Made by a program: the position numbers and the translations under genes. Of a stretch of DNA of 64,000 nt, positions 1 through 64,000 are shown piece after piece. The notes beneath the pieces are model-generated. The model was not told where the DNA came from and did no database searches. It saw only the letters and a program-made list of their open reading frames with translations. The DNA comes from Paracoccaceae bacterium (GTDB lineage Bacteria > Pseudomonadota > Alphaproteobacteria > Rhodobacterales > Rhodobacteraceae), in NCBI GenBank assembly GCA_014762635.1, contig JABURR010000061.1, forward strand, positions 1 to 64,000, read 5' to 3'. Each line of letters starts with the position of its first letter. Position 1 is the first letter of the stretch.

Positions 1-124
1 CGGCCTGCGCGGGATTGCCGAAGCCGATATCCATCGGGCCGCCGAAGCTTTGGCCGCAGCAGGCGCAGGCATAACCGGCGTCGGTGAACCGGCGCCAGCG
101 CGGATCCTGCGCCAGGTCGATCAT
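1..124 (-). CDS. DUF2199 family protein (5' end only)
   Basis: Only the first 41 codons lie in the window. The reading frame begins MIDLAQDPRWRRF and continues with a cysteine cluster YACACCG and then GPMDIGFG, the layout I know from the N-terminus of small DUF2199 proteins of Rhodobacteraceae, where the cysteines probably bind a metal. Function is unknown. The ATG (complement of 122-124) overlaps the purF stop codon as ATGA, so the gene is probably translated by coupling to purF. The rest lies beyond the left edge. Confidence 0.6.
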   Translation of the reverse strand, partial: MIDLAQDPRWRRFTDAGYACACCGQSFGGPMDIGFGNPAQA

Positions 125-1584
125 GCGCTGCGCTTCAGCTGGAAGCCCCTCTGGACCATGTCCGCCGGGCTGACCGGGTAATCACCCGAGAAGCAGGCGT
201 CGCAATACTGCGGCTTTGCCGGGTCGCGGCCGTCTTCTTCGCCGGCGGCGCGGTAGAGCCCGTCGAGCGAGACGAAGCGCAGGCTGTCCACGCCCAGGTG
301 GCTGCGCATCTGTTCCTCGGTCATGGTCGAGGCGAGCAGCTTGTCCTTTTCGGGCGTGTCGACGCCGTAGAAGCAGGGCCACTGGGTCGGCGGGCTGGCG
401 ATGCGGAAGTGCACCTCCTTCGCACCGGCGTCGAGAATCATCTCCTTGATCTTGCGGCTGGTCGTGCCGCGCACGACCGAGTCGTCGACCAGCACGATGC
501 GCTTGCCGCGGATCAGGGCGCGGTTCACGTTCAGCTTCAGCCGGACGCCCATGTTGCGGATATGCTCGGCCGGTTCGATGAAGGTGCGGCCGACGTACTG
601 GTTGCGGATGATCCCCATCGCGTAGGGGATGCCCGATTCCTGGCTGTAGCCGATCGCCGCGGGCGTGCCGCTGTCGGGCACGGGGCAGACGAGATCGGCA
701 TCGACCGGGGCCTCGCGCGCCAGTTCCACACCGATCTGGCGGCGGGTCTCATAGACCGAGCGGCCGCCGAGGATCGAGTCGGGGCGCGAGAAATAGACAT
801 GTTCGAAGATGCAGAAGCGCGAGGATTTCTTCTCGAACGGGCGGAAGCTTTCGATGCCCTTGCCCGAGATGACGACCATCTCGCCCGGGTCGATCTCGCG
901 CACGAACTCCGCGCCGATGATGTCGAGCGCGCAGGTCTCGGAACTCAGTACCCAGCCATCCCCGACACGGCCCAGAACCAGCGGACGCACGCCAAGCGCG
1001 TCGCGCACACCGATGAGCTTGGTGCGGGTCATCGCGACGATCGAAAATGCACCCTCGACCCGGCGCAGGGCGTCCTTCATCCGCTCCGGGATGGAGCGCT
1101 GCAGGGAGCGCGCCATCAGGTGGATGATGCATTCGCTGTCCGAGGAGGACTGGAAGATCGAACCGCGCTCGATCAACTCCTTGCGCAGGGAGACAGCGTT
1201 GGTGATGTTGCCGTTATGGGCGATTGCCGCCCCGCCCATGGAAAACTCGCCGAAGAAGGGCTGCACGTCGCGGATCGCGGTCTGGCCCTTCGATCCAGCG
1301 GTGGAATAGCGCACATGCCCGATGGCCAATTGACCGGGCAGGGTCTCCATCAGGGACTGCTTGGTGAAGTTGTCGCGCACGTAGCCGAAGCGCCGGGCCG
1401 AGTTGAACCCCGTTTCAGGCGCGTAAGAAACGATGCCGCCCGCTTCCTGCCCGCGATGTTGCAGGGCGTGCAGGCCGAGGGCCACGAAATTCGCCGCCTC
1501 GGCCACGCCGATGACGCCGAATACGCCGCATTCCTCTTTGAGCTTGTCGTCGTCGAACGGGTGGGCGGGGGGCATCTCGCGCAT
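121..1584 (-). CDS. purF: Amidophosphoribosyltransferase PurF
   Basis: Catalyses the first committed step of purine synthesis: glutamine plus PRPP to 5-phosphoribosylamine, in the cytoplasm. The 487-residue protein has the usual two-domain layout. The N-terminal Ntn glutaminase domain begins at Cys19 in EECGVFGVIG, so an 18-residue propeptide should be removed to expose the nucleophile. The C-terminal phosphoribosyltransferase domain carries the PRPP loop VLVDDSVVRGTT at about residues 364-375. Late cysteines (C440 region and YCDACFSGDYP) fit the [4Fe-4S]-bearing class. In many relatives purF directly follows radA-cvpA; here a small gene and an oppositely oriented hydrolase gene lie between them. 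The gene downstream overlaps by ATGA. Confidence 0.97.
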   Translation of the reverse strand: MREMPPAHPFDDDKLKEECGVFGVIGVAEAANFVALGLHALQHRGQEAGGIVSYAPETGFNSARRFGYVRDNFTKQSLMETLPGQLAIGHVRYSTAGSKGQTAIRDVQPFFGEFSMGGAAIAHNGNITNAVSLRKELIERGSIFQSSSDSECIIHLMARSLQRSIPERMKDALRRVEGAFSIVAMTRTKLIGVRDALGVRPLVLGRVGDGWVLSSETCALDIIGAEFVREIDPGEMVVISGKGIESFRPFEKKSSRFCIFEHVYFSRPDSILGGRSVYETRRQIGVELAREAPVDADLVCPVPDSGTPAAIGYSQESGIPYAMGIIRNQYVGRTFIEPAEHIRNMGVRLKLNVNRALIRGKRIVLVDDSVVRGTTSRKIKEMILDAGAKEVHFRIASPPTQWPCFYGVDTPEKDKLLASTMTEEQMRSHLGVDSLRFVSLDGLYRAAGEEDGRDPAKPQYCDACFSGDYPVSPADMVQRGFQLKRSA

Positions 1585-1710
1585 GGGCGGCGGGCTCCGA
1601 ATCCAACTAGTACCGGATGCCCCCTCTTAACCGCCCATGATCCGGGTGTCACGGAAGTATGACAAATCACACCATGTTCGGGTGCGGTGTGATGCCGCTG
1701 TGCAAGCGTC

Positions 1711-1911
1711 TCAGCCTAGGACGGGGCGAGGGCGCGAGAAAAGTTGCGAGAAGTATTGCCCAAGGGTCCGGGCTTTGCGGCTGGTGGCCTCGGTGGTCGC
1801 GTTGATCATGTCATGCGCGACCTGGCTGCGGGCGCGACGGCCTTGGGCCATGTAGAAGCCATAGTCGATGGAGCCATCGGGGTGGGTGCGGATGTCGGTG
1901 ATATCGGTCAT
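1711..1911 (-). CDS. Small conserved protein of unknown function
   Basis: A 66-residue protein beginning MTDITDIRTHPDGSIDYGFY, with an Arg/Lys-rich C-terminal half and no signal peptide or membrane segment. I do not recognise a named family, although the start reads like small proteins common in Rhodobacteraceae. It is a real gene rather than a shadow: the ATG is preceded by a perfect AGGAGG at a 5-base distance, and no better frame exists in the interval between purF and the divergent hydrolase gene. Ends 126 bases before the purF start on the same strand, so it could share a transcript with purF. Confidence 0.65.
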   Translation of the reverse strand: MTDITDIRTHPDGSIDYGFYMAQGRRARSQVAHDMINATTEATSRKARTLGQYFSQLFSRPRPVLG

Positions 1912-1987
1912 TGGAACCTCCTGTTGGTTGATGTCCCCAGGATGACCCGAACCGCGTGGCGTCGCTTGAAGATGATCTTTAGATTTC

Positions 1988-2017
1988 CTTGAGAACTGTC
2001 GATTTCACCTTGAGAAC
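1988..2017 (+). promoter_or_regulatory. Direct repeat CTTGAGAAC x2, possible operator of the adjacent winged-helix gene
   Basis: Two identical copies of CTTGAGAAC start at 1988 and 2009, exactly 21 bp apart (two helical turns), each preceded by a TTTC stretch. They lie 47-76 bases upstream of the proposed start of the winged-helix/hydrolase gene. OmpR/CadC-type winged helices bind direct repeats on one DNA face, so an autoregulatory operator is a reasonable guess, not a demonstrated site. Confidence 0.35.
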
Positions 2018-2063
2018 AACGGTATTTCTTGCCGCCCCGCGCCATCGGGGGCAGTCTGTCTGC

Positions 2064-3275
2064 ATGATTTTCCGATTTGCCCATTGCGAACTCGATACCG
2101 GTACTTACCAGCTTTTACGTGACGGTGAGGTGGTCCACGTTGAACCCCAGGTCTTCGATCTTCTGGTACTACTTGCCCGCAACGGCACCGATCTTGTCAG
2201 CTACGATCGTCTGGTGGCGGAGATCTGGGGCGGGCGTGCTGTGTCGGACGCCACGATCAGTGCCCGGATCAGCGCGGCGCGTGCGGCGGTGGGTGACAGC
2301 GGCAAGGCGCAGGCGGTGATCCGGACCATTTCCCGGCGCGGGGTGCAGTTGGTGGTGCCTGTTGAAACCCATGATGCCGCAGTTCCGGTGGCGGAAGCCC
2401 AGGCCCCGCGCGTGGCCGAGCCCCATCCCGTGGCCGGGCGGCAGGTGATCCGCTACGCGACCTCGGGCGACGGGGTGCAGATCGCCTATGGCATCTCGGG
2501 CGAGGGGCCGCCGCTGGTGCGGGTGGGCCATTGGCTGACACATCTGCATCTGGACTGGCAAAGCCCCATCTGGCGCCCGATGATCGAACGGCTGGGGCGC
2601 ACACATACGCTCTATCGCTACGACCAGCGCGGCACTGGCCTTTCGGACAGCAGCTTCCCGGGCAAGGGCGTGGACGAATTCGTTGACGACCTGCGCGCCG
2701 TTGTCGATGCGACGGGCGCCGAGCGTGTTTCGATCTTCACCGCCTCCCAAGGGTCGTCCGTCGCGCTGAAGTTCGCGGCGGAATACCCTGAACGGGTCGA
2801 TCGCATGGTCTTGTACGGCGGCTTCGCGCAGGGCCGTTATCATCGCAACGGGGCCGAGGGGCGTGACGAGGCCAAGGCGTTTCTATCCCTGGTGCGCAGC
2901 GGCTGGGGCAAACCCGGCAGCCCGTTCATGAAGTTCTTCACTGAACTTTTCATGCCGAATGGTACGCCCGAGCAGTTGGCGAATCTCATTGAATTGCAGC
3001 TTGCCTCGGCCACGCCGGCGAACGCGATGAAGCTTCGGGACGTGATCGACAATTTCGACGTGTCGGACATCCTCGATCGGGTGCGCGGGCCGCTCTTGCT
3101 GGTTCATGCGCGGGGCGATCAGGTACATCCGCTGTCGGAAAGCCAGCTTATCGCGCGCTCGGTGCCCGGGACGGAACTGATCGTTCTGGATAGCGACAAC
3201 CACGTGCCGCTGCCCGGTGACACGAACTGGGAAATCCTCATGTCCGAGGCCGAGCGGTTTCTCTTGAGCGATTGA
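2064..3275 (+). CDS. Winged-helix (CadC/OmpR-type) DNA-binding domain fused to an alpha/beta hydrolase
   Basis: Residues 1-100 form a Trans_reg_C winged helix (begins MIFRFAHCELDTGTYQLLRDG, ends near ISRRGVQLVVPVE). Residues about 125-403 are an alpha/beta hydrolase fold: oxyanion region RVGHWLTHLHLDW, core strand RYDQRGTGLSD, elbow FTASQGSS, acid-bearing strand VHARGDQVHP and histidine DNHVPL. The elbow has Thr in place of the first Gly of GxSxG. Domain pairs like this occur in signalling proteins in which the hydrolase may sense a small molecule. I chose the ATG at 2064 because it starts exactly at the winged-helix domain; an in-frame ATG at 1989 would add 25 residues of unlike composition and swallow the direct repeats. 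Substrate and targets are unknown. The gene interrupts the common radA-cvpA-purF order. Confidence 0.8.
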   Translation: MIFRFAHCELDTGTYQLLRDGEVVHVEPQVFDLLVLLARNGTDLVSYDRLVAEIWGGRAVSDATISARISAARAAVGDSGKAQAVIRTISRRGVQLVVPVETHDAAVPVAEAQAPRVAEPHPVAGRQVIRYATSGDGVQIAYGISGEGPPLVRVGHWLTHLHLDWQSPIWRPMIERLGRTHTLYRYDQRGTGLSDSSFPGKGVDEFVDDLRAVVDATGAERVSIFTASQGSSVALKFAAEYPERVDRMVLYGGFAQGRYHRNGAEGRDEAKAFLSLVRSGWGKPGSPFMKFFTELFMPNGTPEQLANLIELQLASATPANAMKLRDVIDNFDVSDILDRVRGPLLLVHARGDQVHPLSESQLIARSVPGTELIVLDSDNHVPLPGDTNWEILMSEAERFLLSD

Positions 3276-3284
3276 CGAAACAAA

Positions 3285-3310
3285 AAAGGCGCGCCGGTGG
3301 GCGCGCCTTT
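3285..3310. terminator. Bidirectional rho-independent terminator
   Basis: Perfect 11-bp stem AAAGGCGCGCC / GGCGCGCCTTT with a four-base loop, flanked by a run of six A on the left (six U on the minus strand). It sits between the convergent hydrolase gene and cvpA; the U-run makes it stronger for cvpA. The same stem sequence recurs in the terminator at 43139-43164. Confidence 0.85.
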
Positions 3311-3331
3311 CCCCAAGTCCATTGGACTGGA

Positions 3332-3952
3332 TCAGTTGTTGGCCGGGGCCTCTTCAGCCGGGGCGGTGGGTGCCGGGGCCGATCCGCCCGAAATGCACTC
3401 GCCCATCATTTCTTCGTATTTGCCAACGATCCATTCCGGTGCATTCGCCGGGATTGCGTCGTTCAGCTTTTCCTGAGCCATGGCGAAGACCTCGACCGTG
3501 CGGCTTTCGTCAACCATTTCGATCGTGTCCTCAAGGATCACCCGGTCGTAGATCACCAGGGCAATGGCCACCAGGACGGCACCGCGCAGGACCCCGAACA
3601 GAAAGCCGAGCGCCTGATCCAGACCGCCAAGTGCCGAGCGCTGCACCGCGCCCGCGAAGAACGGGATCAGGATCGAGATGATCACCAAGGCAATGGCGAA
3701 GACGCCCGCAAAGGCCGCCAGCATCGACAACTCGCAGCTATCGCCGAGAATCTCGCCAACGACGGGAATGCTGGGTGCAAACTCGTCGATCAGCGGGTCA
3801 AGCTTCGGCGCGCCGAAATAGGCGGCAATGGCTGCGCCGACCCAGCCGACGATCGACAGAACCTCGCGCATGAACCCGCGCGAATAGGCCAGAATTGCCG
3901 AAACAAGAATGACCGCGACTACGACACCGTCGACGATGGTAAAGTCTTCCAT
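3332..3952 (-). CDS. cvpA: CvpA family membrane protein
   Basis: A 206-residue inner-membrane protein with four predicted membrane segments: about residues 7-25 (VDGVVVAVILVSAILAYSRG), 28-48, 75-98 and 112-130. The motif AYSRGFMREVLSIVGWVGA is typical of CvpA (colicin V production/purine-associated) proteins; the C-terminal 70 residues are soluble and end in an Ala/Pro/Glu-rich tail. Homologues are needed for envelope robustness or colicin V export in enterics, but the biochemical role is unclear. Last gene of the alr-mlaE-mlaF-pqiA-like-radA-cvpA operon, 20 bases after radA, followed by a terminator. Confidence 0.9.
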   Translation of the reverse strand: MEDFTIVDGVVVAVILVSAILAYSRGFMREVLSIVGWVGAAIAAYFGAPKLDPLIDEFAPSIPVVGEILGDSCELSMLAAFAGVFAIALVIISILIPFFAGAVQRSALGGLDQALGFLFGVLRGAVLVAIALVIYDRVILEDTIEMVDESRTVEVFAMAQEKLNDAIPANAPEWIVGKYEEMMGECISGGSAPAPTAPAEEAPANN

Positions 3953-3972
3953 GACCTCGCTCCTGCGGGTCT

Positions 3973-5340
3973 TCAGCCCGCTCCGAAAATTTCTCCGACG
4001 ACAGTCGCCAGATCCGGCATCTGTCGAACGCTCACGCCCGTTGTCGCGGCGGACTTGCCGCCTGATGGGGCAATGGCTTGCGAAAACCCAAGCTTTTCAG
4101 CTTCTTTCAGCCGGGTTTCCGTCTGCCCCACGGGCCTCAATGCCCCTGATAGGCTGATTTCGCCGAAAACGACAGTGTCCGCTGGCAGGGCTATGTCTTC
4201 TCTGGCGGAAAGTAGCGCACTGGCCACAGCAAGATCGGCCGCGGGTTCGGAAATTTTCAGGCCCCCGGCCACGTTCAGATAGACGTCGAGTCCCGTGAAG
4301 GGGATGCCGCAGCGCGCCTCGAGTACCGCCAGCACCATGGCAAGCCGGCCGCTGTCCCAGCCCACGACCGTGCGACGGGGCTGACCCAACGGAGAGGGTG
4401 AGACAAGGGCCTGGAACTCCACCAGAACCGGGCGCGTACCCTCGATCCCGGCAAAGACCACCGACCCGGGCGCGGGCTGATCGCGTTCGGACAGGAACAG
4501 GGCCGAGGGGTTCGTCACCTCGGCCAAGCCGCCGCCTGTCATCTCGAAAACCCCGATCTCGTCGGCGGGTCCGAAGCGGTTCTTGACCGCCCGCAGGATG
4601 CGGAACTGGTGGCCGCGCTCGCCCTCGAAATACAGCACCGTGTCCACCATGTGCTCGATCACGCGGGGGCCGGCGATCTGGCCTTCCTTGGTGACATGGC
4701 CGACAAGAACCACCGCCATGCCGCGCCGCTTGGCGAAGGCCGTCAGTTCATGTGCGGCGGCGCGCACCTGGCTGACCGAGCCGGGGGCGCTTTCCACGTT
4801 GTCGGCCCACATGGTCTGGATCGAGTCGATGATGGCCACGTCAGGCCGCACCGTTTCCAACGTGGTGAGGATGTCGCGCAGGTTGGTCTCGGCGGCCAGT
4901 TGCACCGGCGCCTTTTCCAACCCCAGGCGCTGGGCGCGCATCCGGACCTGGGCGCTGGCTTCCTCGCCCGAGATATAGACGGCCTTCAGTCCCGCCTTGG
5001 CGAAACTCGCTGCGGCCTGAAGAAGAAGGGTGGATTTGCCGATCCCCGGATCGCCGCCCACCAGGATCGCCGAGGCGGGCACGAGGCCGCCGCCCAGAAC
5101 CCGGTCAAGCTCGGCCATGCCGCTTTGGGTGCGAGGCGGTGGCGCCTCTTCAGTGGCAAGGTCGGCCAGTTGGATCGCGCGGCCCCGCTTCCCGCCGAGC
5201 GATTTCGAGGCAGGACCCGCCGAAAGCGGTGCCTCCTCGGTGATCGAGTTCCATGCGCCGCAGGCATCGCAGCGCCCGGACCATTTGTTATGGACGGCGC
5301 CGCAGGCGGAACAGGTGAAAGAGGTCGTCGACTTGGCCAT
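3973..5340 (-). CDS. radA: DNA repair protein RadA (Sms)
   Basis: RecA-like ATPase that promotes branch migration of recombination intermediates. The 455-residue protein has the standard layout: C4 zinc finger at residues 10-28 (CSACG...CDACG), Walker A GGDPGIGKS at 95-103, the RadA-specific KNRFG motif at 253-257, and a Lon-protease-like C-terminal domain (about 285-455, including GLDVYLNVAGGLKISEPAADL) that lacks protease activity in known homologues. Length is normal. Spacing of 4 bases to the upstream pqiA-like gene and 20 to cvpA places it in the same operon. Confidence 0.96.
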   Translation of the reverse strand: MAKSTTSFTCSACGAVHNKWSGRCDACGAWNSITEEAPLSAGPASKSLGGKRGRAIQLADLATEEAPPPRTQSGMAELDRVLGGGLVPASAILVGGDPGIGKSTLLLQAAASFAKAGLKAVYISGEEASAQVRMRAQRLGLEKAPVQLAAETNLRDILTTLETVRPDVAIIDSIQTMWADNVESAPGSVSQVRAAAHELTAFAKRRGMAVVLVGHVTKEGQIAGPRVIEHMVDTVLYFEGERGHQFRILRAVKNRFGPADEIGVFEMTGGGLAEVTNPSALFLSERDQPAPGSVVFAGIEGTRPVLVEFQALVSPSPLGQPRRTVVGWDSGRLAMVLAVLEARCGIPFTGLDVYLNVAGGLKISEPAADLAVASALLSAREDIALPADTVVFGEISLSGALRPVGQTETRLKEAEKLGFSQAIAPSGGKSAATTGVSVRQMPDLATVVGEIFGAG

Positions 5341-5344
5341 GCGC

Positions 5345-5785
5345 CTATGTGGCCCGCGAACTGCGTGCGGTCAAATGGCTGATGACGATCGAGGCCAGAA
5401 CGCAGGCGGTAAACAGGTAGAGCCCCCAGGCGGTTTCCACCTTGCCGACACCGATCCCCTTGGCGATGACGATGTAGAGCGCGATCAGGAACACATCGGC
5501 CATCGCGAGCTTGCCAAGCCACGTCAAAACCGGCAGCACACGCCGCCGCATCTGCCCGAAATGGATCAGCGCCAGCCCGATGGTCTTCATGTAGGGCGCG
5601 AAGATTGCAAGGAAGGTCACCAGAAGCGCCAGCGCCGGGTCGGTTTCCCACAGGCTTTGAAGGCCCGAGATCACCGAGATCTCGTCCAGCCCGAAAAGCG
5701 GCAGGAACCCCGCTCGCAAGAGCGGCGCGAACCAGGCGACCGGGAACAGGATCAGAAGCGACAGATTGGCGGCCCGCAGGATCAC
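5345..5785 (-). CDS. PqiA-domain (paraquat-inducible protein A-like) membrane protein
   Basis: A 146-residue protein with four hydrophobic segments; the region YMKTIGLALIHFGQMR followed by LAMADVFLIALYIVIAKG matches the PqiA domain, here as a single copy without the zinc-ribbon. PqiA proteins act with MCE proteins in lipid movement between membranes, and the two genes upstream encode an MlaFE-type ABC transporter, so a lipid-transport role is a fair inference. Start choice: the long open frame extends into the mlaF gene, but the GTG at 5785 is preceded by GGGGTGA at suitable distance and begins directly at the first membrane helix (VILRAANLSLLILF). Ends 4 bases before radA. Confidence 0.7.
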   Translation of the reverse strand: MILRAANLSLLILFPVAWFAPLLRAGFLPLFGLDEISVISGLQSLWETDPALALLVTFLAIFAPYMKTIGLALIHFGQMRRRVLPVLTWLGKLAMADVFLIALYIVIAKGIGVGKVETAWGLYLFTACVLASIVISHLTARSSRAT

Positions 5786-5877
5786 CGGATCACCCCGAGG
5801 GCCCGAAGATGCACGCAGGGCAACACGCGGACCGTTGGACGAACCTTTGGCGGTTGTGCCATGATCTCGGGCATGGG

Positions 5878-6624
5878 TTACCTCACCGCTTCGATCGGCC
5901 CCTCGGCGCGGCCGTGGATGAATTGATCCAGGTAGGGATCGCCCGACTCGTCCAACTGCGAGACGGGGCCAGTCCACTGGATCACCCCGTCATGGAGCAT
6001 GGCGACCTTGTCGGCGATGGCACGCACGCTGGTCATGTCATGTGTGATGGTCATGGCGGTGGCGCCCATCTCGACAACGATCTCGCGGATCAGGTCGTTG
6101 ATGACGCCCGACATGATCGGGTCGAGCCCGGTTGTGGGCTCGTCGAAGAAGATGATCTCGGGTTCGGCGGCGATGGCGCGGGCAAGGCCCACGCGCTTCT
6201 GCATGCCGCCGGAAAGCTCGGCCGGGAAAAGGTCGGCCACGTCGGGCTTCAGCCCCACGCGGCGCAACTTCTCGATGGCGATCTCGCGCGCCTCGTCCTT
6301 GGGGCGCTTGAGCGAGCCGCGCAGCAGGCGGAAGGCCACGTTCTGCCAGACGGTGAGCGAATCAAACAGCGCGCCGCCCTGGAAGAGCATCCCGAACCGG
6401 GCCAGGAAGGCATCGCGCTCGGCCTTTGTCACGTCTTCGCCATCCAGCAGGATCTGCCCGGCGTCGTGCCGGATCAGGCCCAGGATGCACTTGATCAGCA
6501 CCGACTTGCCGGTGCCCGACCCGCCGATGATCACCATGCTCTCGCCCGTGGGCACGGTCAGGTCGATGCCGTTCAGCACCCGCTTGGGCCCGAAGGCCTT
6601 ATGAACACCCTGAAGCTCGATCAT
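5878..6624 (-). CDS. mlaF: ABC transporter ATPase of MlaF type
   Basis: ATP-binding subunit of an MCE-type (Mla/Ttg2) phospholipid transporter of the cell envelope. The 248-residue protein shows Walker A GGSGTGKS (34-41), the signature LSGGMQKRVGLARA, and Walker B EIIFFDEPTTGLDP, with the long-form nucleotide domain typical of MlaF. Its start overlaps the mlaE stop as ATGA, indicating coupled synthesis of permease and ATPase. No MCE-domain protein (MlaD) gene is adjacent, so the periplasmic partner must be encoded elsewhere. Confidence 0.9.
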   Translation of the reverse strand: MIELQGVHKAFGPKRVLNGIDLTVPTGESMVIIGGSGTGKSVLIKCILGLIRHDAGQILLDGEDVTKAERDAFLARFGMLFQGGALFDSLTVWQNVAFRLLRGSLKRPKDEAREIAIEKLRRVGLKPDVADLFPAELSGGMQKRVGLARAIAAEPEIIFFDEPTTGLDPIMSGVINDLIREIVVEMGATAMTITHDMTSVRAIADKVAMLHDGVIQWTGPVSQLDESGDPYLDQFIHGRAEGPIEAVR

Positions 6625-7403
6625 TGCGCAAAGAACATTTCGGTGAGAAGGAAGTTGGCGGCGAGGATCAGCACCGAGGCCGAAACCACCGCATTGGTGG
6701 TGGCCCGGCCCACACCCTGCGCGCCGCGGCCCGAGTTCATCCCGTGATAGCAGCCCATGGTCGCCACGATGAAGCCGAAGACAGAGGCCTTGATCAGGCC
6801 CGACACGACGTCCCAGCTTTCAAGGAAATCGACGGTGTTCTTCAGATAGGCATAGGAGTTGAAGTCGAGCCGTGTGACCCCCACGAGAAAGCCGCCCATG
6901 ATCCCGATCACGTCGCCCACGGCGGCCAGCACCGGCATCGCCAGCGTCGCCGCCAGCACCCGCGGGACCGTGAGGTATTTCATCGGATGGGTCGAAAGGG
7001 TGACCAGCGCGTCGATCTGCTCGGTCACCTTCATGGTTCCGATCTCGGCCGCGATCGAGGCCGCGACCCGGCCCGCGACCATCAGGCCACCAAGCACCGG
7101 TCCAAGTTCGCGCACCATGCCGATGGCGACGATCGAGGGCACGACGGATTCGGCGTTGAACCGCGCCCCGCCCGCGTAGATCTGCAGCGCCAGCGCGCCA
7201 CCTGTGAAAAGCGCGGTCATGCCCACCACGGGCAGGCTGAAATAGCCGATGTAAAGCAGCGCTTGCCCGAATTCGCGGATATAGAACGGCGGGCGGAAGA
7301 TATGGCTCACGGCCGAGGCGGCATAGATCGCCACCCGCCCGATCGCGGCGAGGATCGCCATGGTGCTGCGACCGATGCCGGCGATGGGGGCAAGAACGCT
7401 CAT
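6621..7403 (-). CDS. mlaE: ABC transporter permease of MlaE type
   Basis: Membrane subunit of the MCE-type lipid transporter, 260 residues with about five to six membrane helices. The motif [24 protein letters not shown] is the conserved MlaE permease signature, followed by [21 protein letters not shown], also typical. The gene overlaps alr upstream (ATGA at 7400-7403) and mlaF downstream (ATGA), so the three are co-translated. Confidence 0.92.
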
Positions 7404-8449
7404 GCGGAAACTCCGATATAGGTTCGGTCGTAGCGTGTGCCGAGGGATGTCAGGATCTCGTAGCCGATGGTGCCCGCGATATCGGCGATGTCATCCACGG
7501 TCTGCTGCTCGCAGAGCAGGTCGAGCGCCTCGGGAGCCTCGGACAGGTGCGTGACGTCGATGGTCAGCAGGTCCATCGAGACCCGTCCGGCCAGCGGGCA
7601 GGGAATGTCCCCGGCATAGAGCACCGCCTTGTTCGAGATCGCGCGCAGGATGCCATCGGCATAACCGCCCGAAACGGTGGCGATGCGCGCGGGTGCGTCG
7701 GTGGTCCAGCTGTTGCCGTAGCCCACCGTCTCGCCTGGGGTGAGGTCGCGCAGTTGGATCACCGGCAGGCTCAGCCGGACCACGGGGCGAGCCGCTTCGA
7801 AGGGCAGGCCGCCGTAGAGGCCGATGCCGGGCCGGGTCACCTCGAAATGATACTCGGCGCCCAGCAGCACGCCGCCCGTGGCGGCGATGGAGCGGGGAAC
7901 GGAAAGATCGCCCACCATCGCTTGGAAGGCGCGCAGTTGTTGGGCGTTCATCGGGTGGTCGGGATCGTCCGAGCAGGCGAGGTGGCTCATCACCAGAACC
8001 GGGCCCTTGGCGAGAACGCTGTCACGCAGGGCGGACCAGTCCGCCGCCTCTATGCCGAGGCGGTTCATGCCCGTGTCGAGCTGCATTCCGAAGGGATGGC
8101 CGGGCAGGGCTTCGAAATGCCGGGTGACCTGTTCGACCGAGTTCAGCATCGGGATGAGGTCATGGGCGCGGAGATGCTCGGCATCGCCCTCCATGTGGCC
8201 GGAATAGACGAAGACCTCGGGCCCGGGGCCAAGTGCCGCGCGGACGGAGGCGCCTTCTTCGGCCACGGCCACGAAGAACCGCCGCGCGCCCGCTCCGGCA
8301 AGCGCCCGCGCTACCCGCCCCGCATCGAGCCCGTAGCCATTAGCCTTGACCGTGGCGGCAGTCTCGACCGTGCTGGCCGACAGAGCGTCGAGCGCACGCC
8401 AGTTGGCCGCGAGCGCGTCAAGATCGATGGTGAGCGTGCCTGTTCCCAT
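7400..8449 (-). CDS. alr: Alanine racemase
   Basis: PLP enzyme that interconverts L- and D-alanine and supplies D-Ala for peptidoglycan. The 349-residue protein has the PLP-lysine motif TVKANGYG with Lys35, the TIM-barrel N-terminal domain, and the C-terminal beta domain containing the catalytic tyrosine in VGYGNSW and the [13 protein letters not shown] segment. First gene of the operon that runs to cvpA; the promoter must lie in 8450-8678, which it shares with the divergent uvrD gene. Confidence 0.95.
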
Positions 8450-8545
8450 GGTCCCCGTGTTTTGGCCGCGCCCGCGTCAAGGCGCAAGGGGAAAGCTGGG
8501 CGCCCGGCACCGAATTGCCGCGCCTTGCGGCGCGACGCCTTTTGC

Positions 8546-8607
8546 GCACGGCCCGGGAGCCGGGCCGTGCCGTGCCTCCGGCGGGGATATTTGCGGAACA
8601 GAAGAAG
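8546..8607. repeat. Hairpin plus ATATTT...CAGAAGAAG intergenic repeat, copy 1
   Basis: A perfect 11-bp inverted repeat (GCACGGCCCGG at 8546-8556, CCGGGCCGTGC at 8560-8570, three-base loop) is followed by a G-rich, AT-tailed stretch CCTCCGGCGGGGATATTT then GCGGAACAGAAGAAG ending at 8607. The same composite, hairpin then tail, occurs at 20510-20561 with a different hairpin stem but a closely similar tail. It lies in the 229-bp divergent alr/uvrD interval. Function unknown; it may act in transcription termination or RNA processing. Confidence 0.6.
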
Positions 8608-8678
8608 TGGGGTGCCGGGTGGAACATCTGGCGAACATGCTCTTTTCCTTAGGAGGGCGAGCGGGTATTGTCGCGCCC

Positions 8679-11345
8679 ATGAGCAGTTTCTCGGAAGATG
8701 ACGCCTTCGAGGCGGCGGTGCCCTTGTCGGCGCGGGCGGTGGCGGCGCGGCCGGTGCCGTATCTGGATGATCTGAACCCCGCGCAGCGCGAGGCAGTGGA
8801 GGCTTTGGACGGGCCGGTGCTGATGCTGGCGGGCGCCGGCACGGGCAAGACCAAGGCGTTGACCACGCGGATTGCGCATCTGCTCAATACCGGGCGGGCG
8901 CGGCCGAACGAGATCCTGGCGGTGACCTTCACGAACAAGGCTGCGCGCGAGATGAAGGAGCGGGTGGCGCGGCTTCTGGGCCAGACGGTTGAAGGAATGC
9001 CGTGGCTTGGCACCTTTCATGCGATCGGGGTCAAGCTGTTGCGGCGACATGCCGAACTGGTGGGGCTGAAGTCGAATTTCACCATTCTCGATACCGATGA
9101 CCAGGTGCGGTTGCTGAAGCAGATCATCAGTGTGGAAGGTGTCGATGAGAAGCGGCATCCGCCGCGTTGGCTGGCAAGTAAAATTGATGGCTGGAAGAAC
9201 CAAGCTTTCCTGCCCAGCAAGGTTCCCGAGAGCGAAGATATTGAACTTTGGGCGGAACGTATCTTCACGACGGAGAAGCTAGAATCCACCGATCAGGTCT
9301 ATGAATTCAAGCATAGAAACCCGGAGAGTGGTGCGATTGGACGGCGGACCATATCCGCCAAACAGGTCTACGCTATTTACCAAGAAAGGCTGAAGGCGCT
9401 CAACGCGGTCGACTTCGGCGATCTGCTTTTGCACGTTCTTTCGATCTTCCAGACCTATCCCGACGTGCTTGCCCAGTACCAGCGCTGGTTCCGCTATATC
9501 CTCGTGGACGAGTACCAGGATACCAACGTGGCGCAGTACCTTTGGCTGCGGCTGCTGGCGCAGGGGCATCGCAACATCTGCTGCGTGGGGGATGACGACC
9601 AGTCGATCTATGGTTGGCGCGGGGCGGAGGTGGGCAACATCCTGCGGTTCGAGACGGATTTTCCCGGCGCCAAGGTTGTGCGGCTGGAGCAGAATTATCG
9701 CTCGACCGCGCATATTCTTGCGGCGGCCTCTGGCGTGATCGCGGCGAACGAGGGGCGGCTGGGCAAGGAGTTGTGGACCGAGGCCGAGGGGGGCGAGAAG
9801 GTGCGCCTCATCGGCCATTGGGACGGCGAGGAAGAAGCGCGCTGGATCGGGGATGAGATCGAGGCAATGGGAGCGGGCACGCGGGGGATGAGGGCCTGTT
9901 CGCTGGATGACATGGCGATCCTCGTGCGGGCCTCGCACCAGATGCGGGCATTCGAGGACCGGTTCCTGACCATCGGGTTGCCCTACAGGGTGATCGGCGG
10001 GCCGCGGTTCTATGAGCGGATGGAGATCCGCGATGCCATGGCCTATTTCCGGGTGGCGGTGAGCCCCGAGGATGACCTGGCGTTCGAGCGGATCGTCAAC
10101 ACGCCGAAGCGCGGCGTGGGCGACAAGGCGTTGCAGCGGATCCAGCGCGCGGCGCGGGATCAGGGCGTGCCGCTGATCGAGGGCGTGCGGCGGTTGGTCG
10201 AGGCGGGCGAGATCAAGGGCAAGGCGAAGACCGAGCTCGCGGCGCTGCTGAATTATCTCGATCTATGGAACTACTTGATTGTCAAAAAAGACAATGATGC
10301 GGAAATCTCCAAGTGGACGGGGAAGAACGCGGAGATTGAAGCGGAAGTTCAACTGATTCTGGCAAAATTGGAAGGGCTGGATGCCGAGAAGCCTTCCGAT
10401 GAAGAAGCGGAGAAGGTCGAGGCCAAGAAGCAGGCATTGGCCGCTCAGATTGAACAACTCAAGTCCAGAATGGAACTTTTTCAGAAGTTCATCGCAATCT
10501 TGAAGGGCGATCACATTCGATTGGCTGAGACCATCCTTGAAGACTCGGGCTACACGGAGATGTGGCGGAACGACAAGACGCCCGAAGCACCAGGTCGGCT
10601 GGAGAACCTCAAGGAACTGGTGAAGGCGCTGGAAGGGTTCGAGAACCTTCAGGGCTTCCTGGAGCATGTGGCGCTGATCATGGACAACGAGTCCGACGAT
10701 GGCGGGCCGAAGGTCAGCATCATGACCCTGCACGCAGCCAAGGGGCTGGAGTTTCCCGCCGTGTTCCTGCCGGGCTGGGAGGATGGCCTGTTCCCCAGCC
10801 AGCGCAGCATGGATGAAAGCGGGCTCAAGGGGCTCGAGGAAGAGCGGCGGCTGGCCTATGTGGGGATCACCCGGGCGGAAGAGCTGTGCACGATTTCCTT
10901 TGCCTCGAACCGCCGGGTCTATGGCCAGTGGCAAAGCCAGATGCCCTCGCGCTTCATCGACGAATTGCCCGAGGCCCACGTCGAGGTGCTGACGCCGCCG
11001 GGGCTTTATGGTGGCGGCTACGGCGCGGCGGGCATGGCCTCCACCATCGAGGATCGGGCGGCCAGCGCCAATGTCTACAACTCGCCGGGCTGGAAACGGA
11101 TGCAATCGCGTGGATCTGTCCGTGGCATGAGCCAGCCGTCCGAGTCGCGCAACGCGGTGATCGACCTCGACGCGGTGTCGTTTTTCACTGCGGGGGACCG
11201 GGTGTTTCACCAGAAATTCGGCTACGGTACGATCCTGGGGATCGAGGGCGACAAGCTGGATATCGAGTTCGACAAGGCTGGCGCCAAGAAGGTCGTAGCG
11301 AAATTCATCGTTCCGGCGGCGCGGGCGGACGACGTGCCGTTCTGA
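8679..11345 (+). CDS. uvrD: UvrD/PcrA-type ATP-dependent DNA helicase with two low-GC insertions
   Basis: Superfamily 1A 3'-5' helicase for nucleotide excision and mismatch repair. The 888-residue protein has motif I AGAGTGKT (51-58), motif Ia VTFTNKAAREMKER, motif II LVDEYQDTN, motif III DDQSIYGWRGA, motif IV EQNYRST, motif V TLHAAKGLEF, motif VI YVGITRAEEL and a C-terminal Tudor-like segment (VFHQKFGYGTILGIEGDKL). Two stretches, about residues 187-237 and 530-611, have clearly lower GC and different codon use than the rest; the second is a charged, heptad-like coiled coil not found in standard PcrA. I chose ATG 8679; AGGAGG lies 22 bases upstream, closer to an in-frame ATT at 8667, so the true start is uncertain. 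The longer open frame from 8346 would overlap alr and is rejected. Confidence 0.93.
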   Translation: MSSFSEDDAFEAAVPLSARAVAARPVPYLDDLNPAQREAVEALDGPVLMLAGAGTGKTKALTTRIAHLLNTGRARPNEILAVTFTNKAAREMKERVARLLGQTVEGMPWLGTFHAIGVKLLRRHAELVGLKSNFTILDTDDQVRLLKQIISVEGVDEKRHPPRWLASKIDGWKNQAFLPSKVPESEDIELWAERIFTTEKLESTDQVYEFKHRNPESGAIGRRTISAKQVYAIYQERLKALNAVDFGDLLLHVLSIFQTYPDVLAQYQRWFRYILVDEYQDTNVAQYLWLRLLAQGHRNICCVGDDDQSIYGWRGAEVGNILRFETDFPGAKVVRLEQNYRSTAHILAAASGVIAANEGRLGKELWTEAEGGEKVRLIGHWDGEEEARWIGDEIEAMGAGTRGMRACSLDDMAILVRASHQMRAFEDRFLTIGLPYRVIGGPRFYERMEIRDAMAYFRVAVSPEDDLAFERIVNTPKRGVGDKALQRIQRAARDQGVPLIEGVRRLVEAGEIKGKAKTELAALLNYLDLWNYLIVKKDNDAEISKWTGKNAEIEAEVQLILAKLEGLDAEKPSDEEAEKVEAKKQALAAQIEQLKSRMELFQKFIAILKGDHIRLAETILEDSGYTEMWRNDKTPEAPGRLENLKELVKALEGFENLQGFLEHVALIMDNESDDGGPKVSIMTLHAAKGLEFPAVFLPGWEDGLFPSQRSMDESGLKGLEEERRLAYVGITRAEELCTISFASNRRVYGQWQSQMPSRFIDELPEAHVEVLTPPGLYGGGYGAAGMASTIEDRAASANVYNSPGWKRMQSRGSVRGMSQPSESRNAVIDLDAVSFFTAGDRVFHQKFGYGTILGIEGDKLDIEFDKAGAKKVVAKFIVPAARADDVPF

Positions 11346-11380
11346 CGGCGCTGCCTTAAACTTCCATCACAGACAAAAAA

Positions 11381-11412
11381 ACGGCGGTGCCCAGGGAGGT
11401 GGGCGCCGCCGT
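11381..11412 (-). terminator. Terminator of the Cuckoo RNA array, with a short CCUCCC loop
   Basis: On the minus strand a GC-rich stem (complement of ACGGCGG.GCCC paired with GGGC.CCGCCGT) encloses ACCTCCCT and is followed by seven T (complement of A at 11374-11381). It ends the DUF1127-small RNA transcript, and its loop keeps a truncated version of the array's CCTCCTCCC motif. The uvrD stop codon is 36 bases away on the other strand, so it may also serve uvrD. Confidence 0.8.
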
Positions 11413-11427
11413 TTCTGTATGAGGTCA

Positions 11428-11740
11428 CCGCGCAAGGGAGGAGGAGACGCGGCTCTCGTATCGGACCTGCCCAAGGGAGGAGGAGAGGCAGGACCAAACT
11501 GTTGCCCGGGACAGTCCGGCGGTGCCAGGGAGGAGGAGAGGCACCGCCGTTCTATCACATGGCACCAACCCCAAGGGAGGAGGAGAGGGTGGTGCCGGGC
11601 TACGAGCGCTCAAAGGGAGGAGGAGAAGAACGCTCGTATTTCGGGTGAGGCATCAAGCCTCGGAATTTTCAGGCGACGACATCAGGGAGGAGGAAGATGT
11701 CGCCGCCAATCTCAGGGCCCAAGGGAGGAGGAGAAGGCCC
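11428..11740 (-). ncRNA. Array of seven Cuckoo/CcsR-type small RNA hairpins with CCUCCUCCC loops
   Basis: Seven hairpins occur in tandem. All carry CCTCCTCCC on the minus strand in the loop, at 11436-11444, 11475-11483, 11528-11536, 11575-11583, 11615-11623, 11685-11693 and 11723-11731 (GGGAGGAGG on the plus strand). The stems differ completely in sequence but remain paired, for example CGGCGGTGCC 11517-11526 with GGCACCGCCG 11540-11549, and ACGAGCGCTC 11602-11611 with 11628-11637. This is the pattern of the Cuckoo family; in Rhodobacter sphaeroides four such RNAs (CcsR1-4) are co-transcribed with a DUF1127 gene under heat-shock-type sigma factors and act in oxidative stress. Here too a DUF1127 gene lies immediately upstream on the same strand. 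The loop resembles anti-Shine-Dalgarno sequence. Confidence 0.88.
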
Positions 11741-11753
11741 CGATCAGAAACTT

Positions 11754-11972
11754 TTACTTCGCGCCGTAAGCGGCGTCGTAGGCGATCCGCTTGATCTGGC
11801 TGTAGTGCATGCCCAGATCCGCCAGTTCGCGGTTCGACAGGCTCGAGAGTTCGCGCACGGTGGTGCGGTAAACGTTGTAGCGCTCGCGGCGCTCGGCCAG
11901 GTCCTTCAGGACGGCGGCGATCCGGTCGCGAAGGCCAAACCCTTCGATGCGTGCAGCAGTGATATAAGCCAT
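11754..11972 (-). CDS. DUF1127 small protein (CcaF1-like), head gene of the Cuckoo RNA transcript
   Basis: A 72-residue basic protein whose second half, VRELSSLSNRELADLGMHYS, is the DUF1127 signature. In Rhodobacter such proteins bind RNA and influence the maturation of the downstream sRNAs. The stop codon lies 14 bases before the first hairpin. The ATG at 11972 is preferred over a TTG two codons earlier. Upstream on the minus strand a weak promoter-like pair (TTGTGC, 15 bases, CTAAAT around 12022-12048) is visible; assignment to an RpoH-type sigma factor is inference from the R. sphaeroides case. Confidence 0.88.
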   Translation of the reverse strand: MAYITAARIEGFGLRDRIAAVLKDLAERRERYNVYRTTVRELSSLSNRELADLGMHYSQIKRIAYDAAYGAK

Positions 11973-12189
11973 GTTCAATCTCGTTCCGTTCAGCTTCGAG
12001 CATCTCGTTGCTCCGTTGAGGGCTTATTTAGACCGTTGCTGCAAATGCACAATCCGCCGAATCGACAATGCTGCTATGCAGAAAGTGCAAAGGTATATCA
12101 AAATATGAATATGTCGTTTGTACGTAGCAATGGGTTTCGGCGCTGTGACATTGGCGATTAGGGCCGATGCCGTCCGATGATGCGCAATC

Positions 12190-12215
12190 TTGGCGTTGTG
12201 CCGGGATCTTGTGCG
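12190..12215 (+). repeat. TTGGCGTTGTGCCGG-type conserved intergenic sequence, copy 1
   Basis: The 26 bases from 12190 begin TTGGCGTTGTGCCGGGATC and match the 26 bases at 62464-62489 upstream of clpX at 22 positions, including 15 identical bases in a row at the start. Neither copy is coding. A shared protein-binding or promoter element is possible. Confidence 0.5.
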
Positions 12216-12385
12216 TCGCCAGTATCGAGGCGTGGCTCCCACGAGGAAGCGCGGCGCTATGGGAAATCACGGGATAGATGCTGGAAGTGGCGGGTTTCGA
12301 GGGGGCCTGCCTTGCTTTTTTGACGGTGATTCGGCGGGAAATTCAGCCCATGCGCAGTCTCATCACATCGAGATTGGAATTTTTT

Positions 12386-12420
12386 TGGGATTGTACGGGA
12401 TTTTTCGGGCCTGTGTGGAG
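12386..12420 (+). promoter_or_regulatory. MraZ-box-like repeats, set 1 (10-bp phased TGGGA-type)
   Basis: TGGGA (12386), CGGGA (12396), CGGGC (12406) and TGGAG (12416) occur at exactly 10-bp spacing, embedded in T-rich DNA. MraZ of Escherichia coli binds direct TGGGN repeats separated by 5 nt near its own promoter, which gives the same period. The set lies about 70-110 bp upstream of the proposed mraZ promoter. Confidence 0.6.
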
Positions 12421-12492
12421 CGCGGGATACCTGTCCATATGTTGTGTTAAAAAACCATCGTTGCACAAATTGAGCGCTGTATTGGTTTGAAT

Positions 12493-12520
12493 TTGACCCA
12501 AAGCCGTTCTCTGATAGGGT
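12493..12520 (+). promoter_or_regulatory. Probable promoter of the mraZ leader
   Basis: TTGACC at 12493-12498, a 16-base spacer and TAGGGT at 12515-12520. The -35 is a good match, the -10 weak. It lies between the two sets of MraZ-like boxes and would start a leader of about 310 nt before mraZ. Confidence 0.4.
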
Positions 12521-12546
12521 TCTGCCATGAGCTATGGCGCATAAAT

Positions 12547-12581
12547 TCCCACAAAATTCTGTTGATTTCCATGAATTCCCA
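12547..12581 (-). promoter_or_regulatory. MraZ-box-like repeats, set 2, opposite orientation
   Basis: On the minus strand TGGGA-type units appear at 10-bp steps: TCCCA 12547-12551, TTCTG 12557, TTCCA 12567-12571, TCCCA 12577-12581 and a weaker TCCAT at 12587. This mirrors set 1 on the opposite strand and lies just downstream of the probable transcription start, a position suited to repression or roadblock. Confidence 0.5.
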
Positions 12582-12760
12582 TGTCATCCATGTTCCTGCG
12601 ATGAGGACGGGCAGGGGCACATAAGAACCCCGAACCAAAAACTCCCAAGTCAGGTTTCATACAGGCACCCGCTTTCATCGAATGACAGATCCGGCGCGCA
12701 AGCGAGCAGACATCCCCCAAGATGCGCGCGTAGTCGGACTACCCAGAGATGGGACGAGGG

Positions 12761-12800
12761 CGGCGGATCGGGCAGTGGCAGCAGCTCGATCCGCCGTTTT
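12761..12800 (+). terminator. Attenuator/terminator hairpin upstream of mraZ
   Basis: Perfect 10-bp stem CGGCGGATCG (12761-12770) / CGATCCGCCG (12787-12796) with a 16-base loop, followed by TTTTC. It ends 38 bases before the mraZ start, so transcripts of the whole cluster must read through it. Equivalent to the terminator that generates UpsM in R. sphaeroides. Confidence 0.75.
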
Positions 12801-12838
12801 CGTCTCAGACAGGCGAGGCAGGATAGAAAGGCGGTCGG

Positions 12839-13342
12839 GTGGCCCGCAGATTCATAGGCGAATACACCTTCAAGGTGGATGCGAAGGGCAGGGTGTCTAT
12901 CCCGGCCCTGTTTCGCCGTGTTCTTGAGGCCGGTGACCCGGACTGGACCGACGGTCTGCGCCCGCGCCTGGTGATCGTCTATGGCGATCATCGCAAGAAA
13001 TACCTCGAGTGCTATACGCAGGAAGCCCACGACAAGGTGGCCAGCCAGATCGAAGACATGCCGCGCGGCTCGATGGAGCGGCGGATGCTGGAACGGCTTG
13101 TGCTGGGTCAGTCGCATCCGACTGAGGTCGACAGCGACGGGCGGCTGGTGCTTCCGCAGAAACTTCGCGAAAAGATCGCGCTGGGCGGTGAAGCCTTCTT
13201 TATCTCGTCCGGCGACACCTTCCAGATATGGAAGCCCGAGACATATGAATCCGAGGAGCTGGCCCGTACCGAGGCCTGGCTCGAGCAATTCCCGGACGAT
13301 TTCGATCCGCTCGTCCTGCTGGACGGCAAGGCCGAGGGCTAG
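12839..13342 (+). CDS. mraZ: Transcriptional regulator MraZ
   Basis: DNA-binding protein that represses its own division/cell-wall cluster. The 167-residue sequence contains two SpoVT/AbrB-like repeats: FIGEYTFKVDAKGRVSIPALFR near the N-terminus and HPTEVDSDGRLVLPQKLREK in the second half, as in all MraZ proteins. Start is GTG at 12839 (protein MARRFIGEYTF) with AAAGGCGG a few bases upstream. First gene of the cluster; the phased TGGGA-like repeats upstream are candidate operators. Confidence 0.95.
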   Translation: MARRFIGEYTFKVDAKGRVSIPALFRRVLEAGDPDWTDGLRPRLVIVYGDHRKKYLECYTQEAHDKVASQIEDMPRGSMERRMLERLVLGQSHPTEVDSDGRLVLPQKLREKIALGGEAFFISSGDTFQIWKPETYESEELARTEAWLEQFPDDFDPLVLLDGKAEG

Positions 13343-13345
13343 GCC

Positions 13346-14344
13346 ATGAGCGCGGCCCCGGCATCCCCTTCCGAGCGCCCGCATGTTCCCGTCCTGCTGC
13401 GGCCCCTGCTTGAGGCGGTGGCGCCGGTTGCGGGCGTCTGGCTTGACGGCACCTTCGGCGCAGGCGGCTATGCGCGCGGCCTGCTGGAGGCGGGCGCCGC
13501 GAAGGTCATCGGTGTGGACCGCGACCCGTCCGTGTTCGAAATGGCAAAGGCCTGGGCGGGTGACTATGGCGACCGGCTGGAGCTGGTTGAGGGGCGATTT
13601 TCGAAACTAGATGAATACGGCCAGAATCTAGACGGCATCGTGCTGGACCTCGGCGTGTCCTCGATGCAGCTCGACCAGGCGGAGCGCGGGTTTTCCTTCA
13701 TGAGGGACGGGCCGCTCGACATGCGGATGAGCCGGTCGGGGCCCTCGGCGGCGGATATCGTGAACGAGGCCGACGAGAAGACACTGGCCGATATCCTGTT
13801 TCACTATGGTGAGGAGCGTGCCTCGCGCCGCATCGCCCGCACCATCCTGGCCGAACGCGCAAAGGCCCCGATCGAGACCACGCTGCGGCTGGCCTCCATC
13901 GTCGAGGGCTGCCTGCCGCGCGCCAAGCCAGGGCAGTCACACCCCGCTACGCGCACGTTCCAGGCAATCCGTATCGCCGTGAACGAGGAATACGAGGAAC
14001 TCGCCGCCGGTCTGGAAGCGGCCGAACGCGCGTTGAAGCCCGGCGGTCAGTTCGCTGTCGTCACCTTTCACTCCATCGAGGACCGGATCGTGAAGCGGTT
14101 CCTACAATTGCGCTCGGGCAAGGGCGGGCAGGGCAGTCGGCACGCACCTGTCGCCGAACCCGAGCCAAAGCGGTTCGAGCTTGTCACCCGCCGGGCCGTG
14201 GGGCCCGACGACGAGGAACTTCAGATCAACCCCCGCGCGCGATCGGCAAAGCTGCGCGTGGCGCGCCGCACCGATGCGCCGGCCGGGCCGGTGGATCGCG
14301 CCGCGCTGGGTATGCCACGCCTGCCGGAGAAGGGATCGAGATAA
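13346..14344 (+). CDS. rsmH: 16S rRNA (cytosine1402-N4)-methyltransferase RsmH
   Basis: SAM-dependent methyltransferase acting on C1402 of 16S rRNA. The 332-residue protein has the RsmH start [14 protein letters not shown], the SAM motif [32 protein letters not shown] and the C-terminal [12 protein letters not shown] signature. Begins 3 bases after mraZ and shares TAATG with ftsL, as expected for the cluster. Confidence 0.96.
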
Positions 14345-14691
14345 TGCGCACCATCTTCTTCATGTTGTCCGCGCTTTCGGTCATGGGTCTGGCCTTCTGG
14401 GCCTACCAGCAGAACTACCGCACCCAGACCGCCCTGAAGGACTCTCAGCGACTCCAGCGCGAAATCGGCGAGTTGCGCGAGACGCTTTCGGTGTTGCGCG
14501 CCGAATGGGCCTACCTGAACCGGCCTGAACGCCTGCGCGAACTGGCTGACCTCAACTATGATCGGCTGGGCCTTCTGCCGCTGATGCCCGAGCAGTTCGG
14601 GCGTATCGATCAGGTGGCCTATCCCGAAGCCGGGATCGATATCCGCAATGCCGTCGACGCGATTGGCGATCTTGGGGAGGACGCCCAATGA
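14344..14691 (+). CDS. ftsL: Cell division protein FtsL
   Basis: A 115-residue bitopic membrane protein: one helix at residues 3-20 ([20 protein letters not shown]) then a periplasmic coiled coil rich in Leu/Arg/Glu (about 30-70). FtsL joins FtsB and FtsQ to activate septal FtsWI. Sequence conservation is low in this family; the call rests on topology, coiled coil and position between rsmH and ftsI. Start overlaps the rsmH stop; end overlaps the ftsI start. Confidence 0.88.
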
Positions 14692-16469
14692 CACGGACTC
14701 CGCTGCGTCCACTGGCCCGGATCCTGCGCGCCCGCGAAGAGGGCGATAACCCCGACGCCATCGAGCGTGAGAACCTGCGCCGACGCCATGAGGCGATGCG
14801 CGACAAGCTGCGCCTGCGCGCCGAGGGGCGTTTGCTGGTCCTCAGCCTGTTCTTCGTGTCGGCCTTCGCCATGGTCGGGCTGCGCATGGGCCATCTTGCC
14901 GCGTCCGAGCCGAGTGAACCGCGCAGCGCCAGCGCGGGACATTTCATCGCGACGCAGCGGGCCGACATCCTGGATCGCAACGGGCGGATCCTAGCGACGA
15001 ACCTGCTGACCCATTCGCTCTATGCCCAGCCGCCGCAGATGATCGACAAGGCGCGCGCGGCGCGCGAGCTGGTCGCGATCTTCCCGGATCTGGATGAGCA
15101 GCGTCTGCTTCGCCAGTTCTCGGGTGAGCGCAAGTTCATCTGGATCAAGCGCAAGATCAGCCCCGAGCAGATGCAGCAGGTGCATGACATCGGCGATCCC
15201 GGCCTGATGTTCGGCCCGCGCGAGATGCGGCTTTATCCAAACGGCAGGCTTGCCGCCCATGTGCTGGGCGGCGCGGGCTTCGGGCGCGAGGGCGTGCACT
15301 CCGCCGAGATCGTCGGCGTGGCGGGGGTCGAGAAGACCTTCGACGAGTTCCTGCGCGATCCGGCCAATGCCGGGGCGCCGCTGCAGCTTTCGATCGACCT
15401 GACGATCCAGTCCGCGGCGCGCCCGGTGCTGTGGGGCGGGATGAAGCTGATGAACGCCAAGGCCGCATCCATGGTCCTCATGGATGCGCATACCGGTGAA
15501 GTGATCAGCCTTGTGTCGCTCCCGGACTTCGACCCGAACAAGCGCCCCGCGCCACCCACCTCCGGGCAGGCCTCGGACAGCCCGCTGTTCAATCACGCGG
15601 TGCAGGGCGTTTATGAACTGGGCTCCACCTTCAAGAGCTTCACCGCCGCCCAGGCGCTGGAAGATGGGCTGGCACAGGTCGACACGTTGATCGATACCAA
15701 GGGCCCGCTGGTCTGGGGCCGCTACAAGATCCGGGATTCCCATCGGATGCCGCCAAAGATGTCTTTGGCCGACATGATCGTGAAGTCCTCGAACGTGGGC
15801 TCCGCGCGGGTCGCACAGGAGATTGGCGCGGAACGCCAGAAGGATTTCCTGCGCAACCTGGGCCTGCTGGAGCCAAGCCCGATCGAACTGGTCGAGGCGC
15901 GGTCGGTCCGCCCGCTTTTCCCGAGCAACTGGTCCGAGATCTCGGCCATGACGATCAGCTATGGCCATGGTGTATCGGTCAGCCCGCTGCATCTGGCGGC
16001 AGCCTATGCCACGCTTCTTAACGGCGGGCGCAAGGTTTCCCCGACGATTCTCAGGACAGCGCGCGCCGAACCCGGGCCGCGGGTTCTCTCGCCCGAGGTT
16101 TCCATCGCGATGCGCGGAATCCTGCGCGACGTGGTCCGGCACGGGACGGCAACCATGGGTGAGGTTCCCGGCTACAATGTCGCGGGCAAGACCGGCACGG
16201 CAGACAAGCCCAACCCGGTGGGCGGGTATTACGAAGATCGGGTGATTTCGACCTTTGCCAGCGCCTTCCCGGCCGAAAATCCGCGATATGTGCTGGTCGT
16301 GACACTGGACGAACCGGAAGAAACCTCGGGGCTGGAACCGCGCCGTACCGCGGGCTGGACGGCTGTTCCGGTCGCGGCTGAAATCATTCGCCGCACGGCG
16401 CCGCTTCTGGGGCTGCGTCCGGCAATTGAACCCGACCTCGTGAATGCGGTATCACTCACTTCCAACTGA
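14688..16469 (+). CDS. ftsI: Septal peptidoglycan transpeptidase FtsI (PBP3)
   Basis: Class B penicillin-binding protein that cross-links septal peptidoglycan with FtsW. The 593-residue protein has a cytoplasmic start, one membrane helix (about 44-66), a PBP dimerisation domain, and the transpeptidase domain with active-site S313-T-F-K316, the SSN motif in [13 protein letters not shown], and KTG in [16 protein letters not shown] overlap with ftsL. Confidence 0.95.
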
Positions 16470-16485
16470 GAGGCACACGGAAACC

Positions 16486-17976
16486 ATGGCGGATCGGGCA
16501 AAGGCGAAATCACTCTCGGCGCTCGGTCTCACGGCGCAGGGCAAGCGCGAGGCGCGGATTACCGGGCTTGCGGTGGACAGCCGCGACGTGAAGCCGGGAT
16601 ACCTGTTCGCGGCGCTTCCGGGGACGCGTGTTCACGGTGGGGAATTCATCCAATACGCTCTGCGCATGGGCGCTGCCGCGGTGCTGACGGATCGTGAGGG
16701 CCAGAAGATCGCCAAGGCCGAACTGGCCGAGGCCGACGTGCCGGTGGTGATCGCGCAGGACCCGCGCGAGGCCCTGTCCTTCGCGGCCGCACTCTGGTTC
16801 GGCGCCTTGCCCGAGGTGATGGCGGCGGTGACCGGCACCAATGGCAAGACCTCGGTATCGACCTTCACGCGCCAGATCTGGACGGAACTGGGGTATTCGG
16901 CAGCCAACCTGGGCACGACCGGGGTCGAGGGCGCCTACGAGGCACCGCTGGGCCACACCACCCCCGAGCCGATCACCCTGCACCGGGTGCTGGCCGAGAT
17001 GAAGCACGCGGGCGTCACCCACGCGGCGATGGAGGCCTCGTCCCACGGGCTGGCCCAGCGTCGGCTTGACGGCGTGACCCTGCGCGCGGCTGGCTTCACC
17101 AATTTCACCCAGGATCATCTGGATTATCACGCCAGCTTCGAAGAATATTTCGCGGCAAAGCGCGGCCTCTTTGATCGGGTGCTGCCCGAGGATGGCGTGG
17201 CGGTCATCAATATCGACGACCCGAAAGGTCTGGACCTGGCCGACCTGGTGACCGCGCAGGGGCAGGACCTGATCACCGTGGGCCGCCACGAAGAGTCCGA
17301 TCTTCATATCCACGCCATGCGCTTTGACGCCACCGGGCAGGACCTGCGCTTCGATTGGGCGGGCACCCCGCACCAGGTGCGGCTGAACCTGATCGGCGGG
17401 TTCCAGGCCGAGAACGTGTTGGTGGCGGCGGGGCTTGCCATCGCCTGCGGCTCGGAACCGGCGGCGGTCTTTGCCGTACTGGACAAGCTGACCACCGTGC
17501 GCGGGCGGATGCAGCTTGCCGCGACGCGCGAGAATGGCGCGACGGTTTTCGTGGACTACGCCCATACCCCCGATGCGGTGGCGACGGCGCTGAAGGCGTT
17601 GCGCCCTCATGTGATGGGTCGGTTGGTGGCGATCATCGGTGCGGGTGGCGACCGCGACCGGGGCAAGCGCCCGCTCATGGGCAAGGCCGCGGCGGAACAT
17701 GCCGACGTGGTCATCGTGACCGACGACAATCCGCGCAGCGAGGATCCTGCGGCGATCCGGGCTGCGGTGCTGGAGGGCTGCTCCGAGGCCGGTGAATTTG
17801 GCGACCGGGCCGAGGCGATCCTGCGCGGCGTGGACATGCTGCAGCCTGGCGATGCGCTTCTGATCTGCGGCAAGGGGCACGAAACCGGCCAGATTGTCGG
17901 CGATGATGTGTTTCCCTTCGACGATGTCGAACAGGCCTCGGTGGCGGTGGCGGCACTGGACGGGCGCGTATCTTGA
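16486..17976 (+). CDS. murE: UDP-MurNAc-L-Ala-D-Glu:meso-DAP ligase MurE
   Basis: Adds the third residue of the peptidoglycan stem peptide in the cytoplasm. The 496-residue protein shows the ATP loop VTGTNGKTS (about 116-123), carbamylated-lysine region, and the D-N-P-R motif at 414-417 that selects meso-diaminopimelate rather than lysine. I chose ATG 16486 (MADRAKAKSL); an in-frame ATG at 16444 lies inside ftsI. End overlaps the murF start. Confidence 0.95.
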   Translation: MADRAKAKSLSALGLTAQGKREARITGLAVDSRDVKPGYLFAALPGTRVHGGEFIQYALRMGAAAVLTDREGQKIAKAELAEADVPVVIAQDPREALSFAAALWFGALPEVMAAVTGTNGKTSVSTFTRQIWTELGYSAANLGTTGVEGAYEAPLGHTTPEPITLHRVLAEMKHAGVTHAAMEASSHGLAQRRLDGVTLRAAGFTNFTQDHLDYHASFEEYFAAKRGLFDRVLPEDGVAVINIDDPKGLDLADLVTAQGQDLITVGRHEESDLHIHAMRFDATGQDLRFDWAGTPHQVRLNLIGGFQAENVLVAAGLAIACGSEPAAVFAVLDKLTTVRGRMQLAATRENGATVFVDYAHTPDAVATALKALRPHVMGRLVAIIGAGGDRDRGKRPLMGKAAAEHADVVIVTDDNPRSEDPAAIRAAVLEGCSEAGEFGDRAEAILRGVDMLQPGDALLICGKGHETGQIVGDDVFPFDDVEQASVAVAALDGRVS

Positions 17977-19421
17977 GCACTCTCTGGACATCCGAAGACG
18001 CCGCGCGGGCAACCGGCGGCCAGGCGACCTGCGCATGGCAGGCGTCGGGCGTATCCATCGACACGCGCACGATTCAGCCGGGCGATCTGTTCGTTGCGCT
18101 GAAGGACGTGCGCGACGGGCATGACTTCGTGGCCCAGGCGCTGGAGAAGGGCGCGGCGGCGGCCCTGGTCAGCCGCGTGCCCGAGGGCGTTGCCGCAGAT
18201 GCGCCGCTGCTGATCGTGCCGGACGTGCTGAAGGCGCTCGAGGCGCTGGGTCAGACGGCCCGCGCGCGCACCGAGGCGCGCGTGGTGGCGGTGACCGGAT
18301 CGGTCGGAAAGACCTCCACCAAGGAGATGCTGCGCGGGGTTCTCTCCGGGCAGGGGCGGACCCATGCGGCCGAGGCAAGCTACAACAACCATTGGGGCGT
18401 GCCGCTGACGCTGGCGCGGATGCCTCGGGACACCGACTTCGCGGTGATCGAGATCGGGATGAACCACCCCGGAGAAATCGCGCCGCTGTCGCGGCTGGCG
18501 CGGCCCCATGTGGCGATGGTAACGATCGTCGCCCCCGCGCATCTTGAAGCCTTCGACAGTATCGCCGGGATCGCGCGGGAAAAGGCCTCGATCTTCGAAG
18601 GGCTGGAGCCCGGCGGCACGGCCATCGTCAACAACGATCTGGACACCACGCCGATCCTGCTGGACGCGGCCGAGGCTGCGGGCGCCACGATCCTGAAGTT
18701 CGGCGAAAATCACGGCGCGGATTATCGGTTGATGAATGCCCAGGTGACGCAGGACGCGACCGTGGTCCGTGCCGAACGGCGCGGCGCGGCGATGCTGTTC
18801 AAGCTGTCCACGGCGGGCCGCCATTTCGCAGTGAACGGACTCGCGGTTCTGGCCGCCGCCGAGGCCCTGGGCGCGGACCCGGCTCTGGCCGCGATGGACC
18901 TGGGTCAGTGGCTTCCGCCAGAGGGGCGCGGCACGCGCGAGACCATCGTGATGGACGTGGTGGACGACCACCTGACCATCGACCTTCTGGATGACGCCTT
19001 CAACGCCAACCCGGCGTCCATGGGGGCGTCGCTGGAGGTTCTGGCCGCGACGAAGCCCACCGACGGCATCGGCCGGGTCGCGCAGGGGCGCCGCATCGCG
19101 ATCCTGGGCGACATGCTGGAACTGGGCCCGGCGGAGCATGAGTTGCACGCCGACATTGCAAACCATCCCGCCATGCAATCCGTGGCGCGGGTGCATTGCG
19201 TCGGTCCGCGGATGCGCGCGCTGCACGAGGTCCTGCCCGAAGCGCGGCGGGGCCGCTGGGCCGAAACCGCCGAGGCCTTGGCGCGCGAGGTCCATCATGT
19301 CCTCGACGCCGGGGACGTGGTGCTGGTGAAAGGCTCGAAGGGCAGCCGTGTCAGCCTTGTCGTTGACGCGATCAGAAAATTGGGCCAATCGCGGGCCGCA
19401 GGCAGGCAGGAGGCAGACTGA
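17973..19421 (+). CDS. murF: UDP-MurNAc-tripeptide:D-Ala-D-Ala ligase MurF
   Basis: Adds the D-Ala-D-Ala dipeptide, completing the cytoplasmic pentapeptide precursor. Recognised by [19 protein letters not shown], the ATP loop [14 protein letters not shown], and [20 protein letters not shown], all characteristic of MurF; 482 residues. The start is TTG at 17973, overlapping the murE TGA stop as TTGA. Ends overlapping mraY (TGATG). Confidence 0.95.
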
Positions 19422-20503
19422 TGCTCTATTGGCTCACGGAGTTTTCCGATGGCGGGGACGTGTTCAACCTGTTCCGCTACATCACCTTCCGGGCAGGCGG
19501 GGCGTTCTTCACGGCGCTTGTCTTCGGCTTCATCTTTGGCTTGCCGCTGATCAACCTGCTGCGGCGACACCAAGGCAAGGGTCAGCCGATCCGTGACGAC
19601 GGGCCGGAAACGCACCTGGCCAAGGCGGGTACGCCGACCATGGGCGGGGTGCTGATCCTGGGCGCCTTGCTGACCTCGACCCTGCTTTGGGCGCGGCTCG
19701 ATAACCCTTACATCTGGATCGTGCTTTTCGTGACCCTGGCCTACGGGCTGATCGGGTTCGCGGATGACTATGCGAAGGTGTCGAAAGGCAACGTGAAGGG
19801 CGTGCCGGGGCGGGTGCGGCTGGCGCTGGGCTTCGTGATCGCGGGCATCGCCGGGGTCTGGGCGGCAAGCGTGCATCCCGAGGCGTTGAGCTACAAGCTG
19901 GCGCTGCCCTTCTTCAAGGACACGCTGCTGAACCTCGGTGTGGTCTTCGTGCCCTTCGCCATGATCGTGATCGTGGGCGCGGCCAATGCGGTGAACCTGA
20001 CCGATGGTCTGGACGGGCTGGCGATCATGCCGGTGATGATCGCGGCCTCGGCCCTGGGGATCATCGCCTACGCCGTGGGCCGGGTCGACTTCACCGAGTA
20101 TCTGGACGTGCATTACGTGCCCGGCACCGGCGAGATCCTGATCTTCACCGCCGGTCTGATCGGCGGGGGGCTGGGGTTCCTGTGGTACAATGCGCCGCCC
20201 GCGGCGGTCTTCATGGGCGATACCGGATCACTGGCGCTGGGCGGCGCACTGGGCGCGATCGCGGTGGCCACCAAGCACGAGATCGTGCTGGCCATCGTCG
20301 GCGGGCTGTTCGTGGTCGAGGCGCTGAGCGTGATCATCCAGGTGCTCTACTTCAAGCGCACCGGGAAGCGCGTATTCCTGATGGCGCCGATCCACCACCA
20401 TTTCGAGAAGAAGGGCTGGGCCGAGCCGCAGATCGTGATCCGGTTCTGGATCATCTCGCTGATCCTGGCGCTGATCGGACTGGCGACGCTGAAGATCCGG
20501 TGA
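19421..20503 (+). CDS. mraY: Phospho-MurNAc-pentapeptide translocase MraY
   Basis: Integral membrane enzyme that transfers phospho-MurNAc-pentapeptide to undecaprenyl phosphate, forming lipid I. About ten membrane helices in 360 residues; motifs [25 protein letters not shown] (Asp dyad), [14 protein letters not shown] and [12 protein letters not shown] are all present. Only 76 bases separate it from murD, filled by a hairpin-repeat element. Confidence 0.97.
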
Positions 20504-20509
20504 GGAGAC

Positions 20510-20561
20510 GCGGGGGTTTTCCACCCCCGCACCCCCGGAGGATATTTGGAAACAGAAGAAG
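20510..20561. repeat. Hairpin plus ATATTT...CAGAAGAAG intergenic repeat, copy 2
   Basis: GCGGGGGT (20510-20517) / ACCCCCGC (20523-20530) forms the hairpin; the tail CCCCGGAGGATATTT then GGAAACAGAAGAAG matches copy 1 (8546-8607). Here the element sits inside the cell-wall operon, between mraY and murD on the coding strand, so it will be part of that mRNA. Confidence 0.6.
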
Positions 20562-20579
20562 AGCGGGTCGGAACGCAGA

Positions 20580-21986
20580 ATGATACCGGTGCGCGGATAC
20601 GAAGGCCGCAAGGTGGCGGTGCTGGGGCTGGGACGGTCCGGGCTGGCGGCAGCGCGGGCGCTTGAGGCCGGGGGGGCAGAGGCGCTCTGCTGGGATGACG
20701 GGGCCGAGGCGCGGGCCAAGGCCGAGGCGGCGGGATTGACGCTGCATGACCTGAGCCGGGGCAATGCCTGGGAGGGGGTGGCGGCGCTGGTCGTGTCTCC
20801 GGGGATCCCGCATCTCTACCCGGCGCCCAACCCGGTGATCGCGGCGGCCTGGGCGGCGGGCGTGCCGGTGGACAATGACATCGGTTTGTTCTTCCAGTCT
20901 TTCGCCGCTGAGGGGTTCGAGAAGTTCGACACATCTCCACGGATTGTGGCGGTGACCGGGTCGAACGGGAAATCCACGACCTCGGCGCTCATTCATCATC
21001 TGCTGCAGGTGGCGGGCAAGCCGACCCAGCTTGCCGGGAACATCGGGCGCGGGGTGCTGGATATTGATCCGCCGGGGGACGGCGAGGTGGTGGTGCTGGA
21101 GTTGAGCTCTTACCAGACCGAGCTGGCGCGGGCGCTAACGCCGGATATCGCGGTTTTCACCAATCTCACGCCGGATCACCTGGACCGGCATGGCGGTATG
21201 GGCGGGTATTTCGCTGCCAAGCGCCGGCTGTTCGCCGAGGGCGGGCCGGACCGCGCGGTGATCGGGGTTGACGAGGCCGAGGGGCGGTTCCTGGCCAACC
21301 AGATGGCGATGGCGCCGGAGGATGACAGGGTGATCCGGGTCTCGGCGGAGGTGAAGCTGGGCGGGCCGGGCTGGGCGGTCTTTGCCCGCAAGGGGTTCCT
21401 GTCGGAATATCGCAAGGGGCGGCAGGTGGGCGCGATCGACCTGCGGCAGATGCGGGGGCTTCCGGGGGCGCATAACCATCAGAACGCCTGCGCGGCCTAT
21501 GCGGCGGTGCGGGCGCTGGGGCTGTCGCCGAAGCTGATCGAGCAGGGATTGGCCAGTTTCGAGGGCCTGCCCCATCGCAGCCAGTTCGTGGGCGAACGGG
21601 GCGGCGTGAGCTTTGTCAACGACAGCAAGGCCACCAACGTGGACAGTGCCGAGAAGGCGCTGAGGGCCTTTCCCCGCGTCCGCTGGATTGCGGGTGGATT
21701 GGGCAAGGACGGCGGGATCGAGGCGCTGAAGCCGGCGTTGGAGAACGTGGTGAAGGCCTACCTGATTGGTCATTCGGCGCGGGAGTTCGCGCTGCAGATG
21801 GGCGACACGCCGCACGAAATCTGCGAGACCATGGAACGCGCCGTGGCCCGTGCCGCCGAAGAGGCCGAGCCGGGCGACACGGTGCTGCTGGCGCCTGCGG
21901 CCGCCAGTTTCGACCAATACCCGGATTTCGAGAAGCGTGGCGAGGATTTCACCGCATGGGTCCGGGCAATCCCGGGAGAGGCGTGA
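20580..21986 (+). CDS. murD: UDP-MurNAc-L-alanine:D-glutamate ligase MurD
   Basis: Adds D-Glu to UDP-MurNAc-L-Ala. The 468-residue protein has the N-terminal nucleotide-binding start [17 protein letters not shown], the ATP loop [25 protein letters not shown] and [17 protein letters not shown] near the C-terminus. The downstream GFA-family gene follows after 2 bases. Confidence 0.95.
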
Positions 21987-21988
21987 GA

Positions 21989-22456
21989 ATGGAGGGGCGC
22001 TGCACCTGCGGGGGCGTGCGCTACCGGCTGGGCGCGAAGCCGCTGTTCACCCATTGCTGCCATTGTACCTGGTGCCAGCGTGAGACCGGCAGTGCCTTTG
22101 CGCTGAATGCGCTGATCGAAACCTCGAAGGTGACGCTGCTGTCGGGGGCGACCGAGACAGTGACGACCCCGAGCGCCTCGGGCAAGGGGCAGGAGATCCA
22201 TCGTTGCCCCGACTGCCGGGTGGCGCTCTGGAGCCATTACGCGGGCATGGGGAAGGGGATCGCCTTCATCCGGGTCGGCTCGCTGGAGGAGCCCGCCGGG
22301 TGCCCTCCGGACATCCACATCTTCGCCGAGAGCAAGCTGCCTTGGGTGCAGTTGCCGCCGGATTTGCCTGCGGTGCCGGAGTTCTACCGTCTGCGTGACC
22401 ATTGGCCCGAGGCCGCCTATGTGCGATTCAAGGCCGCACGCGCGGCAACTGGCTGA
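21989..22456 (+). CDS. GFA/CENP-V family zinc protein
   Basis: A 155-residue protein of the glutathione-dependent formaldehyde-activating (GFA) family. Zinc-binding cysteines appear in the expected order: CTCGGVRY (residues 4-11), CCHCTWCQRETGSAF, and CPDCRVALWSH. Despite the family name, most members have no proven substrate. I chose ATG 21989 because it begins at the domain and follows the murD stop by 2 bases; a longer frame from 21956 overlaps murD. Its place between murD and ftsW is unusual for the division/cell-wall cluster. Confidence 0.85.
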   Translation: MEGRCTCGGVRYRLGAKPLFTHCCHCTWCQRETGSAFALNALIETSKVTLLSGATETVTTPSASGKGQEIHRCPDCRVALWSHYAGMGKGIAFIRVGSLEEPAGCPPDIHIFAESKLPWVQLPPDLPAVPEFYRLRDHWPEAAYVRFKAARAATG

Positions 22457-22552
22457 TGCGGCCCTATTTTCTGGCCATGAGCGCCGATCTCGGCTAAGCT
22501 TCGCACCAGACCCGGAAAACGGGCGATTTGAGGCAGTTTCAGGCGGTATTCC

Positions 22553-23719
22553 ATGACGGAAATGGTCCATGGCACGATCCCCGTTCGGGGGGGTGAGCCG
22601 GTTCTTCCACGTTGGTGGCGCACGATCGACCGTTGGTCGCTCGCCTGCGTCCTTATTCTTTTCGGTATCGGCCTTTTGCTGGGGCTGGCGGCCTCGCCTC
22701 CGCTGGCGGAGCGCAACGGGCTTGCGCCGTTCCATTACGTGGAGCGGCAGGCGATTTTCGGGGGCGCGGCGCTGATCGCGATCGTGCTGACCTCGATGAT
22801 GACACCGGGGCTGGTGCGCAGGCTCGGGGTGCTGGGCTTTCTTGCGGCCTTCGCGGCGCTGGCGCTTCTGCCGGTCCTGGGCACGGATTTCGGCAAGGGC
22901 GCGGTGCGCTGGTATTCGCTGGGCTTTGCCTCGCTGCAGCCGTCGGAGTTCCTCAAGCCGGGGTTCATCGTGTTGGCCGCCTGGCTGATGGCCGCCAACC
23001 AGGAGGTGGCGGGCCCGCCGGGGCGGTTCTATTCCTTCGTGATCATGGTGATCATCGTGACGTTCCTGGCGTTCCAGCCGGACTTCGGGCAATCGGCACT
23101 GATCCTGTTTGCCTGGGGCGTGATGTTCTTCGTGGGTGGCGCGCCGATCAACATCCTGATCGCGCTGGCGACGCTTGTCGTCTTCGCGGGCAGTTTCGCC
23201 TATAACAACTCCGAGCATTTCGCCCGGCGGATCGACGGGTTCCTGAGGCCCGAGGTCGACCCGAACACTCAGATCGGTTTTGCCACCAATGCGATCCAGG
23301 AAGGCGGCTTCTTCGGCGTCGGCGTGGGTGAGGGGCAGGTGAAATGGTCGCTGCCCGATGCCCATACGGATTTCATCATCGCCGTGGCGGCCGAGGAATA
23401 CGGGCTGGTGCTGGTGCTGACCATCATCGCGCTTTACGCCACGATCGTGCTGCGCTCGCTGTTCCGGCTGATCCGGGAGCGTGACCCGTTCATCCGGCTG
23501 GCCGGGACGGGGCTGGCCTGCACCTTCGGCGTGCAGGCGATGATCAACATGGGCGTGGCGGTGCGGCTTCTGCCGGCCAAGGGCATGACTCTGCCCTTCG
23601 TCAGCTACGGCGGGTCTTCGCTGATTGCCGCCGGAATCACGGTCGGAATGCTTTTGGCCTTTACGCGCACCCGTCCTCAAGGGCAGATCGGCGACATCCT
23701 TATCAATCGGGGGCGATAG
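22553..23719 (+). CDS. ftsW: Septal peptidoglycan polymerase FtsW
   Basis: SEDS-family glycosyltransferase that polymerises lipid II at the septum with FtsI. The 388-residue protein has about ten membrane helices and the signatures [34 protein letters not shown] and [12 protein letters not shown]. The 96-base gap before it contains no gene. murG starts 1 base after its stop. Confidence 0.95.
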
Positions 23720-23720
23720 G

Positions 23721-24812
23721 ATGAGTAAACAACCGCTTCTGGTCATTGCGGCCGGGGGCACGGGCGGGCACATGTTTCCTGCCCAGGCCCTGGCCGAGGC
23801 GATGCTTCGAAAAGGCTGGCGGGTCAAGCTGTCCACGGATGCGCGCGGGGCGCGCTACACGGGCGGCTTCCCTCATGTGGTGGAAATCGAGACGGTGTCG
23901 AGCGCGACCTTCGCGCGCGGCGGGGCGCTGGCGAAGCTGATCGCGCCGTTCCGCATCGTTGGCGGAATCCTGTCGGCGACATTTGCCATGCTGAGGGACC
24001 GGCCCGCGGCGGTGGTGGGCTTCGGAGGCTATCCGTCGATCCCAGCGCTGGGGGCGGCGTGGATCCTGCGCCTGCCGCGGATGATCCATGAACAGAACGG
24101 CGTCTTGGGACGGGTGAACCAGCTTTTCGCGCGCCGTGTGAACGCGGTGGCCTGTGGCACCTGGCCGACTGCGCTGCCGCAGGGCGTCGAGGGCGTTCAT
24201 ACCGGCAACCCGGTGCGGGCAAACGTGCTGGCGCGCGCGGCCTCACATTTCCTGCCGCCGGGGGAGCACCCGATGTCGATCCTGGTGATCGGCGGCAGCC
24301 AGGGCGCTCGGATCCTGTCGGACGTGGTGCCCATCGCCGTGGCGCACCTACCCGAGGCGTTGCTTTGCAATCTTCGTGTCGCCCACCAGGCGCGCGATGA
24401 AGATATAGCTAGGGTCGAAGAGGCCTATGCCCAGATCGGCATCCGGGCCGAGGTGAAGAGCTTCTTCCAGGACATCCCGCGCCGCATGGCCGAGGCGGAG
24501 CTGGTCATCAGCCGGGCCGGAGCCTCGTCGATCGCGGACCTGACGGTGATCGGGCGCCCGGCGATCCTGGTGCCCTATGCCGCTGCCGCCGCGGATCACC
24601 AGAGCGCCAATGCCCGCGGGCTGGTGGACGCGGGCGGTGCGATCCTGGTCCCGGAATCCCGGCTTGAACCCGGCGCGCTGGCGGAACAGATAGAGGCCGT
24701 CTTCTCCAACCCCGAGGGCGCAGCGCAGATGGCGTCGGCGGCGCTTTCGCAAGGCCGCCCCGACGCGACCGAGCGGCTGGTGGAGATGGTCGAGCAGATC
24801 GCGCAGGGCTAG
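23721..24812 (+). CDS. murG: Lipid II synthase MurG
   Basis: Peripheral membrane glycosyltransferase that adds GlcNAc to lipid I. The 363-residue protein starts [21 protein letters not shown], containing the first G loop, and has the second nucleotide-sugar region [16 protein letters not shown], and [15 protein letters not shown], all typical. An in-frame upstream ATG (23625) lies inside ftsW, so 23721 is used. Confidence 0.95.
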
Positions 24813-24845
24813 GCCCTTCGCAGAACGAAAAAAGGACAGGTCCAG

Positions 24846-26249
24846 ATGAACGCAGCCGCGGCAACCAAGCTTCCCACCGAGATGGGATCGATCCATTTCG
24901 TCGGTATCGGCGGGATCGGCATGTCGGGCATCGCCGAGGTGCTGCTCAATCACGGCTACAGGGTGCAGGGCTCGGACCTGAAGGCCAGCAAAATCACCAA
25001 GCGTCTCGAAGACCTTGGCGCCACGATCTTCGAGGGCCAGCGCGCCGAGAACCTCGAAGAGGCCGAGGTCGTCGTGATCTCGAGCGCGATCAAGCCGGGC
25101 AACCCGGAGCTTGACGAGGCACGGCGGCGCAAGCTGCCGGTGGTGCGCCGGGCCGAGATGCTGGCCGAGCTGATGCGGCTGAAATCGAACGTCGCGGTGG
25201 CGGGTACCCACGGCAAGACGACGACCACCACGATGGTGGCCACGCTGCTGGACGCGGGTGAACTCGACCCCACGGTGATCAACGGCGGGATCATCCACGC
25301 CTATGGCTCGAACGCGCGCATGGGGCAGGGCGAATGGATGGTGGTGGAGGCCGACGAAAGCGACGGCACCTTCAACCGCCTGCCCGCGACGATCGCCATC
25401 GTCACCAATATCGACCCCGAGCATATGGAGCATTGGGGCTCGATCGAGAACCTGCGCCAGGGCTTCTACGATTTCGTCTCGAACATCCCGTTCTACGGGC
25501 TTGCGGTCTGCTGTACCGATCACCCCGAAGTACAGGCGCTGGTGGGGCGGATCAGCGACCGGCGCGTCGTGACCTTCGGCTTCAACGCCCAGGCCGATGT
25601 GCGTGCCGTGAACCTGCGCTATGAAAAGGGCATCGCCCATTTCGACATCGCGCTTCAGGCCGAGGACCAGATGATCGAGGGCTGCACCCTGCCGATGCCT
25701 GGCGATCACAACGCCTCGAACGCGTTGGCGGCGGTGGCCGTGGCGCGGCATCTGGGCATGAAGAAGGCCGAGATCCGCACCGCGCTGGCCAATTTCGGCG
25801 GGGTGAACCGGCGCTTCACCAAGGTGGGTGAAGTGAACGGCGTCACCATCATCGACGACTACGGCCACCACCCGGTGGAAATCGCCGCCGTGCTGAAGGC
25901 CGCGCGGCAGGCGAGCGAGGGCCGCGTCATCGCCGTGCACCAGCCGCATCGCTATTCGCGCCTGTCGAGCCTGTTTGACGACTTCTGCACCTGTTTCAAC
26001 GATGCCGACGTGGTGGGCATCGCCGAGGTCTATGCCGCGGGCGAGGACCCGATCCCGGGCGCCACGCGCGAGGATCTGGTGGCGGGCCTTATCCGCCACG
26101 GCCATCGCCATGCGCGCGCTATCACCTCGGAAGAGGACCTGGAGCGCATGGTGCGCGAGCAATCCCAGCCGGGTGACATGGTGGTCTGCCTCGGGGCGGG
26201 CACGATCTCGACTTGGGCGGGCAACCTGCCCGAGCGGCTCAAGGGCTGA
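24846..26249 (+). CDS. murC: UDP-MurNAc:L-alanine ligase MurC
   Basis: Adds L-Ala to UDP-MurNAc, starting the stem peptide. The 467-residue protein has [17 protein letters not shown], the ATP loop [15 protein letters not shown], and [31 protein letters not shown] upstream provides the ribosome site. In relatives murC is followed by murB and ddl; here it is the last recognisable cell-wall gene of the cluster. Confidence 0.96.
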
Positions 26250-26335
26250 TCCCGCCGCTTCCATGTTATGATCCATGTCATGGCCGGGATGCGCCGGGGC
26301 TTTAGCCTTGGGCAATATCGAAACTGCGAGGGTCC

Positions 26336-27523
26336 ATGGAAACCGCACTGAAACGCCGTCTGGGATTGCCCCTGCTGACGGCCTATGGCGTCGGTATCAT
26401 GGTCGGCGCGGGGATATATGTCCTTGTCGGGCTGGTTGCGGGGCAGGCGGGCGTCTGGGCGCCGGTCTCGTTCCTCATCGGGGCGGCGGTGGTGGTGCCC
26501 ACGGCGCTGACCTTCGCGGAACTGTCCGCGCGTATCCCCGAGGCGGCGGGCGATTCCTCTTACGTCGAGGTCGGACTGCGCCAGCATTGGTTGGCTGTGG
26601 GTGTAGGGTGGATCAACATCATCGCCGGAACCGTGGCCGCCGCGGCGGTGCTGCGCGGCGGGGTAGGGTACTTGGAGGCGATCCTGCCGATCCCGTTCCC
26701 GCTGGCGGTGATCGGGCTGGGCCTGCTGCTGACCGGCATCGCGCTGGTGGGGGTGCTGGAAAGCCTGGCCTTCGCCGCCGTCTTGACCCTGATCGAGGTC
26801 GCGGGGCTGCTCATCGTCTCATGGGCGGGCCTCACCGCCGTGCCGGTCGAGGACTGGCTCGCCCCGCCCGCGCCGGAGTGGAACGGGATCATCGCCGCCT
26901 CGATCTTTGCGATCTTTGCCTTCATCGGGTTCGACGACCTGGTGAACATGGCGGAAGAGGCGAAGGAACCCACGCGCACCATGCCCAAGGCGATCCTGCT
27001 GTCGCTGGCGATCACGGCGGTGCTTTACGGGCTGGTGGCGCTGGCTGCGGTGCGCGCCGTCCCGCGTGAGGTTCTGGGCGAAAGCCACCGACCGCTGGCG
27101 CTGGTCTGGGAAACCGCGACCGGAACCGGGTCGGGTTTCCTGTCGCTGATCGCGGTGGCGGCTGCGTTGAATGGGGTGCTGGCGCAAATCGTGATGGCGG
27201 CGCGGGTGCTGTTCGGGCTGGGCAAGCGCTCACCGGGGTTCCGCATCTTCCGCAAGGTGCACCCGCGCTTCGGCACGCCGGTTCTGGGGACGCTGGTGAT
27301 CGGCGGCGTGGTGATCGCCTCGGCCCTGACCTTGCCGGTGGCGACCCTGGCCGAGATCACCTCTCAGGCGCTGCTGATCGTCTTCTCCATCGTCAACGCC
27401 GCCCTGATCGGCGCCAAGCGCAAACAACCCGACGCCCCCTTCCGTGTGCCCGCCTGGGTGCCTTGGACCGGGCTGATCCTGTCGCTGGGCGCGCTGGTGA
27501 TGTCACTGGGTGGCTTGGGGTAG
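26336..27523 (+). CDS. APC-superfamily amino acid permease
   Basis: A 395-residue integral membrane protein with about eleven hydrophobic helices. The start GLPLLTAYGVGIMVGAGIYVLVG and FAFIGFDDLVNMAEEAKEPTRTMPKAI are hallmark motifs of the amino acid-polyamine-organocation family (helix 1 substrate/ion site and the helix 6-7 region). It is shorter than many members (about 450-500 residues), lacking the last helix pair. The substrate cannot be told from sequence. Lies 86 bases after murC on the same strand. Confidence 0.85.
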   Translation: METALKRRLGLPLLTAYGVGIMVGAGIYVLVGLVAGQAGVWAPVSFLIGAAVVVPTALTFAELSARIPEAAGDSSYVEVGLRQHWLAVGVGWINIIAGTVAAAAVLRGGVGYLEAILPIPFPLAVIGLGLLLTGIALVGVLESLAFAAVLTLIEVAGLLIVSWAGLTAVPVEDWLAPPAPEWNGIIAASIFAIFAFIGFDDLVNMAEEAKEPTRTMPKAILLSLAITAVLYGLVALAAVRAVPREVLGESHRPLALVWETATGTGSGFLSLIAVAAALNGVLAQIVMAARVLFGLGKRSPGFRIFRKVHPRFGTPVLGTLVIGGVVIASALTLPVATLAEITSQALLIVFSIVNAALIGAKRKQPDAPFRVPAWVPWTGLILSLGALVMSLGGLG

Positions 27524-27537
27524 TCTGTTCTGGGCCG

Positions 27538-28434
27538 CTAGTGGTCCGCATCTTGGCGTGCGGGGCGCCGTGTCGGCCAGACCTCCAACACGCCAGCACA
27601 CAAGACAAGCGCCCCGCCGAAGATCTCAACCCGGGTGAGAGTTTCCCCGGCCAGCATTGCGGCGGAAGCCGCGCCCACGAGGACCTCGGTCATCAGCAGG
27701 ATGCCGACCCGCGCGGGCTCCAGCCGCACGGCGGCCCACATGAGGCTGGCGACCGACAGTGCCCACCAGACGGTTCCGGTTGCAAGCGCAAGTCCGAGCG
27801 CGGCGAATGGATCGTCGGTTTCGGGAAGGGGGGCGAGACCCAGTGCCAGCACGAAGGAGACCGGCATCGCGCCGCAGGCGAAAACGAAGGCCGACTCCAG
27901 CGGGCCGAGGGTCGATCTGGCCCGGATACCCGTGGTGGAAAAGGACCAGAGCAGCCCGCCCCACAGCGCCAGCCACTCCCCCGTATTCCGGGGAATCGGA
28001 AGCTCCCCGTCGGCGGCCAGCATGGTCGCAAGCCCCGCAAGCCCGACGCCGATCGCAACGATCCTAAGCGGTGGGGTCGTCCAGCCCATCAGGTAGCGCG
28101 CGATCAGGGTGCTCCAGACCGGTGTCAGGAAATAGAGCAGGATCACGATCGCAACCCGCCCATAGACGAAACTCACCGAATAGAACGCGAAGGCGGCGCC
28201 GCCGAGGGCGATGGAAGCCAGCGCCACCGGGGAACATGTCAGAATATGACCCCGCCGCCAAAGCGCGACCGGTGTCAGCACCGCGACCGTCGCCATGGTG
28301 ATCGCGAAGGTTCCCCAAGCGCCGGGAAAGCCCATGCCGTCGAGCGCGCGGACGGGAATCCAGTAGAACCCCCATATGACGCCGGTCGCGATGACGATCG
28401 CGGTGGCGAACAGCGTGGTCCGATTGCGTTCCAT
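27538..28434 (-). CDS. EamA/DMT-family metabolite exporter
   Basis: A 298-residue protein with ten hydrophobic helices in two EamA repeats; it starts MERNRTTLFATAIVIATG and includes WGFYWIPVRALDGMGFPGAWG. Drug/metabolite transporters of this type export amino acids or other small molecules; no substrate is evident. Convergent with the APC permease (14 bases between stops). Confidence 0.82.
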   Translation of the reverse strand: MERNRTTLFATAIVIATGVIWGFYWIPVRALDGMGFPGAWGTFAITMATVAVLTPVALWRRGHILTCSPVALASIALGGAAFAFYSVSFVYGRVAIVILLYFLTPVWSTLIARYLMGWTTPPLRIVAIGVGLAGLATMLAADGELPIPRNTGEWLALWGGLLWSFSTTGIRARSTLGPLESAFVFACGAMPVSFVLALGLAPLPETDDPFAALGLALATGTVWWALSVASLMWAAVRLEPARVGILLMTEVLVGAASAAMLAGETLTRVEIFGGALVLCAGVLEVWPTRRPARQDADH

Positions 28435-28521
28435 GGGGAATGACTACGCAGTTCAAACGCTTTGCGCAAAGTATTCCGTGCCGTGCGCCTGCGATCCTCG
28501 CTTGCCGCGAAACATGCAACG

Positions 28522-28567
28522 AAATCCGATGAAAGTCCGATAGAATTCCGATGGTTTTCCGATAGCG
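28522..28567. repeat. 4 x 11-bp TCCGAT tandem repeat, intergenic copy
   Basis: TCCGAT begins at 28525, 28536, 28547 and 28558, exactly 11 bp apart, with partly conserved spacers and a final AGCG. About 40 of 47 positions match a second array at 58515-58561 inside apbE. Lies between the DMT exporter and ectR (146-bp gap). See the finding on this repeat. Confidence 0.75.
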
Positions 28568-28580
28568 GAGTCCGCCCCGG

Positions 28581-29072
28581 TCAGGCCGGGGTTTGCGGGT
28601 CGTGATTGGAGAAGTCTCCGGTGTCCAGAACCGGCGCGACCTGCAGTGAATCCGCGTCCAGCATCCCCGCCACGCGTTCCAGCACGGCGACGATCATCGA
28701 CTGTTCCCAATCGGGCAGGGACTCGAATTGCTTCACGTAGCGTTGTTGCAGCGGGTCCGGCGCGGTGTCCACGGCATGCTTGCCAGCTTCGGTCAGGACG
28801 ATGTCGGTCTTGCGCCGGTCGGTGGGCGAGGGGTGGCGTTCGACCATCCCTTTCGCGCCAAGACGGTCGATGAGCGAGGTCATCGTGGGCTGCGAGACGC
28901 CCATCCGTTTCGAGATATCCTTCGACGTCGCCGTGCCGGTTTCGGCCACGATCTGCAGCACCCTGATCTGCACCGCCGTCAGCCCTGCGGCCTTGGCCAG
29001 TTCGCGTCCGTAAAGCTCGGTTGCCCTGAGAATGCGCCGAATGGCGATGAGGCTCTGATCGGTCCTGTCCAT
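28581..29072 (-). CDS. ectR: MarR-type regulator of ectoine synthesis EctR
   Basis: A 163-residue winged-helix protein; the recognition region TSKDISKRMGVSQPTMTSLIDRL and wing KGMVERHPSPTDRRKTDIVLTEAG are typical of MarR. MarR regulators divergent from ectABC-ask are known as EctR, which represses the ectoine genes at low osmolarity in methylotrophs. The start ATG at 29072 has AGGA upstream and begins MDRTDQSLIAIRRILRA; a longer frame from 29243 would read through the operator region and is rejected. Two 19-bp palindromes in the divergent interval are likely operators. Confidence 0.88.
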   Translation of the reverse strand: MDRTDQSLIAIRRILRATELYGRELAKAAGLTAVQIRVLQIVAETGTATSKDISKRMGVSQPTMTSLIDRLGAKGMVERHPSPTDRRKTDIVLTEAGKHAVDTAPDPLQQRYVKQFESLPDWEQSMIVAVLERVAGMLDADSLQVAPVLDTGDFSNHDPQTPA

Positions 29073-29190
29073 CTTCGTTTTCCTGAGCGGTCCGCACTGG
29101 CGGACAAGTTTTCTTGGAACCTTAGCCCGGGCCAATCGTTGTGACCCCGACATGGAGAATAGCATCATTGGATGCTGCCCCGAAAGATGC

Positions 29191-29209
29191 TTGTTAGTAA
29201 GGCTAACAA
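29191..29209. promoter_or_regulatory. Palindromic operator 1 (putative EctR site)
   Basis: TTGTTAGTAAGGCTAACAA: perfect 7-bp half-sites TTGTTAG/CTAACAA around a 5-base centre. It is 119 bp upstream of ectR and matches operator 2 at 14 of 19 positions. Confidence 0.7.
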
Positions 29210-29275
29210 ACAACTTTGCCATGCGAATCTTCAGGAAATTCAAGAAGTTTTTGATAGAGTGTTGAAATTTTCGGC

Positions 29276-29317
29276 TTGATTATAAAACACAATACTTATA
29301 TTTAGCCATGCTAACAA
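29276..29317 (+). promoter_or_regulatory. ectA promoter region with palindromic operator 2
   Basis: A -35-like TTGATT (29276-29281) and -10-like TATATT (29297-29302) lie in an AT-rich stretch; the 15-base spacer is short. The palindrome TATTTAGCCATGCTAACAA (29299-29317) overlaps the proposed -10, a position that would let a bound MarR-type protein block the promoter. Spacing to operator 1 is about 108 bp centre to centre. Confidence 0.55.
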
Positions 29318-29338
29318 AACAGCAAGCAAGGTAGAATC

Positions 29339-29872
29339 GTGTCCCCCCAACCCACCCCCCTCCGCTCCAAGAAGATCATTCTGCGCAAGCCCGAGGATGC
29401 CGATGGCTCCGACGTCTGGGCGCTGATCAAGGAATGCAAGCCGCTCGACGAGAACTCGATGTATTGCAACCTGATCCAGTGCGATCACTTCGGAGAGACC
29501 TGTGTTGTGGCCGAGCTGGACGGAGAGGTTGTCGGCTGGGTCTCGGGCTATCTTGTGCCGGACGACAACGAGGAAACCCTCTTTGTCTGGCAGGTTGCGG
29601 TGTCCGAAAAGGCCCGTGGCCAGCGCCTGGGCGGGCGCATGCTGCAGGAGCTGCTGGAGCGGGACGTATGCTCCAACGTCAAGCGCCTGCAGACCACGAT
29701 CACCAAGGACAATGACGCGTCCTGGGGCCTCTTCAAAGGTTTCGCCAAGCGTCAGGGTGCTGAGCTCGACAGCGAACCCTACTTCAAGAAGAACGAGCAC
29801 TTCGACGGAGAGCATTCCACCGAACACATGGTGACGATCTCCCTGCGCGCTTCGGTCAGCAAGGCTGCGTAA
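29339..29872 (+). CDS. ectA: L-2,4-diaminobutyrate N-acetyltransferase EctA
   Basis: GNAT acetyltransferase of ectoine synthesis, forming N-gamma-acetyl-diaminobutyrate. The 177-residue protein has the family start ILRKPEDADGSDVWALIKEC, VGWVSGYLVPDD, and the acetyl-CoA loop VSEKARGQRLGGRML. GTG start at 29339 with AAGG upstream. First gene of ectA-ectB-ectC-ask. Confidence 0.96.
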   Translation: MSPQPTPLRSKKIILRKPEDADGSDVWALIKECKPLDENSMYCNLIQCDHFGETCVVAELDGEVVGWVSGYLVPDDNEETLFVWQVAVSEKARGQRLGGRMLQELLERDVCSNVKRLQTTITKDNDASWGLFKGFAKRQGAELDSEPYFKKNEHFDGEHSTEHMVTISLRASVSKAA

Positions 29873-29916
29873 GCGCGCCTGAACCCCCCAATCTGAGCTA
29901 TCCAAAGGATATACCC

Positions 29917-31206
29917 ATGTCGACTGTCAAGACAGCCGAACCCTCGATCTTTGCCCGTCGTGAATCTGAGGCGCGCAGCTATTGCCGCTCGTTCGAGACG
30001 GTGTTCGAAACCGCAACCGGCGCCACGCTGACCGACCGCGAAAGCCGTGACTACACGGACTTCCTCGCGGGGTGCTCCTCGCTGAACTACGGGCATAACG
30101 ACCCGGACATGAAGGCCGCGCTGGTCGAGCACATCACCAAGGACGGTATCGCCCACGGGCTCGATATGTACACCGGCACCAAGCAGGCGTTTTTCGAAAC
30201 CTTCGAGCGCCTGATCCTCAAGCCGCGCGGCATGGACCACAAGATCATGATGACCGGCCCGACCGGCACCAACGCGGTCGAGGCCGCGATGAAGCTGGCG
30301 CGCAAGGTCACCGGGCGCGAGTCGATCGTGGCCTTCACCAACGGCTTCCACGGCATGACCATGGGCGCGCTGGCGGCGACCGGTAACGAAGGCAAGCGCG
30401 CGGGCGGCGGCATGGCGCTTTCGGGCGTGACCCGGATGCCCTACGAAGGCGCGCTGGGCGAGGACGTGGATACGCTCGCCATCATCGAGGCGATGCTCGA
30501 CAACCCCTCCAGCGGCATTGATGCCCCGGCGGCCTTCCTCGTCGAACTGGTGCAGGGTGAAGGCGGCCTGAATGCGGCCTCGCCGGAATGGGTGCGCGGC
30601 ATCGCGAAGCTGGCCAAGAAGCACGGCGCGCTGCTGATCGTCGATGACATCCAGGCCGGGATCGGCCGCTCGGGCACGTTCTTCTCGTTCGACGAGATGG
30701 GCATCGAGCCTGACATGGTCACCCTTGCCAAGTCGCTCTCGGGCTTTGGCCTGCCCTTCGCGGCGCTGCTGATCCGTCCCGAGTTGGACATCTGGAAGCC
30801 GGCCGAACACAACGGCACCTTCCGCGGCAACACCCATGCCTTTGTCACCGCGCGCGTCGCGCTTGAGAAGTTCTGGGCCGACGACAGCTTCGTCAAGGAG
30901 ATCGCCGAGAAGGCCGCGGTGCTGACCGAGAGCCTGCAGAAGATCGCCGACAAGATCCCTGGCGCCACCCTCAAAGGGCGCGGCATGATGCAGGGCGTCG
31001 ATGTCGGCTCGGGCGACCTGGCCGGAGAGATCTGCGCCGAAGCCTTCCGCCAGGGTCTGATCATCGAGACCTCGGGCGCCCATGACGAGGTGGTCAAGGT
31101 GCTGGCGCCGCTGACCATCCCGATGGAGCAGTTCAAGGCCGGTCTCGCCACCCTCGAACAGGCCGCCGAGACCTGCGCGGCCCCCACCAAGATTGCAGCG
31201 GAGTAA
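29917..31206 (+). CDS. ectB: Diaminobutyrate-2-oxoglutarate transaminase EctB
   Basis: PLP class III aminotransferase converting aspartate semialdehyde to 2,4-diaminobutyrate. The 429-residue protein contains [46 protein letters not shown], the cofactor Asp motif [13 protein letters not shown] and the PLP lysine at K272 in [12 protein letters not shown]. 44 bases after ectA. Confidence 0.97.
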
Positions 31207-31211
31207 CAGAC

Positions 31212-31598
31212 ATGATCGTTCGTGATTTCAATGAACTGAAGACTGGCCCCCGCGCCGTGTCCGACGCGAAGTGGACTTCGGTCCGGATGCTTCTGGCCGA
31301 TGACAACATGGGCTTCTCGTTCCACATCACCACGCTGGAAGCCGGTTCGGAGCACACGTTCCACTACAAGAACCACTTCGAGAGCGTCTACTGCATGTCG
31401 GGCAAGGGCTCGATCACCGATCTGGCCACCGGCAAGACCTACGAGATCAAGCCCGGCGTGATGTACGCGCTCGACCAGCACGACCATCACACCCTGCGGG
31501 CCGAGGAAGAACTCGTCATGGCCTGCTGCTTCAACCCGCCGGTTACCGGCAAGGAAGTGCACCAGGCCGACGGCTCCTACGCGCTCGTCGACAGCTAA
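31212..31598 (+). CDS. ectC: Ectoine synthase EctC
   Basis: Cupin-fold, iron-dependent cyclase that closes N-acetyl-diaminobutyrate to ectoine. The 128-residue length is standard; it starts [18 protein letters not shown] and includes [20 protein letters not shown] and [12 protein letters not shown] with the metal and substrate residues. 5 bases after ectB. No ectD hydroxylase gene follows, so hydroxyectoine is not predicted from this locus. Confidence 0.97.
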
Positions 31599-31607
31599 CC
31601 AATCAGA

Positions 31608-31623
31608 TGCCGGAAAACCGGCA
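31608..31623 (+). other. Hairpin between ectC and ask
   Basis: TGCCGG / CCGGCA stem with an AAAA loop, directly after the ectC stop. No T-run follows, so it is unlikely to terminate fully; it could stabilise the ectABC 3' end and lower ask expression relative to ectABC. Confidence 0.5.
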
Positions 31624-31632
31624 GGGGTAACC

Positions 31633-33075
31633 ATGACTGTCAACCAATCGCAGCATACGGTCGAAAAGATCGGCGGCACCTCCATGAGCCGCGTCGGCGA
31701 ACTTGTCGACACGCTCTTCAAGGGTAACCGCGAAGGCGCCGATCTCTACAACCGGGTGTTCGTGGTCTCGGCCTTCGGCGGGATCACCAACATGCTGCTG
31801 GAACACAAGAAAAGCGGCGAACCGGGCGTCTATGCCCATTTCGCCAATGCCGAGAACGACCAGGGCTGGTCCGACGCGCTGACCCGCGTCGCCGACGCCA
31901 TGTGCGAGGCCCATGCCAAGGTCCTGAGTGACAAGGGTGATCTGCATTTCGCCGACGACTTCGTGCGCGAACGCATCGAAGGCGCGCGGAGCTGCCTGAT
32001 CGACCTGCAGCGGCTCTGCTCCTACGGGCATTTCCGCCTGTCGCGGCACATGCTCATCATCCGCGAGCTTCTGTCGGGCCTGGGCGAGGCGCACTCCGCC
32101 TTCGTCACCTCGCTGCTGCTGCGCCGCCGCGGCCTCAACGCACGTTTCGTCGACCTGAGCGGCTGGCGCGACGAAGGGGAGTACACCCTTCAGGAACGCA
32201 TCGAGCAGGGGCTGAAGGATATCGACTTCGCCTCCGAGATGCCGATCGTCACCGGTTACGCGCAATGCGTGGAAGGTCTGATGCAGGAGTTCGACCGCGG
32301 CTATTCCGAGGTCACCTTCAGCCAGATCGGCGCGCTGACCCAGGCGCGTGAGGCGATCATCCACAAGGAGTTCCACCTGTCGTCTGCCGACCCCAAGCTC
32401 GTGGGCGAGGACGCGGTGCGCAAGCTGGGCCACACCAACTACGACGTGGCCGACCAGCTGTCGAACATGGGGATGGAGGCCATTCACCCGAAGGCCGCCA
32501 AGACCCTGCGTCAGGCGGGTGTGGCTCTGCGCGTGACGAACGCATTCGAGCCGCACGACCCTGGCACGCTGATCGATGACTCCGAGGCCGATGGCCCCTC
32601 CGCCGAGATCGTCACCGGCCTCGACGTGATCGCGCTCGAACTGTTCGAACAGGACATGGTCGGCACCAAGGGCTATGACGCGGGCATCCTCGACGCCCTG
32701 CGCCGCCACAACGTGCGGATCGTCTCGAAGACCTCGAACGCCAACACGATCACCCATTACCTGGACGCGTCGCTCAAGTCCGCGCGCCGGATCGAGCGTG
32801 ACCTGCGCGAGCAGTTCCCGTCGTCTGACGTGACGGTGCGCTCGCTCTCGGTGGCCTCGGTTATCGGGCGCGACCTGAGTGGTCTGCGGGTCCTGTGGCG
32901 GGGGCTCGATGCCCTGCACGAGGATGGGATCGAGGTGATCGCGGCCCATCAGAACACCCGCAGCGTGGACGTGCAGTTCCTCGTCCAGCGGGGGGATCTG
33001 GACAAGGCGATCGCCAGCCTGCACGCGGCGATCTTCCCCGAACGCCACCTCGCGGTGGCCAAGCAAGCCGCCTGA
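31633..33075 (+). CDS. ask: Ectoine-specific aspartate kinase
   Basis: Aspartokinase dedicated to ectoine synthesis; it starts IGGTSMSRVGELVDTLF and holds the kinase motif VSAFGGITNMLLEHK, RRRGLNARFVDLSGW, then C-terminal ACT domains (about 330-480). Members of this Ask_Ect group escape the feedback inhibition of normal aspartokinases. 480 residues. Last gene of the operon, followed by two hairpins. Confidence 0.94.
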   Translation: MTVNQSQHTVEKIGGTSMSRVGELVDTLFKGNREGADLYNRVFVVSAFGGITNMLLEHKKSGEPGVYAHFANAENDQGWSDALTRVADAMCEAHAKVLSDKGDLHFADDFVRERIEGARSCLIDLQRLCSYGHFRLSRHMLIIRELLSGLGEAHSAFVTSLLLRRRGLNARFVDLSGWRDEGEYTLQERIEQGLKDIDFASEMPIVTGYAQCVEGLMQEFDRGYSEVTFSQIGALTQAREAIIHKEFHLSSADPKLVGEDAVRKLGHTNYDVADQLSNMGMEAIHPKAAKTLRQAGVALRVTNAFEPHDPGTLIDDSEADGPSAEIVTGLDVIALELFEQDMVGTKGYDAGILDALRRHNVRIVSKTSNANTITHYLDASLKSARRIERDLREQFPSSDVTVRSLSVASVIGRDLSGLRVLWRGLDALHEDGIEVIAAHQNTRSVDVQFLVQRGDLDKAIASLHAAIFPERHLAVAKQAA

Positions 33076-33082
33076 GGGCGGT

Positions 33083-33140
33083 TGCACCCCAGAGGTGCAC
33101 ATGGCCGCGGCGATCCGGGGGGGTCGTCGCGGCCATTTTC
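33083..33140 (+). terminator. Terminator of the ectoine operon
   Basis: A small hairpin TGCACC/GGTGCA (33083-33099) is followed by a strong 13-bp stem, 33101-33113 paired with 33124-33136 (one G-U pair), loop TCCGGGGGGG-like, then TTTTC. Confidence 0.85.
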
Positions 33141-33221
33141 GTAAAGATTTAACTTTCCGAAGGTTCACTGCACGGCCAGAGCGGCACCCCGATGGGCGGG
33201 CGCCGGGAAAGGGGCAGGGCG

Positions 33222-34349
33222 GTGATCTTCTGTCGCGTCGCAGCACTGGCGGTTGCCGCATTGATGGCGGGATGCTCCTCCTTGCCAGCGGGCGGGCCCG
33301 GGGCGGTGGAGCAGGTCGTGACCCGGGCCGATGGCCGCCCGGCCTTCGCGCTTGTGGATCTGGATGCCGGAGTGGTCGCTGCACTGGGGCAGGCGGACCC
33401 GGCGCCGCTGCCGCCCGTTTTCTTCACATCGACGCCGCCCGTAGCGCTCCAGACCCTGCACCCCGGCGCTCGGTTGAAAATCACCGTGTGGGAGTCGGCG
33501 GGCGAGGGCCTCTATTCCGCCCCGGACCGGCGGGTGACGGAATTCACCGTCACGGTCTCGGAGGCGGGCGATGTCATCATGCCGTACCTCGGTGCCATTC
33601 CCGCCTCAGGGCGCAGCCCCGACACCCTCCGACAAGAGATTGAGGCGCGCCTGCACGGACTCGCACTGGAGCCGCAGGTCACGGTGGAACCCGCAGGTGG
33701 GTTGCAACCTCGCGTGACCTTGGCAGGCGACGTGGCGCGCCCCGGGCGGATCGATCTGTCCCCCGGTGGGCTGCGGCTTCTCGATGCCATTTCTCAGGCT
33801 GGCGGCCCGCGTGGTAGCCCGCCCGAGACGGAACTGACCCTGCTGCGTGGAGAGGCGCGCGCAGAGATGCGGCTGGATCAACTGCTGCAGGACCCGCGCC
33901 GCAACATCCCGCTCCATCCCGGCGACACGGTCCTGCTGCGTCATACCCCCCGGACATTCGCCGCGCTCGGCGCGGTGACGGCACAGACCCTCGTCGGGTT
34001 CGACACGGACACGCTGACCCTCGCCGCGGCTCTGGCCAAGTCCGGGGGCCTACGCGACAGTCTCGCCGATGCGGGTGGGGTCTTCCTGTTCCGCCACGAG
34101 ACCGCCTCACGCCTGTCGCGGCTTGACGGAATTCCTCCGGTTCCCTCCTCGCGGGACGGGGTGCCGACGGTATACCGCCTCGACTTCTCCACGCCCGAAG
34201 CCCTGTTCCTGGCCAGCGCCTTCGAGATGCGGGACGGTGATATCCTCTATGTCGCCAACGCCCCCGCGGCCGAGTTCCGCAAGTTCATCGACGTGATCCT
34301 CGGGCCGCTGCTCGGCTCGGCGGAAAGCGCCTCGACGGTGGGGGGATAG
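33222..34349 (+). CDS. Outer-membrane polysaccharide export lipoprotein (Wza/BexD/KpsD type)
   Basis: A 375-residue lipoprotein: signal peptide FCRVAALAVAALMAGCSS with the lipobox cysteine at about residue 17, then the Poly_export domain (QTLHPGARLKITVWESAGEGLYS...VSEAGDVIMPYLG) and two to three SLBB folds. Such proteins form the outer-membrane channel for capsule or exopolysaccharide. GTG 33222 is chosen because AAAGGGG lies 8 bases upstream and it starts at the signal peptide; an in-frame ATG at 33192 adds ten basic residues. Followed closely by the kpsE-, kpsM- and kpsT-like genes. Confidence 0.85.
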   Translation: MIFCRVAALAVAALMAGCSSLPAGGPGAVEQVVTRADGRPAFALVDLDAGVVAALGQADPAPLPPVFFTSTPPVALQTLHPGARLKITVWESAGEGLYSAPDRRVTEFTVTVSEAGDVIMPYLGAIPASGRSPDTLRQEIEARLHGLALEPQVTVEPAGGLQPRVTLAGDVARPGRIDLSPGGLRLLDAISQAGGPRGSPPETELTLLRGEARAEMRLDQLLQDPRRNIPLHPGDTVLLRHTPRTFAALGAVTAQTLVGFDTDTLTLAAALAKSGGLRDSLADAGGVFLFRHETASRLSRLDGIPPVPSSRDGVPTVYRLDFSTPEALFLASAFEMRDGDILYVANAPAAEFRKFIDVILGPLLGSAESASTVGG

Positions 34350-34351
34350 CG

Positions 34352-35500
34352 ATGCCATACGACCGGTCGCACCCCTCTTCGGCGGGCATTCCCCTGAACG
34401 ACTTCGGAGCGGATTTCCCCGGGGCTGGGCGAGGACGCTTGGCGCTTGTGTCCTTCCTGCTTTGCGCGGTTCTGCCCACGCTCCTCTCGGCGGTCTATTT
34501 CCTTGGGGTCGCGTCGGATCGCTATGTCTCCGGCGCCGGGTTCGCGGTTCGCGGGTTGGGGGCCGAGGCCGCCCCCGACAGCCTCGGCCTCGTGACCGGC
34601 ATACCGCGCGCGGATCGCATGACGCCCGATGGCTACATCCTGCTGGAATACCTCGAAAGCCGTGATCTTCTGGCGCGTCTGGATGCGGAACTGGACCTGC
34701 GGGCCGCCTATGCCGCCCCCGGCGTGGACCCGGTGCTGCGCCTCGCGCCAGATGCCACGCCCGAGGTATTCCACGACCGCTGGCGCCAAAGGATCAGATC
34801 CAGTTTCGACCCGGTGACCGGGCTGATCCGCTTCGAGGTGGAGGCTTTCGATCCGGACTTGGCCCAACTGACGGCGCAGCGCGTCCTGACCCATGCAGGG
34901 GCGCTGGTGAACGACCTGTCAGAAGCGGCACGCGAGCGGGCCCTGGGCCATGCCGAGGCGGAACGCGAAAGGGCCGAGGACCGGCTTCGTGCGGCACTCT
35001 CGGCGCTGCGCGCCTTCCGGGATCGCGAAGGCGTGCTCGACCCGTCGCGCGAGGCGGAGATGGACGCGGAACGGCGCGGCGAATTGTTCGCGCGTCTCGC
35101 CGGGCTGCGCGCCCGCATCGCCACGCTGGAGGATCGGCTTGATTCTGGCGCGCCAGCTTTGGGCTTGCTGCGCAGCCAGGCGGACACGTTGGAGACGCAA
35201 CTGGCCGAGGCCTCGGTTCAGGATCACGTGACACCCCGGCTGGCCGACTACGAGCGGTTGCAGGTCGAGAAGCGGCTGGCCGAAGAGGGCTATGCGTCGG
35301 CCCTCGTGTCGCTGGAACAGGCCCGGTTCAACGCCGGGCGACAAGAGCGATACCTTGCGATCTATGCGCATCCCGCGCGACCGGTCGAGCCGACCCGCCC
35401 GCGCCGGGCGCTGTCCGTGGTGCTGACCGCGGTGGGCGCGACTCTTCTGTGGGGGATCGCCGCGCTGCTGGTTCTGGGCGTCCGGGATCACCTAGCATGA
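34352..35500 (+). CDS. Capsule export inner-membrane protein (KpsE/BexC/CtrB type)
   Basis: A 382-residue protein with membrane helices near both ends (about residues 29-50 and 352-375) and a long periplasmic coiled coil between (about 190-320, rich in Arg/Glu/Leu heptads). This is the layout of the PCP-3 family that links the ABC exporter to the outer-membrane channel. The motif YVSGAGFAVRGLG after the first helix is family-typical. 2 bases after the export lipoprotein gene; stop overlaps the permease start. Confidence 0.85.
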   Translation: MPYDRSHPSSAGIPLNDFGADFPGAGRGRLALVSFLLCAVLPTLLSAVYFLGVASDRYVSGAGFAVRGLGAEAAPDSLGLVTGIPRADRMTPDGYILLEYLESRDLLARLDAELDLRAAYAAPGVDPVLRLAPDATPEVFHDRWRQRIRSSFDPVTGLIRFEVEAFDPDLAQLTAQRVLTHAGALVNDLSEAARERALGHAEAERERAEDRLRAALSALRAFRDREGVLDPSREAEMDAERRGELFARLAGLRARIATLEDRLDSGAPALGLLRSQADTLETQLAEASVQDHVTPRLADYERLQVEKRLAEEGYASALVSLEQARFNAGRQERYLAIYAHPARPVEPTRPRRALSVVLTAVGATLLWGIAALLVLGVRDHLA

Positions 35501-36270
35501 CGGGCGCCTTGCGAGCAGAGGGGCGGGTTCTGGGCGCCCTCGTGCTGCGCGAGACGCGCGCCGCCTTCGGGCAGGCGCGGCTGGGCTATCTCTGGGCGCT
35601 GATCGGTCCGGTTCTGGGGACGGCGCTTTTGGCGGGGCTCTTCGCGGTCGCGGGACGGCACCCGCCCTTCGGGCAGAGCTTCGCGCTATTCTTCGCCACC
35701 TGCCTGTTGCCCGTGGATTTCGTGACGCGGATGTCGCTGGGGCTGATGCAGAGCGTGGCTGTCAGTCGGCCGCTTTTCGGGTTCCGGCAGGTCCGACCCT
35801 TCGACGTGCTGCTGGCGCGGTTCCTGCTTCTGAGCGCGACCCATAGCTTGGCGTTCCTCATCGTTTTCGGCGGGCTGATTTCCATGGGTCTGGCAGACTG
35901 GCCCACTTGGCCAGAGCGGGTACTGGCGGCCTGGACCGCCACCGCCGCGTTGGGCCTGGGTCTTGGCATGGTCAATGCCTGCCTCGCCGCCCACTGGCCC
36001 GGCTGGGCGCAGGTGGCGGCAATCCTGTTCCGACCGCTGGTGTTGCTCTCGGGGCTGTTCTACCTTCCGGTATTGCTGCCGCCCGACCTCTGGGCCTTGC
36101 TGCGCTGGAACCCGGTGCTGCACCTTGTGGAATGGCTGCGCGAGGGCATCTACGCGGGTTACCTGTCTTCCGGAACGGTTGCGGCCTTTCCGGTTGGACT
36201 CGCGCTTTCGCTGATCCTTCTGGGGCTGCTGGGCGAACGTCTCTCGCGGCGGAGGCTCGTGGCCGGATGA
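35497..36270 (+). CDS. Polysaccharide ABC exporter permease (KpsM/CtrC/BexB type)
   Basis: A 257-residue ABC-2 membrane protein with six hydrophobic helices. The start LVLRETRAAFGQARLGYLWALIGPVLG and the end HLVEWLREGIYAGYLSS match capsule exporters. ATG at 35497 overlaps the previous stop (ATGA), and its own stop overlaps the ATPase start, so all are co-translated. Confidence 0.87.
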   Translation: MTGALRAEGRVLGALVLRETRAAFGQARLGYLWALIGPVLGTALLAGLFAVAGRHPPFGQSFALFFATCLLPVDFVTRMSLGLMQSVAVSRPLFGFRQVRPFDVLLARFLLLSATHSLAFLIVFGGLISMGLADWPTWPERVLAAWTATAALGLGLGMVNACLAAHWPGWAQVAAILFRPLVLLSGLFYLPVLLPPDLWALLRWNPVLHLVEWLREGIYAGYLSSGTVAAFPVGLALSLILLGLLGERLSRRRLVAG

Positions 36271-36935
36271 TCGAACTGCGTGGTGTCAGCAAGGGGTACC
36301 GGCTGGGCGGTCACAGGCGGCAGGTGATCGCGCGCATGAGCTTCGCGCTGCCCCCGGGGCGGAACCTTGCGGTGATGGGGCCGAACGGTGCGGGGAAATC
36401 GACGCTTCTGAGGCTGATTTCGGGGGCCGAGGCGCCCGATCGCGGGCGGGTCATCCGCCGCGGGCGTGTCTCGTGGGCGCTGGGTTTCGCGGGCTGCCTG
36501 AACGGGGCGATGACGGGGGTGGACAACATCCGGTTCGTGGCGCGCCTGCACGGGAAGGATCCGCGCTGGATGCAGGCAGAGGTCGCACGCCTGTCGGGCC
36601 TTGGCGCGGAACTGTCGAAACCGGTTCGCAACTATTCCACCGGCATGCGCGCGCGGTTGTCCTTCGGTCTCAGCTTTGCGCTGGAATTCGACCTTTACCT
36701 GATCGACGAGATCCTCGCCGTGGGCGACGCGGCCTTCCAGCGCTGCTGCCACGAGGTGTTCGCCGAACGCCTCGGCTCGGCGCAACTGATCATGGCCTCC
36801 CATTCCGAGGAGACGCTGCGGCGTTACTGCGAGTGCGGCATCTACCTTGCGGGCGGCCAAGCCCAATTCTTCGACAATCTCGACGACCTGTTTTCCATGC
36901 ATCGAGAGGACCGGGCGCTTTCGCTTGCAGGGTAA
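36267..36935 (+). CDS. Polysaccharide ABC exporter ATPase (KpsT/CtrD/BexA type)
   Basis: A 222-residue nucleotide-binding subunit: Walker A GPNGAGKST, capsule-specific GFAGCLNGAMTGVDNIRFVARLHG, signature NYSTGMRARLSFGLSFAL and Walker B LYLIDEILAVGD. Length fits KpsT (about 220). ATGA overlap with the permease gene. An open frame from 35907 that includes this gene is mostly out-of-frame permease and is not used. Confidence 0.88.
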   Translation: MIELRGVSKGYRLGGHRRQVIARMSFALPPGRNLAVMGPNGAGKSTLLRLISGAEAPDRGRVIRRGRVSWALGFAGCLNGAMTGVDNIRFVARLHGKDPRWMQAEVARLSGLGAELSKPVRNYSTGMRARLSFGLSFALEFDLYLIDEILAVGDAAFQRCCHEVFAERLGSAQLIMASHSEETLRRYCECGIYLAGGQAQFFDNLDDLFSMHREDRALSLAG

Positions 36936-37008
36936 GAGGATCTTAAGTCGCGGCTGAAACGGTCGGTCGGCACGTCCACGCGGGAAACTGCACCGAAAGG
37001 CGAAAGGG

Positions 37009-38904
37009 ATGACCCGGCCAATTCTGTCCACCGATCACCGCGCGGCCCCTGCGGCGGTGCCCGACCCGATCGACGTGACGCAGGCGCTTCGGGTGCTTTG
37101 GCGCGACCGGGTCCGGCTGCTGGCGGTACTGGCAGTCTTCCTTGGGCTTGGCACCTATTGCGCCTTCTTCGCGGTGACGCCGCTTTACCAGGCCTCCTCG
37201 GTCGTCATCCTCGACCCGCGAGAGGAACAGGTGCTGGGTCTCGACGGGGTTCTTGGTGGGCTCACGACCGAGAATTCCGTGGTCCGGTCCGAAGTCGAGG
37301 TGATGCGCTCGCGTTCGCTTCTGGGGCAGGTGGTGCGCGACCTTCGGCTTGGTGAGGATCCCGAGTTCAATGGCCGTTTGAAACCGCCCGATCGGATCGC
37401 TGCGCATCTGGCGGCGCTGCGCGGGTGGTTGGGGAGGCCTGTCGCCACGCCCCCGCCACAGACGCGCTTGCAGGGGGAGGCGGCCGCGATCAGTGCGCTT
37501 TCGGATCGGTTGACGGTCGAGAATGTGCCGCTGAGCCTCGTGTTCCGGATTTCGGTCCTGTCCGAGGATCCGGAGAAATCGGCGGCCATCGCGGATGCCA
37601 TCGCGCGGCGCTACGTGCAGGGGCAGCTTGACCTCAAGGCGCAGGCGACGCGGCGCGCGGCCGCCTGGCTCGAGGAACGGGTTGCGGCGCTCCAGGTCGA
37701 GCTGGAAAAGGCCGAGGCGCGGCTTGCCGATTTCAACGGAGAGCATGACCTGATGCCGATCGCCACGCTGCGCGCGATGGAGGAGGCCCTGCGGGAGTTG
37801 AAGGCCAACGGGGCCCCTACCGCCCGGATCGCCGCGCTCGAGGCCGGGATCGACCAGCGCGGCGGGGAGCATGTGACCCTGCAGAACCTCGTGCGCGAGG
37901 TAGAGGCAAGCCGGGGCCTTTATGAACATTTCCTGCTGCGCCTGAAGGAAACGGCGGTGCAGGAAGGCGTGCAGGAAGCCGACAGTCGGATCCTGTCCAA
38001 GGCGGTTCCCCCTCGGATGCCCGAGCGCCCGAGGAAGTCGTTGATCCTGGGGCTGGCGGGGCTGGTCGGGCTGACGCTGGGAAGTGTGCTGGTTCTCTGG
38101 GCCGATGCCGCCACGGATCGGTTCCGAAGCGGCCGGGACTTGGCCGAGCATGTCGCCGTCCCGATCTGGGGTCAGGTCTTGCGCGTACCCGGGCGGGGGT
38201 ATCGCGCGGTGCTGAACCATCTGGCGGACAACCCGGCCTCGGTCGCGGCGGAGTCGCTGCGGAATCTGCGGACGAGCCTGTTTCATGCTCGCCCCGGAGA
38301 CGGGCCCAGGGTGATCCTGGTGACGTCCTCCATGCCGGACGAGGGAAAGACGACGCTGGCCCTTTCCCTGGCGCAAAGCCTCGCGGGGCAGGGCAAGGCG
38401 GTGCTGGTGATCGACGCCGACCTGCGGCGGCCTTCGGTTGGGCGCCTTCTTGATCGGCGCGCGGGTCCGGGTTTGGCCGAGGTGCTGCAGGGCCAGGAGC
38501 CGGAGGCGGCCTTGGTAGACGATCCGCTGACGGGGGCCGCGCTCTTGCCCGCGGGAAATGCGCCAAGGGGGCGGGCGGCGGACCTCTTGACGCTGGATCG
38601 GGTCTCGCAGGTGCTCGGGACGCTGCGCGACAGCCATGACGTGATCCTGATCGACACGCCCCCCGTCCACCTGGTGCCCGACGCGCGCATCCTTGCCAAG
38701 CAGGCCGACGCGATCCTGGTGGCCGTGCGCTGGAACCATACGACGCGGGCACAACTGGAGGAAACCCTTGGCCAACTGGACCTTGGGCGCGATGGCCGTG
38801 CCGGGGTGGCGCTGACCCGCGTGAACCCGCGCGGTGCCCGCAGGTACGATCTGTCCGGCCGGTACGGCGCCTATTCCCGAGCAGCGGGGCGATACTACGG
38901 ATAG
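37009..38904 (+). CDS. Wzc-like polysaccharide co-polymerase with BY-kinase domain
   Basis: A 631-residue fusion of a Wzz chain-length domain (membrane helices about 37-58 and 344-366, periplasmic coiled coil between) and a bacterial tyrosine kinase: Walker A VTSSMPDEGKTTLALSL, Walker A' VLVIDADLRRPSVG, Walker B HDVILIDTPPVHL. The C-terminus has five tyrosines in the last 26 residues (RYDLSGRYGAYSRAAGRYYG), the autophosphorylation cluster. It regulates polymer length and export. 73 bases after the ATPase gene. Confidence 0.88.
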   Translation: MTRPILSTDHRAAPAAVPDPIDVTQALRVLWRDRVRLLAVLAVFLGLGTYCAFFAVTPLYQASSVVILDPREEQVLGLDGVLGGLTTENSVVRSEVEVMRSRSLLGQVVRDLRLGEDPEFNGRLKPPDRIAAHLAALRGWLGRPVATPPPQTRLQGEAAAISALSDRLTVENVPLSLVFRISVLSEDPEKSAAIADAIARRYVQGQLDLKAQATRRAAAWLEERVAALQVELEKAEARLADFNGEHDLMPIATLRAMEEALRELKANGAPTARIAALEAGIDQRGGEHVTLQNLVREVEASRGLYEHFLLRLKETAVQEGVQEADSRILSKAVPPRMPERPRKSLILGLAGLVGLTLGSVLVLWADAATDRFRSGRDLAEHVAVPIWGQVLRVPGRGYRAVLNHLADNPASVAAESLRNLRTSLFHARPGDGPRVILVTSSMPDEGKTTLALSLAQSLAGQGKAVLVIDADLRRPSVGRLLDRRAGPGLAEVLQGQEPEAALVDDPLTGAALLPAGNAPRGRAADLLTLDRVSQVLGTLRDSHDVILIDTPPVHLVPDARILAKQADAILVAVRWNHTTRAQLEETLGQLDLGRDGRAGVALTRVNPRGARRYDLSGRYGAYSRAAGRYYG

Positions 38905-38910
38905 GTTGGC

Positions 38911-41115
38911 TCAGCCCTTCGGGACACCCGCAAGGAACACCTCCAACGCATGAGCCCCGACCGGTTTTTGCAACACGTCGACACGGGCGGCGGCGCAAGC
39001 CGCAGCCACCTCGGCAGAGTGATCGGCCGTCACGATGCGGGCGGGCAGCGGACCGAAGCGCTCTCGCAGGCGCGCGATCACGTCGAGGCCGATTTCATTG
39101 TCGAGCTGGTAGTCGACCAGCAGCGCATCGGGGGCCAACTGGATTTCCTCAAGCAAGGCCAGGGCCTCGTCCCCGCCTGCCACCGCTAGGACCTCGACCC
39201 CCCATGTCTCCAGCAAAAGGGTCATGGCGCTGCGCAATTCCGCGTCGTTCTCCACCAGAAGGATGATGAGCCCCCGCAGGAAGGAGGGCAACTTCAGGTC
39301 CGGTGCAGCGCGCTCGCCGAAACGCGGGCGTATCGGTTTTGCGAGTGGTACCGTGACCGTGAAAACGGTGCCCCGGCCCGGGATCGAACGCAGGCTGAGC
39401 GGATGGCCCAGAAGCGCGCAGGCGCGTTCGACGATGGCCAGACCGAGCCCCAGCCCATCGCCGGCGCTTGCGCGGGCGTTCAGACGCTGGAACTCCTGAA
39501 AGACCTTCTCCTGGTCGTCTTCCGGTATTCCCGGGCCAGTGTCCCACACTTCGAGCCGAAGTGACTTTCCGATCCTGCGAACGCCCACGAGGATCTTTCC
39601 GCTTTCGGTATATCGGATAGCGTTCGAGATCAGATTCTGCAGGATACGCCGGATGTACCGGGCATCGGTCCTGAGCGTCAGATCCGTGGGCCTGACCCGC
39701 AGCTCCAACCCCTTTTGGGCCGCAAGGGGCGCGAATTCATCATCGAGTTGCCGCAGAACCTTGCCGATATCCACCGCCGAGATATCGACGGCCGCCTTGC
39801 CGGATTCCAGTTTCGAGATGTCGAGCAGGGCACCGATCAGATCCTCCGCGCTTGCCAGGGCGTTCTGTGTCTTGTGCACGATTTCCCGGTGGAGCGGATC
39901 TAGGTCCTCGTTCCTGAGCGAAGAGATGTAGAGCTTTGCCGCCGACAGCGGTTGCAGCAGATCGTGGCTGGCAGCCGCCACGAAACGGGACTTGGAAGAA
40001 TTGGCGCGCTCTGCATCGGCCAGTGCGTCCTCGAGATCGAGGGTGCGTTCCAGAACCCGCTGTTCCAGTTCGGACTTCGCGTCCGCCAGGGCCCGCACCG
40101 CCATCCGCTCGGCGGTGATATCTGTGAAACTGATCACGAAGCCCCGGTCGGGAATTTCCTGTGCGAAGACGTCGAGGATTGCCCCGCTCTTGCTCTGTAA
40201 TTCGAAAGAAAGAGGGCGACGGCGTTGCGCCTGATGAACCCAGGCGTCGAACCCGGCCTTATCGATGCCTTTCCCCCCGATGAGGTCCCCGGAAACCTGT
40301 TCGAACAGAAGATCGAAATCGGCGCCCAGGCGAATCCGTCCGGTCGGGATCGAGAGCATTTCGCCGACCTTCTCGTTCCACCCGGCAAGCCGCCGCTCCT
40401 TGTCGAAGATGCACACACCCTGGCCGATATGGTCCAGCGTGGCCCGGATCAGCCGCGCCTGGTCGTCCAGCAGCTTGCCCCGTTCCTGCCGTTCCAGGCG
40501 CACGATATCGGTGACATCCGTCTGCATGATAACGGTCTTGCCGGTCGGCGTGCGATGTTCGCTGACCTGGATCCATCGGTCGTTGCGGGCAGCGACGTTG
40601 AACACTACGTGGCGATCCAGGTGGCGGCGCCTGCGGTCGGCGGCCCACTCCTCGGGCGTGGTTCCGTCGGGCAACACCAGGAAAGCGCTGCGGCTGACCA
40701 GATCCACGTAATCTGGAAATCGCAGCCCCGGGTGTAGGTGTCGCCGGAGGTCGGGCATGTGCATGCCGAAGCGGCTGTTGCACAGGATCAGGGCCTCGTC
40801 GGAATCGAAAAGGGCAAATCCCTCCTGGATCGTCTCGATCGCGTTCGACAGGTCGGCCCGGGCAGTTTCGGCGGCGTTGATCGAATCCGCCAGGCGCCGG
40901 TTGGAGTCGTTGAGCAGGTCGAGGGTGTGTTCCAGGTCCCGGGTCCGGGCCTTGACCTGATCCTCGAGCATCACCGCCCGCTGGAACTGCGCATAGGCCG
41001 CGCCGCCGTCATCGGTTGCCTGTTCCACGCGGCGCATCAGGACTTCGGTGATCTTCAGCAGCTTCTGGTTCTGCCGCTCGGTCGTGTCGGTTGGACTCGT
41101 GAGAGAGGCAACCAT
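38911..41115 (-). CDS. Hybrid sensor histidine kinase with PAS domains and receiver
   Basis: A 734-residue soluble kinase: N-terminal coiled coil (10-95), two PAS-like domains (about 95-205 and 228-345), a second coiled coil, HisKA with His384 in SHDLLQPLSAAKLY, ATPase boxes NLISNAIRYT, DTGPGIPEDDQEKVF and GLGLGLAIVERAC, and a C-terminal receiver with phospho-acceptor Asp in ALLVDYQLDNEIGLD. No membrane helices, so it senses a cytoplasmic signal, perhaps via the FIST protein encoded 4 bases upstream. Together with the response regulator it resembles the ErcS/ErbR- and PedS/PedR-type systems that control PQQ alcohol dehydrogenases. Confidence 0.88.
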   Translation of the reverse strand: MVASLTSPTDTTERQNQKLLKITEVLMRRVEQATDDGGAAYAQFQRAVMLEDQVKARTRDLEHTLDLLNDSNRRLADSINAAETARADLSNAIETIQEGFALFDSDEALILCNSRFGMHMPDLRRHLHPGLRFPDYVDLVSRSAFLVLPDGTTPEEWAADRRRRHLDRHVVFNVAARNDRWIQVSEHRTPTGKTVIMQTDVTDIVRLERQERGKLLDDQARLIRATLDHIGQGVCIFDKERRLAGWNEKVGEMLSIPTGRIRLGADFDLLFEQVSGDLIGGKGIDKAGFDAWVHQAQRRRPLSFELQSKSGAILDVFAQEIPDRGFVISFTDITAERMAVRALADAKSELEQRVLERTLDLEDALADAERANSSKSRFVAAASHDLLQPLSAAKLYISSLRNEDLDPLHREIVHKTQNALASAEDLIGALLDISKLESGKAAVDISAVDIGKVLRQLDDEFAPLAAQKGLELRVRPTDLTLRTDARYIRRILQNLISNAIRYTESGKILVGVRRIGKSLRLEVWDTGPGIPEDDQEKVFQEFQRLNARASAGDGLGLGLAIVERACALLGHPLSLRSIPGRGTVFTVTVPLAKPIRPRFGERAAPDLKLPSFLRGLIILLVENDAELRSAMTLLLETWGVEVLAVAGGDEALALLEEIQLAPDALLVDYQLDNEIGLDVIARLRERFGPLPARIVTADHSAEVAAACAAARVDVLQKPVGAHALEVFLAGVPKG

Positions 41116-41119
41116 CGGA

Positions 41120-42289
41120 TCACCCGGCGTCCGGCGGGAAGATCGCGACGCCGGTCATCGTCTGGTTGACGTGCATCCCGTTGATCTGTTCGCCGTAGGT
41201 GGAAAAACCGATCACCCGATGGTCAGACATGACGCCCGAAATGGAGCGGGTCTGTTGCTTTTCCTGCGCTTCCAGACGCCTCAGGATGCAATCGCAAGCC
41301 AGGATCGCGTCGGGCGTCCGTCCGCCCGAGATGCGCTGAAGCTCTCGCTTCAGGTGGGTTTCCATGTCTTCCGGTTCGGCCAGCGTCAGGACAAGCCCCT
41401 CGTCAATGGCTGAGAAGAAGACCAGGTCACCGTTTTCCATGACCCTCTGGATCGAGCGCACGTGATGCTGCCCGCCGATCCGTACCACCACCGGATGCGC
41501 GGCGAAGGTGAAACTGGTGAGTTGTTCGGGGTCCTTGCCCAAGAGCCGTGCATATTCGCGTGAGGCGGGTTCGGCGTTGATCTCGTGCACGATGCGGCGG
41601 GCCGGGTCCGCCGAGGTCACCACCATGCGCTGTTCGGTTGGTTTGAAGTGGTCAAGGCTGAACACGTGAACGTGGCAGTCCGTCCGCACGAAGGTGATCA
41701 GCGCGGCATCCTCGAACACCTGCCCATCGTGGGAAATCAGCGTTTGCTGGAACCTTGTTCCATCCCCTGCAGAGCCGCCGAACAACGGCATGGACCCAAG
41801 ACCGTTGACGGCGGCGGAGACAAGTTCATCCTCGCGAATGGACAGGCCGTCGATCAGCAGGAAGGCGAATTCGTTGGTCAGGGCCGGGGCCTTTTCCGCA
41901 AGAAGCGATCGGGTTCTGACCATCTGACCCACCAGCTCCTGGCGATCCATGTGCGAGAGGTCGTCGATAATCAGGGTCGAGACCTGAAACCGATCTTCGG
42001 GCAGGGCGATGGCGACGATCTCGGATTCGGTGTAGCCGTCCATTCCGAGTTCGCCCGCTGTGGTGCACCCGATGGTTGTCGAATTTGGAAAAGCCGCACT
42101 CATTTGCTTCACCAGAGCCGGAAAATCCGCCTGCGGCGAGGAAAACACAGCGATCAGCGAAAAGGGCCCATCGCCGAGCATGAGTTTGAGTTCCAAAACG
42201 GGATCCGGCACATCAGCCCGAACCTGAGCCCTTCGGACAAGCCATGTGCTGGCTCCGGAATCGGAGGCAGACAGGAATCCGCCTTCCAT
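41120..42289 (-). CDS. FIST-domain sensory protein
   Basis: A 389-residue protein with FIST_N (about 25-220) and FIST_C (about 225-375) domains; recognisable stretches are STTIGCTTAGELG, LFGGSAGDGTRF and DAILACDCILRRLE. FIST domains are predicted to bind small ligands such as amino acids and are common partners of histidine kinases. Start at 42289 is chosen for its GGGAGG at 7 bases; ATG at 42310 would begin within that region. The gene lies between the response regulator (41-base gap) and the kinase (4 bases), so it is probably part of the same signalling unit. Confidence 0.85.
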   Translation of the reverse strand: MEGGFLSASDSGASTWLVRRAQVRADVPDPVLELKLMLGDGPFSLIAVFSSPQADFPALVKQMSAAFPNSTTIGCTTAGELGMDGYTESEIVAIALPEDRFQVSTLIIDDLSHMDRQELVGQMVRTRSLLAEKAPALTNEFAFLLIDGLSIREDELVSAAVNGLGSMPLFGGSAGDGTRFQQTLISHDGQVFEDAALITFVRTDCHVHVFSLDHFKPTEQRMVVTSADPARRIVHEINAEPASREYARLLGKDPEQLTSFTFAAHPVVVRIGGQHHVRSIQRVMENGDLVFFSAIDEGLVLTLAEPEDMETHLKRELQRISGGRTPDAILACDCILRRLEAQEKQQTRSISGVMSDHRVIGFSTYGEQINGMHVNQTMTGVAIFPPDAG

Positions 42290-42330
42290 TTTCGACCTCC
42301 CAAAATCCATATTGTCTTTTTGGAAAGAAA

Positions 42331-43029
42331 CTATCGCTGCGCCGAGCCGTCTTGCAAGATATTTGCAAAACTCGCTTCCTTGGCGATGAGAACCGCCTGG
42401 GTCCGGCTTTGCACGCCGAGTTTGCGCATGATCGCGGTCACGTGGGCCTTGACGGTGGTTTCAGCGATCGACAGGTCATAGGCGATCTGCTTGTTCAGCT
42501 TGCCCAGACAGATCAGTTGCAGGATCTTCGCCTGTTGCCGCGTCAGTTGCCCTAGCCGGTGCAGCGCTTCGTCCGGGTTGGCGACGCCGCCGGTCTCCGC
42601 GCTGTCGCTGGCCGAATAGTCGTGCGGAAAATGCGGACGACCAGCGGCGATCTCGTCGAAGGCGGCGCGAAAGGTCTCGCGCTGGCTGTGCTTGGGAACG
42701 AAACCGGACGCACCCGCGCGGCGGGCAGCCTCCAGAACCCGCTCGTCCGACATGGAACTGACCACGACGATGGGGGTGTCCTGCGCCACCGACTTCAGTC
42801 GGACAAGACCGTCCAGACCGCTGACGTCGGGGAGGTTGAGATCCAGCAGGATCACGTCGGGATCGAACCCGTCCTCAAGCCGGGATATTCCTTCTTCGAG
42901 GGTGGCCGCGGTCCTGATCTCTTCGATGCCGACGGCGGCCCGCATGGTCATGGACAGGGCATCGCAGAACAGCGGGTGATCGTCGACGATCATCGCGGAA
43001 TTGAGGGTTCTTGTGGCGGTGCTGTCCAT
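42331..43029 (-). CDS. NarL/LuxR-family response regulator (ErbR/PedR/AgmR-like)
   Basis: A 232-residue protein: receiver domain (AMIVDDHPLFCDALSM, phospho-acceptor Asp in VILLDLNLPDVSG, conserved Lys in GFVPKHSQ) and a LuxR-type helix-turn-helix (LTRQQAKILQLICLGKLNKQIAYDLSIAETTVKAH). Regulators of this type control PQQ ethanol dehydrogenases in Pseudomonas. ATG 43029 is chosen; the only upstream in-frame start is TTG 43041. An ACATTGGTC motif lies 76-84 bases upstream. Confidence 0.88.
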   Translation of the reverse strand: MDSTATRTLNSAMIVDDHPLFCDALSMTMRAAVGIEEIRTAATLEEGISRLEDGFDPDVILLDLNLPDVSGLDGLVRLKSVAQDTPIVVVSSMSDERVLEAARRAGASGFVPKHSQRETFRAAFDEIAAGRPHFPHDYSASDSAETGGVANPDEALHRLGQLTRQQAKILQLICLGKLNKQIAYDLSIAETTVKAHVTAIMRKLGVQSRTQAVLIAKEASFANILQDGSAQR

Positions 43030-43104
43030 CGTCGGTTTCAATCGGTTTAGGTCAGGAATGTCCTGAAGTCAAAGTATCAGGGATCGCTGTCCCAAGATAA
43101 TAGC

Positions 43105-43113
43105 ACATTGGTC
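43105..43113. promoter_or_regulatory. ACAWTGGTC motif, copy upstream of the response regulator gene
   Basis: TAGCACATTGGTC read on the plus strand. Related sequences occur at 45049-45057, 51577-51585 and, less well conserved, at 53294-53301 and 60839-60847, each between genes of the alcohol-oxidation region. Candidate site for the LuxR-type regulator. Confidence 0.5.
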
Positions 43114-43138
43114 CTATAAGTGCGGGTCCAAAAAGGAA

Positions 43139-43164
43139 AAAGGCGCGCCCGGGGGCGCGCCTTT
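43139..43164 (-). terminator. Terminator of the PQQ alcohol dehydrogenase gene
   Basis: Stem AAAGGCGCGCC (43139-43149) / GGCGCGCCTTT (43154-43164), followed on the minus strand by TTTTCC. 17 bases after the dehydrogenase stop codon. Same stem as the terminator at 3285-3310. Confidence 0.85.
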
Positions 43165-43180
43165 CTGAAAAGATGATCGA

Positions 43181-44947
43181 TCAGTTGGCGGATGCCAGTT
43201 GCTTGGGCAGCCGGAACGTCCAGACCATGCCGCCCTGGTTGAGGTAGGTCACCTTCTTGGCAACCTCGCCGCCCCAGAGCGGAACCGCGCCGCCCCAGCC
43301 GGACACGACCGAGACATACTGCTCGCCGTTCATCTCCCAGGTGACGGGCTGGCCGACGATGCCCGAGCCGGTCTGGAACGACCATAGTTCCTCGCCGGTC
43401 TCATCATCGAAGGCAATGAACTTGCCTTCAGGCGTGCCGGTGAAGACGAGGCCGCCGGCCGTCGTCATCACGCCACCCCAGAGAGGCGCGTCGTTCTTGA
43501 ACTCCCAGACCCACTCGCCGGTCGTCGGATCGATCGCCTTGAGGCTGCCGATGTGATCCTCGTAGTTCGGCTTGATCGTGAAGCCCGACCCCAGGTAGGC
43601 GGCGCCACGCTTGTAGGTCACCGGCTCGTTCCAGATATCCATGCCCCATTCGTTCGAAGGCACGTAGAACAGGCCCGTCCGCTGGCTGAAGGCCATCGGC
43701 ATCCAGTTCTTGCCACCCAGGAAGGACGGGGAGGCGAAGATCGTCTCGCCCTTGCCGCCGTCGGCAGCCTCGGCCGGGTTGCCCGGACGGTTCTCCTCGA
43801 CGAAGATCGGGCGACCGGTGTCGTCGATGCCTTCCGCCCAGGAGATGTCCTTGACGAACGGCGTCGCCGAGACGAAGGCGCCATCTTCACGGTTGAGAAC
43901 GTAGAAGAAGCCGTTCCGGTCGGCCGTGGCAAAGCGCTTGTTGCCCTGCGCATCGGTGAAGGCCACGACCTCGTTCACGCCGTCATAGTCCCAGCCTTCG
44001 CGCGGGGTGGTCTGGAAGTGCCACTTGATCTCGCCCGTTGCCGGGTCGATGCCCAGTCGGCTTGCGGCATAAAGGTTGTCGCCCGAGTTGTCGTCCTTGG
44101 GCTCGCCCGCGTCGCGCAGCCAGCTGTTCCAGGGGGCGGGGTTGCCCGCGCCGAAGACCAGCGTGTCGGTCTCCCCGTCGTAGGAGCCGCCAAGCCAGGT
44201 CGCGCCGCCGCCGGTCTTCCACATGTCGCCCGGCCAGGTGGCGTTGAGCGTGCCGGTCATGGTGCTTTCCTGGCCATTCAGCGTGCCCATGTGCCCTTCG
44301 ATCACCGGGCGGGTCCAGACCAGTTCTCCGGTCTCGGCGTCGCGCGCCTGAACTTCACCCACGATCCCGAATTCCCCGCCGGAGTTGCCGGTGATGACCA
44401 GCCCGTTCACGATCAGCGGCGCGGCGGTGTAGCTGTATCCGGCCTTGTAGTCGGCGATCTTCTTGTTCCAGACCACGTCGCCGGTCTTAAGGTTCAGCGC
44501 CACGATACGGGCATCGAGCGTGCCGAAATAGATGTTGTCGCCGTAGATCGCCGCTCCGCGGTTTACCACGTCGCAGCAGGGCAGGATGCCTTCGGGAAGA
44601 CGCGCATCATATTGCCACAGTTCGTCGCCGGTCTGCACGTCGATCGCGTAGAGGCGCGAGTAGGAGCCGGTGATGTACATCACGCCGTCATAGATCAGCG
44701 GCTGGGTTTCCTGGCCGCGCTGCTTCTCGCCGCCGAGACTGAAGGCCCAGGCCGGAACCAGGTTCTGCACATTGTCCTTGTTGAGCGTGTCGAGCGGGCT
44801 GTAGCGCTGCAGATGCCGCCCCATGCCGTTCGTCACCACCTGTGAGGTGATGGTCTGGTCGTTCGCCAGATCGTCCTCCGTCACGCCGGCCTGTGCGCCC
44901 GTTGACGCCATCAGGCCGATCGTCACGGCTACCAAGAAGCGGTTCAT
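43181..44947 (-). CDS. PQQ-dependent alcohol dehydrogenase, predicted lanthanide-dependent (ExaF/PedH-like)
   Basis: Periplasmic eight-bladed quinoprotein that oxidises primary alcohols, passing electrons to a c-type cytochrome. The 588-residue precursor has a signal peptide (residues 1-20, ending GAQA), the vicinal disulfide Cys124-Cys125 in [11 protein letters not shown], several W-docking repeats, and the catalytic Asp320 in [10 protein letters not shown]. Asp322, two residues after it, is the extra ligand found in lanthanide enzymes (XoxF, PedH, ExaF); calcium enzymes have a non-acidic residue there. Start ATG 44947 has GGGAGG at 7 bases. A terminator follows. It closely resembles ethanol-type dehydrogenases, but methanol or longer alcohols cannot be excluded. 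Confidence 0.87.
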
Positions 44948-45020
44948 CGTTTCCTCCCTAAGCATTTTCATTTTATCGCCGAACTGCCCGCAAGAGGGGC
45001 TTCCCGGCAGGGCTTCATTA

Positions 45021-45057
45021 TTGTCGCGCGACAAATCCCCGAAATTGCACAATGGTC
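45021..45057. promoter_or_regulatory. Divergent promoter region: palindrome TTGTCGCGCGACAA and ACAATGGTC motif
   Basis: A perfect 14-bp palindrome at 45021-45034 is followed by TTGCACAATGGTC (motif at 45049-45057). CGACAAAT at the right end of the palindrome recurs at 45128-45135, just before the start of the divergent transporter gene. The 201-bp interval must drive both the dehydrogenase and the binding-protein gene. Confidence 0.5.
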
Positions 45058-45148
45058 GTAAGATGGGCGCATACGGCTTGGCCTTTAGTCGTATTTCCGG
45101 CGCCTTCGTGCTTGGCCATCATGCTGCACGACAAATTGGGAGGTTCTC

Positions 45149-46126
45149 ATGGGAATGATGCGCAATATTCTTGGGTTTTCTATGAGTTTTGGGCTGTTGG
45201 TCTCGTCCGGGGTGGCGGCTGATACGCCAGTCCTCCGTGCGGCGGTGCTTGAAATCGGCACTGTGAACTGGGAACTTGATACGATTCGCCACTACGGGCT
45301 GGATGAAAAGAACGGCTTCTCGCTGGAGGTCATGGGCATGGCTGGCGGGTCCGCGTCACAGGTCGCATTCCAGGGAGGAGAGGCGGATGTCATCGTGTCC
45401 GACTGGCTCTGGGTCGCGCGGCAGCGTGCCGCCGGTCACGACTATGTTTTCATCCCCTATTCCAAGGCCGTTGGCGGCCTCATGGTGCCCAAGGGCAGCG
45501 ATGCGAGTTCGCTTGCCGACCTGTCCGGTGGCAAGATCGGTGTTGCCGGTGGCCCGCTCGACAAGAGCTGGCTGATCCTGCGCGCCTATGCCCAGCAGGA
45601 GTTCGGGATGGACCTCCAGGGCGAGACCGAACAGGTCTTCGGGGCGCCGCCGCTGATCATGAAGGCTGGCATGTCTGGCGAGGTCGATGGCGCGATCAAC
45701 TTCTGGCATTTCCTCGCCAAGATGGAAGTTGCCGGGATGCGCAAGCTGGTCGACGTGAGCGAAGCCTCGATGGCGCTGGGCCTCGACCCCGAGACGCCGC
45801 TTCTGGGCTATGTCGTGAAGGGCGAGTTGCTGCGGGAAAACCCCGACCTGGTGAACGGGCTTGCGGCGGCGTCGCGCAGCGCAAAGGGTATCCTGGCCAG
45901 CGACGATGCGGCCTGGGATCGCCTGCGGGACCGCATGAATGCCAAGTCGGACGGTCAGTTCGAGGCGCTCAAGGCCGGGTTCCGGGCGGGCATTCCTTCG
46001 GCGGCTCCGGTTGACGAGGATGCGGCGAACCGGATGCTGGCGCTGATGGCCGAGCTTGGCGGCGAAGACCTGGTCGGCTCGCTCAGCGAATTGCCGGACG
46101 GCGTTTTCCTTCAGCCGGGAAGTTAA
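45149..46126 (+). CDS. NMT1/TauA-like periplasmic substrate-binding protein
   Basis: A 325-residue exported binding protein: signal peptide MGMMRNILGFSMSFGLLVSSGVAAD, then a type II binding fold with LEIGTVNWELDTIRHYGLD and QVAFQGGEADVIVSDW, the pattern of TauA/SsuA/NMT1 proteins that bind sulfonates, nitrate, pyrimidines and similar compounds. Transcribed divergently from the alcohol dehydrogenase with GGGAGG as ribosome site. An ATPase gene follows, but the only matching permease in the window is 15 kb away (60918). Ligand unknown. Confidence 0.82.
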   Translation: MGMMRNILGFSMSFGLLVSSGVAADTPVLRAAVLEIGTVNWELDTIRHYGLDEKNGFSLEVMGMAGGSASQVAFQGGEADVIVSDWLWVARQRAAGHDYVFIPYSKAVGGLMVPKGSDASSLADLSGGKIGVAGGPLDKSWLILRAYAQQEFGMDLQGETEQVFGAPPLIMKAGMSGEVDGAINFWHFLAKMEVAGMRKLVDVSEASMALGLDPETPLLGYVVKGELLRENPDLVNGLAAASRSAKGILASDDAAWDRLRDRMNAKSDGQFEALKAGFRAGIPSAAPVDEDAANRMLALMAELGGEDLVGSLSELPDGVFLQPGS

Positions 46127-46190
46127 GCGATTGCGGGCCGGTGTGATTGCCGCCAACATGGCGCAAAATCATACCGGCTCGTTTCCCCTG

Positions 46191-46802
46191 ATGTTCCAAC
46201 TCGATCTTCGAGAATTCCGCTACGGACAGGAACCGCTGCTCGGGGAACTGTCCCTGTCATTGCGGGCGGGAGAAACCGTTGCCATCACGGGCCCTTCCGG
46301 GATCGGGAAATCCACGCTCTTGCGGATCATCGCCGGGTTGGAAACCCGGTTTTCCGGTGATCTGAAGGCGCCGGAACAGCTCGCCTTCGTGTTCCAGGAA
46401 CCCACGCTGCTGCGCTGGCGCACCGTGTTGCAGAACATCTGCATCCCGACCGGCGCCGACGAACGTGACGCCGAAGCTCTTCTTGAAGAGGTGGGTCTGG
46501 GCGGCACCGGAGCGCGGTTCCCCGGAAGCCTGTCGCTGGGCCAGCAACGGCGCCTGTCGCTGGCGCGTGCCTTCGCGGCGAACCCGGAGCTTTTGCTCAT
46601 GGACGAGCCATTCGTATCTCTCGATCCCGAATTGGCCGATGAGATGATGTCTCTGTTTGCCCGCCTGCGTTCCGAGCGTGGGACCACAACGCTGCTGGTC
46701 ACCCATATTCAGGCCGAGGCGGATCGCCTGGCGGATCGCATTCTTCGGCTGCAAGGCAGCCCGGCGACCTTGGTTGATCCGCTTCAGAACAGCGGCGCGT
46801 AG
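46191..46802 (+). CDS. TauB/SsuB-like ABC transporter ATPase
   Basis: A short (203-residue) nucleotide-binding subunit: Walker A GPSGIGKSTLL, Q-loop VFQEPTLLRWRTV, signature LSLGQQRRLSLARA and Walker B LLMDEPFVSLDPE. SsuB proteins are usually about 250 residues; the C-terminal part is trimmed. Start is uncertain: ATG 46191 begins at the domain, ATG 46158 is also possible, neither has a clear ribosome site. Its last 19 bases overlap the end of the oppositely oriented Sel1 gene. Confidence 0.78.
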   Translation: MFQLDLREFRYGQEPLLGELSLSLRAGETVAITGPSGIGKSTLLRIIAGLETRFSGDLKAPEQLAFVFQEPTLLRWRTVLQNICIPTGADERDAEALLEEVGLGGTGARFPGSLSLGQQRRLSLARAFAANPELLLMDEPFVSLDPELADEMMSLFARLRSERGTTTLLVTHIQAEADRLADRILRLQGSPATLVDPLQNSGA

Positions 46803-47320
46803 CGCCAGTTGTCGGCGTCGGGCGTCACCTCGTCCAGATCATAGCCCGAGGCCTGCAGGCGGCGGGCGATGTCCAGCCCGTCATCGGCGGCCTCGTCCAC
46901 GTATTGACGTCCAAGCTCTTCATCCTGGGCGATGCCGAAGCCACGTATCAGGTTGAGACCATGATTGAACTTGCCGATCGGATCGCCCGCCTCGGCGGCG
47001 CGCTGGTCCCATTCGGCGGCGGCGTCGGGGTTGAACTCCCCGCCGAAGCCGTTCTGCTCCATGTAGCCCATCCAGGTCATGGACTGGGTATACCCCGCAT
47101 CGGCGCAGGCCTCGAATGTCTCGCGGGCGATGGTATGGCGACCGCTCTTGGTCATCAGGTAGCCCGCGGCGCAGGTGGTCATGTCGACCTGGCCGTTACG
47201 GACATTTTCCATCACGCGGTTCATGCTCATCTCGTCGGGATTGAGCGTTCCGTAGGAGTCTTCGCTGGCCAGCACAGGCGCGGCTGTCAGGCTGAGGGCG
47301 AGGATGATCCTTATCGGCAT
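46784..47320 (-). CDS. Exported Sel1-repeat protein
   Basis: A 178-residue periplasmic protein: signal peptide MPIRIILALSLTAAPVLAS, then alpha-helical Sel1-like repeats (AAAEWDQRAAEAGDPIGKFNHGLNLI and following). Sel1 repeats mediate protein contacts. Start ATG 47320 follows GGGAGA; the longer frame starts upstream of the signal peptide. Last gene of the Lut/Ped-like transporter operon, 72 bases after the permease. A role in the transporter or in dehydrogenase assembly is possible but unproven. Confidence 0.72.
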   Translation of the reverse strand: MPIRIILALSLTAAPVLASEDSYGTLNPDEMSMNRVMENVRNGQVDMTTCAAGYLMTKSGRHTIARETFEACADAGYTQSMTWMGYMEQNGFGGEFNPDAAAEWDQRAAEAGDPIGKFNHGLNLIRGFGIAQDEELGRQYVDEAADDGLDIARRLQASGYDLDEVTPDADNWRYAPLF

Positions 47321-47392
47321 GTCGGTCTCCCTTTTCGGTGGACATAGCACGAATGGTGATTTGGCGCAGCGCCCCGATGGTCTCGGTTTGGG

Positions 47393-48184
47393 TCAGCCCT
47401 TGCGACGTATCATGCCGCGCGCCGGGTCGTAGCCCCACAGCGCGAGGCCGAGGAAGACCACGGTCGCCAGCAGCGTCCAGCCAAGCGCGGGCAGGTTCGC
47501 CTCGGTATAGAGCGCGAAGCGGATCAGTTCGACCGCATGGGTGAACGGATTTGCAGCGCAGATCCGGTGCAGCAGGATCGAGGCCTCGGCCATCTTCCAC
47601 AGCGGGTAGAGCGCCGAGGACAGGAAGAACATCGGGAAGATCACGAAATTCATAACCCCGGCGAAATTCTCGAGTTGCCGGATGAAGGACGACAGCATCA
47701 GCCCCAGCGCGCCCAGCATCAGCCCCGCGATGGCAAGCGCGGGCAGGGCCGCCACGTAGCCCAGGGCGGGCATCTTGATCCCGTAGAGCCAGGCGATGCC
47801 CAGAAACGCATAGGCCTGCAGGATCGATATCGCCGTCGAGCCGATGAGCTTGGCCAGCAGCAGCCACCAGCGCGGCAGCGGCGCGGTGAGCAGCAGGCGC
47901 ATGGAGCCCATCTCGCGGTCATAGACCAGCGACAGCGAGGATTGCATCCCGTTGAACAGCAGGATCATCCCGCAGAGCCCCGGAACGATGTAGGTCTCAT
48001 AGGTGATATAGGTCTGGTAGGGCGGGATGATCGACAGGCCCAGGGCGGCGCGGAATCCGGCGGCGAAAACCACCAGCCAGACCAGCGGTCGGACAAGGGC
48101 GGCGATGAAGCGGCCCCGCTGGTGCAGGAAGCGCAGCGCCTCGCGGGTCACGATGGCCTGCAGAGAGGTGAGCCAGGCATTCAT
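47393..48184 (-). CDS. ABC-2 permease, PedC/LutF-like
   Basis: A 263-residue membrane subunit with six hydrophobic helices; it starts MNAWLTSLQAIVTREALRFL and carries MILLFNGMQSSLSLVYDREMGSMR, typical of ABC-2 exporters/importers. It belongs to the group linked to PQQ alcohol dehydrogenase loci; the Pseudomonas homologue PedC and the Methylorubrum homologue LutF are part of transporters reported to be required for lanthanide use. ATGA overlap with the ATPase gene. Confidence 0.83.
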   Translation of the reverse strand: MNAWLTSLQAIVTREALRFLHQRGRFIAALVRPLVWLVVFAAGFRAALGLSIIPPYQTYITYETYIVPGLCGMILLFNGMQSSLSLVYDREMGSMRLLLTAPLPRWWLLLAKLIGSTAISILQAYAFLGIAWLYGIKMPALGYVAALPALAIAGLMLGALGLMLSSFIRQLENFAGVMNFVIFPMFFLSSALYPLWKMAEASILLHRICAANPFTHAVELIRFALYTEANLPALGWTLLATVVFLGLALWGYDPARGMIRRKG

Positions 48185-48900
48185 GGTGTGCCACCCGTCA
48201 TCTCGAGGAAGACCTCGGTCAGCGGTCGGCCCTTTGACAGGCCAGCGGCCGTGCCGTCCCCCAGAACCTTTCCCCGGTGCAGGACGACCAGCCTGTCATC
48301 CGGCCAGACCTCGTCGGTAAGGTGGGTGGCCCAGAGAACGGTCAGCCCTTCGTCCGCGCAGAGGGCATGGACATGCTGGGTGATTGCGGCCCGTGCCGAC
48401 GCGTCGAGGCCCACCGTGGGCTCGTCGAGCAACAGCACCGATGGCCTGTGGACCAGTGCGCGAGCGATCTCGGTCCGTCTCCGGTGCCCGCCGTTCAGAT
48501 CGCGCGCCCGTTCCTTGGCGCGCTCGGCCATCCCCAGCCGGTCCAGCGCCTCGCCGATGCGGCGCGTGGCCTCGGCCCCGGCAATTCCGTGCAGCGCCGC
48601 GAAATAGCGCAAATTGCGCTCGACCGTCAGGTCGAGGTCCAGGGTCGATTGCTGGAAGACCACGCCGATGCTGGCCAGGGCTGCCAGCGGATTGCGGGAA
48701 ATGTCGTGTCCGGCAATCTCGATCCGCCCCTCGGAACTGGTGAACAGGCGGGTGAGCAGACCGAACAGCGTGGACTTTCCGGCGCCGTTCGGACCCAGCA
48801 ACGCGCAGAAGGCGCCGGGCTCCACCTCGAAGCTGACCGCGTCAAGCGCGCGCCGCGCACCGTAGGAATATCCAAGGTTGTCGACGGTTAGCCCGGTCAC
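48181..48900 (-). CDS. ABC transporter ATPase, PedB/LutE-like
   Basis: A 239-residue nucleotide-binding subunit: Walker A GPNGAGKST, Walker B LLLDEPTVGLD and a modified signature LNGGHRRRTEIARAL in place of LSGGQ, which I associate with the PQQ alcohol dehydrogenase-linked ABC ATPases. ATGA overlaps link it to both the permease and the preceding small exported protein. Confidence 0.85.
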   Translation of the reverse strand: MTGLTVDNLGYSYGARRALDAVSFEVEPGAFCALLGPNGAGKSTLFGLLTRLFTSSEGRIEIAGHDISRNPLAALASIGVVFQQSTLDLDLTVERNLRYFAALHGIAGAEATRRIGEALDRLGMAERAKERARDLNGGHRRRTEIARALVHRPSVLLLDEPTVGLDASARAAITQHVHALCADEGLTVLWATHLTDEVWPDDRLVVLHRGKVLGDGTAAGLSKGRPLTEVFLEMTGGTP

Positions 48901-49337
48901 TCGATGATGATCTCCAGCCGCTGAGTCTCACCGGTCGTCCCCGGCACCTTCATGTAATAGGTTCCGGGCTTGATAGCCAAGAAGCCGATTTCCATCGTTC
49001 CGGCTTCGTCGAATTCAACACTGTCCAGCCCCAGCGGCCGGATCTCGAGACCCTCGATCACGATCTCGTCGATCCAGATCGCCCGGAAGAACTCCGGCCC
49101 GACAAGGGCCAGTTCCTGGCTGCCATCGGCCTCGATCTCGAACTCGTAATAAGTCCCGGATTTCAGGCGCCAGCCCGCATCCGCCAGGGGCATTCCCGCC
49201 GAAAGGGTGATTGGCGGCAGGTCTTCCTTGTTCTTCGCCGACAGGATCCCGGCCAGACCGAAGGCCTCGCGGTGATCATCGGCCATGGCCGGAGCAGCGA
49301 TCAGGAGAGCGGTCAAAAACAGGGCGACATGGCGCAT
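48897..49337 (-). CDS. Exported protein of unknown function in the Lut/Ped-like operon
   Basis: A 146-residue protein with a signal peptide (MRHVALFLTALLIAAPAMAD) and a mature part predicted to be mostly beta strands, notably acidic (for example YYEFEIEADGSQELALVG and LEIRPLGLDSVEFDEAG). The fold may be cupredoxin-like, a guess from strand pattern. Proteins of this size occur between the propeller and ATPase genes in PQQ alcohol loci. Its acidity could suit metal binding, but no cluster of ligands is evident. ATG has AAAAGGA upstream. Confidence 0.7.
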   Translation of the reverse strand: MRHVALFLTALLIAAPAMADDHREAFGLAGILSAKNKEDLPPITLSAGMPLADAGWRLKSGTYYEFEIEADGSQELALVGPEFFRAIWIDEIVIEGLEIRPLGLDSVEFDEAGTMEIGFLAIKPGTYYMKVPGTTGETQRLEIIIE

Positions 49338-49375
49338 GGGGTGTTCCTTTTAGGTTTGCGAGGTCCGGAGGGTCT

Positions 49376-50356
49376 TCAGGGGCGAAGAGCAGCCCCCCAG
49401 GGGAAGCGCCCGACCTTGATCGTCTTGATCGCCTCGCGGCGTTCGACGTCGATCACGGTCACGTCGCCCGACACGCCGTTGGTGGTAAAAAGCAGCGACT
49501 TGTCCGGCGAAAACGCCATGTGCCAGACCCGGCGCCCGACAAGGATGTACTCTTCCACCTCGTAGGTTTCGGCGTTCACGACGGCCAGGTGGTTCGAGGG
49601 GCCAAGCGCCACGAAGGCGGTCTTTTCGTCTTCCGTCAGCTTGAAGCCCACCGGTTGCACCCGATCCGGGTGGACGCCCCTTATCTCGAAGCCGAACTTC
49701 GCCCGCTCCTGCTGGGTGGCGACGTCAAAGACCGAGACGGTGCCGCCGATCTCGGCGCTGACCCATAGCTCGGTGCCGTCCTTGAGGAACTCCGCATGGC
49801 GCGGGCGCGCATCCACCAGGGTGTTGGCAAACAGCTCATGGGTTTCGGTGTCGATCCAGTGGGCCATGTTCGTCGTTTCGGACGTGGTGATGACGATCTT
49901 GCCGTCGGGGCTGACGGCCATGCCTTCGGGCTCGATGCCCACGTCGATCTGGGCGATCACCTTGCGCGTTTCCACGTCCACCACGGTGGTGATCGCGTCA
50001 TCCTCGTTCGCGATGTAGAGGCGCCGGTTGTCCGGGTGCAGGATGAACTGCTCGGGGTCTTCGCCCGAGGGCAGATCGTGAAGGATTTCGCCGCTTTCCG
50101 GGTCCATGACCTGAACGGTGTCACTGTCCGAGGCGCAGATATAGACCCGCGAATAGTCCTGCGAAAACGTGATTCCGCGCGGGCGCTCCCCGGTGGGGAT
50201 CGTGCGGATAACCTCCAGCGTGTCGATGTCGATCACGCTGATCGTGTCGTCCTTTTCATTGGTGACCCAGATTTCCGCCGCAAGGGCTGGGCCCGCCGAG
50301 GCGCTCAGAAGCGCGGCGAGAAAAAGGGCTTTGGGGTTCGTAGCTTGTCTGGTCAT
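49376..50356 (-). CDS. Exported YVTN beta-propeller protein of the PQQ alcohol locus
   Basis: A 326-residue periplasmic protein: signal peptide (MTRQATNPKALFLAALLSASAGPALAA, residues 1-27 approximately) and seven YVTN-type repeats such as WVTNEKDDTISVIDIDTLEVI. This matches the PQQ-dependent catabolism-associated propeller family found beside PedABC/LutAEF genes. Start: ATG 50356 overlaps the previous stop as TGATG; GTG 50359 is an alternative. Role uncertain; perhaps a scaffold or metal/cofactor-handling protein. Confidence 0.85.
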   Translation of the reverse strand: MTRQATNPKALFLAALLSASAGPALAAEIWVTNEKDDTISVIDIDTLEVIRTIPTGERPRGITFSQDYSRVYICASDSDTVQVMDPESGEILHDLPSGEDPEQFILHPDNRRLYIANEDDAITTVVDVETRKVIAQIDVGIEPEGMAVSPDGKIVITTSETTNMAHWIDTETHELFANTLVDARPRHAEFLKDGTELWVSAEIGGTVSVFDVATQQERAKFGFEIRGVHPDRVQPVGFKLTEDEKTAFVALGPSNHLAVVNAETYEVEEYILVGRRVWHMAFSPDKSLLFTTNGVSGDVTVIDVERREAIKTIKVGRFPWGAALRP

Positions 50357-51525
50357 CACTTCCGGTCTCCGAAGGCCGAGCAGGAACTTTCCGGCGCGTC
50401 GAGGCCGAGCGTGTCCAGCTCATTGCGCTGATGCAGGAATCCCTCGAGCGGCGCCGTGGCCACGACCGCGCGCGGGTGAACGATCGGGATTGGCTGACGC
50501 ATCTGGCCGTTCCAGTGGCGAAAGCTGAGGGGACGTCCCTTGAACCCTGCCAGTTCGAAGGCATCCGACAGGATATAGTCCCGCAGAACGCCGACATCGG
50601 CGCGGCTGGTCCGGGTGACGGCCTCGCCGAGAGTCCGGATGGCGGCCCAGGCCGAATAGTCGGCGGGGCGCATCGGACGCGCGCTGGCCTCTTCGAAACG
50701 GGACTGCAACTGCGCCGCGCCCCATTGCTCGACCGCGGGCGACCAGGCGACGGGGGTCATCCCTTCCGAGCCCGCAATCGGGCGCGGCTCCCAGGTGTTG
50801 AACAGGACATAGCGACCGAAATCGCCGATCTCATCCGCGACCAGCAGGATGTCGTGCTTCGGCAGATCCTGCACGAACAGCGGAACCTCCTGCGCCGCAT
50901 TGCGCCGCATGTCCGCGTCGAAGGCCCAGGTCTTTTCGCCCCTGATCCGAAGTTGGAACTTGGCCGCCGAGCGATGCAGCGCCGCCGCAAAGGCGCGGTC
51001 CTTGGCGTGGGGTCCGACAATCAGCGCAAGGTCGCCCCAGCGTTTGAACAAGAGGAACTGCGCCAGCGCGTCGCTGCGCATCGCGTGGCTTGGCGCCGTG
51101 TGCAGCAGATTGGCTCGGCAGTCGGCGCTGCGCAGGCCGATATCTTCCGCTGAAACGTTGAAGATCAACGCACCCTGCGCCTCGGGGAGGTCGGCAAGCG
51201 CCAGAAGTTTGTCCGCGGGGGCGTCGACCAGCAGGTAGGGCGTTTCCGACAGCGCGGCGCGGGCTGCCGCTGCAAGATCGCCATCCTGTGGAACCGTCGT
51301 GACCGTCAGGTCGTAGCCATGGCCGAGGAACTTGCCGGTGGTCAGATTGTCGGCCAACCCCACCTGCGCCCCGGCGATGCCCTCGTCTTCTGGGGTCGGG
51401 TCGAGGTTCGACAGGGTCGGCGGGGCGGGGGCTTCGTACTTGAGGTAGTGGATGCTGATCGAAATCTCGGCACGCGCCGTGGAAACGGCCGACAGAAACA
51501 TGCCAAGTAGAACAACCAAACGCAT
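50356..51525 (-). CDS. Periplasmic binding protein of the PQQ alcohol dehydrogenase ABC system (LutA/PedA1-like)
   Basis: A 389-residue exported protein: signal peptide MRLVVLLGMFLSAVSTARA, then a type I periplasmic binding fold (IHYLKYEAPAPPTLSNLDPTPEDEGIAGAQVGL at the mature N-terminus, hinge region HDILLVADEIGDFGRYVLF). It belongs to the binding proteins co-occurring with PQQ alcohol dehydrogenases. In Pseudomonas putida PedA1 and Methylorubrum LutA, such proteins are part of transporters needed for lanthanide use. ATG 51525 has GGAGGT 7 bases upstream. First gene of the operon to 46784. Confidence 0.85.
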   Translation of the reverse strand: MRLVVLLGMFLSAVSTARAEISISIHYLKYEAPAPPTLSNLDPTPEDEGIAGAQVGLADNLTTGKFLGHGYDLTVTTVPQDGDLAAAARAALSETPYLLVDAPADKLLALADLPEAQGALIFNVSAEDIGLRSADCRANLLHTAPSHAMRSDALAQFLLFKRWGDLALIVGPHAKDRAFAAALHRSAAKFQLRIRGEKTWAFDADMRRNAAQEVPLFVQDLPKHDILLVADEIGDFGRYVLFNTWEPRPIAGSEGMTPVAWSPAVEQWGAAQLQSRFEEASARPMRPADYSAWAAIRTLGEAVTRTSRADVGVLRDYILSDAFELAGFKGRPLSFRHWNGQMRQPIPIVHPRAVVATAPLEGFLHQRNELDTLGLDAPESSCSAFGDRK

Positions 51526-51576
51526 TTCGCACCTCCGCCGGAACGATAGAAGCCGCCCGAGGCCGAGACGAATAGG

Positions 51577-51585
51577 ACATTGGTC
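51577..51585. promoter_or_regulatory. ACAWTGGTC motif, copy between the LutA-like and cytochrome genes
   Basis: TAGGACATTGGTC, in the 152-bp divergent interval; shares 12 of 13 bases with the copy upstream of the response regulator (43101-43113). Confidence 0.5.
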
Positions 51586-51677
51586 GGAGTTGCCCGGAAA
51601 TTCAAACCAAGGTCGCATTGGAGAGGAGGCGCACGGGCTGCTACCACATGGCAGACCCAAAACCTGGAGATGTACCG

Positions 51678-52373
51678 ATGTCGAAACTCAGAAGCCTCAC
51701 CGCGATCGCTGTGCTCTCGACGGTGTCCGTGGCTGGCACGGCCATGGGTGCTGGCCTGCCGTTGACCATCGAACCCGTCAATACCGAGGCCCTGCCCGAG
51801 GTGGGCGAGGAATGGCTGACCGAAAATCCCTACCGCTCGCAAGGTGAAGAGGTATGGCAGGCGGCCATCGATATTGGTGCGTCGGGCTACAACCAGAACT
51901 GCGCCCGGTGCCACGGGCTGGGGGCCGTGTCCGGTGGGCTTGCGCCTGATCTGCGGTTCCTGGAAGCCGAGGAATACGGTGACGAATGGTTCATCGAACG
52001 GTTCCGCCACGGCTACACCCAAGGAGGCGTCACCCGCATGCCCGAGTTCGGTGAACTCCTTGGCCAGAAAGCGGCCTGGGCCATTCGGACCTATGTCGAG
52101 AGCCGTCCCGATGACGAGGCCGTGGGTGAGCAGAGCGCGCGCCTCAAGGAAATCCGTGACACGTTGAATGCCTGGGCTGAAGGGAACGGCACCCCCGATC
52201 CCGATGCTTTCAAGTCGGAACTGGCGACCATTGCCGCCAGCATCACGACCCTGTCCGGGGCCGAGGTCGCCGACAGCATCGCGCGCCGCGCCGCCCAGCA
52301 GATCGATGGCACGCCCGAGTCCTACAGCCTTGCGGCGGAAACCCTCACGATCGGCTTGTCCGCAGCAAAGTGA
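51678..52373 (+). CDS. Periplasmic c-type cytochrome (cytochrome c550/PedF-like)
   Basis: A 231-residue exported cytochrome: signal peptide MSKLRSLTAIAVLSTVSVAGTAMGAG, one haem motif NCARCHG (Cys-x-x-Cys-His) and a likely axial Met in GVTRMPEFGELL. The position next to the PQQ dehydrogenase system matches cytochrome c550 genes of ethanol oxidation (exaB/pedF), which accept electrons from the quinoprotein. The C-terminal 100 residues form an extra helical extension. ATG 51678 with TGGAGA upstream. Confidence 0.85.
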   Translation: MSKLRSLTAIAVLSTVSVAGTAMGAGLPLTIEPVNTEALPEVGEEWLTENPYRSQGEEVWQAAIDIGASGYNQNCARCHGLGAVSGGLAPDLRFLEAEEYGDEWFIERFRHGYTQGGVTRMPEFGELLGQKAAWAIRTYVESRPDDEAVGEQSARLKEIRDTLNAWAEGNGTPDPDAFKSELATIAASITTLSGAEVADSIARRAAQQIDGTPESYSLAAETLTIGLSAAK

Positions 52374-53284
52374 GGCCGGGTCCGGGGATGCAATTCGCGG
52401 CACGCCTGACCGGAGTCGTCATGGTCGCCATGCTGGCCGGGCAGGCGGCCATGGCGCGGTGCGAGGATTACGTGCCGCAACCCAAGCCGCAGAACGCGTC
52501 GCGCGACATCGTTGGCCATGATCTCGACCAGATCCAGGAGCGCGGCTTCATCGACTTCGCCGTTTACGAGGATTTTCCGCCCTGGTCCTATGAGCTGGGC
52601 GGAAAACCCGCCGGGGTGGATATCGAGATCGGCCGCCTCATCGCCGAGGATCTTGGTGTTGAGGCGCGGTTCAACCTCCTGGCCGCGGGCGAGAACCTGG
52701 AAGCCGACCTGCGCAACAACGTCTGGAAGGGGCCGCTCATCGGGGGCAAGGTCTCGAACGTGATGCTGCACGTGCCCTACAACAGCGACTTTGCCTGCCG
52801 GGTCGAACAGGTCGTGTTTACCGGCCAGTACACCACCGAAAGCATTGCCATCGCCTATCGCAAGGACGCCTATCCCGAGGATCCGCCGGTTCCGGCCTAT
52901 TTCCGTTTCGACACGGTGGCGGTGGAAAACGACTCGATCTCGGATTTCTACCTGTCCTCTTTCATGGGCGGTGCCCTTTCCACCAATGTTCGCCGATACC
53001 GAACGACGCCCGACGCGATGGAAGGTCTTGCCGCCGGTGACACGATGGCCGCGATGGGCCCGCTGGCCGAGTTGGAATCGGGGCTGAGAGACGGCTTGGC
53101 CGTGCACCAGCCGCCGATGCCGGGCTTTTCGATCAGCCGGTGGACCATCGGCGTGGCCGTGCATCAATCCTATCGGGCGCTTGGATATGCGGTGGATGAT
53201 GCGATCTACGCGGGACTTCAGGACGGCCGGATCCAGGCCATCTTCGCCGCGCATGGGGTGTCGTTTCAGGACCCGGTGCGATGA
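52370..53284 (+). CDS. MoxJ-like periplasmic protein of quinoprotein dehydrogenase systems
   Basis: Exported solute-binding-fold protein (signal peptide MQFAARLTGVVMVAMLAGQAAMA, then FIDFAVYEDFPPWSYELGGKPAGVDIEIGR). Such proteins accompany methanol/ethanol quinoproteins (MoxJ/XoxJ and PP_2676-like) and may load or stabilise the enzyme; XoxJ forms a partially open fold with a hydrophobic cavity. Start GTG 52370 overlaps the cytochrome stop as GTGA; ATG 52388 would give the same signal peptide without six residues. Confidence 0.83.
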   Translation: MRPGPGMQFAARLTGVVMVAMLAGQAAMARCEDYVPQPKPQNASRDIVGHDLDQIQERGFIDFAVYEDFPPWSYELGGKPAGVDIEIGRLIAEDLGVEARFNLLAAGENLEADLRNNVWKGPLIGGKVSNVMLHVPYNSDFACRVEQVVFTGQYTTESIAIAYRKDAYPEDPPVPAYFRFDTVAVENDSISDFYLSSFMGGALSTNVRRYRTTPDAMEGLAAGDTMAAMGPLAELESGLRDGLAVHQPPMPGFSISRWTIGVAVHQSYRALGYAVDDAIYAGLQDGRIQAIFAAHGVSFQDPVR

Positions 53285-53293
53285 CGTTTACAC

Positions 53294-53301
53294 CCTTGGT
53301 C
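53294..53301. promoter_or_regulatory. CCTTGGTC, weak copy of the ACAWTGGTC motif before coxG
   Basis: TTACACCCTTGGTCG precedes coxG by 65 bases, in a 74-bp interval. The core TTGGTC is conserved but the left half differs, so this is the weakest candidate. Confidence 0.25.
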
Positions 53302-53358
53302 GAATAGCGCGCACCGAATTGCCCGCCTAACCTGACCGAAACCGACAAGGACGGACCG

Positions 53359-53868
53359 ATGCAACTTTCCGATCAACGCGACATCAAGGCCGCACCCCAG
53401 GTCGTCTGGGCGGCGCTGCTCGATGCAGAGGTTCTGAAGGCCTGCGTGCCGGGCTGCACCGAGATGACCGGCACGCCCGAGGATGGGTTCGAGGCCGTCG
53501 TCGTTCAGAAGGTCGGCCCGGTGAAGGCGACCTTCAAGGGGGGCGTGACGCTTTCGGACATAGCCGAACATGAAAGCCTGACCATCAGCGGCGAGGGCAA
53601 GGGCGGGGCCGCGGGCTTTGCCAAGGGCGGTGCGAAAGTGCGGCTGGAGCCGATCGAAGAGGGCACCCGGCTGATATACGACGTGGAGGCCAAGGTGGGC
53701 GGAAAGCTCGCGCAGCTTGGCAGCCGCATCATCGACGGGTTCGCCAAGAAGATGGCGGACCAGTTCTTTACCAGGTTCCAGGAGGTTGTCGAAGGACCTG
53801 CGGCGGAAGCTGCAGTTGACGACAGCCCGGATAACAAGAAGGGTTGGCTCAAGCGACTCGTTTCGTGA
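53359..53868 (+). CDS. coxG: CoxG-like SRPBCC membrane-anchor protein
   Basis: A 169-residue protein of the CoxG/SRPBCC family; starts MQLSDQRDIKAAPQVVWAALLD and includes VLKACVPGCTEMTG and VKATFKGGVTLSD. CoxG helps attach molybdenum hydroxylases of the CO dehydrogenase family to the membrane or to deliver electrons. AAGGA upstream of the ATG. Followed by coxS after 34 bases. Confidence 0.85.
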   Translation: MQLSDQRDIKAAPQVVWAALLDAEVLKACVPGCTEMTGTPEDGFEAVVVQKVGPVKATFKGGVTLSDIAEHESLTISGEGKGGAAGFAKGGAKVRLEPIEEGTRLIYDVEAKVGGKLAQLGSRIIDGFAKKMADQFFTRFQEVVEGPAAEAAVDDSPDNKKGWLKRLVS

Positions 53869-53902
53869 ACAGTCTGACAGGATAGTCTAGGGAGGAAATC
53901 GA

Positions 53903-54388
53903 ATGACGACCGTCAATATGACCGTGAACGGTAAGGCCGTTTCCGGGGATGTGGAGGGCAGAACGCTCCTCGTGGAGTTTCTCCGCGGGCCGCTGGGTCT
54001 GACCGGAACGCACGTGGGCTGCGACACAAGCCAGTGCGGCGCCTGCGTGGTGCATGTGAATGGCGAAGCGGTGAAATCCTGCACCATGTTCGCCGCCGAG
54101 GCCGATGGTGCCGAGGTTGCGACCATCGAAGGCATGGCGAATGCGGATGGCTCGCTCTCGACCATCCAGCAGGCGTTCCAGGATCATCACGGGCTTCAGT
54201 GCGGTTTTTGCACGCCGGGCATGGTGATGTCGGCGGCAGCACTTCTGAAGGACAACCCGAAGCCCTCCGAGGCCGAGATCCGGGCGTACCTGGAAGGCAA
54301 CATCTGCCGCTGCACCGGTTACCACAACATCGTGAAGGCGATCCTCGCGGCCTCGGGCCAGGATGCCGACGCCATCGCAGCAGAATAA
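53903..54388 (+). CDS. coxS: Molybdenum hydroxylase iron-sulfur subunit (CoxS type)
   Basis: A 161-residue protein with two [2Fe-2S] clusters: plant-type ferredoxin motif [21 protein letters not shown] region and the C-terminal CGFCTPGM and CRCTGYHN cysteines. Transfers electrons from the molybdenum site to FAD. Strong ribosome site GGGAGGAAAT. First of coxS-coxL-coxM, the order typical of form II enzymes. Confidence 0.93.
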
Positions 54389-54461
54389 AAAGTGAGCCGC
54401 GTTCCGCGCGGCCCGATAACGATTGGATGTGCCTTGGCGCACATCGGATAGGGAGGAAATC

Positions 54462-56828
54462 ATGCCAAAAGATCATGGCATTGGCGCCAGCGACAAGCGG
54501 CGCGAAGACGTGCGGTTCCTGACGGGAAAGGGCCGCTATACCGACGATATCAACCTGCCCGGTCAGGCCTATGTGGCCTTCCTGCGCTCGGACGTGGCGC
54601 ATGGCAAGCTGAACAATGTGGACACCGCCGCTGCCTCGGGAATGCCCGGTGTGCTGCGGATCTTCACCGGCGCCGATTTCGAAGGCGTGGGTGGTCTGCC
54701 CTGCGGTTGGCAGGTGACCGACCGGCACGGCAACGTGATGCAGGAACCGGGTCACCCGGTTCTGGCCCAGGGCAAGGTGCGCCACGTGGGCGACCCGATC
54801 GCTGCCGTGGTGGCCGAGACCTATGAACAGGCCCGTGATGCCGCCGAGGCGATCTCGCTCGACATCGACGAACTTCCGGCCGTGGTCGACATGAAAGAGG
54901 CGGTCAAGGACGGCGCGCCCAAGGTGCATGACGATCTGACCTCGAACCTCTGCTATGACTGGGGTTTCGTCGAGGACAACCGCGAGGCGGTGGATCAGGC
55001 GATCAAGAACGCCGCCCATGTGACCACGCTGGAACTGACGAACCAGCGCCTTGTTGCGAACCCGATGGAGCCGCGCGTAGCTGTGGGCGACTATGCCGCC
55101 CATGACGACAGCTCGACCCTCTACACCACCAGCCAGAACCCGCATGTGATCCGCCTGCTTATGGGCGCCTTCGTGCTGGGCATCCCCGAGCACAAGCTGC
55201 GCGTTGTGGCGCCTGATGTGGGCGGCGGCTTCGGCACCAAGATCTTCCACTATGCCGAGGAAGCCTTCTGCACCTTCGCCGCCAAGCAGCTCAAGCGCGC
55301 GGTGAAATGGACGGCGACCCGGTCCGAGGCCTTCATGTCCGACGCGCATGGCCGCGACCACGTGACCAAGATCGAGCTTGCGCTGGACAAGGACGGCATG
55401 TTCCAGGCGCTCCGGACCGAGACCTACGCCAACATGGGCGCCTATCTCTCGACCTTCGCGCCGAGCGTGCCCACCTGGCTGCACGGCACGCTGATGGCGG
55501 GCAACTACAAGACGCCGCTGATCTACGTGAACGTGAAGGCGGTCTTCACCAACACGGTGCCGGTGGATGCCTATCGCGGCGCGGGCCGCCCCGAGGCGAC
55601 CTTCCAGCTTGAGCGTGTGATCGACAAGGCCGCGCGCGAGTTGGGCGTGGATCCGATCGAACTGCGCCGGAAGAATTTCATCACCGAGTTCCCCTATGCC
55701 ACCCCGGTGGCGGTGGAATACGACACCGGCAACTACAACGCGACGATGGACAAGCTCATCGAGATCGCGGATTTCGCCGGGTTCGACGCACGCCGCGCCG
55801 AAAGCGAGAAGCGCGGCAAGCTGCGCGGTCTTGGCGTCAACTGCTACATCGAGGCTTGCGGCATCGCGCCGTCGCAACTGGTGGGCCAGCTTGGCGCACG
55901 GGCGGGCCTTTATGAAAGCGCCACGGTCCGCGTGAACGCCACCGGCGGCCTCGTGGTGATGACCGGCAGCCACAGCCACGGCCAGGGGCACGAGACCACC
56001 TTCCCGCAGGTGATCGCCGAGATGATCGGCATCGACGCCAACATGGTCGAGATCGTCCACGGCGACACCGCCAACACCCCTATGGGCATGGGCACCTACG
56101 GCTCGCGCTCGCTCGCGGTGGGTGGGTCGGCCATGGTTCGGGCGACCGAGAAGATCATCGCCAAGGCGAAGAAGATCGCGGCGCACCTGATGGAAGCCTC
56201 GGAAGGCGACATCGAGCTCAAGGAAGGCAAGTTCAGCGTTGCGGGCACCGACAAATCGGTGGCCTGGGGCGATGTCTGCCTCGCGGCCTATGTCCCGCAC
56301 AACTACCCGCTGGACCAGATCGAGCCGGGCCTGGAGGAAACGTCCTTCTACGATCCGTCGAACTTCACCTATCCCGCGGGCGCCTATGCCTGCGAGGTCG
56401 AGGTCGATCCCGACACCGGCAAGGTCACGATCGAGCGTTTCGCCGCGGCGGACGATTTCGGCAATATCGTCAACCCGATGATCGTTTCGGGCCAGGTCCA
56501 TGGCGGCCTTGCTCAGGGCATCGGTCAGGCGCTGCTGGAAGGCTGCTCCTACGACGAGAATGGTCAGCTGATCTCGGCCAGCTACATGGATTATGCCATG
56601 CCGCGGGCCAGCGACGTGCCGTTCTACACCGTCGACCACTCCTGCCAGACGCCGTGCACCCACAACCCGCTTGGGGTGAAGGGCTGCGGTGAAGCAGGCG
56701 CCATCGGCTCGCCGCCGGCGGTGGTCAACGCGGTCGTCGATGCGCTGCAGCGCGCAGGCAAGTCCAACGTGACCCATATCGACATGCCCCTGAGCCCCGC
56801 GCGGGTCTGGGCGGCGATGCAGGGCTGA
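54462..56828 (+). CDS. coxL: Molybdenum hydroxylase large subunit, form II CoxL
   Basis: A 788-residue molybdopterin cytosine dinucleotide enzyme of the xanthine oxidase family. The active-site loop reads AYRGAGR (370-376), the form II motif; authentic CO dehydrogenases carry AYXCSFR. Other markers are [12 protein letters not shown] and the catalytic Glu in [15 protein letters not shown] near the C-terminus. With no coxD/E/F maturation genes here and a PQQ alcohol locus around it, aldehyde oxidation is a more likely role than CO oxidation. GGGAGGAAAT upstream; the longer frame from 54423 is not needed. Confidence 0.93.
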
Positions 56829-56938
56829 TCGTATCCGGCGGCGGTCTTCGGACCCGCCGCCGACCAAGCATGTGAACCACGTGGAGGGCAGGGGCCCAAA
56901 CGCAAGCGCCCCGACCTCCGAAAGGAAGGAAAACGAGA

Positions 56939-57727
56939 ATGTACGCATTCGAGATCGACCGTCCGACCACCCTTGCCGCCGCCGTCGAGGCGATGGGGGC
57001 CGAGGAGGCACAGGCGCTGGGCGGGGGCCAGACCCTTATCCCGACGCTGAAACAGCGGCTGGCCAGCCCGGCCCGGCTGGTGAGCCTGGCAGGCATTGCC
57101 GAGCTTCAGGGCGTCTGCAAGGACGACGCGGGCCGTGTCTGCATTGGCAGCGCAACCACCCATGCCACCGTTGCCAAGGAAGCGGCGGGTGACTACCCGG
57201 CGCTGGCCGCGCTTGCGGGCGGCATCGGCGACCCGGCGGTGCGCAACCGTGGCACCATCGGCGGCAGCCTCGCCAACAACGACCCGGCGGCCTGCTACCC
57301 GTCGGCGGCGCTGGCCTCCGGCGCGACCATTGTCACCAACACCCGCGAAATCGCGGCGGATGACTTCTTTGATGGCATGTTCACCACCGCGCTCGAAGAA
57401 GGTGAAATCATCACCGAGGTGAAGTTCCCGGTGCCGGAAAAGGCGAACTACCAGAAGTTCGAACAGCCGGCCTCACGCTTTGCCCTGACCGGTGTCTTCG
57501 TGGCGAAATACGCCGATGGCGTGCGCGTCGCGGTGACCGGCGCGTCCGAGGATGGCGTGTTCCGCTGGACCGAGGCCGAGGAAGCGCTGAGCGCCAACTT
57601 CTCGCCCGACGCGGTGGCCGGTCTTTCGGTCAGTGCCGATGACATGATCGCCGACCTGCACGGTACGAAGGAGTACCGCGCACACCTGGTGAACGTCCTG
57701 ACCCGCCGCGCTGTCGCCGCGGCCTGA
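56939..57727 (+). CDS. coxM: Molybdenum hydroxylase FAD subunit (CoxM type)
   Basis: A 262-residue FAD-binding protein: flavin motifs ALGGGQTLIPTLKQRL and TIGGSLANNDPAACYP and a CO_deh_flav_C-type C-terminus. It passes electrons from CoxS to a quinone or cytochrome acceptor. AAGGAAGGAAAA ribosome site. 110 bases after coxL; two hairpins follow. Confidence 0.93.
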   Translation: MYAFEIDRPTTLAAAVEAMGAEEAQALGGGQTLIPTLKQRLASPARLVSLAGIAELQGVCKDDAGRVCIGSATTHATVAKEAAGDYPALAALAGGIGDPAVRNRGTIGGSLANNDPAACYPSAALASGATIVTNTREIAADDFFDGMFTTALEEGEIITEVKFPVPEKANYQKFEQPASRFALTGVFVAKYADGVRVAVTGASEDGVFRWTEAEEALSANFSPDAVAGLSVSADDMIADLHGTKEYRAHLVNVLTRRAVAAA

Positions 57728-57741
57728 CGATCAACGAGATC

Positions 57742-57818
57742 CTCCGGCCGTGCGTGACGCGGCCGGAGATACATACGCCCCTCGCTGACCTCCCAGCGCG
57801 AGGGGCGTTTCTTTTTCA
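57742..57818. terminator. Tandem hairpins between coxM and apbE
   Basis: First stem CTCCGGCCG/CGGCCGGAG (57742-57768). Second stem ACGCCCCTCGC (57775-57785) / GCGAGGGGCGT (57798-57808) followed by TTCTTTTTC, a good terminator for the cox genes. Its loop contains CCTCCC. The apbE stop codon lies within the T-rich tail, so it may also serve apbE. Confidence 0.8.
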
Positions 57819-58709
57819 GGTCTGCATCGTCGACAGGTTGCCCTCGGGGTCGACCAACGTGACCCGTGAAACTTCCGGAACCTCCGGCAGGACGCGTTCG
57901 ATCTGGTCGCGGGTCATCAGGCAGAAAGCAGTCGAAAGACCGTCCGCGATGGCCGCGCTCGTCGCTGTGACGCTGACGGTGGACCATTCCGGGCGGGTGG
58001 TGCCGCGTCGCGGGTCGAGGATGTGGCCGGACCCGCCGGTCAGGGTCATGGCGAAAGGGCTCGAGGTAGCGACGGCCCCGCCGGTCACGCTCTGCCAGCC
58101 CAGAAGCCCATGCTCCGGATCCGCGACCCCCAGCCGGAAGGGCCCGCCCAACGCGTGAAATTCTCCGATATTGACCAGCGCCTGACCGAACCCGGCGCGG
58201 GCAAGGTTCTGCGCGGCGATATCGGTGGCGTAGCCCTGGGCGATTCCGTTGAGCGTCAGCGCCTGGCCCGGGCCGATCCGTAGACCGGGAGAGAGCGAAA
58301 CCCGGTGCCAGCCGACCCGGCGCAACGCGCCTTCGCTGCTCTTGCCGGTGGCCATGGCCTGCCAAAGCGGTTGCACCGTCGGGTCAAAGCGCCCGCCGGT
58401 CACCCGGTGCAGCCGGTCCGAAAGATCGATAAGGGCGCGCATGTGCGGGGAGGGGGCGGCGAGTTCTCCGGTGTGGTTCAGCCGGCTGATCGCGGAATCC
58501 GGATCGAAGAGGGAAAAGTCCGATGAAATTCCGATAATATTCCGATGGAATTCCGATAGCGCTTTCCGGGCCTCCTCGGCCGGTCCGTAGAGGGTGATCT
58601 CGGCCTCGGCACCAAGGGCCTGACCGCGCCATCTGAGCGGCGTGGCCAGTGCCGCGGAGGGCACGCCAAGCGCTGCGGCGGTCAGGGTCAGGAAACGGCG
58701 GCGTTTCAT
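57816..58709 (-). CDS. apbE: FAD:protein FMN transferase ApbE
   Basis: Attaches FMN covalently to threonines of exported proteins. The 297-residue precursor has a twin-arginine signal (MKRRRFLTLTAAALG), then the ApbE core: HRVTGGRFDPTVQPLW, GIAQGYATDIAAQNL and AIADGLSTAFCLM. Residues about 52-64 (SEFHRNIIGISSD) are encoded by a 4 x 11-bp repeat identical in type to the one at 28522. ATG 58709 overlaps the NosR-like stop as ATGA, so the two are coupled and this ApbE probably modifies that protein. Confidence 0.9.
   Translation of the reverse strand: MKRRRFLTLTAAALGVPSAALATPLRWRGQALGAEAEITLYGPAEEARKALSEFHRNIIGISSDFSLFDPDSAISRLNHTGELAAPSPHMRALIDLSDRLHRVTGGRFDPTVQPLWQAMATGKSSEGALRRVGWHRVSLSPGLRIGPGQALTLNGIAQGYATDIAAQNLARAGFGQALVNIGEFHALGGPFRLGVADPEHGLLGWQSVTGGAVATSSPFAMTLTGGSGHILDPRRGTTRPEWSTVSVTATSAAIADGLSTAFCLMTRDQIERVLPEVPEVSRVTLVDPEGNLSTMQT
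58515..58561. repeat. 4 x 11-bp TCCGAT tandem repeat, copy inside apbE
   Basis: TCCGAT begins at 58519, 58530, 58541 and 58552, period 11 bp, followed by AGCG; matches 28522-28567 at about 40 of 47 positions. It is read in frame in apbE and replaces a helix segment of normal length. Confidence 0.75.
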
Positions 58710-60799
58710 TTGATCGGGGCCTCTCGTTTCGGGCGCCGTCCGGCAAGGACCAACGGCACGCAGCGTTGCGGATCCTCGTAGATCGATACGCAGCCAAGAC
58801 ATTGAAAACACTCGATGTAATCGATCTTTCCGTCACGCTCGATCGCGCCGTAGCGGCATTTCACCCGGCAAAGCTGGCAAGGCGATCCGCACTCCGCGCG
58901 CCGCTCGATCCAGTCCCGCCCACGCAGCAGCCCGCCGATGGCCATGACCGCGCCCAGGGGGCAGACATAGCGGCAGAACCCTTTGAAAAGGCTCATTCCC
59001 AGCACCAGCCAGAAGACCGCATAAAGCACATAGTACCATTCCCGCACGAAAAAGACGGTGATCGCGGTCTTGAAAGGCTCGATTTCGACCGCGGTATCGA
59101 TGTGCTGCGGCGCGATGAAAACCGTTGCGACGAGGCCTGCGAGAAGGACGTATTTCAACGTTTTCAGTCGCTTGTCCCATGCCGCCGATGGGGTGATCTG
59201 CGGTACGCGTAGGCCGCGGCCAATGTGATGCGCGAATTCCTGAAGGGCGCCGAAGGGGCACAGCCATCCGCAGAACAACCCGCGGCCCCAGAGGACAAAT
59301 CCGACGATCGTGACGGCCCAGATCAGTAAGGAAAACGGATCGTAGATCAGGAAGGCAAAGCTCCCGCCGCTCAGGGCCGTGCGCACCACGCCCAACACCG
59401 TGGCGATGGAAAGCTGGCCCTGTCCCCACCAGCCGATGAACACTGTCACGAAGGCAAGAATGACAAGGCGCATCGGCGTGAAAAGGCGGTGCCGGGCGAA
59501 GCCCTTCATGCCGGGCCCGAGGGCGAGCAGCAGCGGCACGAGGAACAGCCCGGCGACGATCATGTCCACCTGCCGGTTGCGCAGCGCTTCGAGCCATGGG
59601 GGCGCGATGTCCTGTGCCTTGTTTTGCAGGAAGAACCGTTCCGGCGTCACGTGCGTGACGGACAGGGTTTTCGTGCCGATCTCGGGGCGGAATGACCCGT
59701 GTTCGCGCACGGCGAGGACATTCAACTGCCACTCCCGCGCGGGATCGAACCCCAGCCGACGGTCCGTGCGCAGGATCATCGCGGTGCCCTCGGGCACGCC
59801 TCTAGCCAGTTCCACATACAGGTCGGAATCACGCAGCGGCACCGGCAAACCGTCCTGCTCGGCCGAAAGCCAGTCCGGCGAGGTATTGCGCACGAAGTCC
59901 GGCGAAACCAACCCGTGCCGACCGGCTTCGATCACCAGGATCGGTTCGTCGAAATCCGCGATGCTCATGAACCCCTGCAAGTCTTCGAACCCGTCGGGGG
60001 AAAGCACGGCACGGGCAATCGCGGGCGGACCGATATCCACGACCCAAAGGTCCAGGTAAATCCCGTCGGGGTTCGCGCTGGCCTCGGGGTCGTCATGCGC
60101 CCAGAGCGTTCCGGCGAAGGCCGCGTCGATCTCGGCATTGGTCACGGTCCTGCGCGTGACCAACCCTTGGTCCACGAGGTCGACCCAAGTCAGGTTCTCC
60201 TGGTGATCGGGGTCCGGGCGCCGAGGGGCGGCGGCAACCAGACCCTGCATCTTTTCGCGCGCGACCGCGCGGGTTGCGGCAAGCAGGCTTTCATGGGCGA
60301 TGCGGACACTGGCCGTCGCCTTGGTCACACCATCGAGGTAGACCAGTGCCGACCCGTCATCCGCAGCGCCATAGGGGGTTCCCACGACGAGCGATTGAGA
60401 TATCGAAAGCCCATGATATTGCTTGAAAAACTCTCGGAACGGCGCCTCGCCCAATCCGGAGACGAAGATCGGTTCGTTATGGGAAATCAGCCGAACCTCC
60501 AGGAAACGACCTTCAAGGTCGAGCATGACGAACAGGTTGATCGGTGCACCGGCGAATCCGGGCAGGGGGGCCATGGGCTCGGTTTCGAACGCATAGCCCA
60601 CCTGCGTGCCACCGGAGTTCAGAAGGCCCCAGACCCCCTTGTCGTTCTGGGCGTCGCCAAGGATGAAGGGCGGGGCAACGAATGCTTCCATCTCGGAGCG
60701 GGAGAGCGGAGACTCCGCCTCCGCGCGGCTTGGCACAGGGCCAGTCACAAGCGCGAGGGCGAGCCCCGCCAAACAGATCAATCGCCAGATCGAGACCAT
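58706..60799 (-). CDS. NosR/NirI-like flavin- and iron-sulfur membrane protein
   Basis: A 697-residue protein with an N-terminal signal peptide and periplasmic FMN-binding domain (about 30-180; candidate FMN attachment Thr162 in LDGVTKATAS, a variant of the usual S/T-G-A-T motif), a second periplasmic domain, five to six membrane helices, two CxxxCP membrane-edge motifs (CGWLCPFGALQEF and CRYVCPLGAVMAI) and a cytoplasmic pair of [4Fe-4S] clusters near residues 637-680 (CGSPCQLCRVKC, CFQCLGC). Layout equals NosR, which moves electrons across the membrane, yet no nosZ or other denitrification gene is in the window. ApbE is encoded downstream with ATGA overlap. Confidence 0.88.
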   Translation of the reverse strand: MVSIWRLICLAGLALALVTGPVPSRAEAESPLSRSEMEAFVAPPFILGDAQNDKGVWGLLNSGGTQVGYAFETEPMAPLPGFAGAPINLFVMLDLEGRFLEVRLISHNEPIFVSGLGEAPFREFFKQYHGLSISQSLVVGTPYGAADDGSALVYLDGVTKATASVRIAHESLLAATRAVAREKMQGLVAAAPRRPDPDHQENLTWVDLVDQGLVTRRTVTNAEIDAAFAGTLWAHDDPEASANPDGIYLDLWVVDIGPPAIARAVLSPDGFEDLQGFMSIADFDEPILVIEAGRHGLVSPDFVRNTSPDWLSAEQDGLPVPLRDSDLYVELARGVPEGTAMILRTDRRLGFDPAREWQLNVLAVREHGSFRPEIGTKTLSVTHVTPERFFLQNKAQDIAPPWLEALRNRQVDMIVAGLFLVPLLLALGPGMKGFARHRLFTPMRLVILAFVTVFIGWWGQGQLSIATVLGVVRTALSGGSFAFLIYDPFSLLIWAVTIVGFVLWGRGLFCGWLCPFGALQEFAHHIGRGLRVPQITPSAAWDKRLKTLKYVLLAGLVATVFIAPQHIDTAVEIEPFKTAITVFFVREWYYVLYAVFWLVLGMSLFKGFCRYVCPLGAVMAIGGLLRGRDWIERRAECGSPCQLCRVKCRYGAIERDGKIDYIECFQCLGCVSIYEDPQRCVPLVLAGRRPKREAPIK

Positions 60800-60838
60800 G
60801 CGCGCAGACTAGGCAGGGCAGGCAGGATCATACATCCG

Positions 60839-60847
60839 ACAATAGTC
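60839..60847. promoter_or_regulatory. ACAATAGTC, variant of the ACAWTGGTC motif
   Basis: In the 118-bp interval between the divergent NosR-like and permease genes; ACAATAGTCG differs by one base from ACAATGGTCG at 45049. Confidence 0.35.
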
Positions 60848-60917
60848 GCATTCGATCCGCCGGAGATTGACAGGCGAGGTCCGCGCCCCGAAGACTCCGG
60901 CGCGAGAGGGAGGTTCG

Positions 60918-61679
60918 ATGCAGGACAGACATGACCCGGTGGCCATGAGCCTTTCCCTGCTGGCGATGTTCGCGCTGTGGGAGGGGGTTGCCTTTGTCCT
61001 GAGCGATCCGACGTTGTTGCCCGGACCGATCGAGGTGGCCTCGATCATCATGGACGAGGCCGCGTCGGGACGGCTCTGGCGGCACCTCTGGCCGACGGTG
61101 CTCAGGGTCATCGCCGCGTTCTCCCTGGCCATGGCCGTGGGCACGGCATTGGGGTTGCTGCTGGGCATGTCCAAGCGGGCGGACCGGTGGCTGGACCCCT
61201 GGGTTGTCGTGTTCCTCAATCTTCCGGCGCTCGTGGTGATCGTGCTTTGCTACCTGTGGATCGGGCTGAACGAGATGGCCGCGATCATCGCGGTTGCCGT
61301 GAACAAGACGGCGCTGGTGCTGGTGACGGTGCGCGAAGGCGCGCGGGCGCTCGATCCGCAATTGCACCAGATGGCGCGGGTTTTCGGCATGTCGCGTTGG
61401 GCCGAGATGCGCCATGTGACCCTGCCGCAACTGGCACCGCATTTTTCGTCGGCGGCGCGCAACGGGTTGGCCATCATCTGGAAGCTGGTTCTGGTGGTCG
61501 AGTTCCTTGGCCGGTCGAACGGTATCGGGTTCCAGATCCACCTGTATTTCCAGTTGTTCGAAATCGGGCATGTGATGGCCTATGCCATGACCTTCGTGCT
61601 TCTGATGCTGGTGGTCGAGGTCATCCTGATCCAGCCGGTGGAACGGGGTGTTCGCGCCTGGAGGCAGTCCGAGGTCTAG
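60918..61679 (+). CDS. TauC/SsuC-like ABC transporter permease
   Basis: A 253-residue inner-membrane protein with six helices and the EAA-type loop (VREGARALDPQLHQMARVFGMSRWAEMRHVTLPQLAPHF) of TauC/SsuC permeases. It has no binding protein or ATPase gene beside it; the unpaired TauA-like and TauB-like genes at 45149-46802 are its probable partners. GGGAGG 6 bases before ATG 60918; the longer frame from 60867 is not used. Confidence 0.82.
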   Translation: MQDRHDPVAMSLSLLAMFALWEGVAFVLSDPTLLPGPIEVASIIMDEAASGRLWRHLWPTVLRVIAAFSLAMAVGTALGLLLGMSKRADRWLDPWVVVFLNLPALVVIVLCYLWIGLNEMAAIIAVAVNKTALVLVTVREGARALDPQLHQMARVFGMSRWAEMRHVTLPQLAPHFSSAARNGLAIIWKLVLVVEFLGRSNGIGFQIHLYFQLFEIGHVMAYAMTFVLLMLVVEVILIQPVERGVRAWRQSEV

Positions 61680-61796
61680 CTTGGACGATCAAAGCCCGGA
61701 AACGACCGCTTCCCCTTGCAGCCCCCGGGTCCCACTACTAAGACTCTGTTAGAGGTACACGGGTATTGACCCCGCAGCAGGCAGAGGCATGTGCAG

Positions 61797-62429
61797 ATGA
61801 TCGATCCGATTTCGCAACTTACCAGTTTCGTCATCCCAACGGTGGAGGAAACCACGTCGCGCGGGTCGATCCGCTACGACATCTTTTCGCGCTTGCTGAA
61901 GGAGCGGATCATCTTCGTCTCTGGCCCGGTCCATGACGAGATGGCGACCGTGATCGTCGCTCAGTTGCTCTTTCTCGAGGCTGAGAACCCGAGCAAGGAA
62001 ATCAGCATGTACATCAACAGCCCCGGCGGTGTGGTGACTTCGGGCCTGTCGATCTATGACACCATGCAGTACATCAAGCCCAAGATCTCGACCGTTTGCA
62101 TCGGGCAGGCGGCGAGCATGGGCTCGCTTCTTCTGACCGCCGGTGAGCCGGGGATGCGCTTCTCGCTGCCCAACAGCCGCATCATGGTTCACCAGCCCTC
62201 GGGCGGGTACCAGGGCCAGGCGACGGATATCATGATCCATGCCCGCGAGACGCAGAAGCTGAAGGATCGGCTGAACCAGATTTACGAGCATCACACGGGC
62301 CAGGAATTCAAGGCGGTCGAGGCGGCGCTCGAGCGTGACAATTTCATGTCCCCCGAAGAGGCCCAGGCCTGGGGGTTGATTGACGAGATCGTCGATAATC
62401 GTGACAAGTTGTCCGAAGATATCTCGTGA
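61797..62429 (+). CDS. clpP: ATP-dependent Clp protease proteolytic subunit
   Basis: Serine protease ring of the ClpXP/ClpAP machines. The 210-residue protein has Ser in [11 protein letters not shown], His in [12 protein letters not shown] and Asp in [14 protein letters not shown] 61797 is chosen because it starts MIDPISQ and has AGAGG 9 bases upstream; GTG 61791 would add two residues. A CTTGCAG element at about 61716 could be part of a heat-shock-type promoter, but the -10 is not convincing. Confidence 0.95.
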
Positions 62430-62439
62430 TCACGTGATC
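62428..62439. other. Perfect 12-bp palindrome GATCACGTGATC at the clpP end
   Basis: Overlaps the last bases of the clpP stop codon. Short and without a T-run, so not a terminator; possibly a protein site or chance. Confidence 0.25.
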
Positions 62440-62463
62440 GCCGATTGCGCCTTGTGAGGCATT

Positions 62464-62497
62464 TTGGCGTTGTGCCGGAATCCCGTGTGCCCTAAAC
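62464..62497 (+). promoter_or_regulatory. TTGGCGTTGTGCCGG-type sequence, copy 2, with possible clpX promoter
   Basis: Matches 12190-12215 at 22 of 26 bases. It includes TTGTGC (62470-62475), 16 bases before CTAAAC (62492-62497), a possible promoter about 70 bases upstream of clpX. Confidence 0.45.
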
Positions 62498-62568
62498 TTT
62501 TGGTCAGGGTGGCGTGGAACGGCTCGGCGACGGGTTGAAAAGAAAGGGCTAGCGCCCAGGGGATTGGT

Positions 62569-63831
<1,263 letters not shown>

Positions 63832-63833
63832 AC

Positions 63834-64000
63834 ATGGCAAGACAACTCATTAGTTCGGGCTCGAGTTTCGAGGAACAGATCGGCTACTCCCGGGCCGTGG
63901 TCGAGGCAGGATGGGTTTTCGTGGCAGGTACGACCGGCTACGACTATTCCACGAACCGCATTCCGGAAAGCGTCGTTGCCCAGTGCCGCAACGCGCTGGC
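63834..64000 (+). CDS. RidA/YjgF-family protein (5' end only)
   Basis: The first 55 codons read MARQLISSGSSFEEQIGYSR then AVVEAGWVFVAGTTGYDY, the N-terminal half of a RidA-like fold (RidA enzymes hydrolyse reactive enamine/imine intermediates). It follows clpX by 2 bases and runs off the right edge, so the active-site Arg cannot be checked. Confidence 0.72.
   Translation, partial: MARQLISSGSSFEEQIGYSRAVVEAGWVFVAGTTGYDYSTNRIPESVVAQCRNAL

Follow-up and report, generated by a model that had tools for sequence, protein, structure and literature searches.

Two arrays of 11-bp units built around the hexamer TCCGAT, found in a 64,000-nucleotide stretch of DNA (hereinafter, the window), belong to a set of at least 55 such arrays in the same genome (G000), and arrays of the same geometry occupy matching positions in genomes of other genera. 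In comparisons across these genomes, the arrays look like old, fixed addresses at which the motif has been rewritten in place and not like recent insertions. We consider it probable, if by a small measure, that they are maintained platforms for a putative oligomeric, sequence-specific DNA-binding protein with a non-promoter role in the chromosome.

Table 1. Arrays and adjacent genes in the window (T dialect: T before the CCGAY core)
Feature	Coordinates	Strand	Details
Array 1	28520..28567	+	4 x 11-bp units, T dialect; TCCGATGAAAG TCCGATAGAAT TCCGATGGTTT TCCGAT
Array 2	58514..58561	+	4 x 11-bp units, T dialect, antisense within apbE; TCCGATGAAAT TCCGATAATAT TCCGATGGAAT TCCGAT
EamA-type transporter gene	27538..28434	-	left of array 1; NCBIfam match below cut-off
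MarR-family regulator gene	28581..29072	-	start codon uncertain; longer reading from 29243
apbE (FAD:protein FMN transferase family)	57816..58709	-	contains array 2; Pfam ApbE

The TCCGAT hexamers start at positions 28525, 28536, 28547 and 28558 in array 1 (spanning 28525-28563) and at 58519, 58530, 58541 and 58552 in array 2 (spanning 58519-58557), all on the plus strand. The two arrays are identical in 40 of 48 aligned bases, in agreement with the preliminary description of this DNA (about 40 of 47), and the exact 11-bp period given there is borne out by a motif-free scan of the window for any 6-mer with four occurrences at one constant spacing of 7 to 17 bases, which returned only period 11 and only these two arrays. 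The same two places, again with period 11, were recovered with 5-mers (four occurrences, at least three different letters, periods 7-23). According to the gene ends predicted by our own simple gene caller, array 1 lies 13 bp beyond the MarR-family stop codon and ahead of the EamA-type gene, whose start is 85 bp away.

The genome of the window (3.55 Mb in 98 contigs, 95.93% complete) contains 71 exact matches to a three-unit TCCGAT pattern and at least 122 matches when T may be read as Y and as many as two mismatches are allowed; the reversed-pattern control yielded 0 matches. At least 55 arrays were identified and extracted with their flanks, including L194, a weak match within a dnaG-type gene that may be due to chance, and one more array, in valS, was found later. 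The sequence is therefore dispersed, as had been proposed, in many copies that extend well beyond the two in the window. Exactly four units are present in 46 of the 55 arrays, three units in 6 and five in 2, and the counting rule assigns no unit to one array. Across the 273,533 bases fetched from G000, pairs of TCCGAT are separated by 11 bp in 125 cases, by 16 bp in one case and by 7-10, 12-15 or 17 bp in none; lone TCCGAY hexamers are not enriched in the fetched DNA (260 compared to about 285 expected). The spacers are A/T-rich and differ between units, and the array is frequently followed by a tail similar to GGATTTTCGGG. The predominance of four units together with the differences between spacers rules out a simple tandem repeat generated by slippage; the array is a quantised site.

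Beyond G000, 394 genomes, one per genus and taken from a larger group, were searched. Of 61 genomes, only G000 itself had the TCCGAT form. The TCCGAY form was found in 10 of 394, and exact matches to four CCGAY-N6 units in 39 of the 394 genera, 16 of which have 10 to 111 matches (five-unit arrays being counted twice): G305 (111), G351 (67), G166 (54), G088 (51), G000 (49), G035 (47), G265 (46), G317 (44), G417 (32), G240 (25), G175 (20), G194 (20), G143 (17), G292 (12), G203 (11) and G284 (10). Unrelated taxa that appeared in the genome scan with other spacers (Streptomyces, Bacteroidales, Lachnospiraceae and others) were excluded from the counts. The reversed control gave 0 matches in each of these 16 genera; elsewhere, it matched in G234 (33), G023 (2) and G308 (1) with the general form and in G156 (1) and G316 (1) in the TCCGAY-form search. 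By eye, the general-form matches in G156 and G375 look like simple tandem repeats of identical units. Named carriers among the matches listed are Rhodovulum tesquicola (5 loci) and the metagenome-assembled genomes Rhodobacteraceae HKST-UBA101 (5) and Paracoccaceae MO_188.B57 (1). Judging by these carriers and by the ApbE matches, the window probably comes from Rhodobacteraceae in the broad sense. In line with the preliminary description, no account of the arrays was found in the open-licence papers searched, and six motif strings occur in none of them.

In most genera, the base that precedes CCGAY is nearly fixed among the sampled arrays, resulting in dialects: T in G000 (91%) and G194 (100%), G in G166 (96%), A in G417, G292 and G418 (92-100%), and a mixture in G351 and G203. 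G351 and G418 belong to one genus and differ in dialect, with a few A-type arrays retained in G351. Two arrays of G351 located about 5.9 kb apart on contig C2 (L338 and L339) have nearly identical flanks with a few base differences and apparently originate from a recent local duplication. Cores of the form RCCGAC are known for AP2-type domains in plants, and a link to such domains would be conceivable.

The core itself is replaced in two genomes. In 400 kb of G234, four exact arrays with four occurrences of the 5-mer CAGCC were detected, every one of them with period 11 out of the 17 periods scanned, and a scan for three occurrences of a 6-mer gave 5 arrays at period 11 and 1 at period 21; the spacers and tail of the CAGCC arrays are similar to those of the CCGAY arrays. 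Including degenerate ones, this sample contains 8 arrays, 6 of which have the stop codon of a gene on the other strand no more than 20 bp from their end. A third core, GAGTTAYGRAA (ATAACTC on the other strand), forms two period-11 arrays in 400 kb of G001, the sister of G234 on the cimA tree (support 100/98), where the scan for three occurrences of a 6-mer gave these 2 hits at period 11 and 1 each at periods 9, 12 and 18. Thus, the geometry is kept while the core is not. Given that 355 of the 394 genera have no exact match to four CCGAY units and that no period-11 array of any core was detected in 400 kb of G003, the system is not general.

For the comparison of addresses, 191 arrays from 18 genomes were used (55 from G000, 31 from G351, 21 from G194 and up to 10 from each of the others), and neighboring proteins were matched at 55% identity over 60% of the shorter protein, with both arrays within 200 bp. 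Among the 51 cross-genus neighbor pairs obtained, 47 are concordant in both gene end and array orientation; three of the discordant pairs differ in both, and one has the same end and the opposite orientation. The concordant pairs, which are not independent within a site, represent 13 sites, two of which are based on a 44-residue match or on a cold-shock-type protein that may be multicopy, and 23 of the 47 connect different dialects. The neighbors include citramalate synthase, lipoamide dehydrogenase, chorismate mutase, EF-P, the glutamate synthase small subunit and a LivG-type ATPase (assigned below the curated cut-off). In the gap upstream of cimA, which follows cysS as judged by eye, an array is present in 5 of 30 genomes in the T, mixed, G and A dialects and always in one orientation; G000 and G166, which the cimA tree pairs as sisters with moderate support (89/87), carry different dialects there. 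On this tree, based on a single gene and weakly resolved, the dialects are scattered, requiring 16 changes compared to a shuffled mean of 18.4, with values as low in 12 of 200 shuffles. Most of the sampled arrays of G194 and G351 are not matched by any G000 array, which shows that arrays are gained and lost as well.

The array inside valS is located in a loop that was readable for 28 of 30 genomes; six of these 28 have CCGAY arrays (G000, G194, G386, G088 with three units, G417 and G175), and G157 appears by eye to contain a relic. The period-11 score reached the lowest possible p value (0.002, 500 shuffles) in eight loops, namely those of the six carriers, G001 and, with a weaker score, G010, followed by G265 (p = 0.010), G157 (p = 0.018) and G305 (p = 0.040). 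The units occupy codon phases 1, 0, 2, 1 in five of the six CCGAY carriers, 0, 2, 1 in G088, and again 1, 0, 2, 1 in G001, which has the GAGTTAYGRAA core in valS as well and unit offsets equal to those of G417 and G175; codon phase is shared by all seven carriers checked. The motif is read in all three frames and the resulting peptides differ by dialect, which argues for selection on the DNA, and the sharing of one phase by different cores argues for a single ancestral site at which the core was changed in place. Given that the loop varies in length in array-free genomes too, valS alone cannot decide between insertion and rewriting. The loop of G010 (L470) gives a weak signal at period 11 and may contain another core, CTACRGAA; this is the sole hint of an array in that genus.

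Array 2 covers approximately residues 50-66 of the 297-residue ApbE reading that starts at 58709, so its location within the gene is as previously proposed and its extent slightly greater than the residues 52-64 given then. Across the array, ApbE aligns without gaps to two array-free ApbE proteins encoded on Sulfitobacter and Pseudosulfitobacter plasmids (54% identity), so no length has been added, as the preliminary description held, and both of these proteins differ from the sequence encoded by the array. As far as this alignment goes, apbE supports rewriting in place over insertion. By eye, apbE is flanked by genes for a 4Fe-4S-type membrane protein and a xanthine dehydrogenase FAD subunit-like protein (window positions 56939-60799), in the same order as on a Pseudosulfitobacter plasmid.

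Taken across genera and dialects, the constancy of gene end and orientation, together with the common phase in valS, points to old sites with the sequence rewritten in place. Recent spread, and the gene conversion between copies that had been suggested, are not supported, given the 47 concordant pairs, the 23 of them that cross dialects and the single codon phase in valS; conversion of short tracts between unrelated flanks would be a separate case.

Apart from the 18 arrays inside genes and 20 that lack a neighbor, 153 of the 191 arrays are intergenic with both neighbors present. Convergent gaps contain 38 of these 153, compared to 24 of 221 background gaps, and divergent gaps 16, compared to 45 of 221, the background being gaps of at least 60 bp in a 400-kb sample of G351 only, delineated with our gene caller. 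For downstream genes encoded on the opposite strand, the array and the stop codon are no more than 40 bp apart in 48 of 84 cases; in G351 this holds for only 4 of 20, most of the others being at 60-130 bp. The convergent enrichment, the divergent depletion and the presence of arrays inside genes argue against promoter control as a rule.

In a subset of genomes, the arrays are accompanied by further motifs. Of the 17 GTTAAC sites in the fetched DNA of G000, 16 are within 85 bp of an array center, and in G351, 24 of the 29 copies of this hexamer in array-centered loci have an array no more than 200 bp away, compared to 1 of 25 in evenly spaced samples totaling 400 kb. A module with fixed spacing surrounds 16 of 21 arrays in G351: TGTTAACCA precedes the first unit by about 22 bp, and TTAAC and GATTCG follow the last one at about 27 and 36 bp, respectively. 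Over about 150 bp, only the motif positions are conserved and not the whole segments. Just 2 of 41 GTTAAC sites are near arrays in G234, so the module is not universal. The forms TTAACCAT and TTAA are given for CtrA sites in the cited account (PMC6180460). Many of the copies in G000 and G351 belong to a module of fixed spacing with GTTAAC and often GATTC; these motifs resemble CtrA half sites, and there may be a link to cell-cycle regulation in these genomes, in which case CtrA would be predicted to bind at the module sites. The window itself (positions 1-64000) contains no GTTAAC, compared to 6.5 expected from its composition. When seven stretches of G000 were folded as RNA, two yielded stems stronger than shuffled sequences (L208, z = -3.9; L226, z = -2.2), and the other five, which include both window arrays on both strands and L195, folded no better than shuffles. 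L208 and L226 are both of the GTTAAC type. In each, the right flank carries an inverted repeat of units 3 and 4, with which the array can pair to form a hairpin (L208:1950-2060, minus strand; L226:1985-2090, plus strand). These stems weigh slightly against the platform explanation.

The strict helical period, the prevalence of four units, the constraint at the DNA level and the fixed addresses are consistent with a platform that binds a protein oligomer. A protein that reads the arrays would place one subunit on each 11 bp, along the same face of the helix and normally four in all; its specificity would shift between genera, with the sites following in place, and its role would be chromosomal, in nucleoid organization or in marking DNA for exchange, rather than in the control of promoters. 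A broader and more tentative proposal, which we hold possible while leaning against it, is that the arrays of Rhodobacteraceae make up a lock-and-key code in which a putative protein with fast-changing DNA specificity is matched by tens to about a hundred address-fixed four-unit arrays rewritten genus by genus, across cores that comprise CCGAY preceded by T, G, A or C, CAGCC and ATAACTC, even inside valS. Replacement of the core with address, orientation and geometry kept is hard to reconcile with the ordinary evolution of regulators, since it requires concerted change at many sites. If true, such a code would be the bacterial equivalent of centromere drive or of PRDM9-like turnover, serving chromosome organization or species-specific DNA exchange. 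If one factor reads the arrays, the related genera hold a natural series of matched protein and site variants, which would let protein-DNA co-evolution, and possibly a new chromosome-organizing or DNA-exchange system, be tested directly.

Among the alternatives, a short mobile repeat (REP/REPIN, BOX or RPE-like) mobilized by a putative transposase, with the dialects as successive subfamilies and the addresses as insertion hot spots, fares best and is still unlikely. Familiar elements of this kind, REP/REPIN and the Rickettsia palindromic elements, are palindromic, inserted sequences that are dispersed and either extragenic or in frame within genes. The arrays are similar to them in dispersal and placement, and several features would suit mobility: subfamilies specific to genera, two dialects in one genome (G351), the preference for gene ends, the inverted repeat at the right end in a subset, and three copies on contig C12 of G000 (L225, L226 and L227) with the same unusual second unit, CCCGAT, of which L225 and L226 also share long flanks on both sides, so that a longer segment was duplicated at least once. 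The arrays differ from these elements in consisting of direct repeats, with an inverted repeat in the subset only, and in adding no length at the one site tested, apbE; the lack of added length and the shared orientation argue against recent insertion. The single valS phase and the conservation of the G351 module at motif positions only are likewise at odds with mobility. Among the 55 genes nearest to the G000 arrays, the commonest Pfam family is ABC_tran (3), and no transposase is found in the best 50 Pfam family rows, another 64 single-member families lying outside this set. One full-length element of G351 had no match in 72,556 plasmid records. In viruses, the 33 stretches with the TCCGAT pattern are, by eye, miscellaneous repeats, many with identical units, and the general pattern occurs in at least 120 stretches, of which 118 were viewed and appeared to be miscellaneous repeats with the exception of L588. 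This IMG/VR contig carries an A-type array (7481-7518) at a distance of 9 bp from where an acyl-CoA dehydrogenase-like gene ends, amid genes that look bacterial by eye, the others being autoinducer synthase-like and LuxR-like.

Somewhat less probable than mobility is a signal for DNA uptake or exchange, similar to DUS or USS and kept by biased recombination, with the dialects as uptake specificities. The turnover of genus dialects at shared addresses, the tolerance of arrays in protein loops and at gene ends and the lack of a common theme among the functions of nearby genes would all suit this explanation. The DUS of Neisseriaceae (PMC3630211) and USS of Pasteurellaceae (PMC1626085), as described in these sources, are also dispersed short sites with lineage dialects, and the DUS dialects share a core and differ in other letters (PMC3630211). 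Lineage-specific dialects are found in the arrays too, but DUS and USS consist of very many single sites, with thousands of DUS copies per genome (PMC3630211), whereas the arrays number tens to about a hundred (at most 111 four-unit matches per genome) and mostly contain four units, and their core is wholly replaceable, having been swapped in G234 and G001. The low copy number and the lack of enrichment of single units argue against a classical uptake sequence.

Lower still we rank operators of an OmpR/PhoB-type response regulator that binds direct repeats about one helical turn apart, a spacing that the arrays share. The full sites of CtrA are TTAA-N7-TTAA (PMC6180460), and those of CenR in Rhodobacter are TGA-N8-TGA (PMC9275681), a period of 11 by our count and of 10 bp according to the paper; the 40 codirectional-antisense arrays upstream of start codons, at a median of 140 bp, would be suitably placed for such a regulator. 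As the cited accounts describe them, the sites of CtrA and CenR, both of the OmpR family, have two half sites and are located at promoters (three half sites are mentioned there for ArcA), whereas the arrays mostly have four units, a changing core and a location that is not, as a rule, in promoters, given the 38 of 153 in convergent gaps and the 18 of 191 inside genes. Many sets of intergenic direct repeats, some at matching positions between strains, have also been described in Beggiatoaceae (PMC4679880); these TAACTGA repeats differ, in that account, in that the sets consist of heptamers, vary in copy number and mostly immediately precede start codons, with one heptamer found across phyla. 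An RNA element (a terminator, a stabilizer or a protein site on mRNA) is highly improbable, despite the close opposite-strand stop codons and the stems of L208 and L226, because conserved sites occur both in the sense orientation (before lpdA and cimA) and in antisense (beside the LivG-type gene), which argues against a general RNA role, five of the seven folded stretches are no better than shuffles, and the Rfam matches are only tRNAs (6 loci).

Returning to the arrays as chromosomal platforms, their orientation was analyzed along contigs. The best split into two domains gave permutation p values of 0.07 for contig C2 and 0.31 for contig C1 of G351, 0.02 for G292 and 0.41 for G035. A polarity related to replication (KOPS, Ter or Chi type), suggested by the runs in G292 and G351, was not established, given the value of 0.07 in G351 and the absence of a tendency in G000, where pairs of arrays within contigs are alike in orientation in 26 cases and unlike in 24. 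Runs of one orientation are longer than expected by chance only in G035 (contig C1, p = 0.005), and two replication arms do not explain them; the arms of G351 C2, as defined by GC skew, hold 14 plus and 9 minus arrays and 9 plus and 14 minus arrays, respectively. Among the matches listed, arrays that contain CCGAT at an 11-bp period, with other spacers and unit numbers, are also seen in other phyla, on more than one contig each, in Paludibacteraceae (L032, L103, L058, L068), Dorea (L033, L111), Lachnospiraceae (L052, L116) and Magnetococcales (L059, L071, L113).
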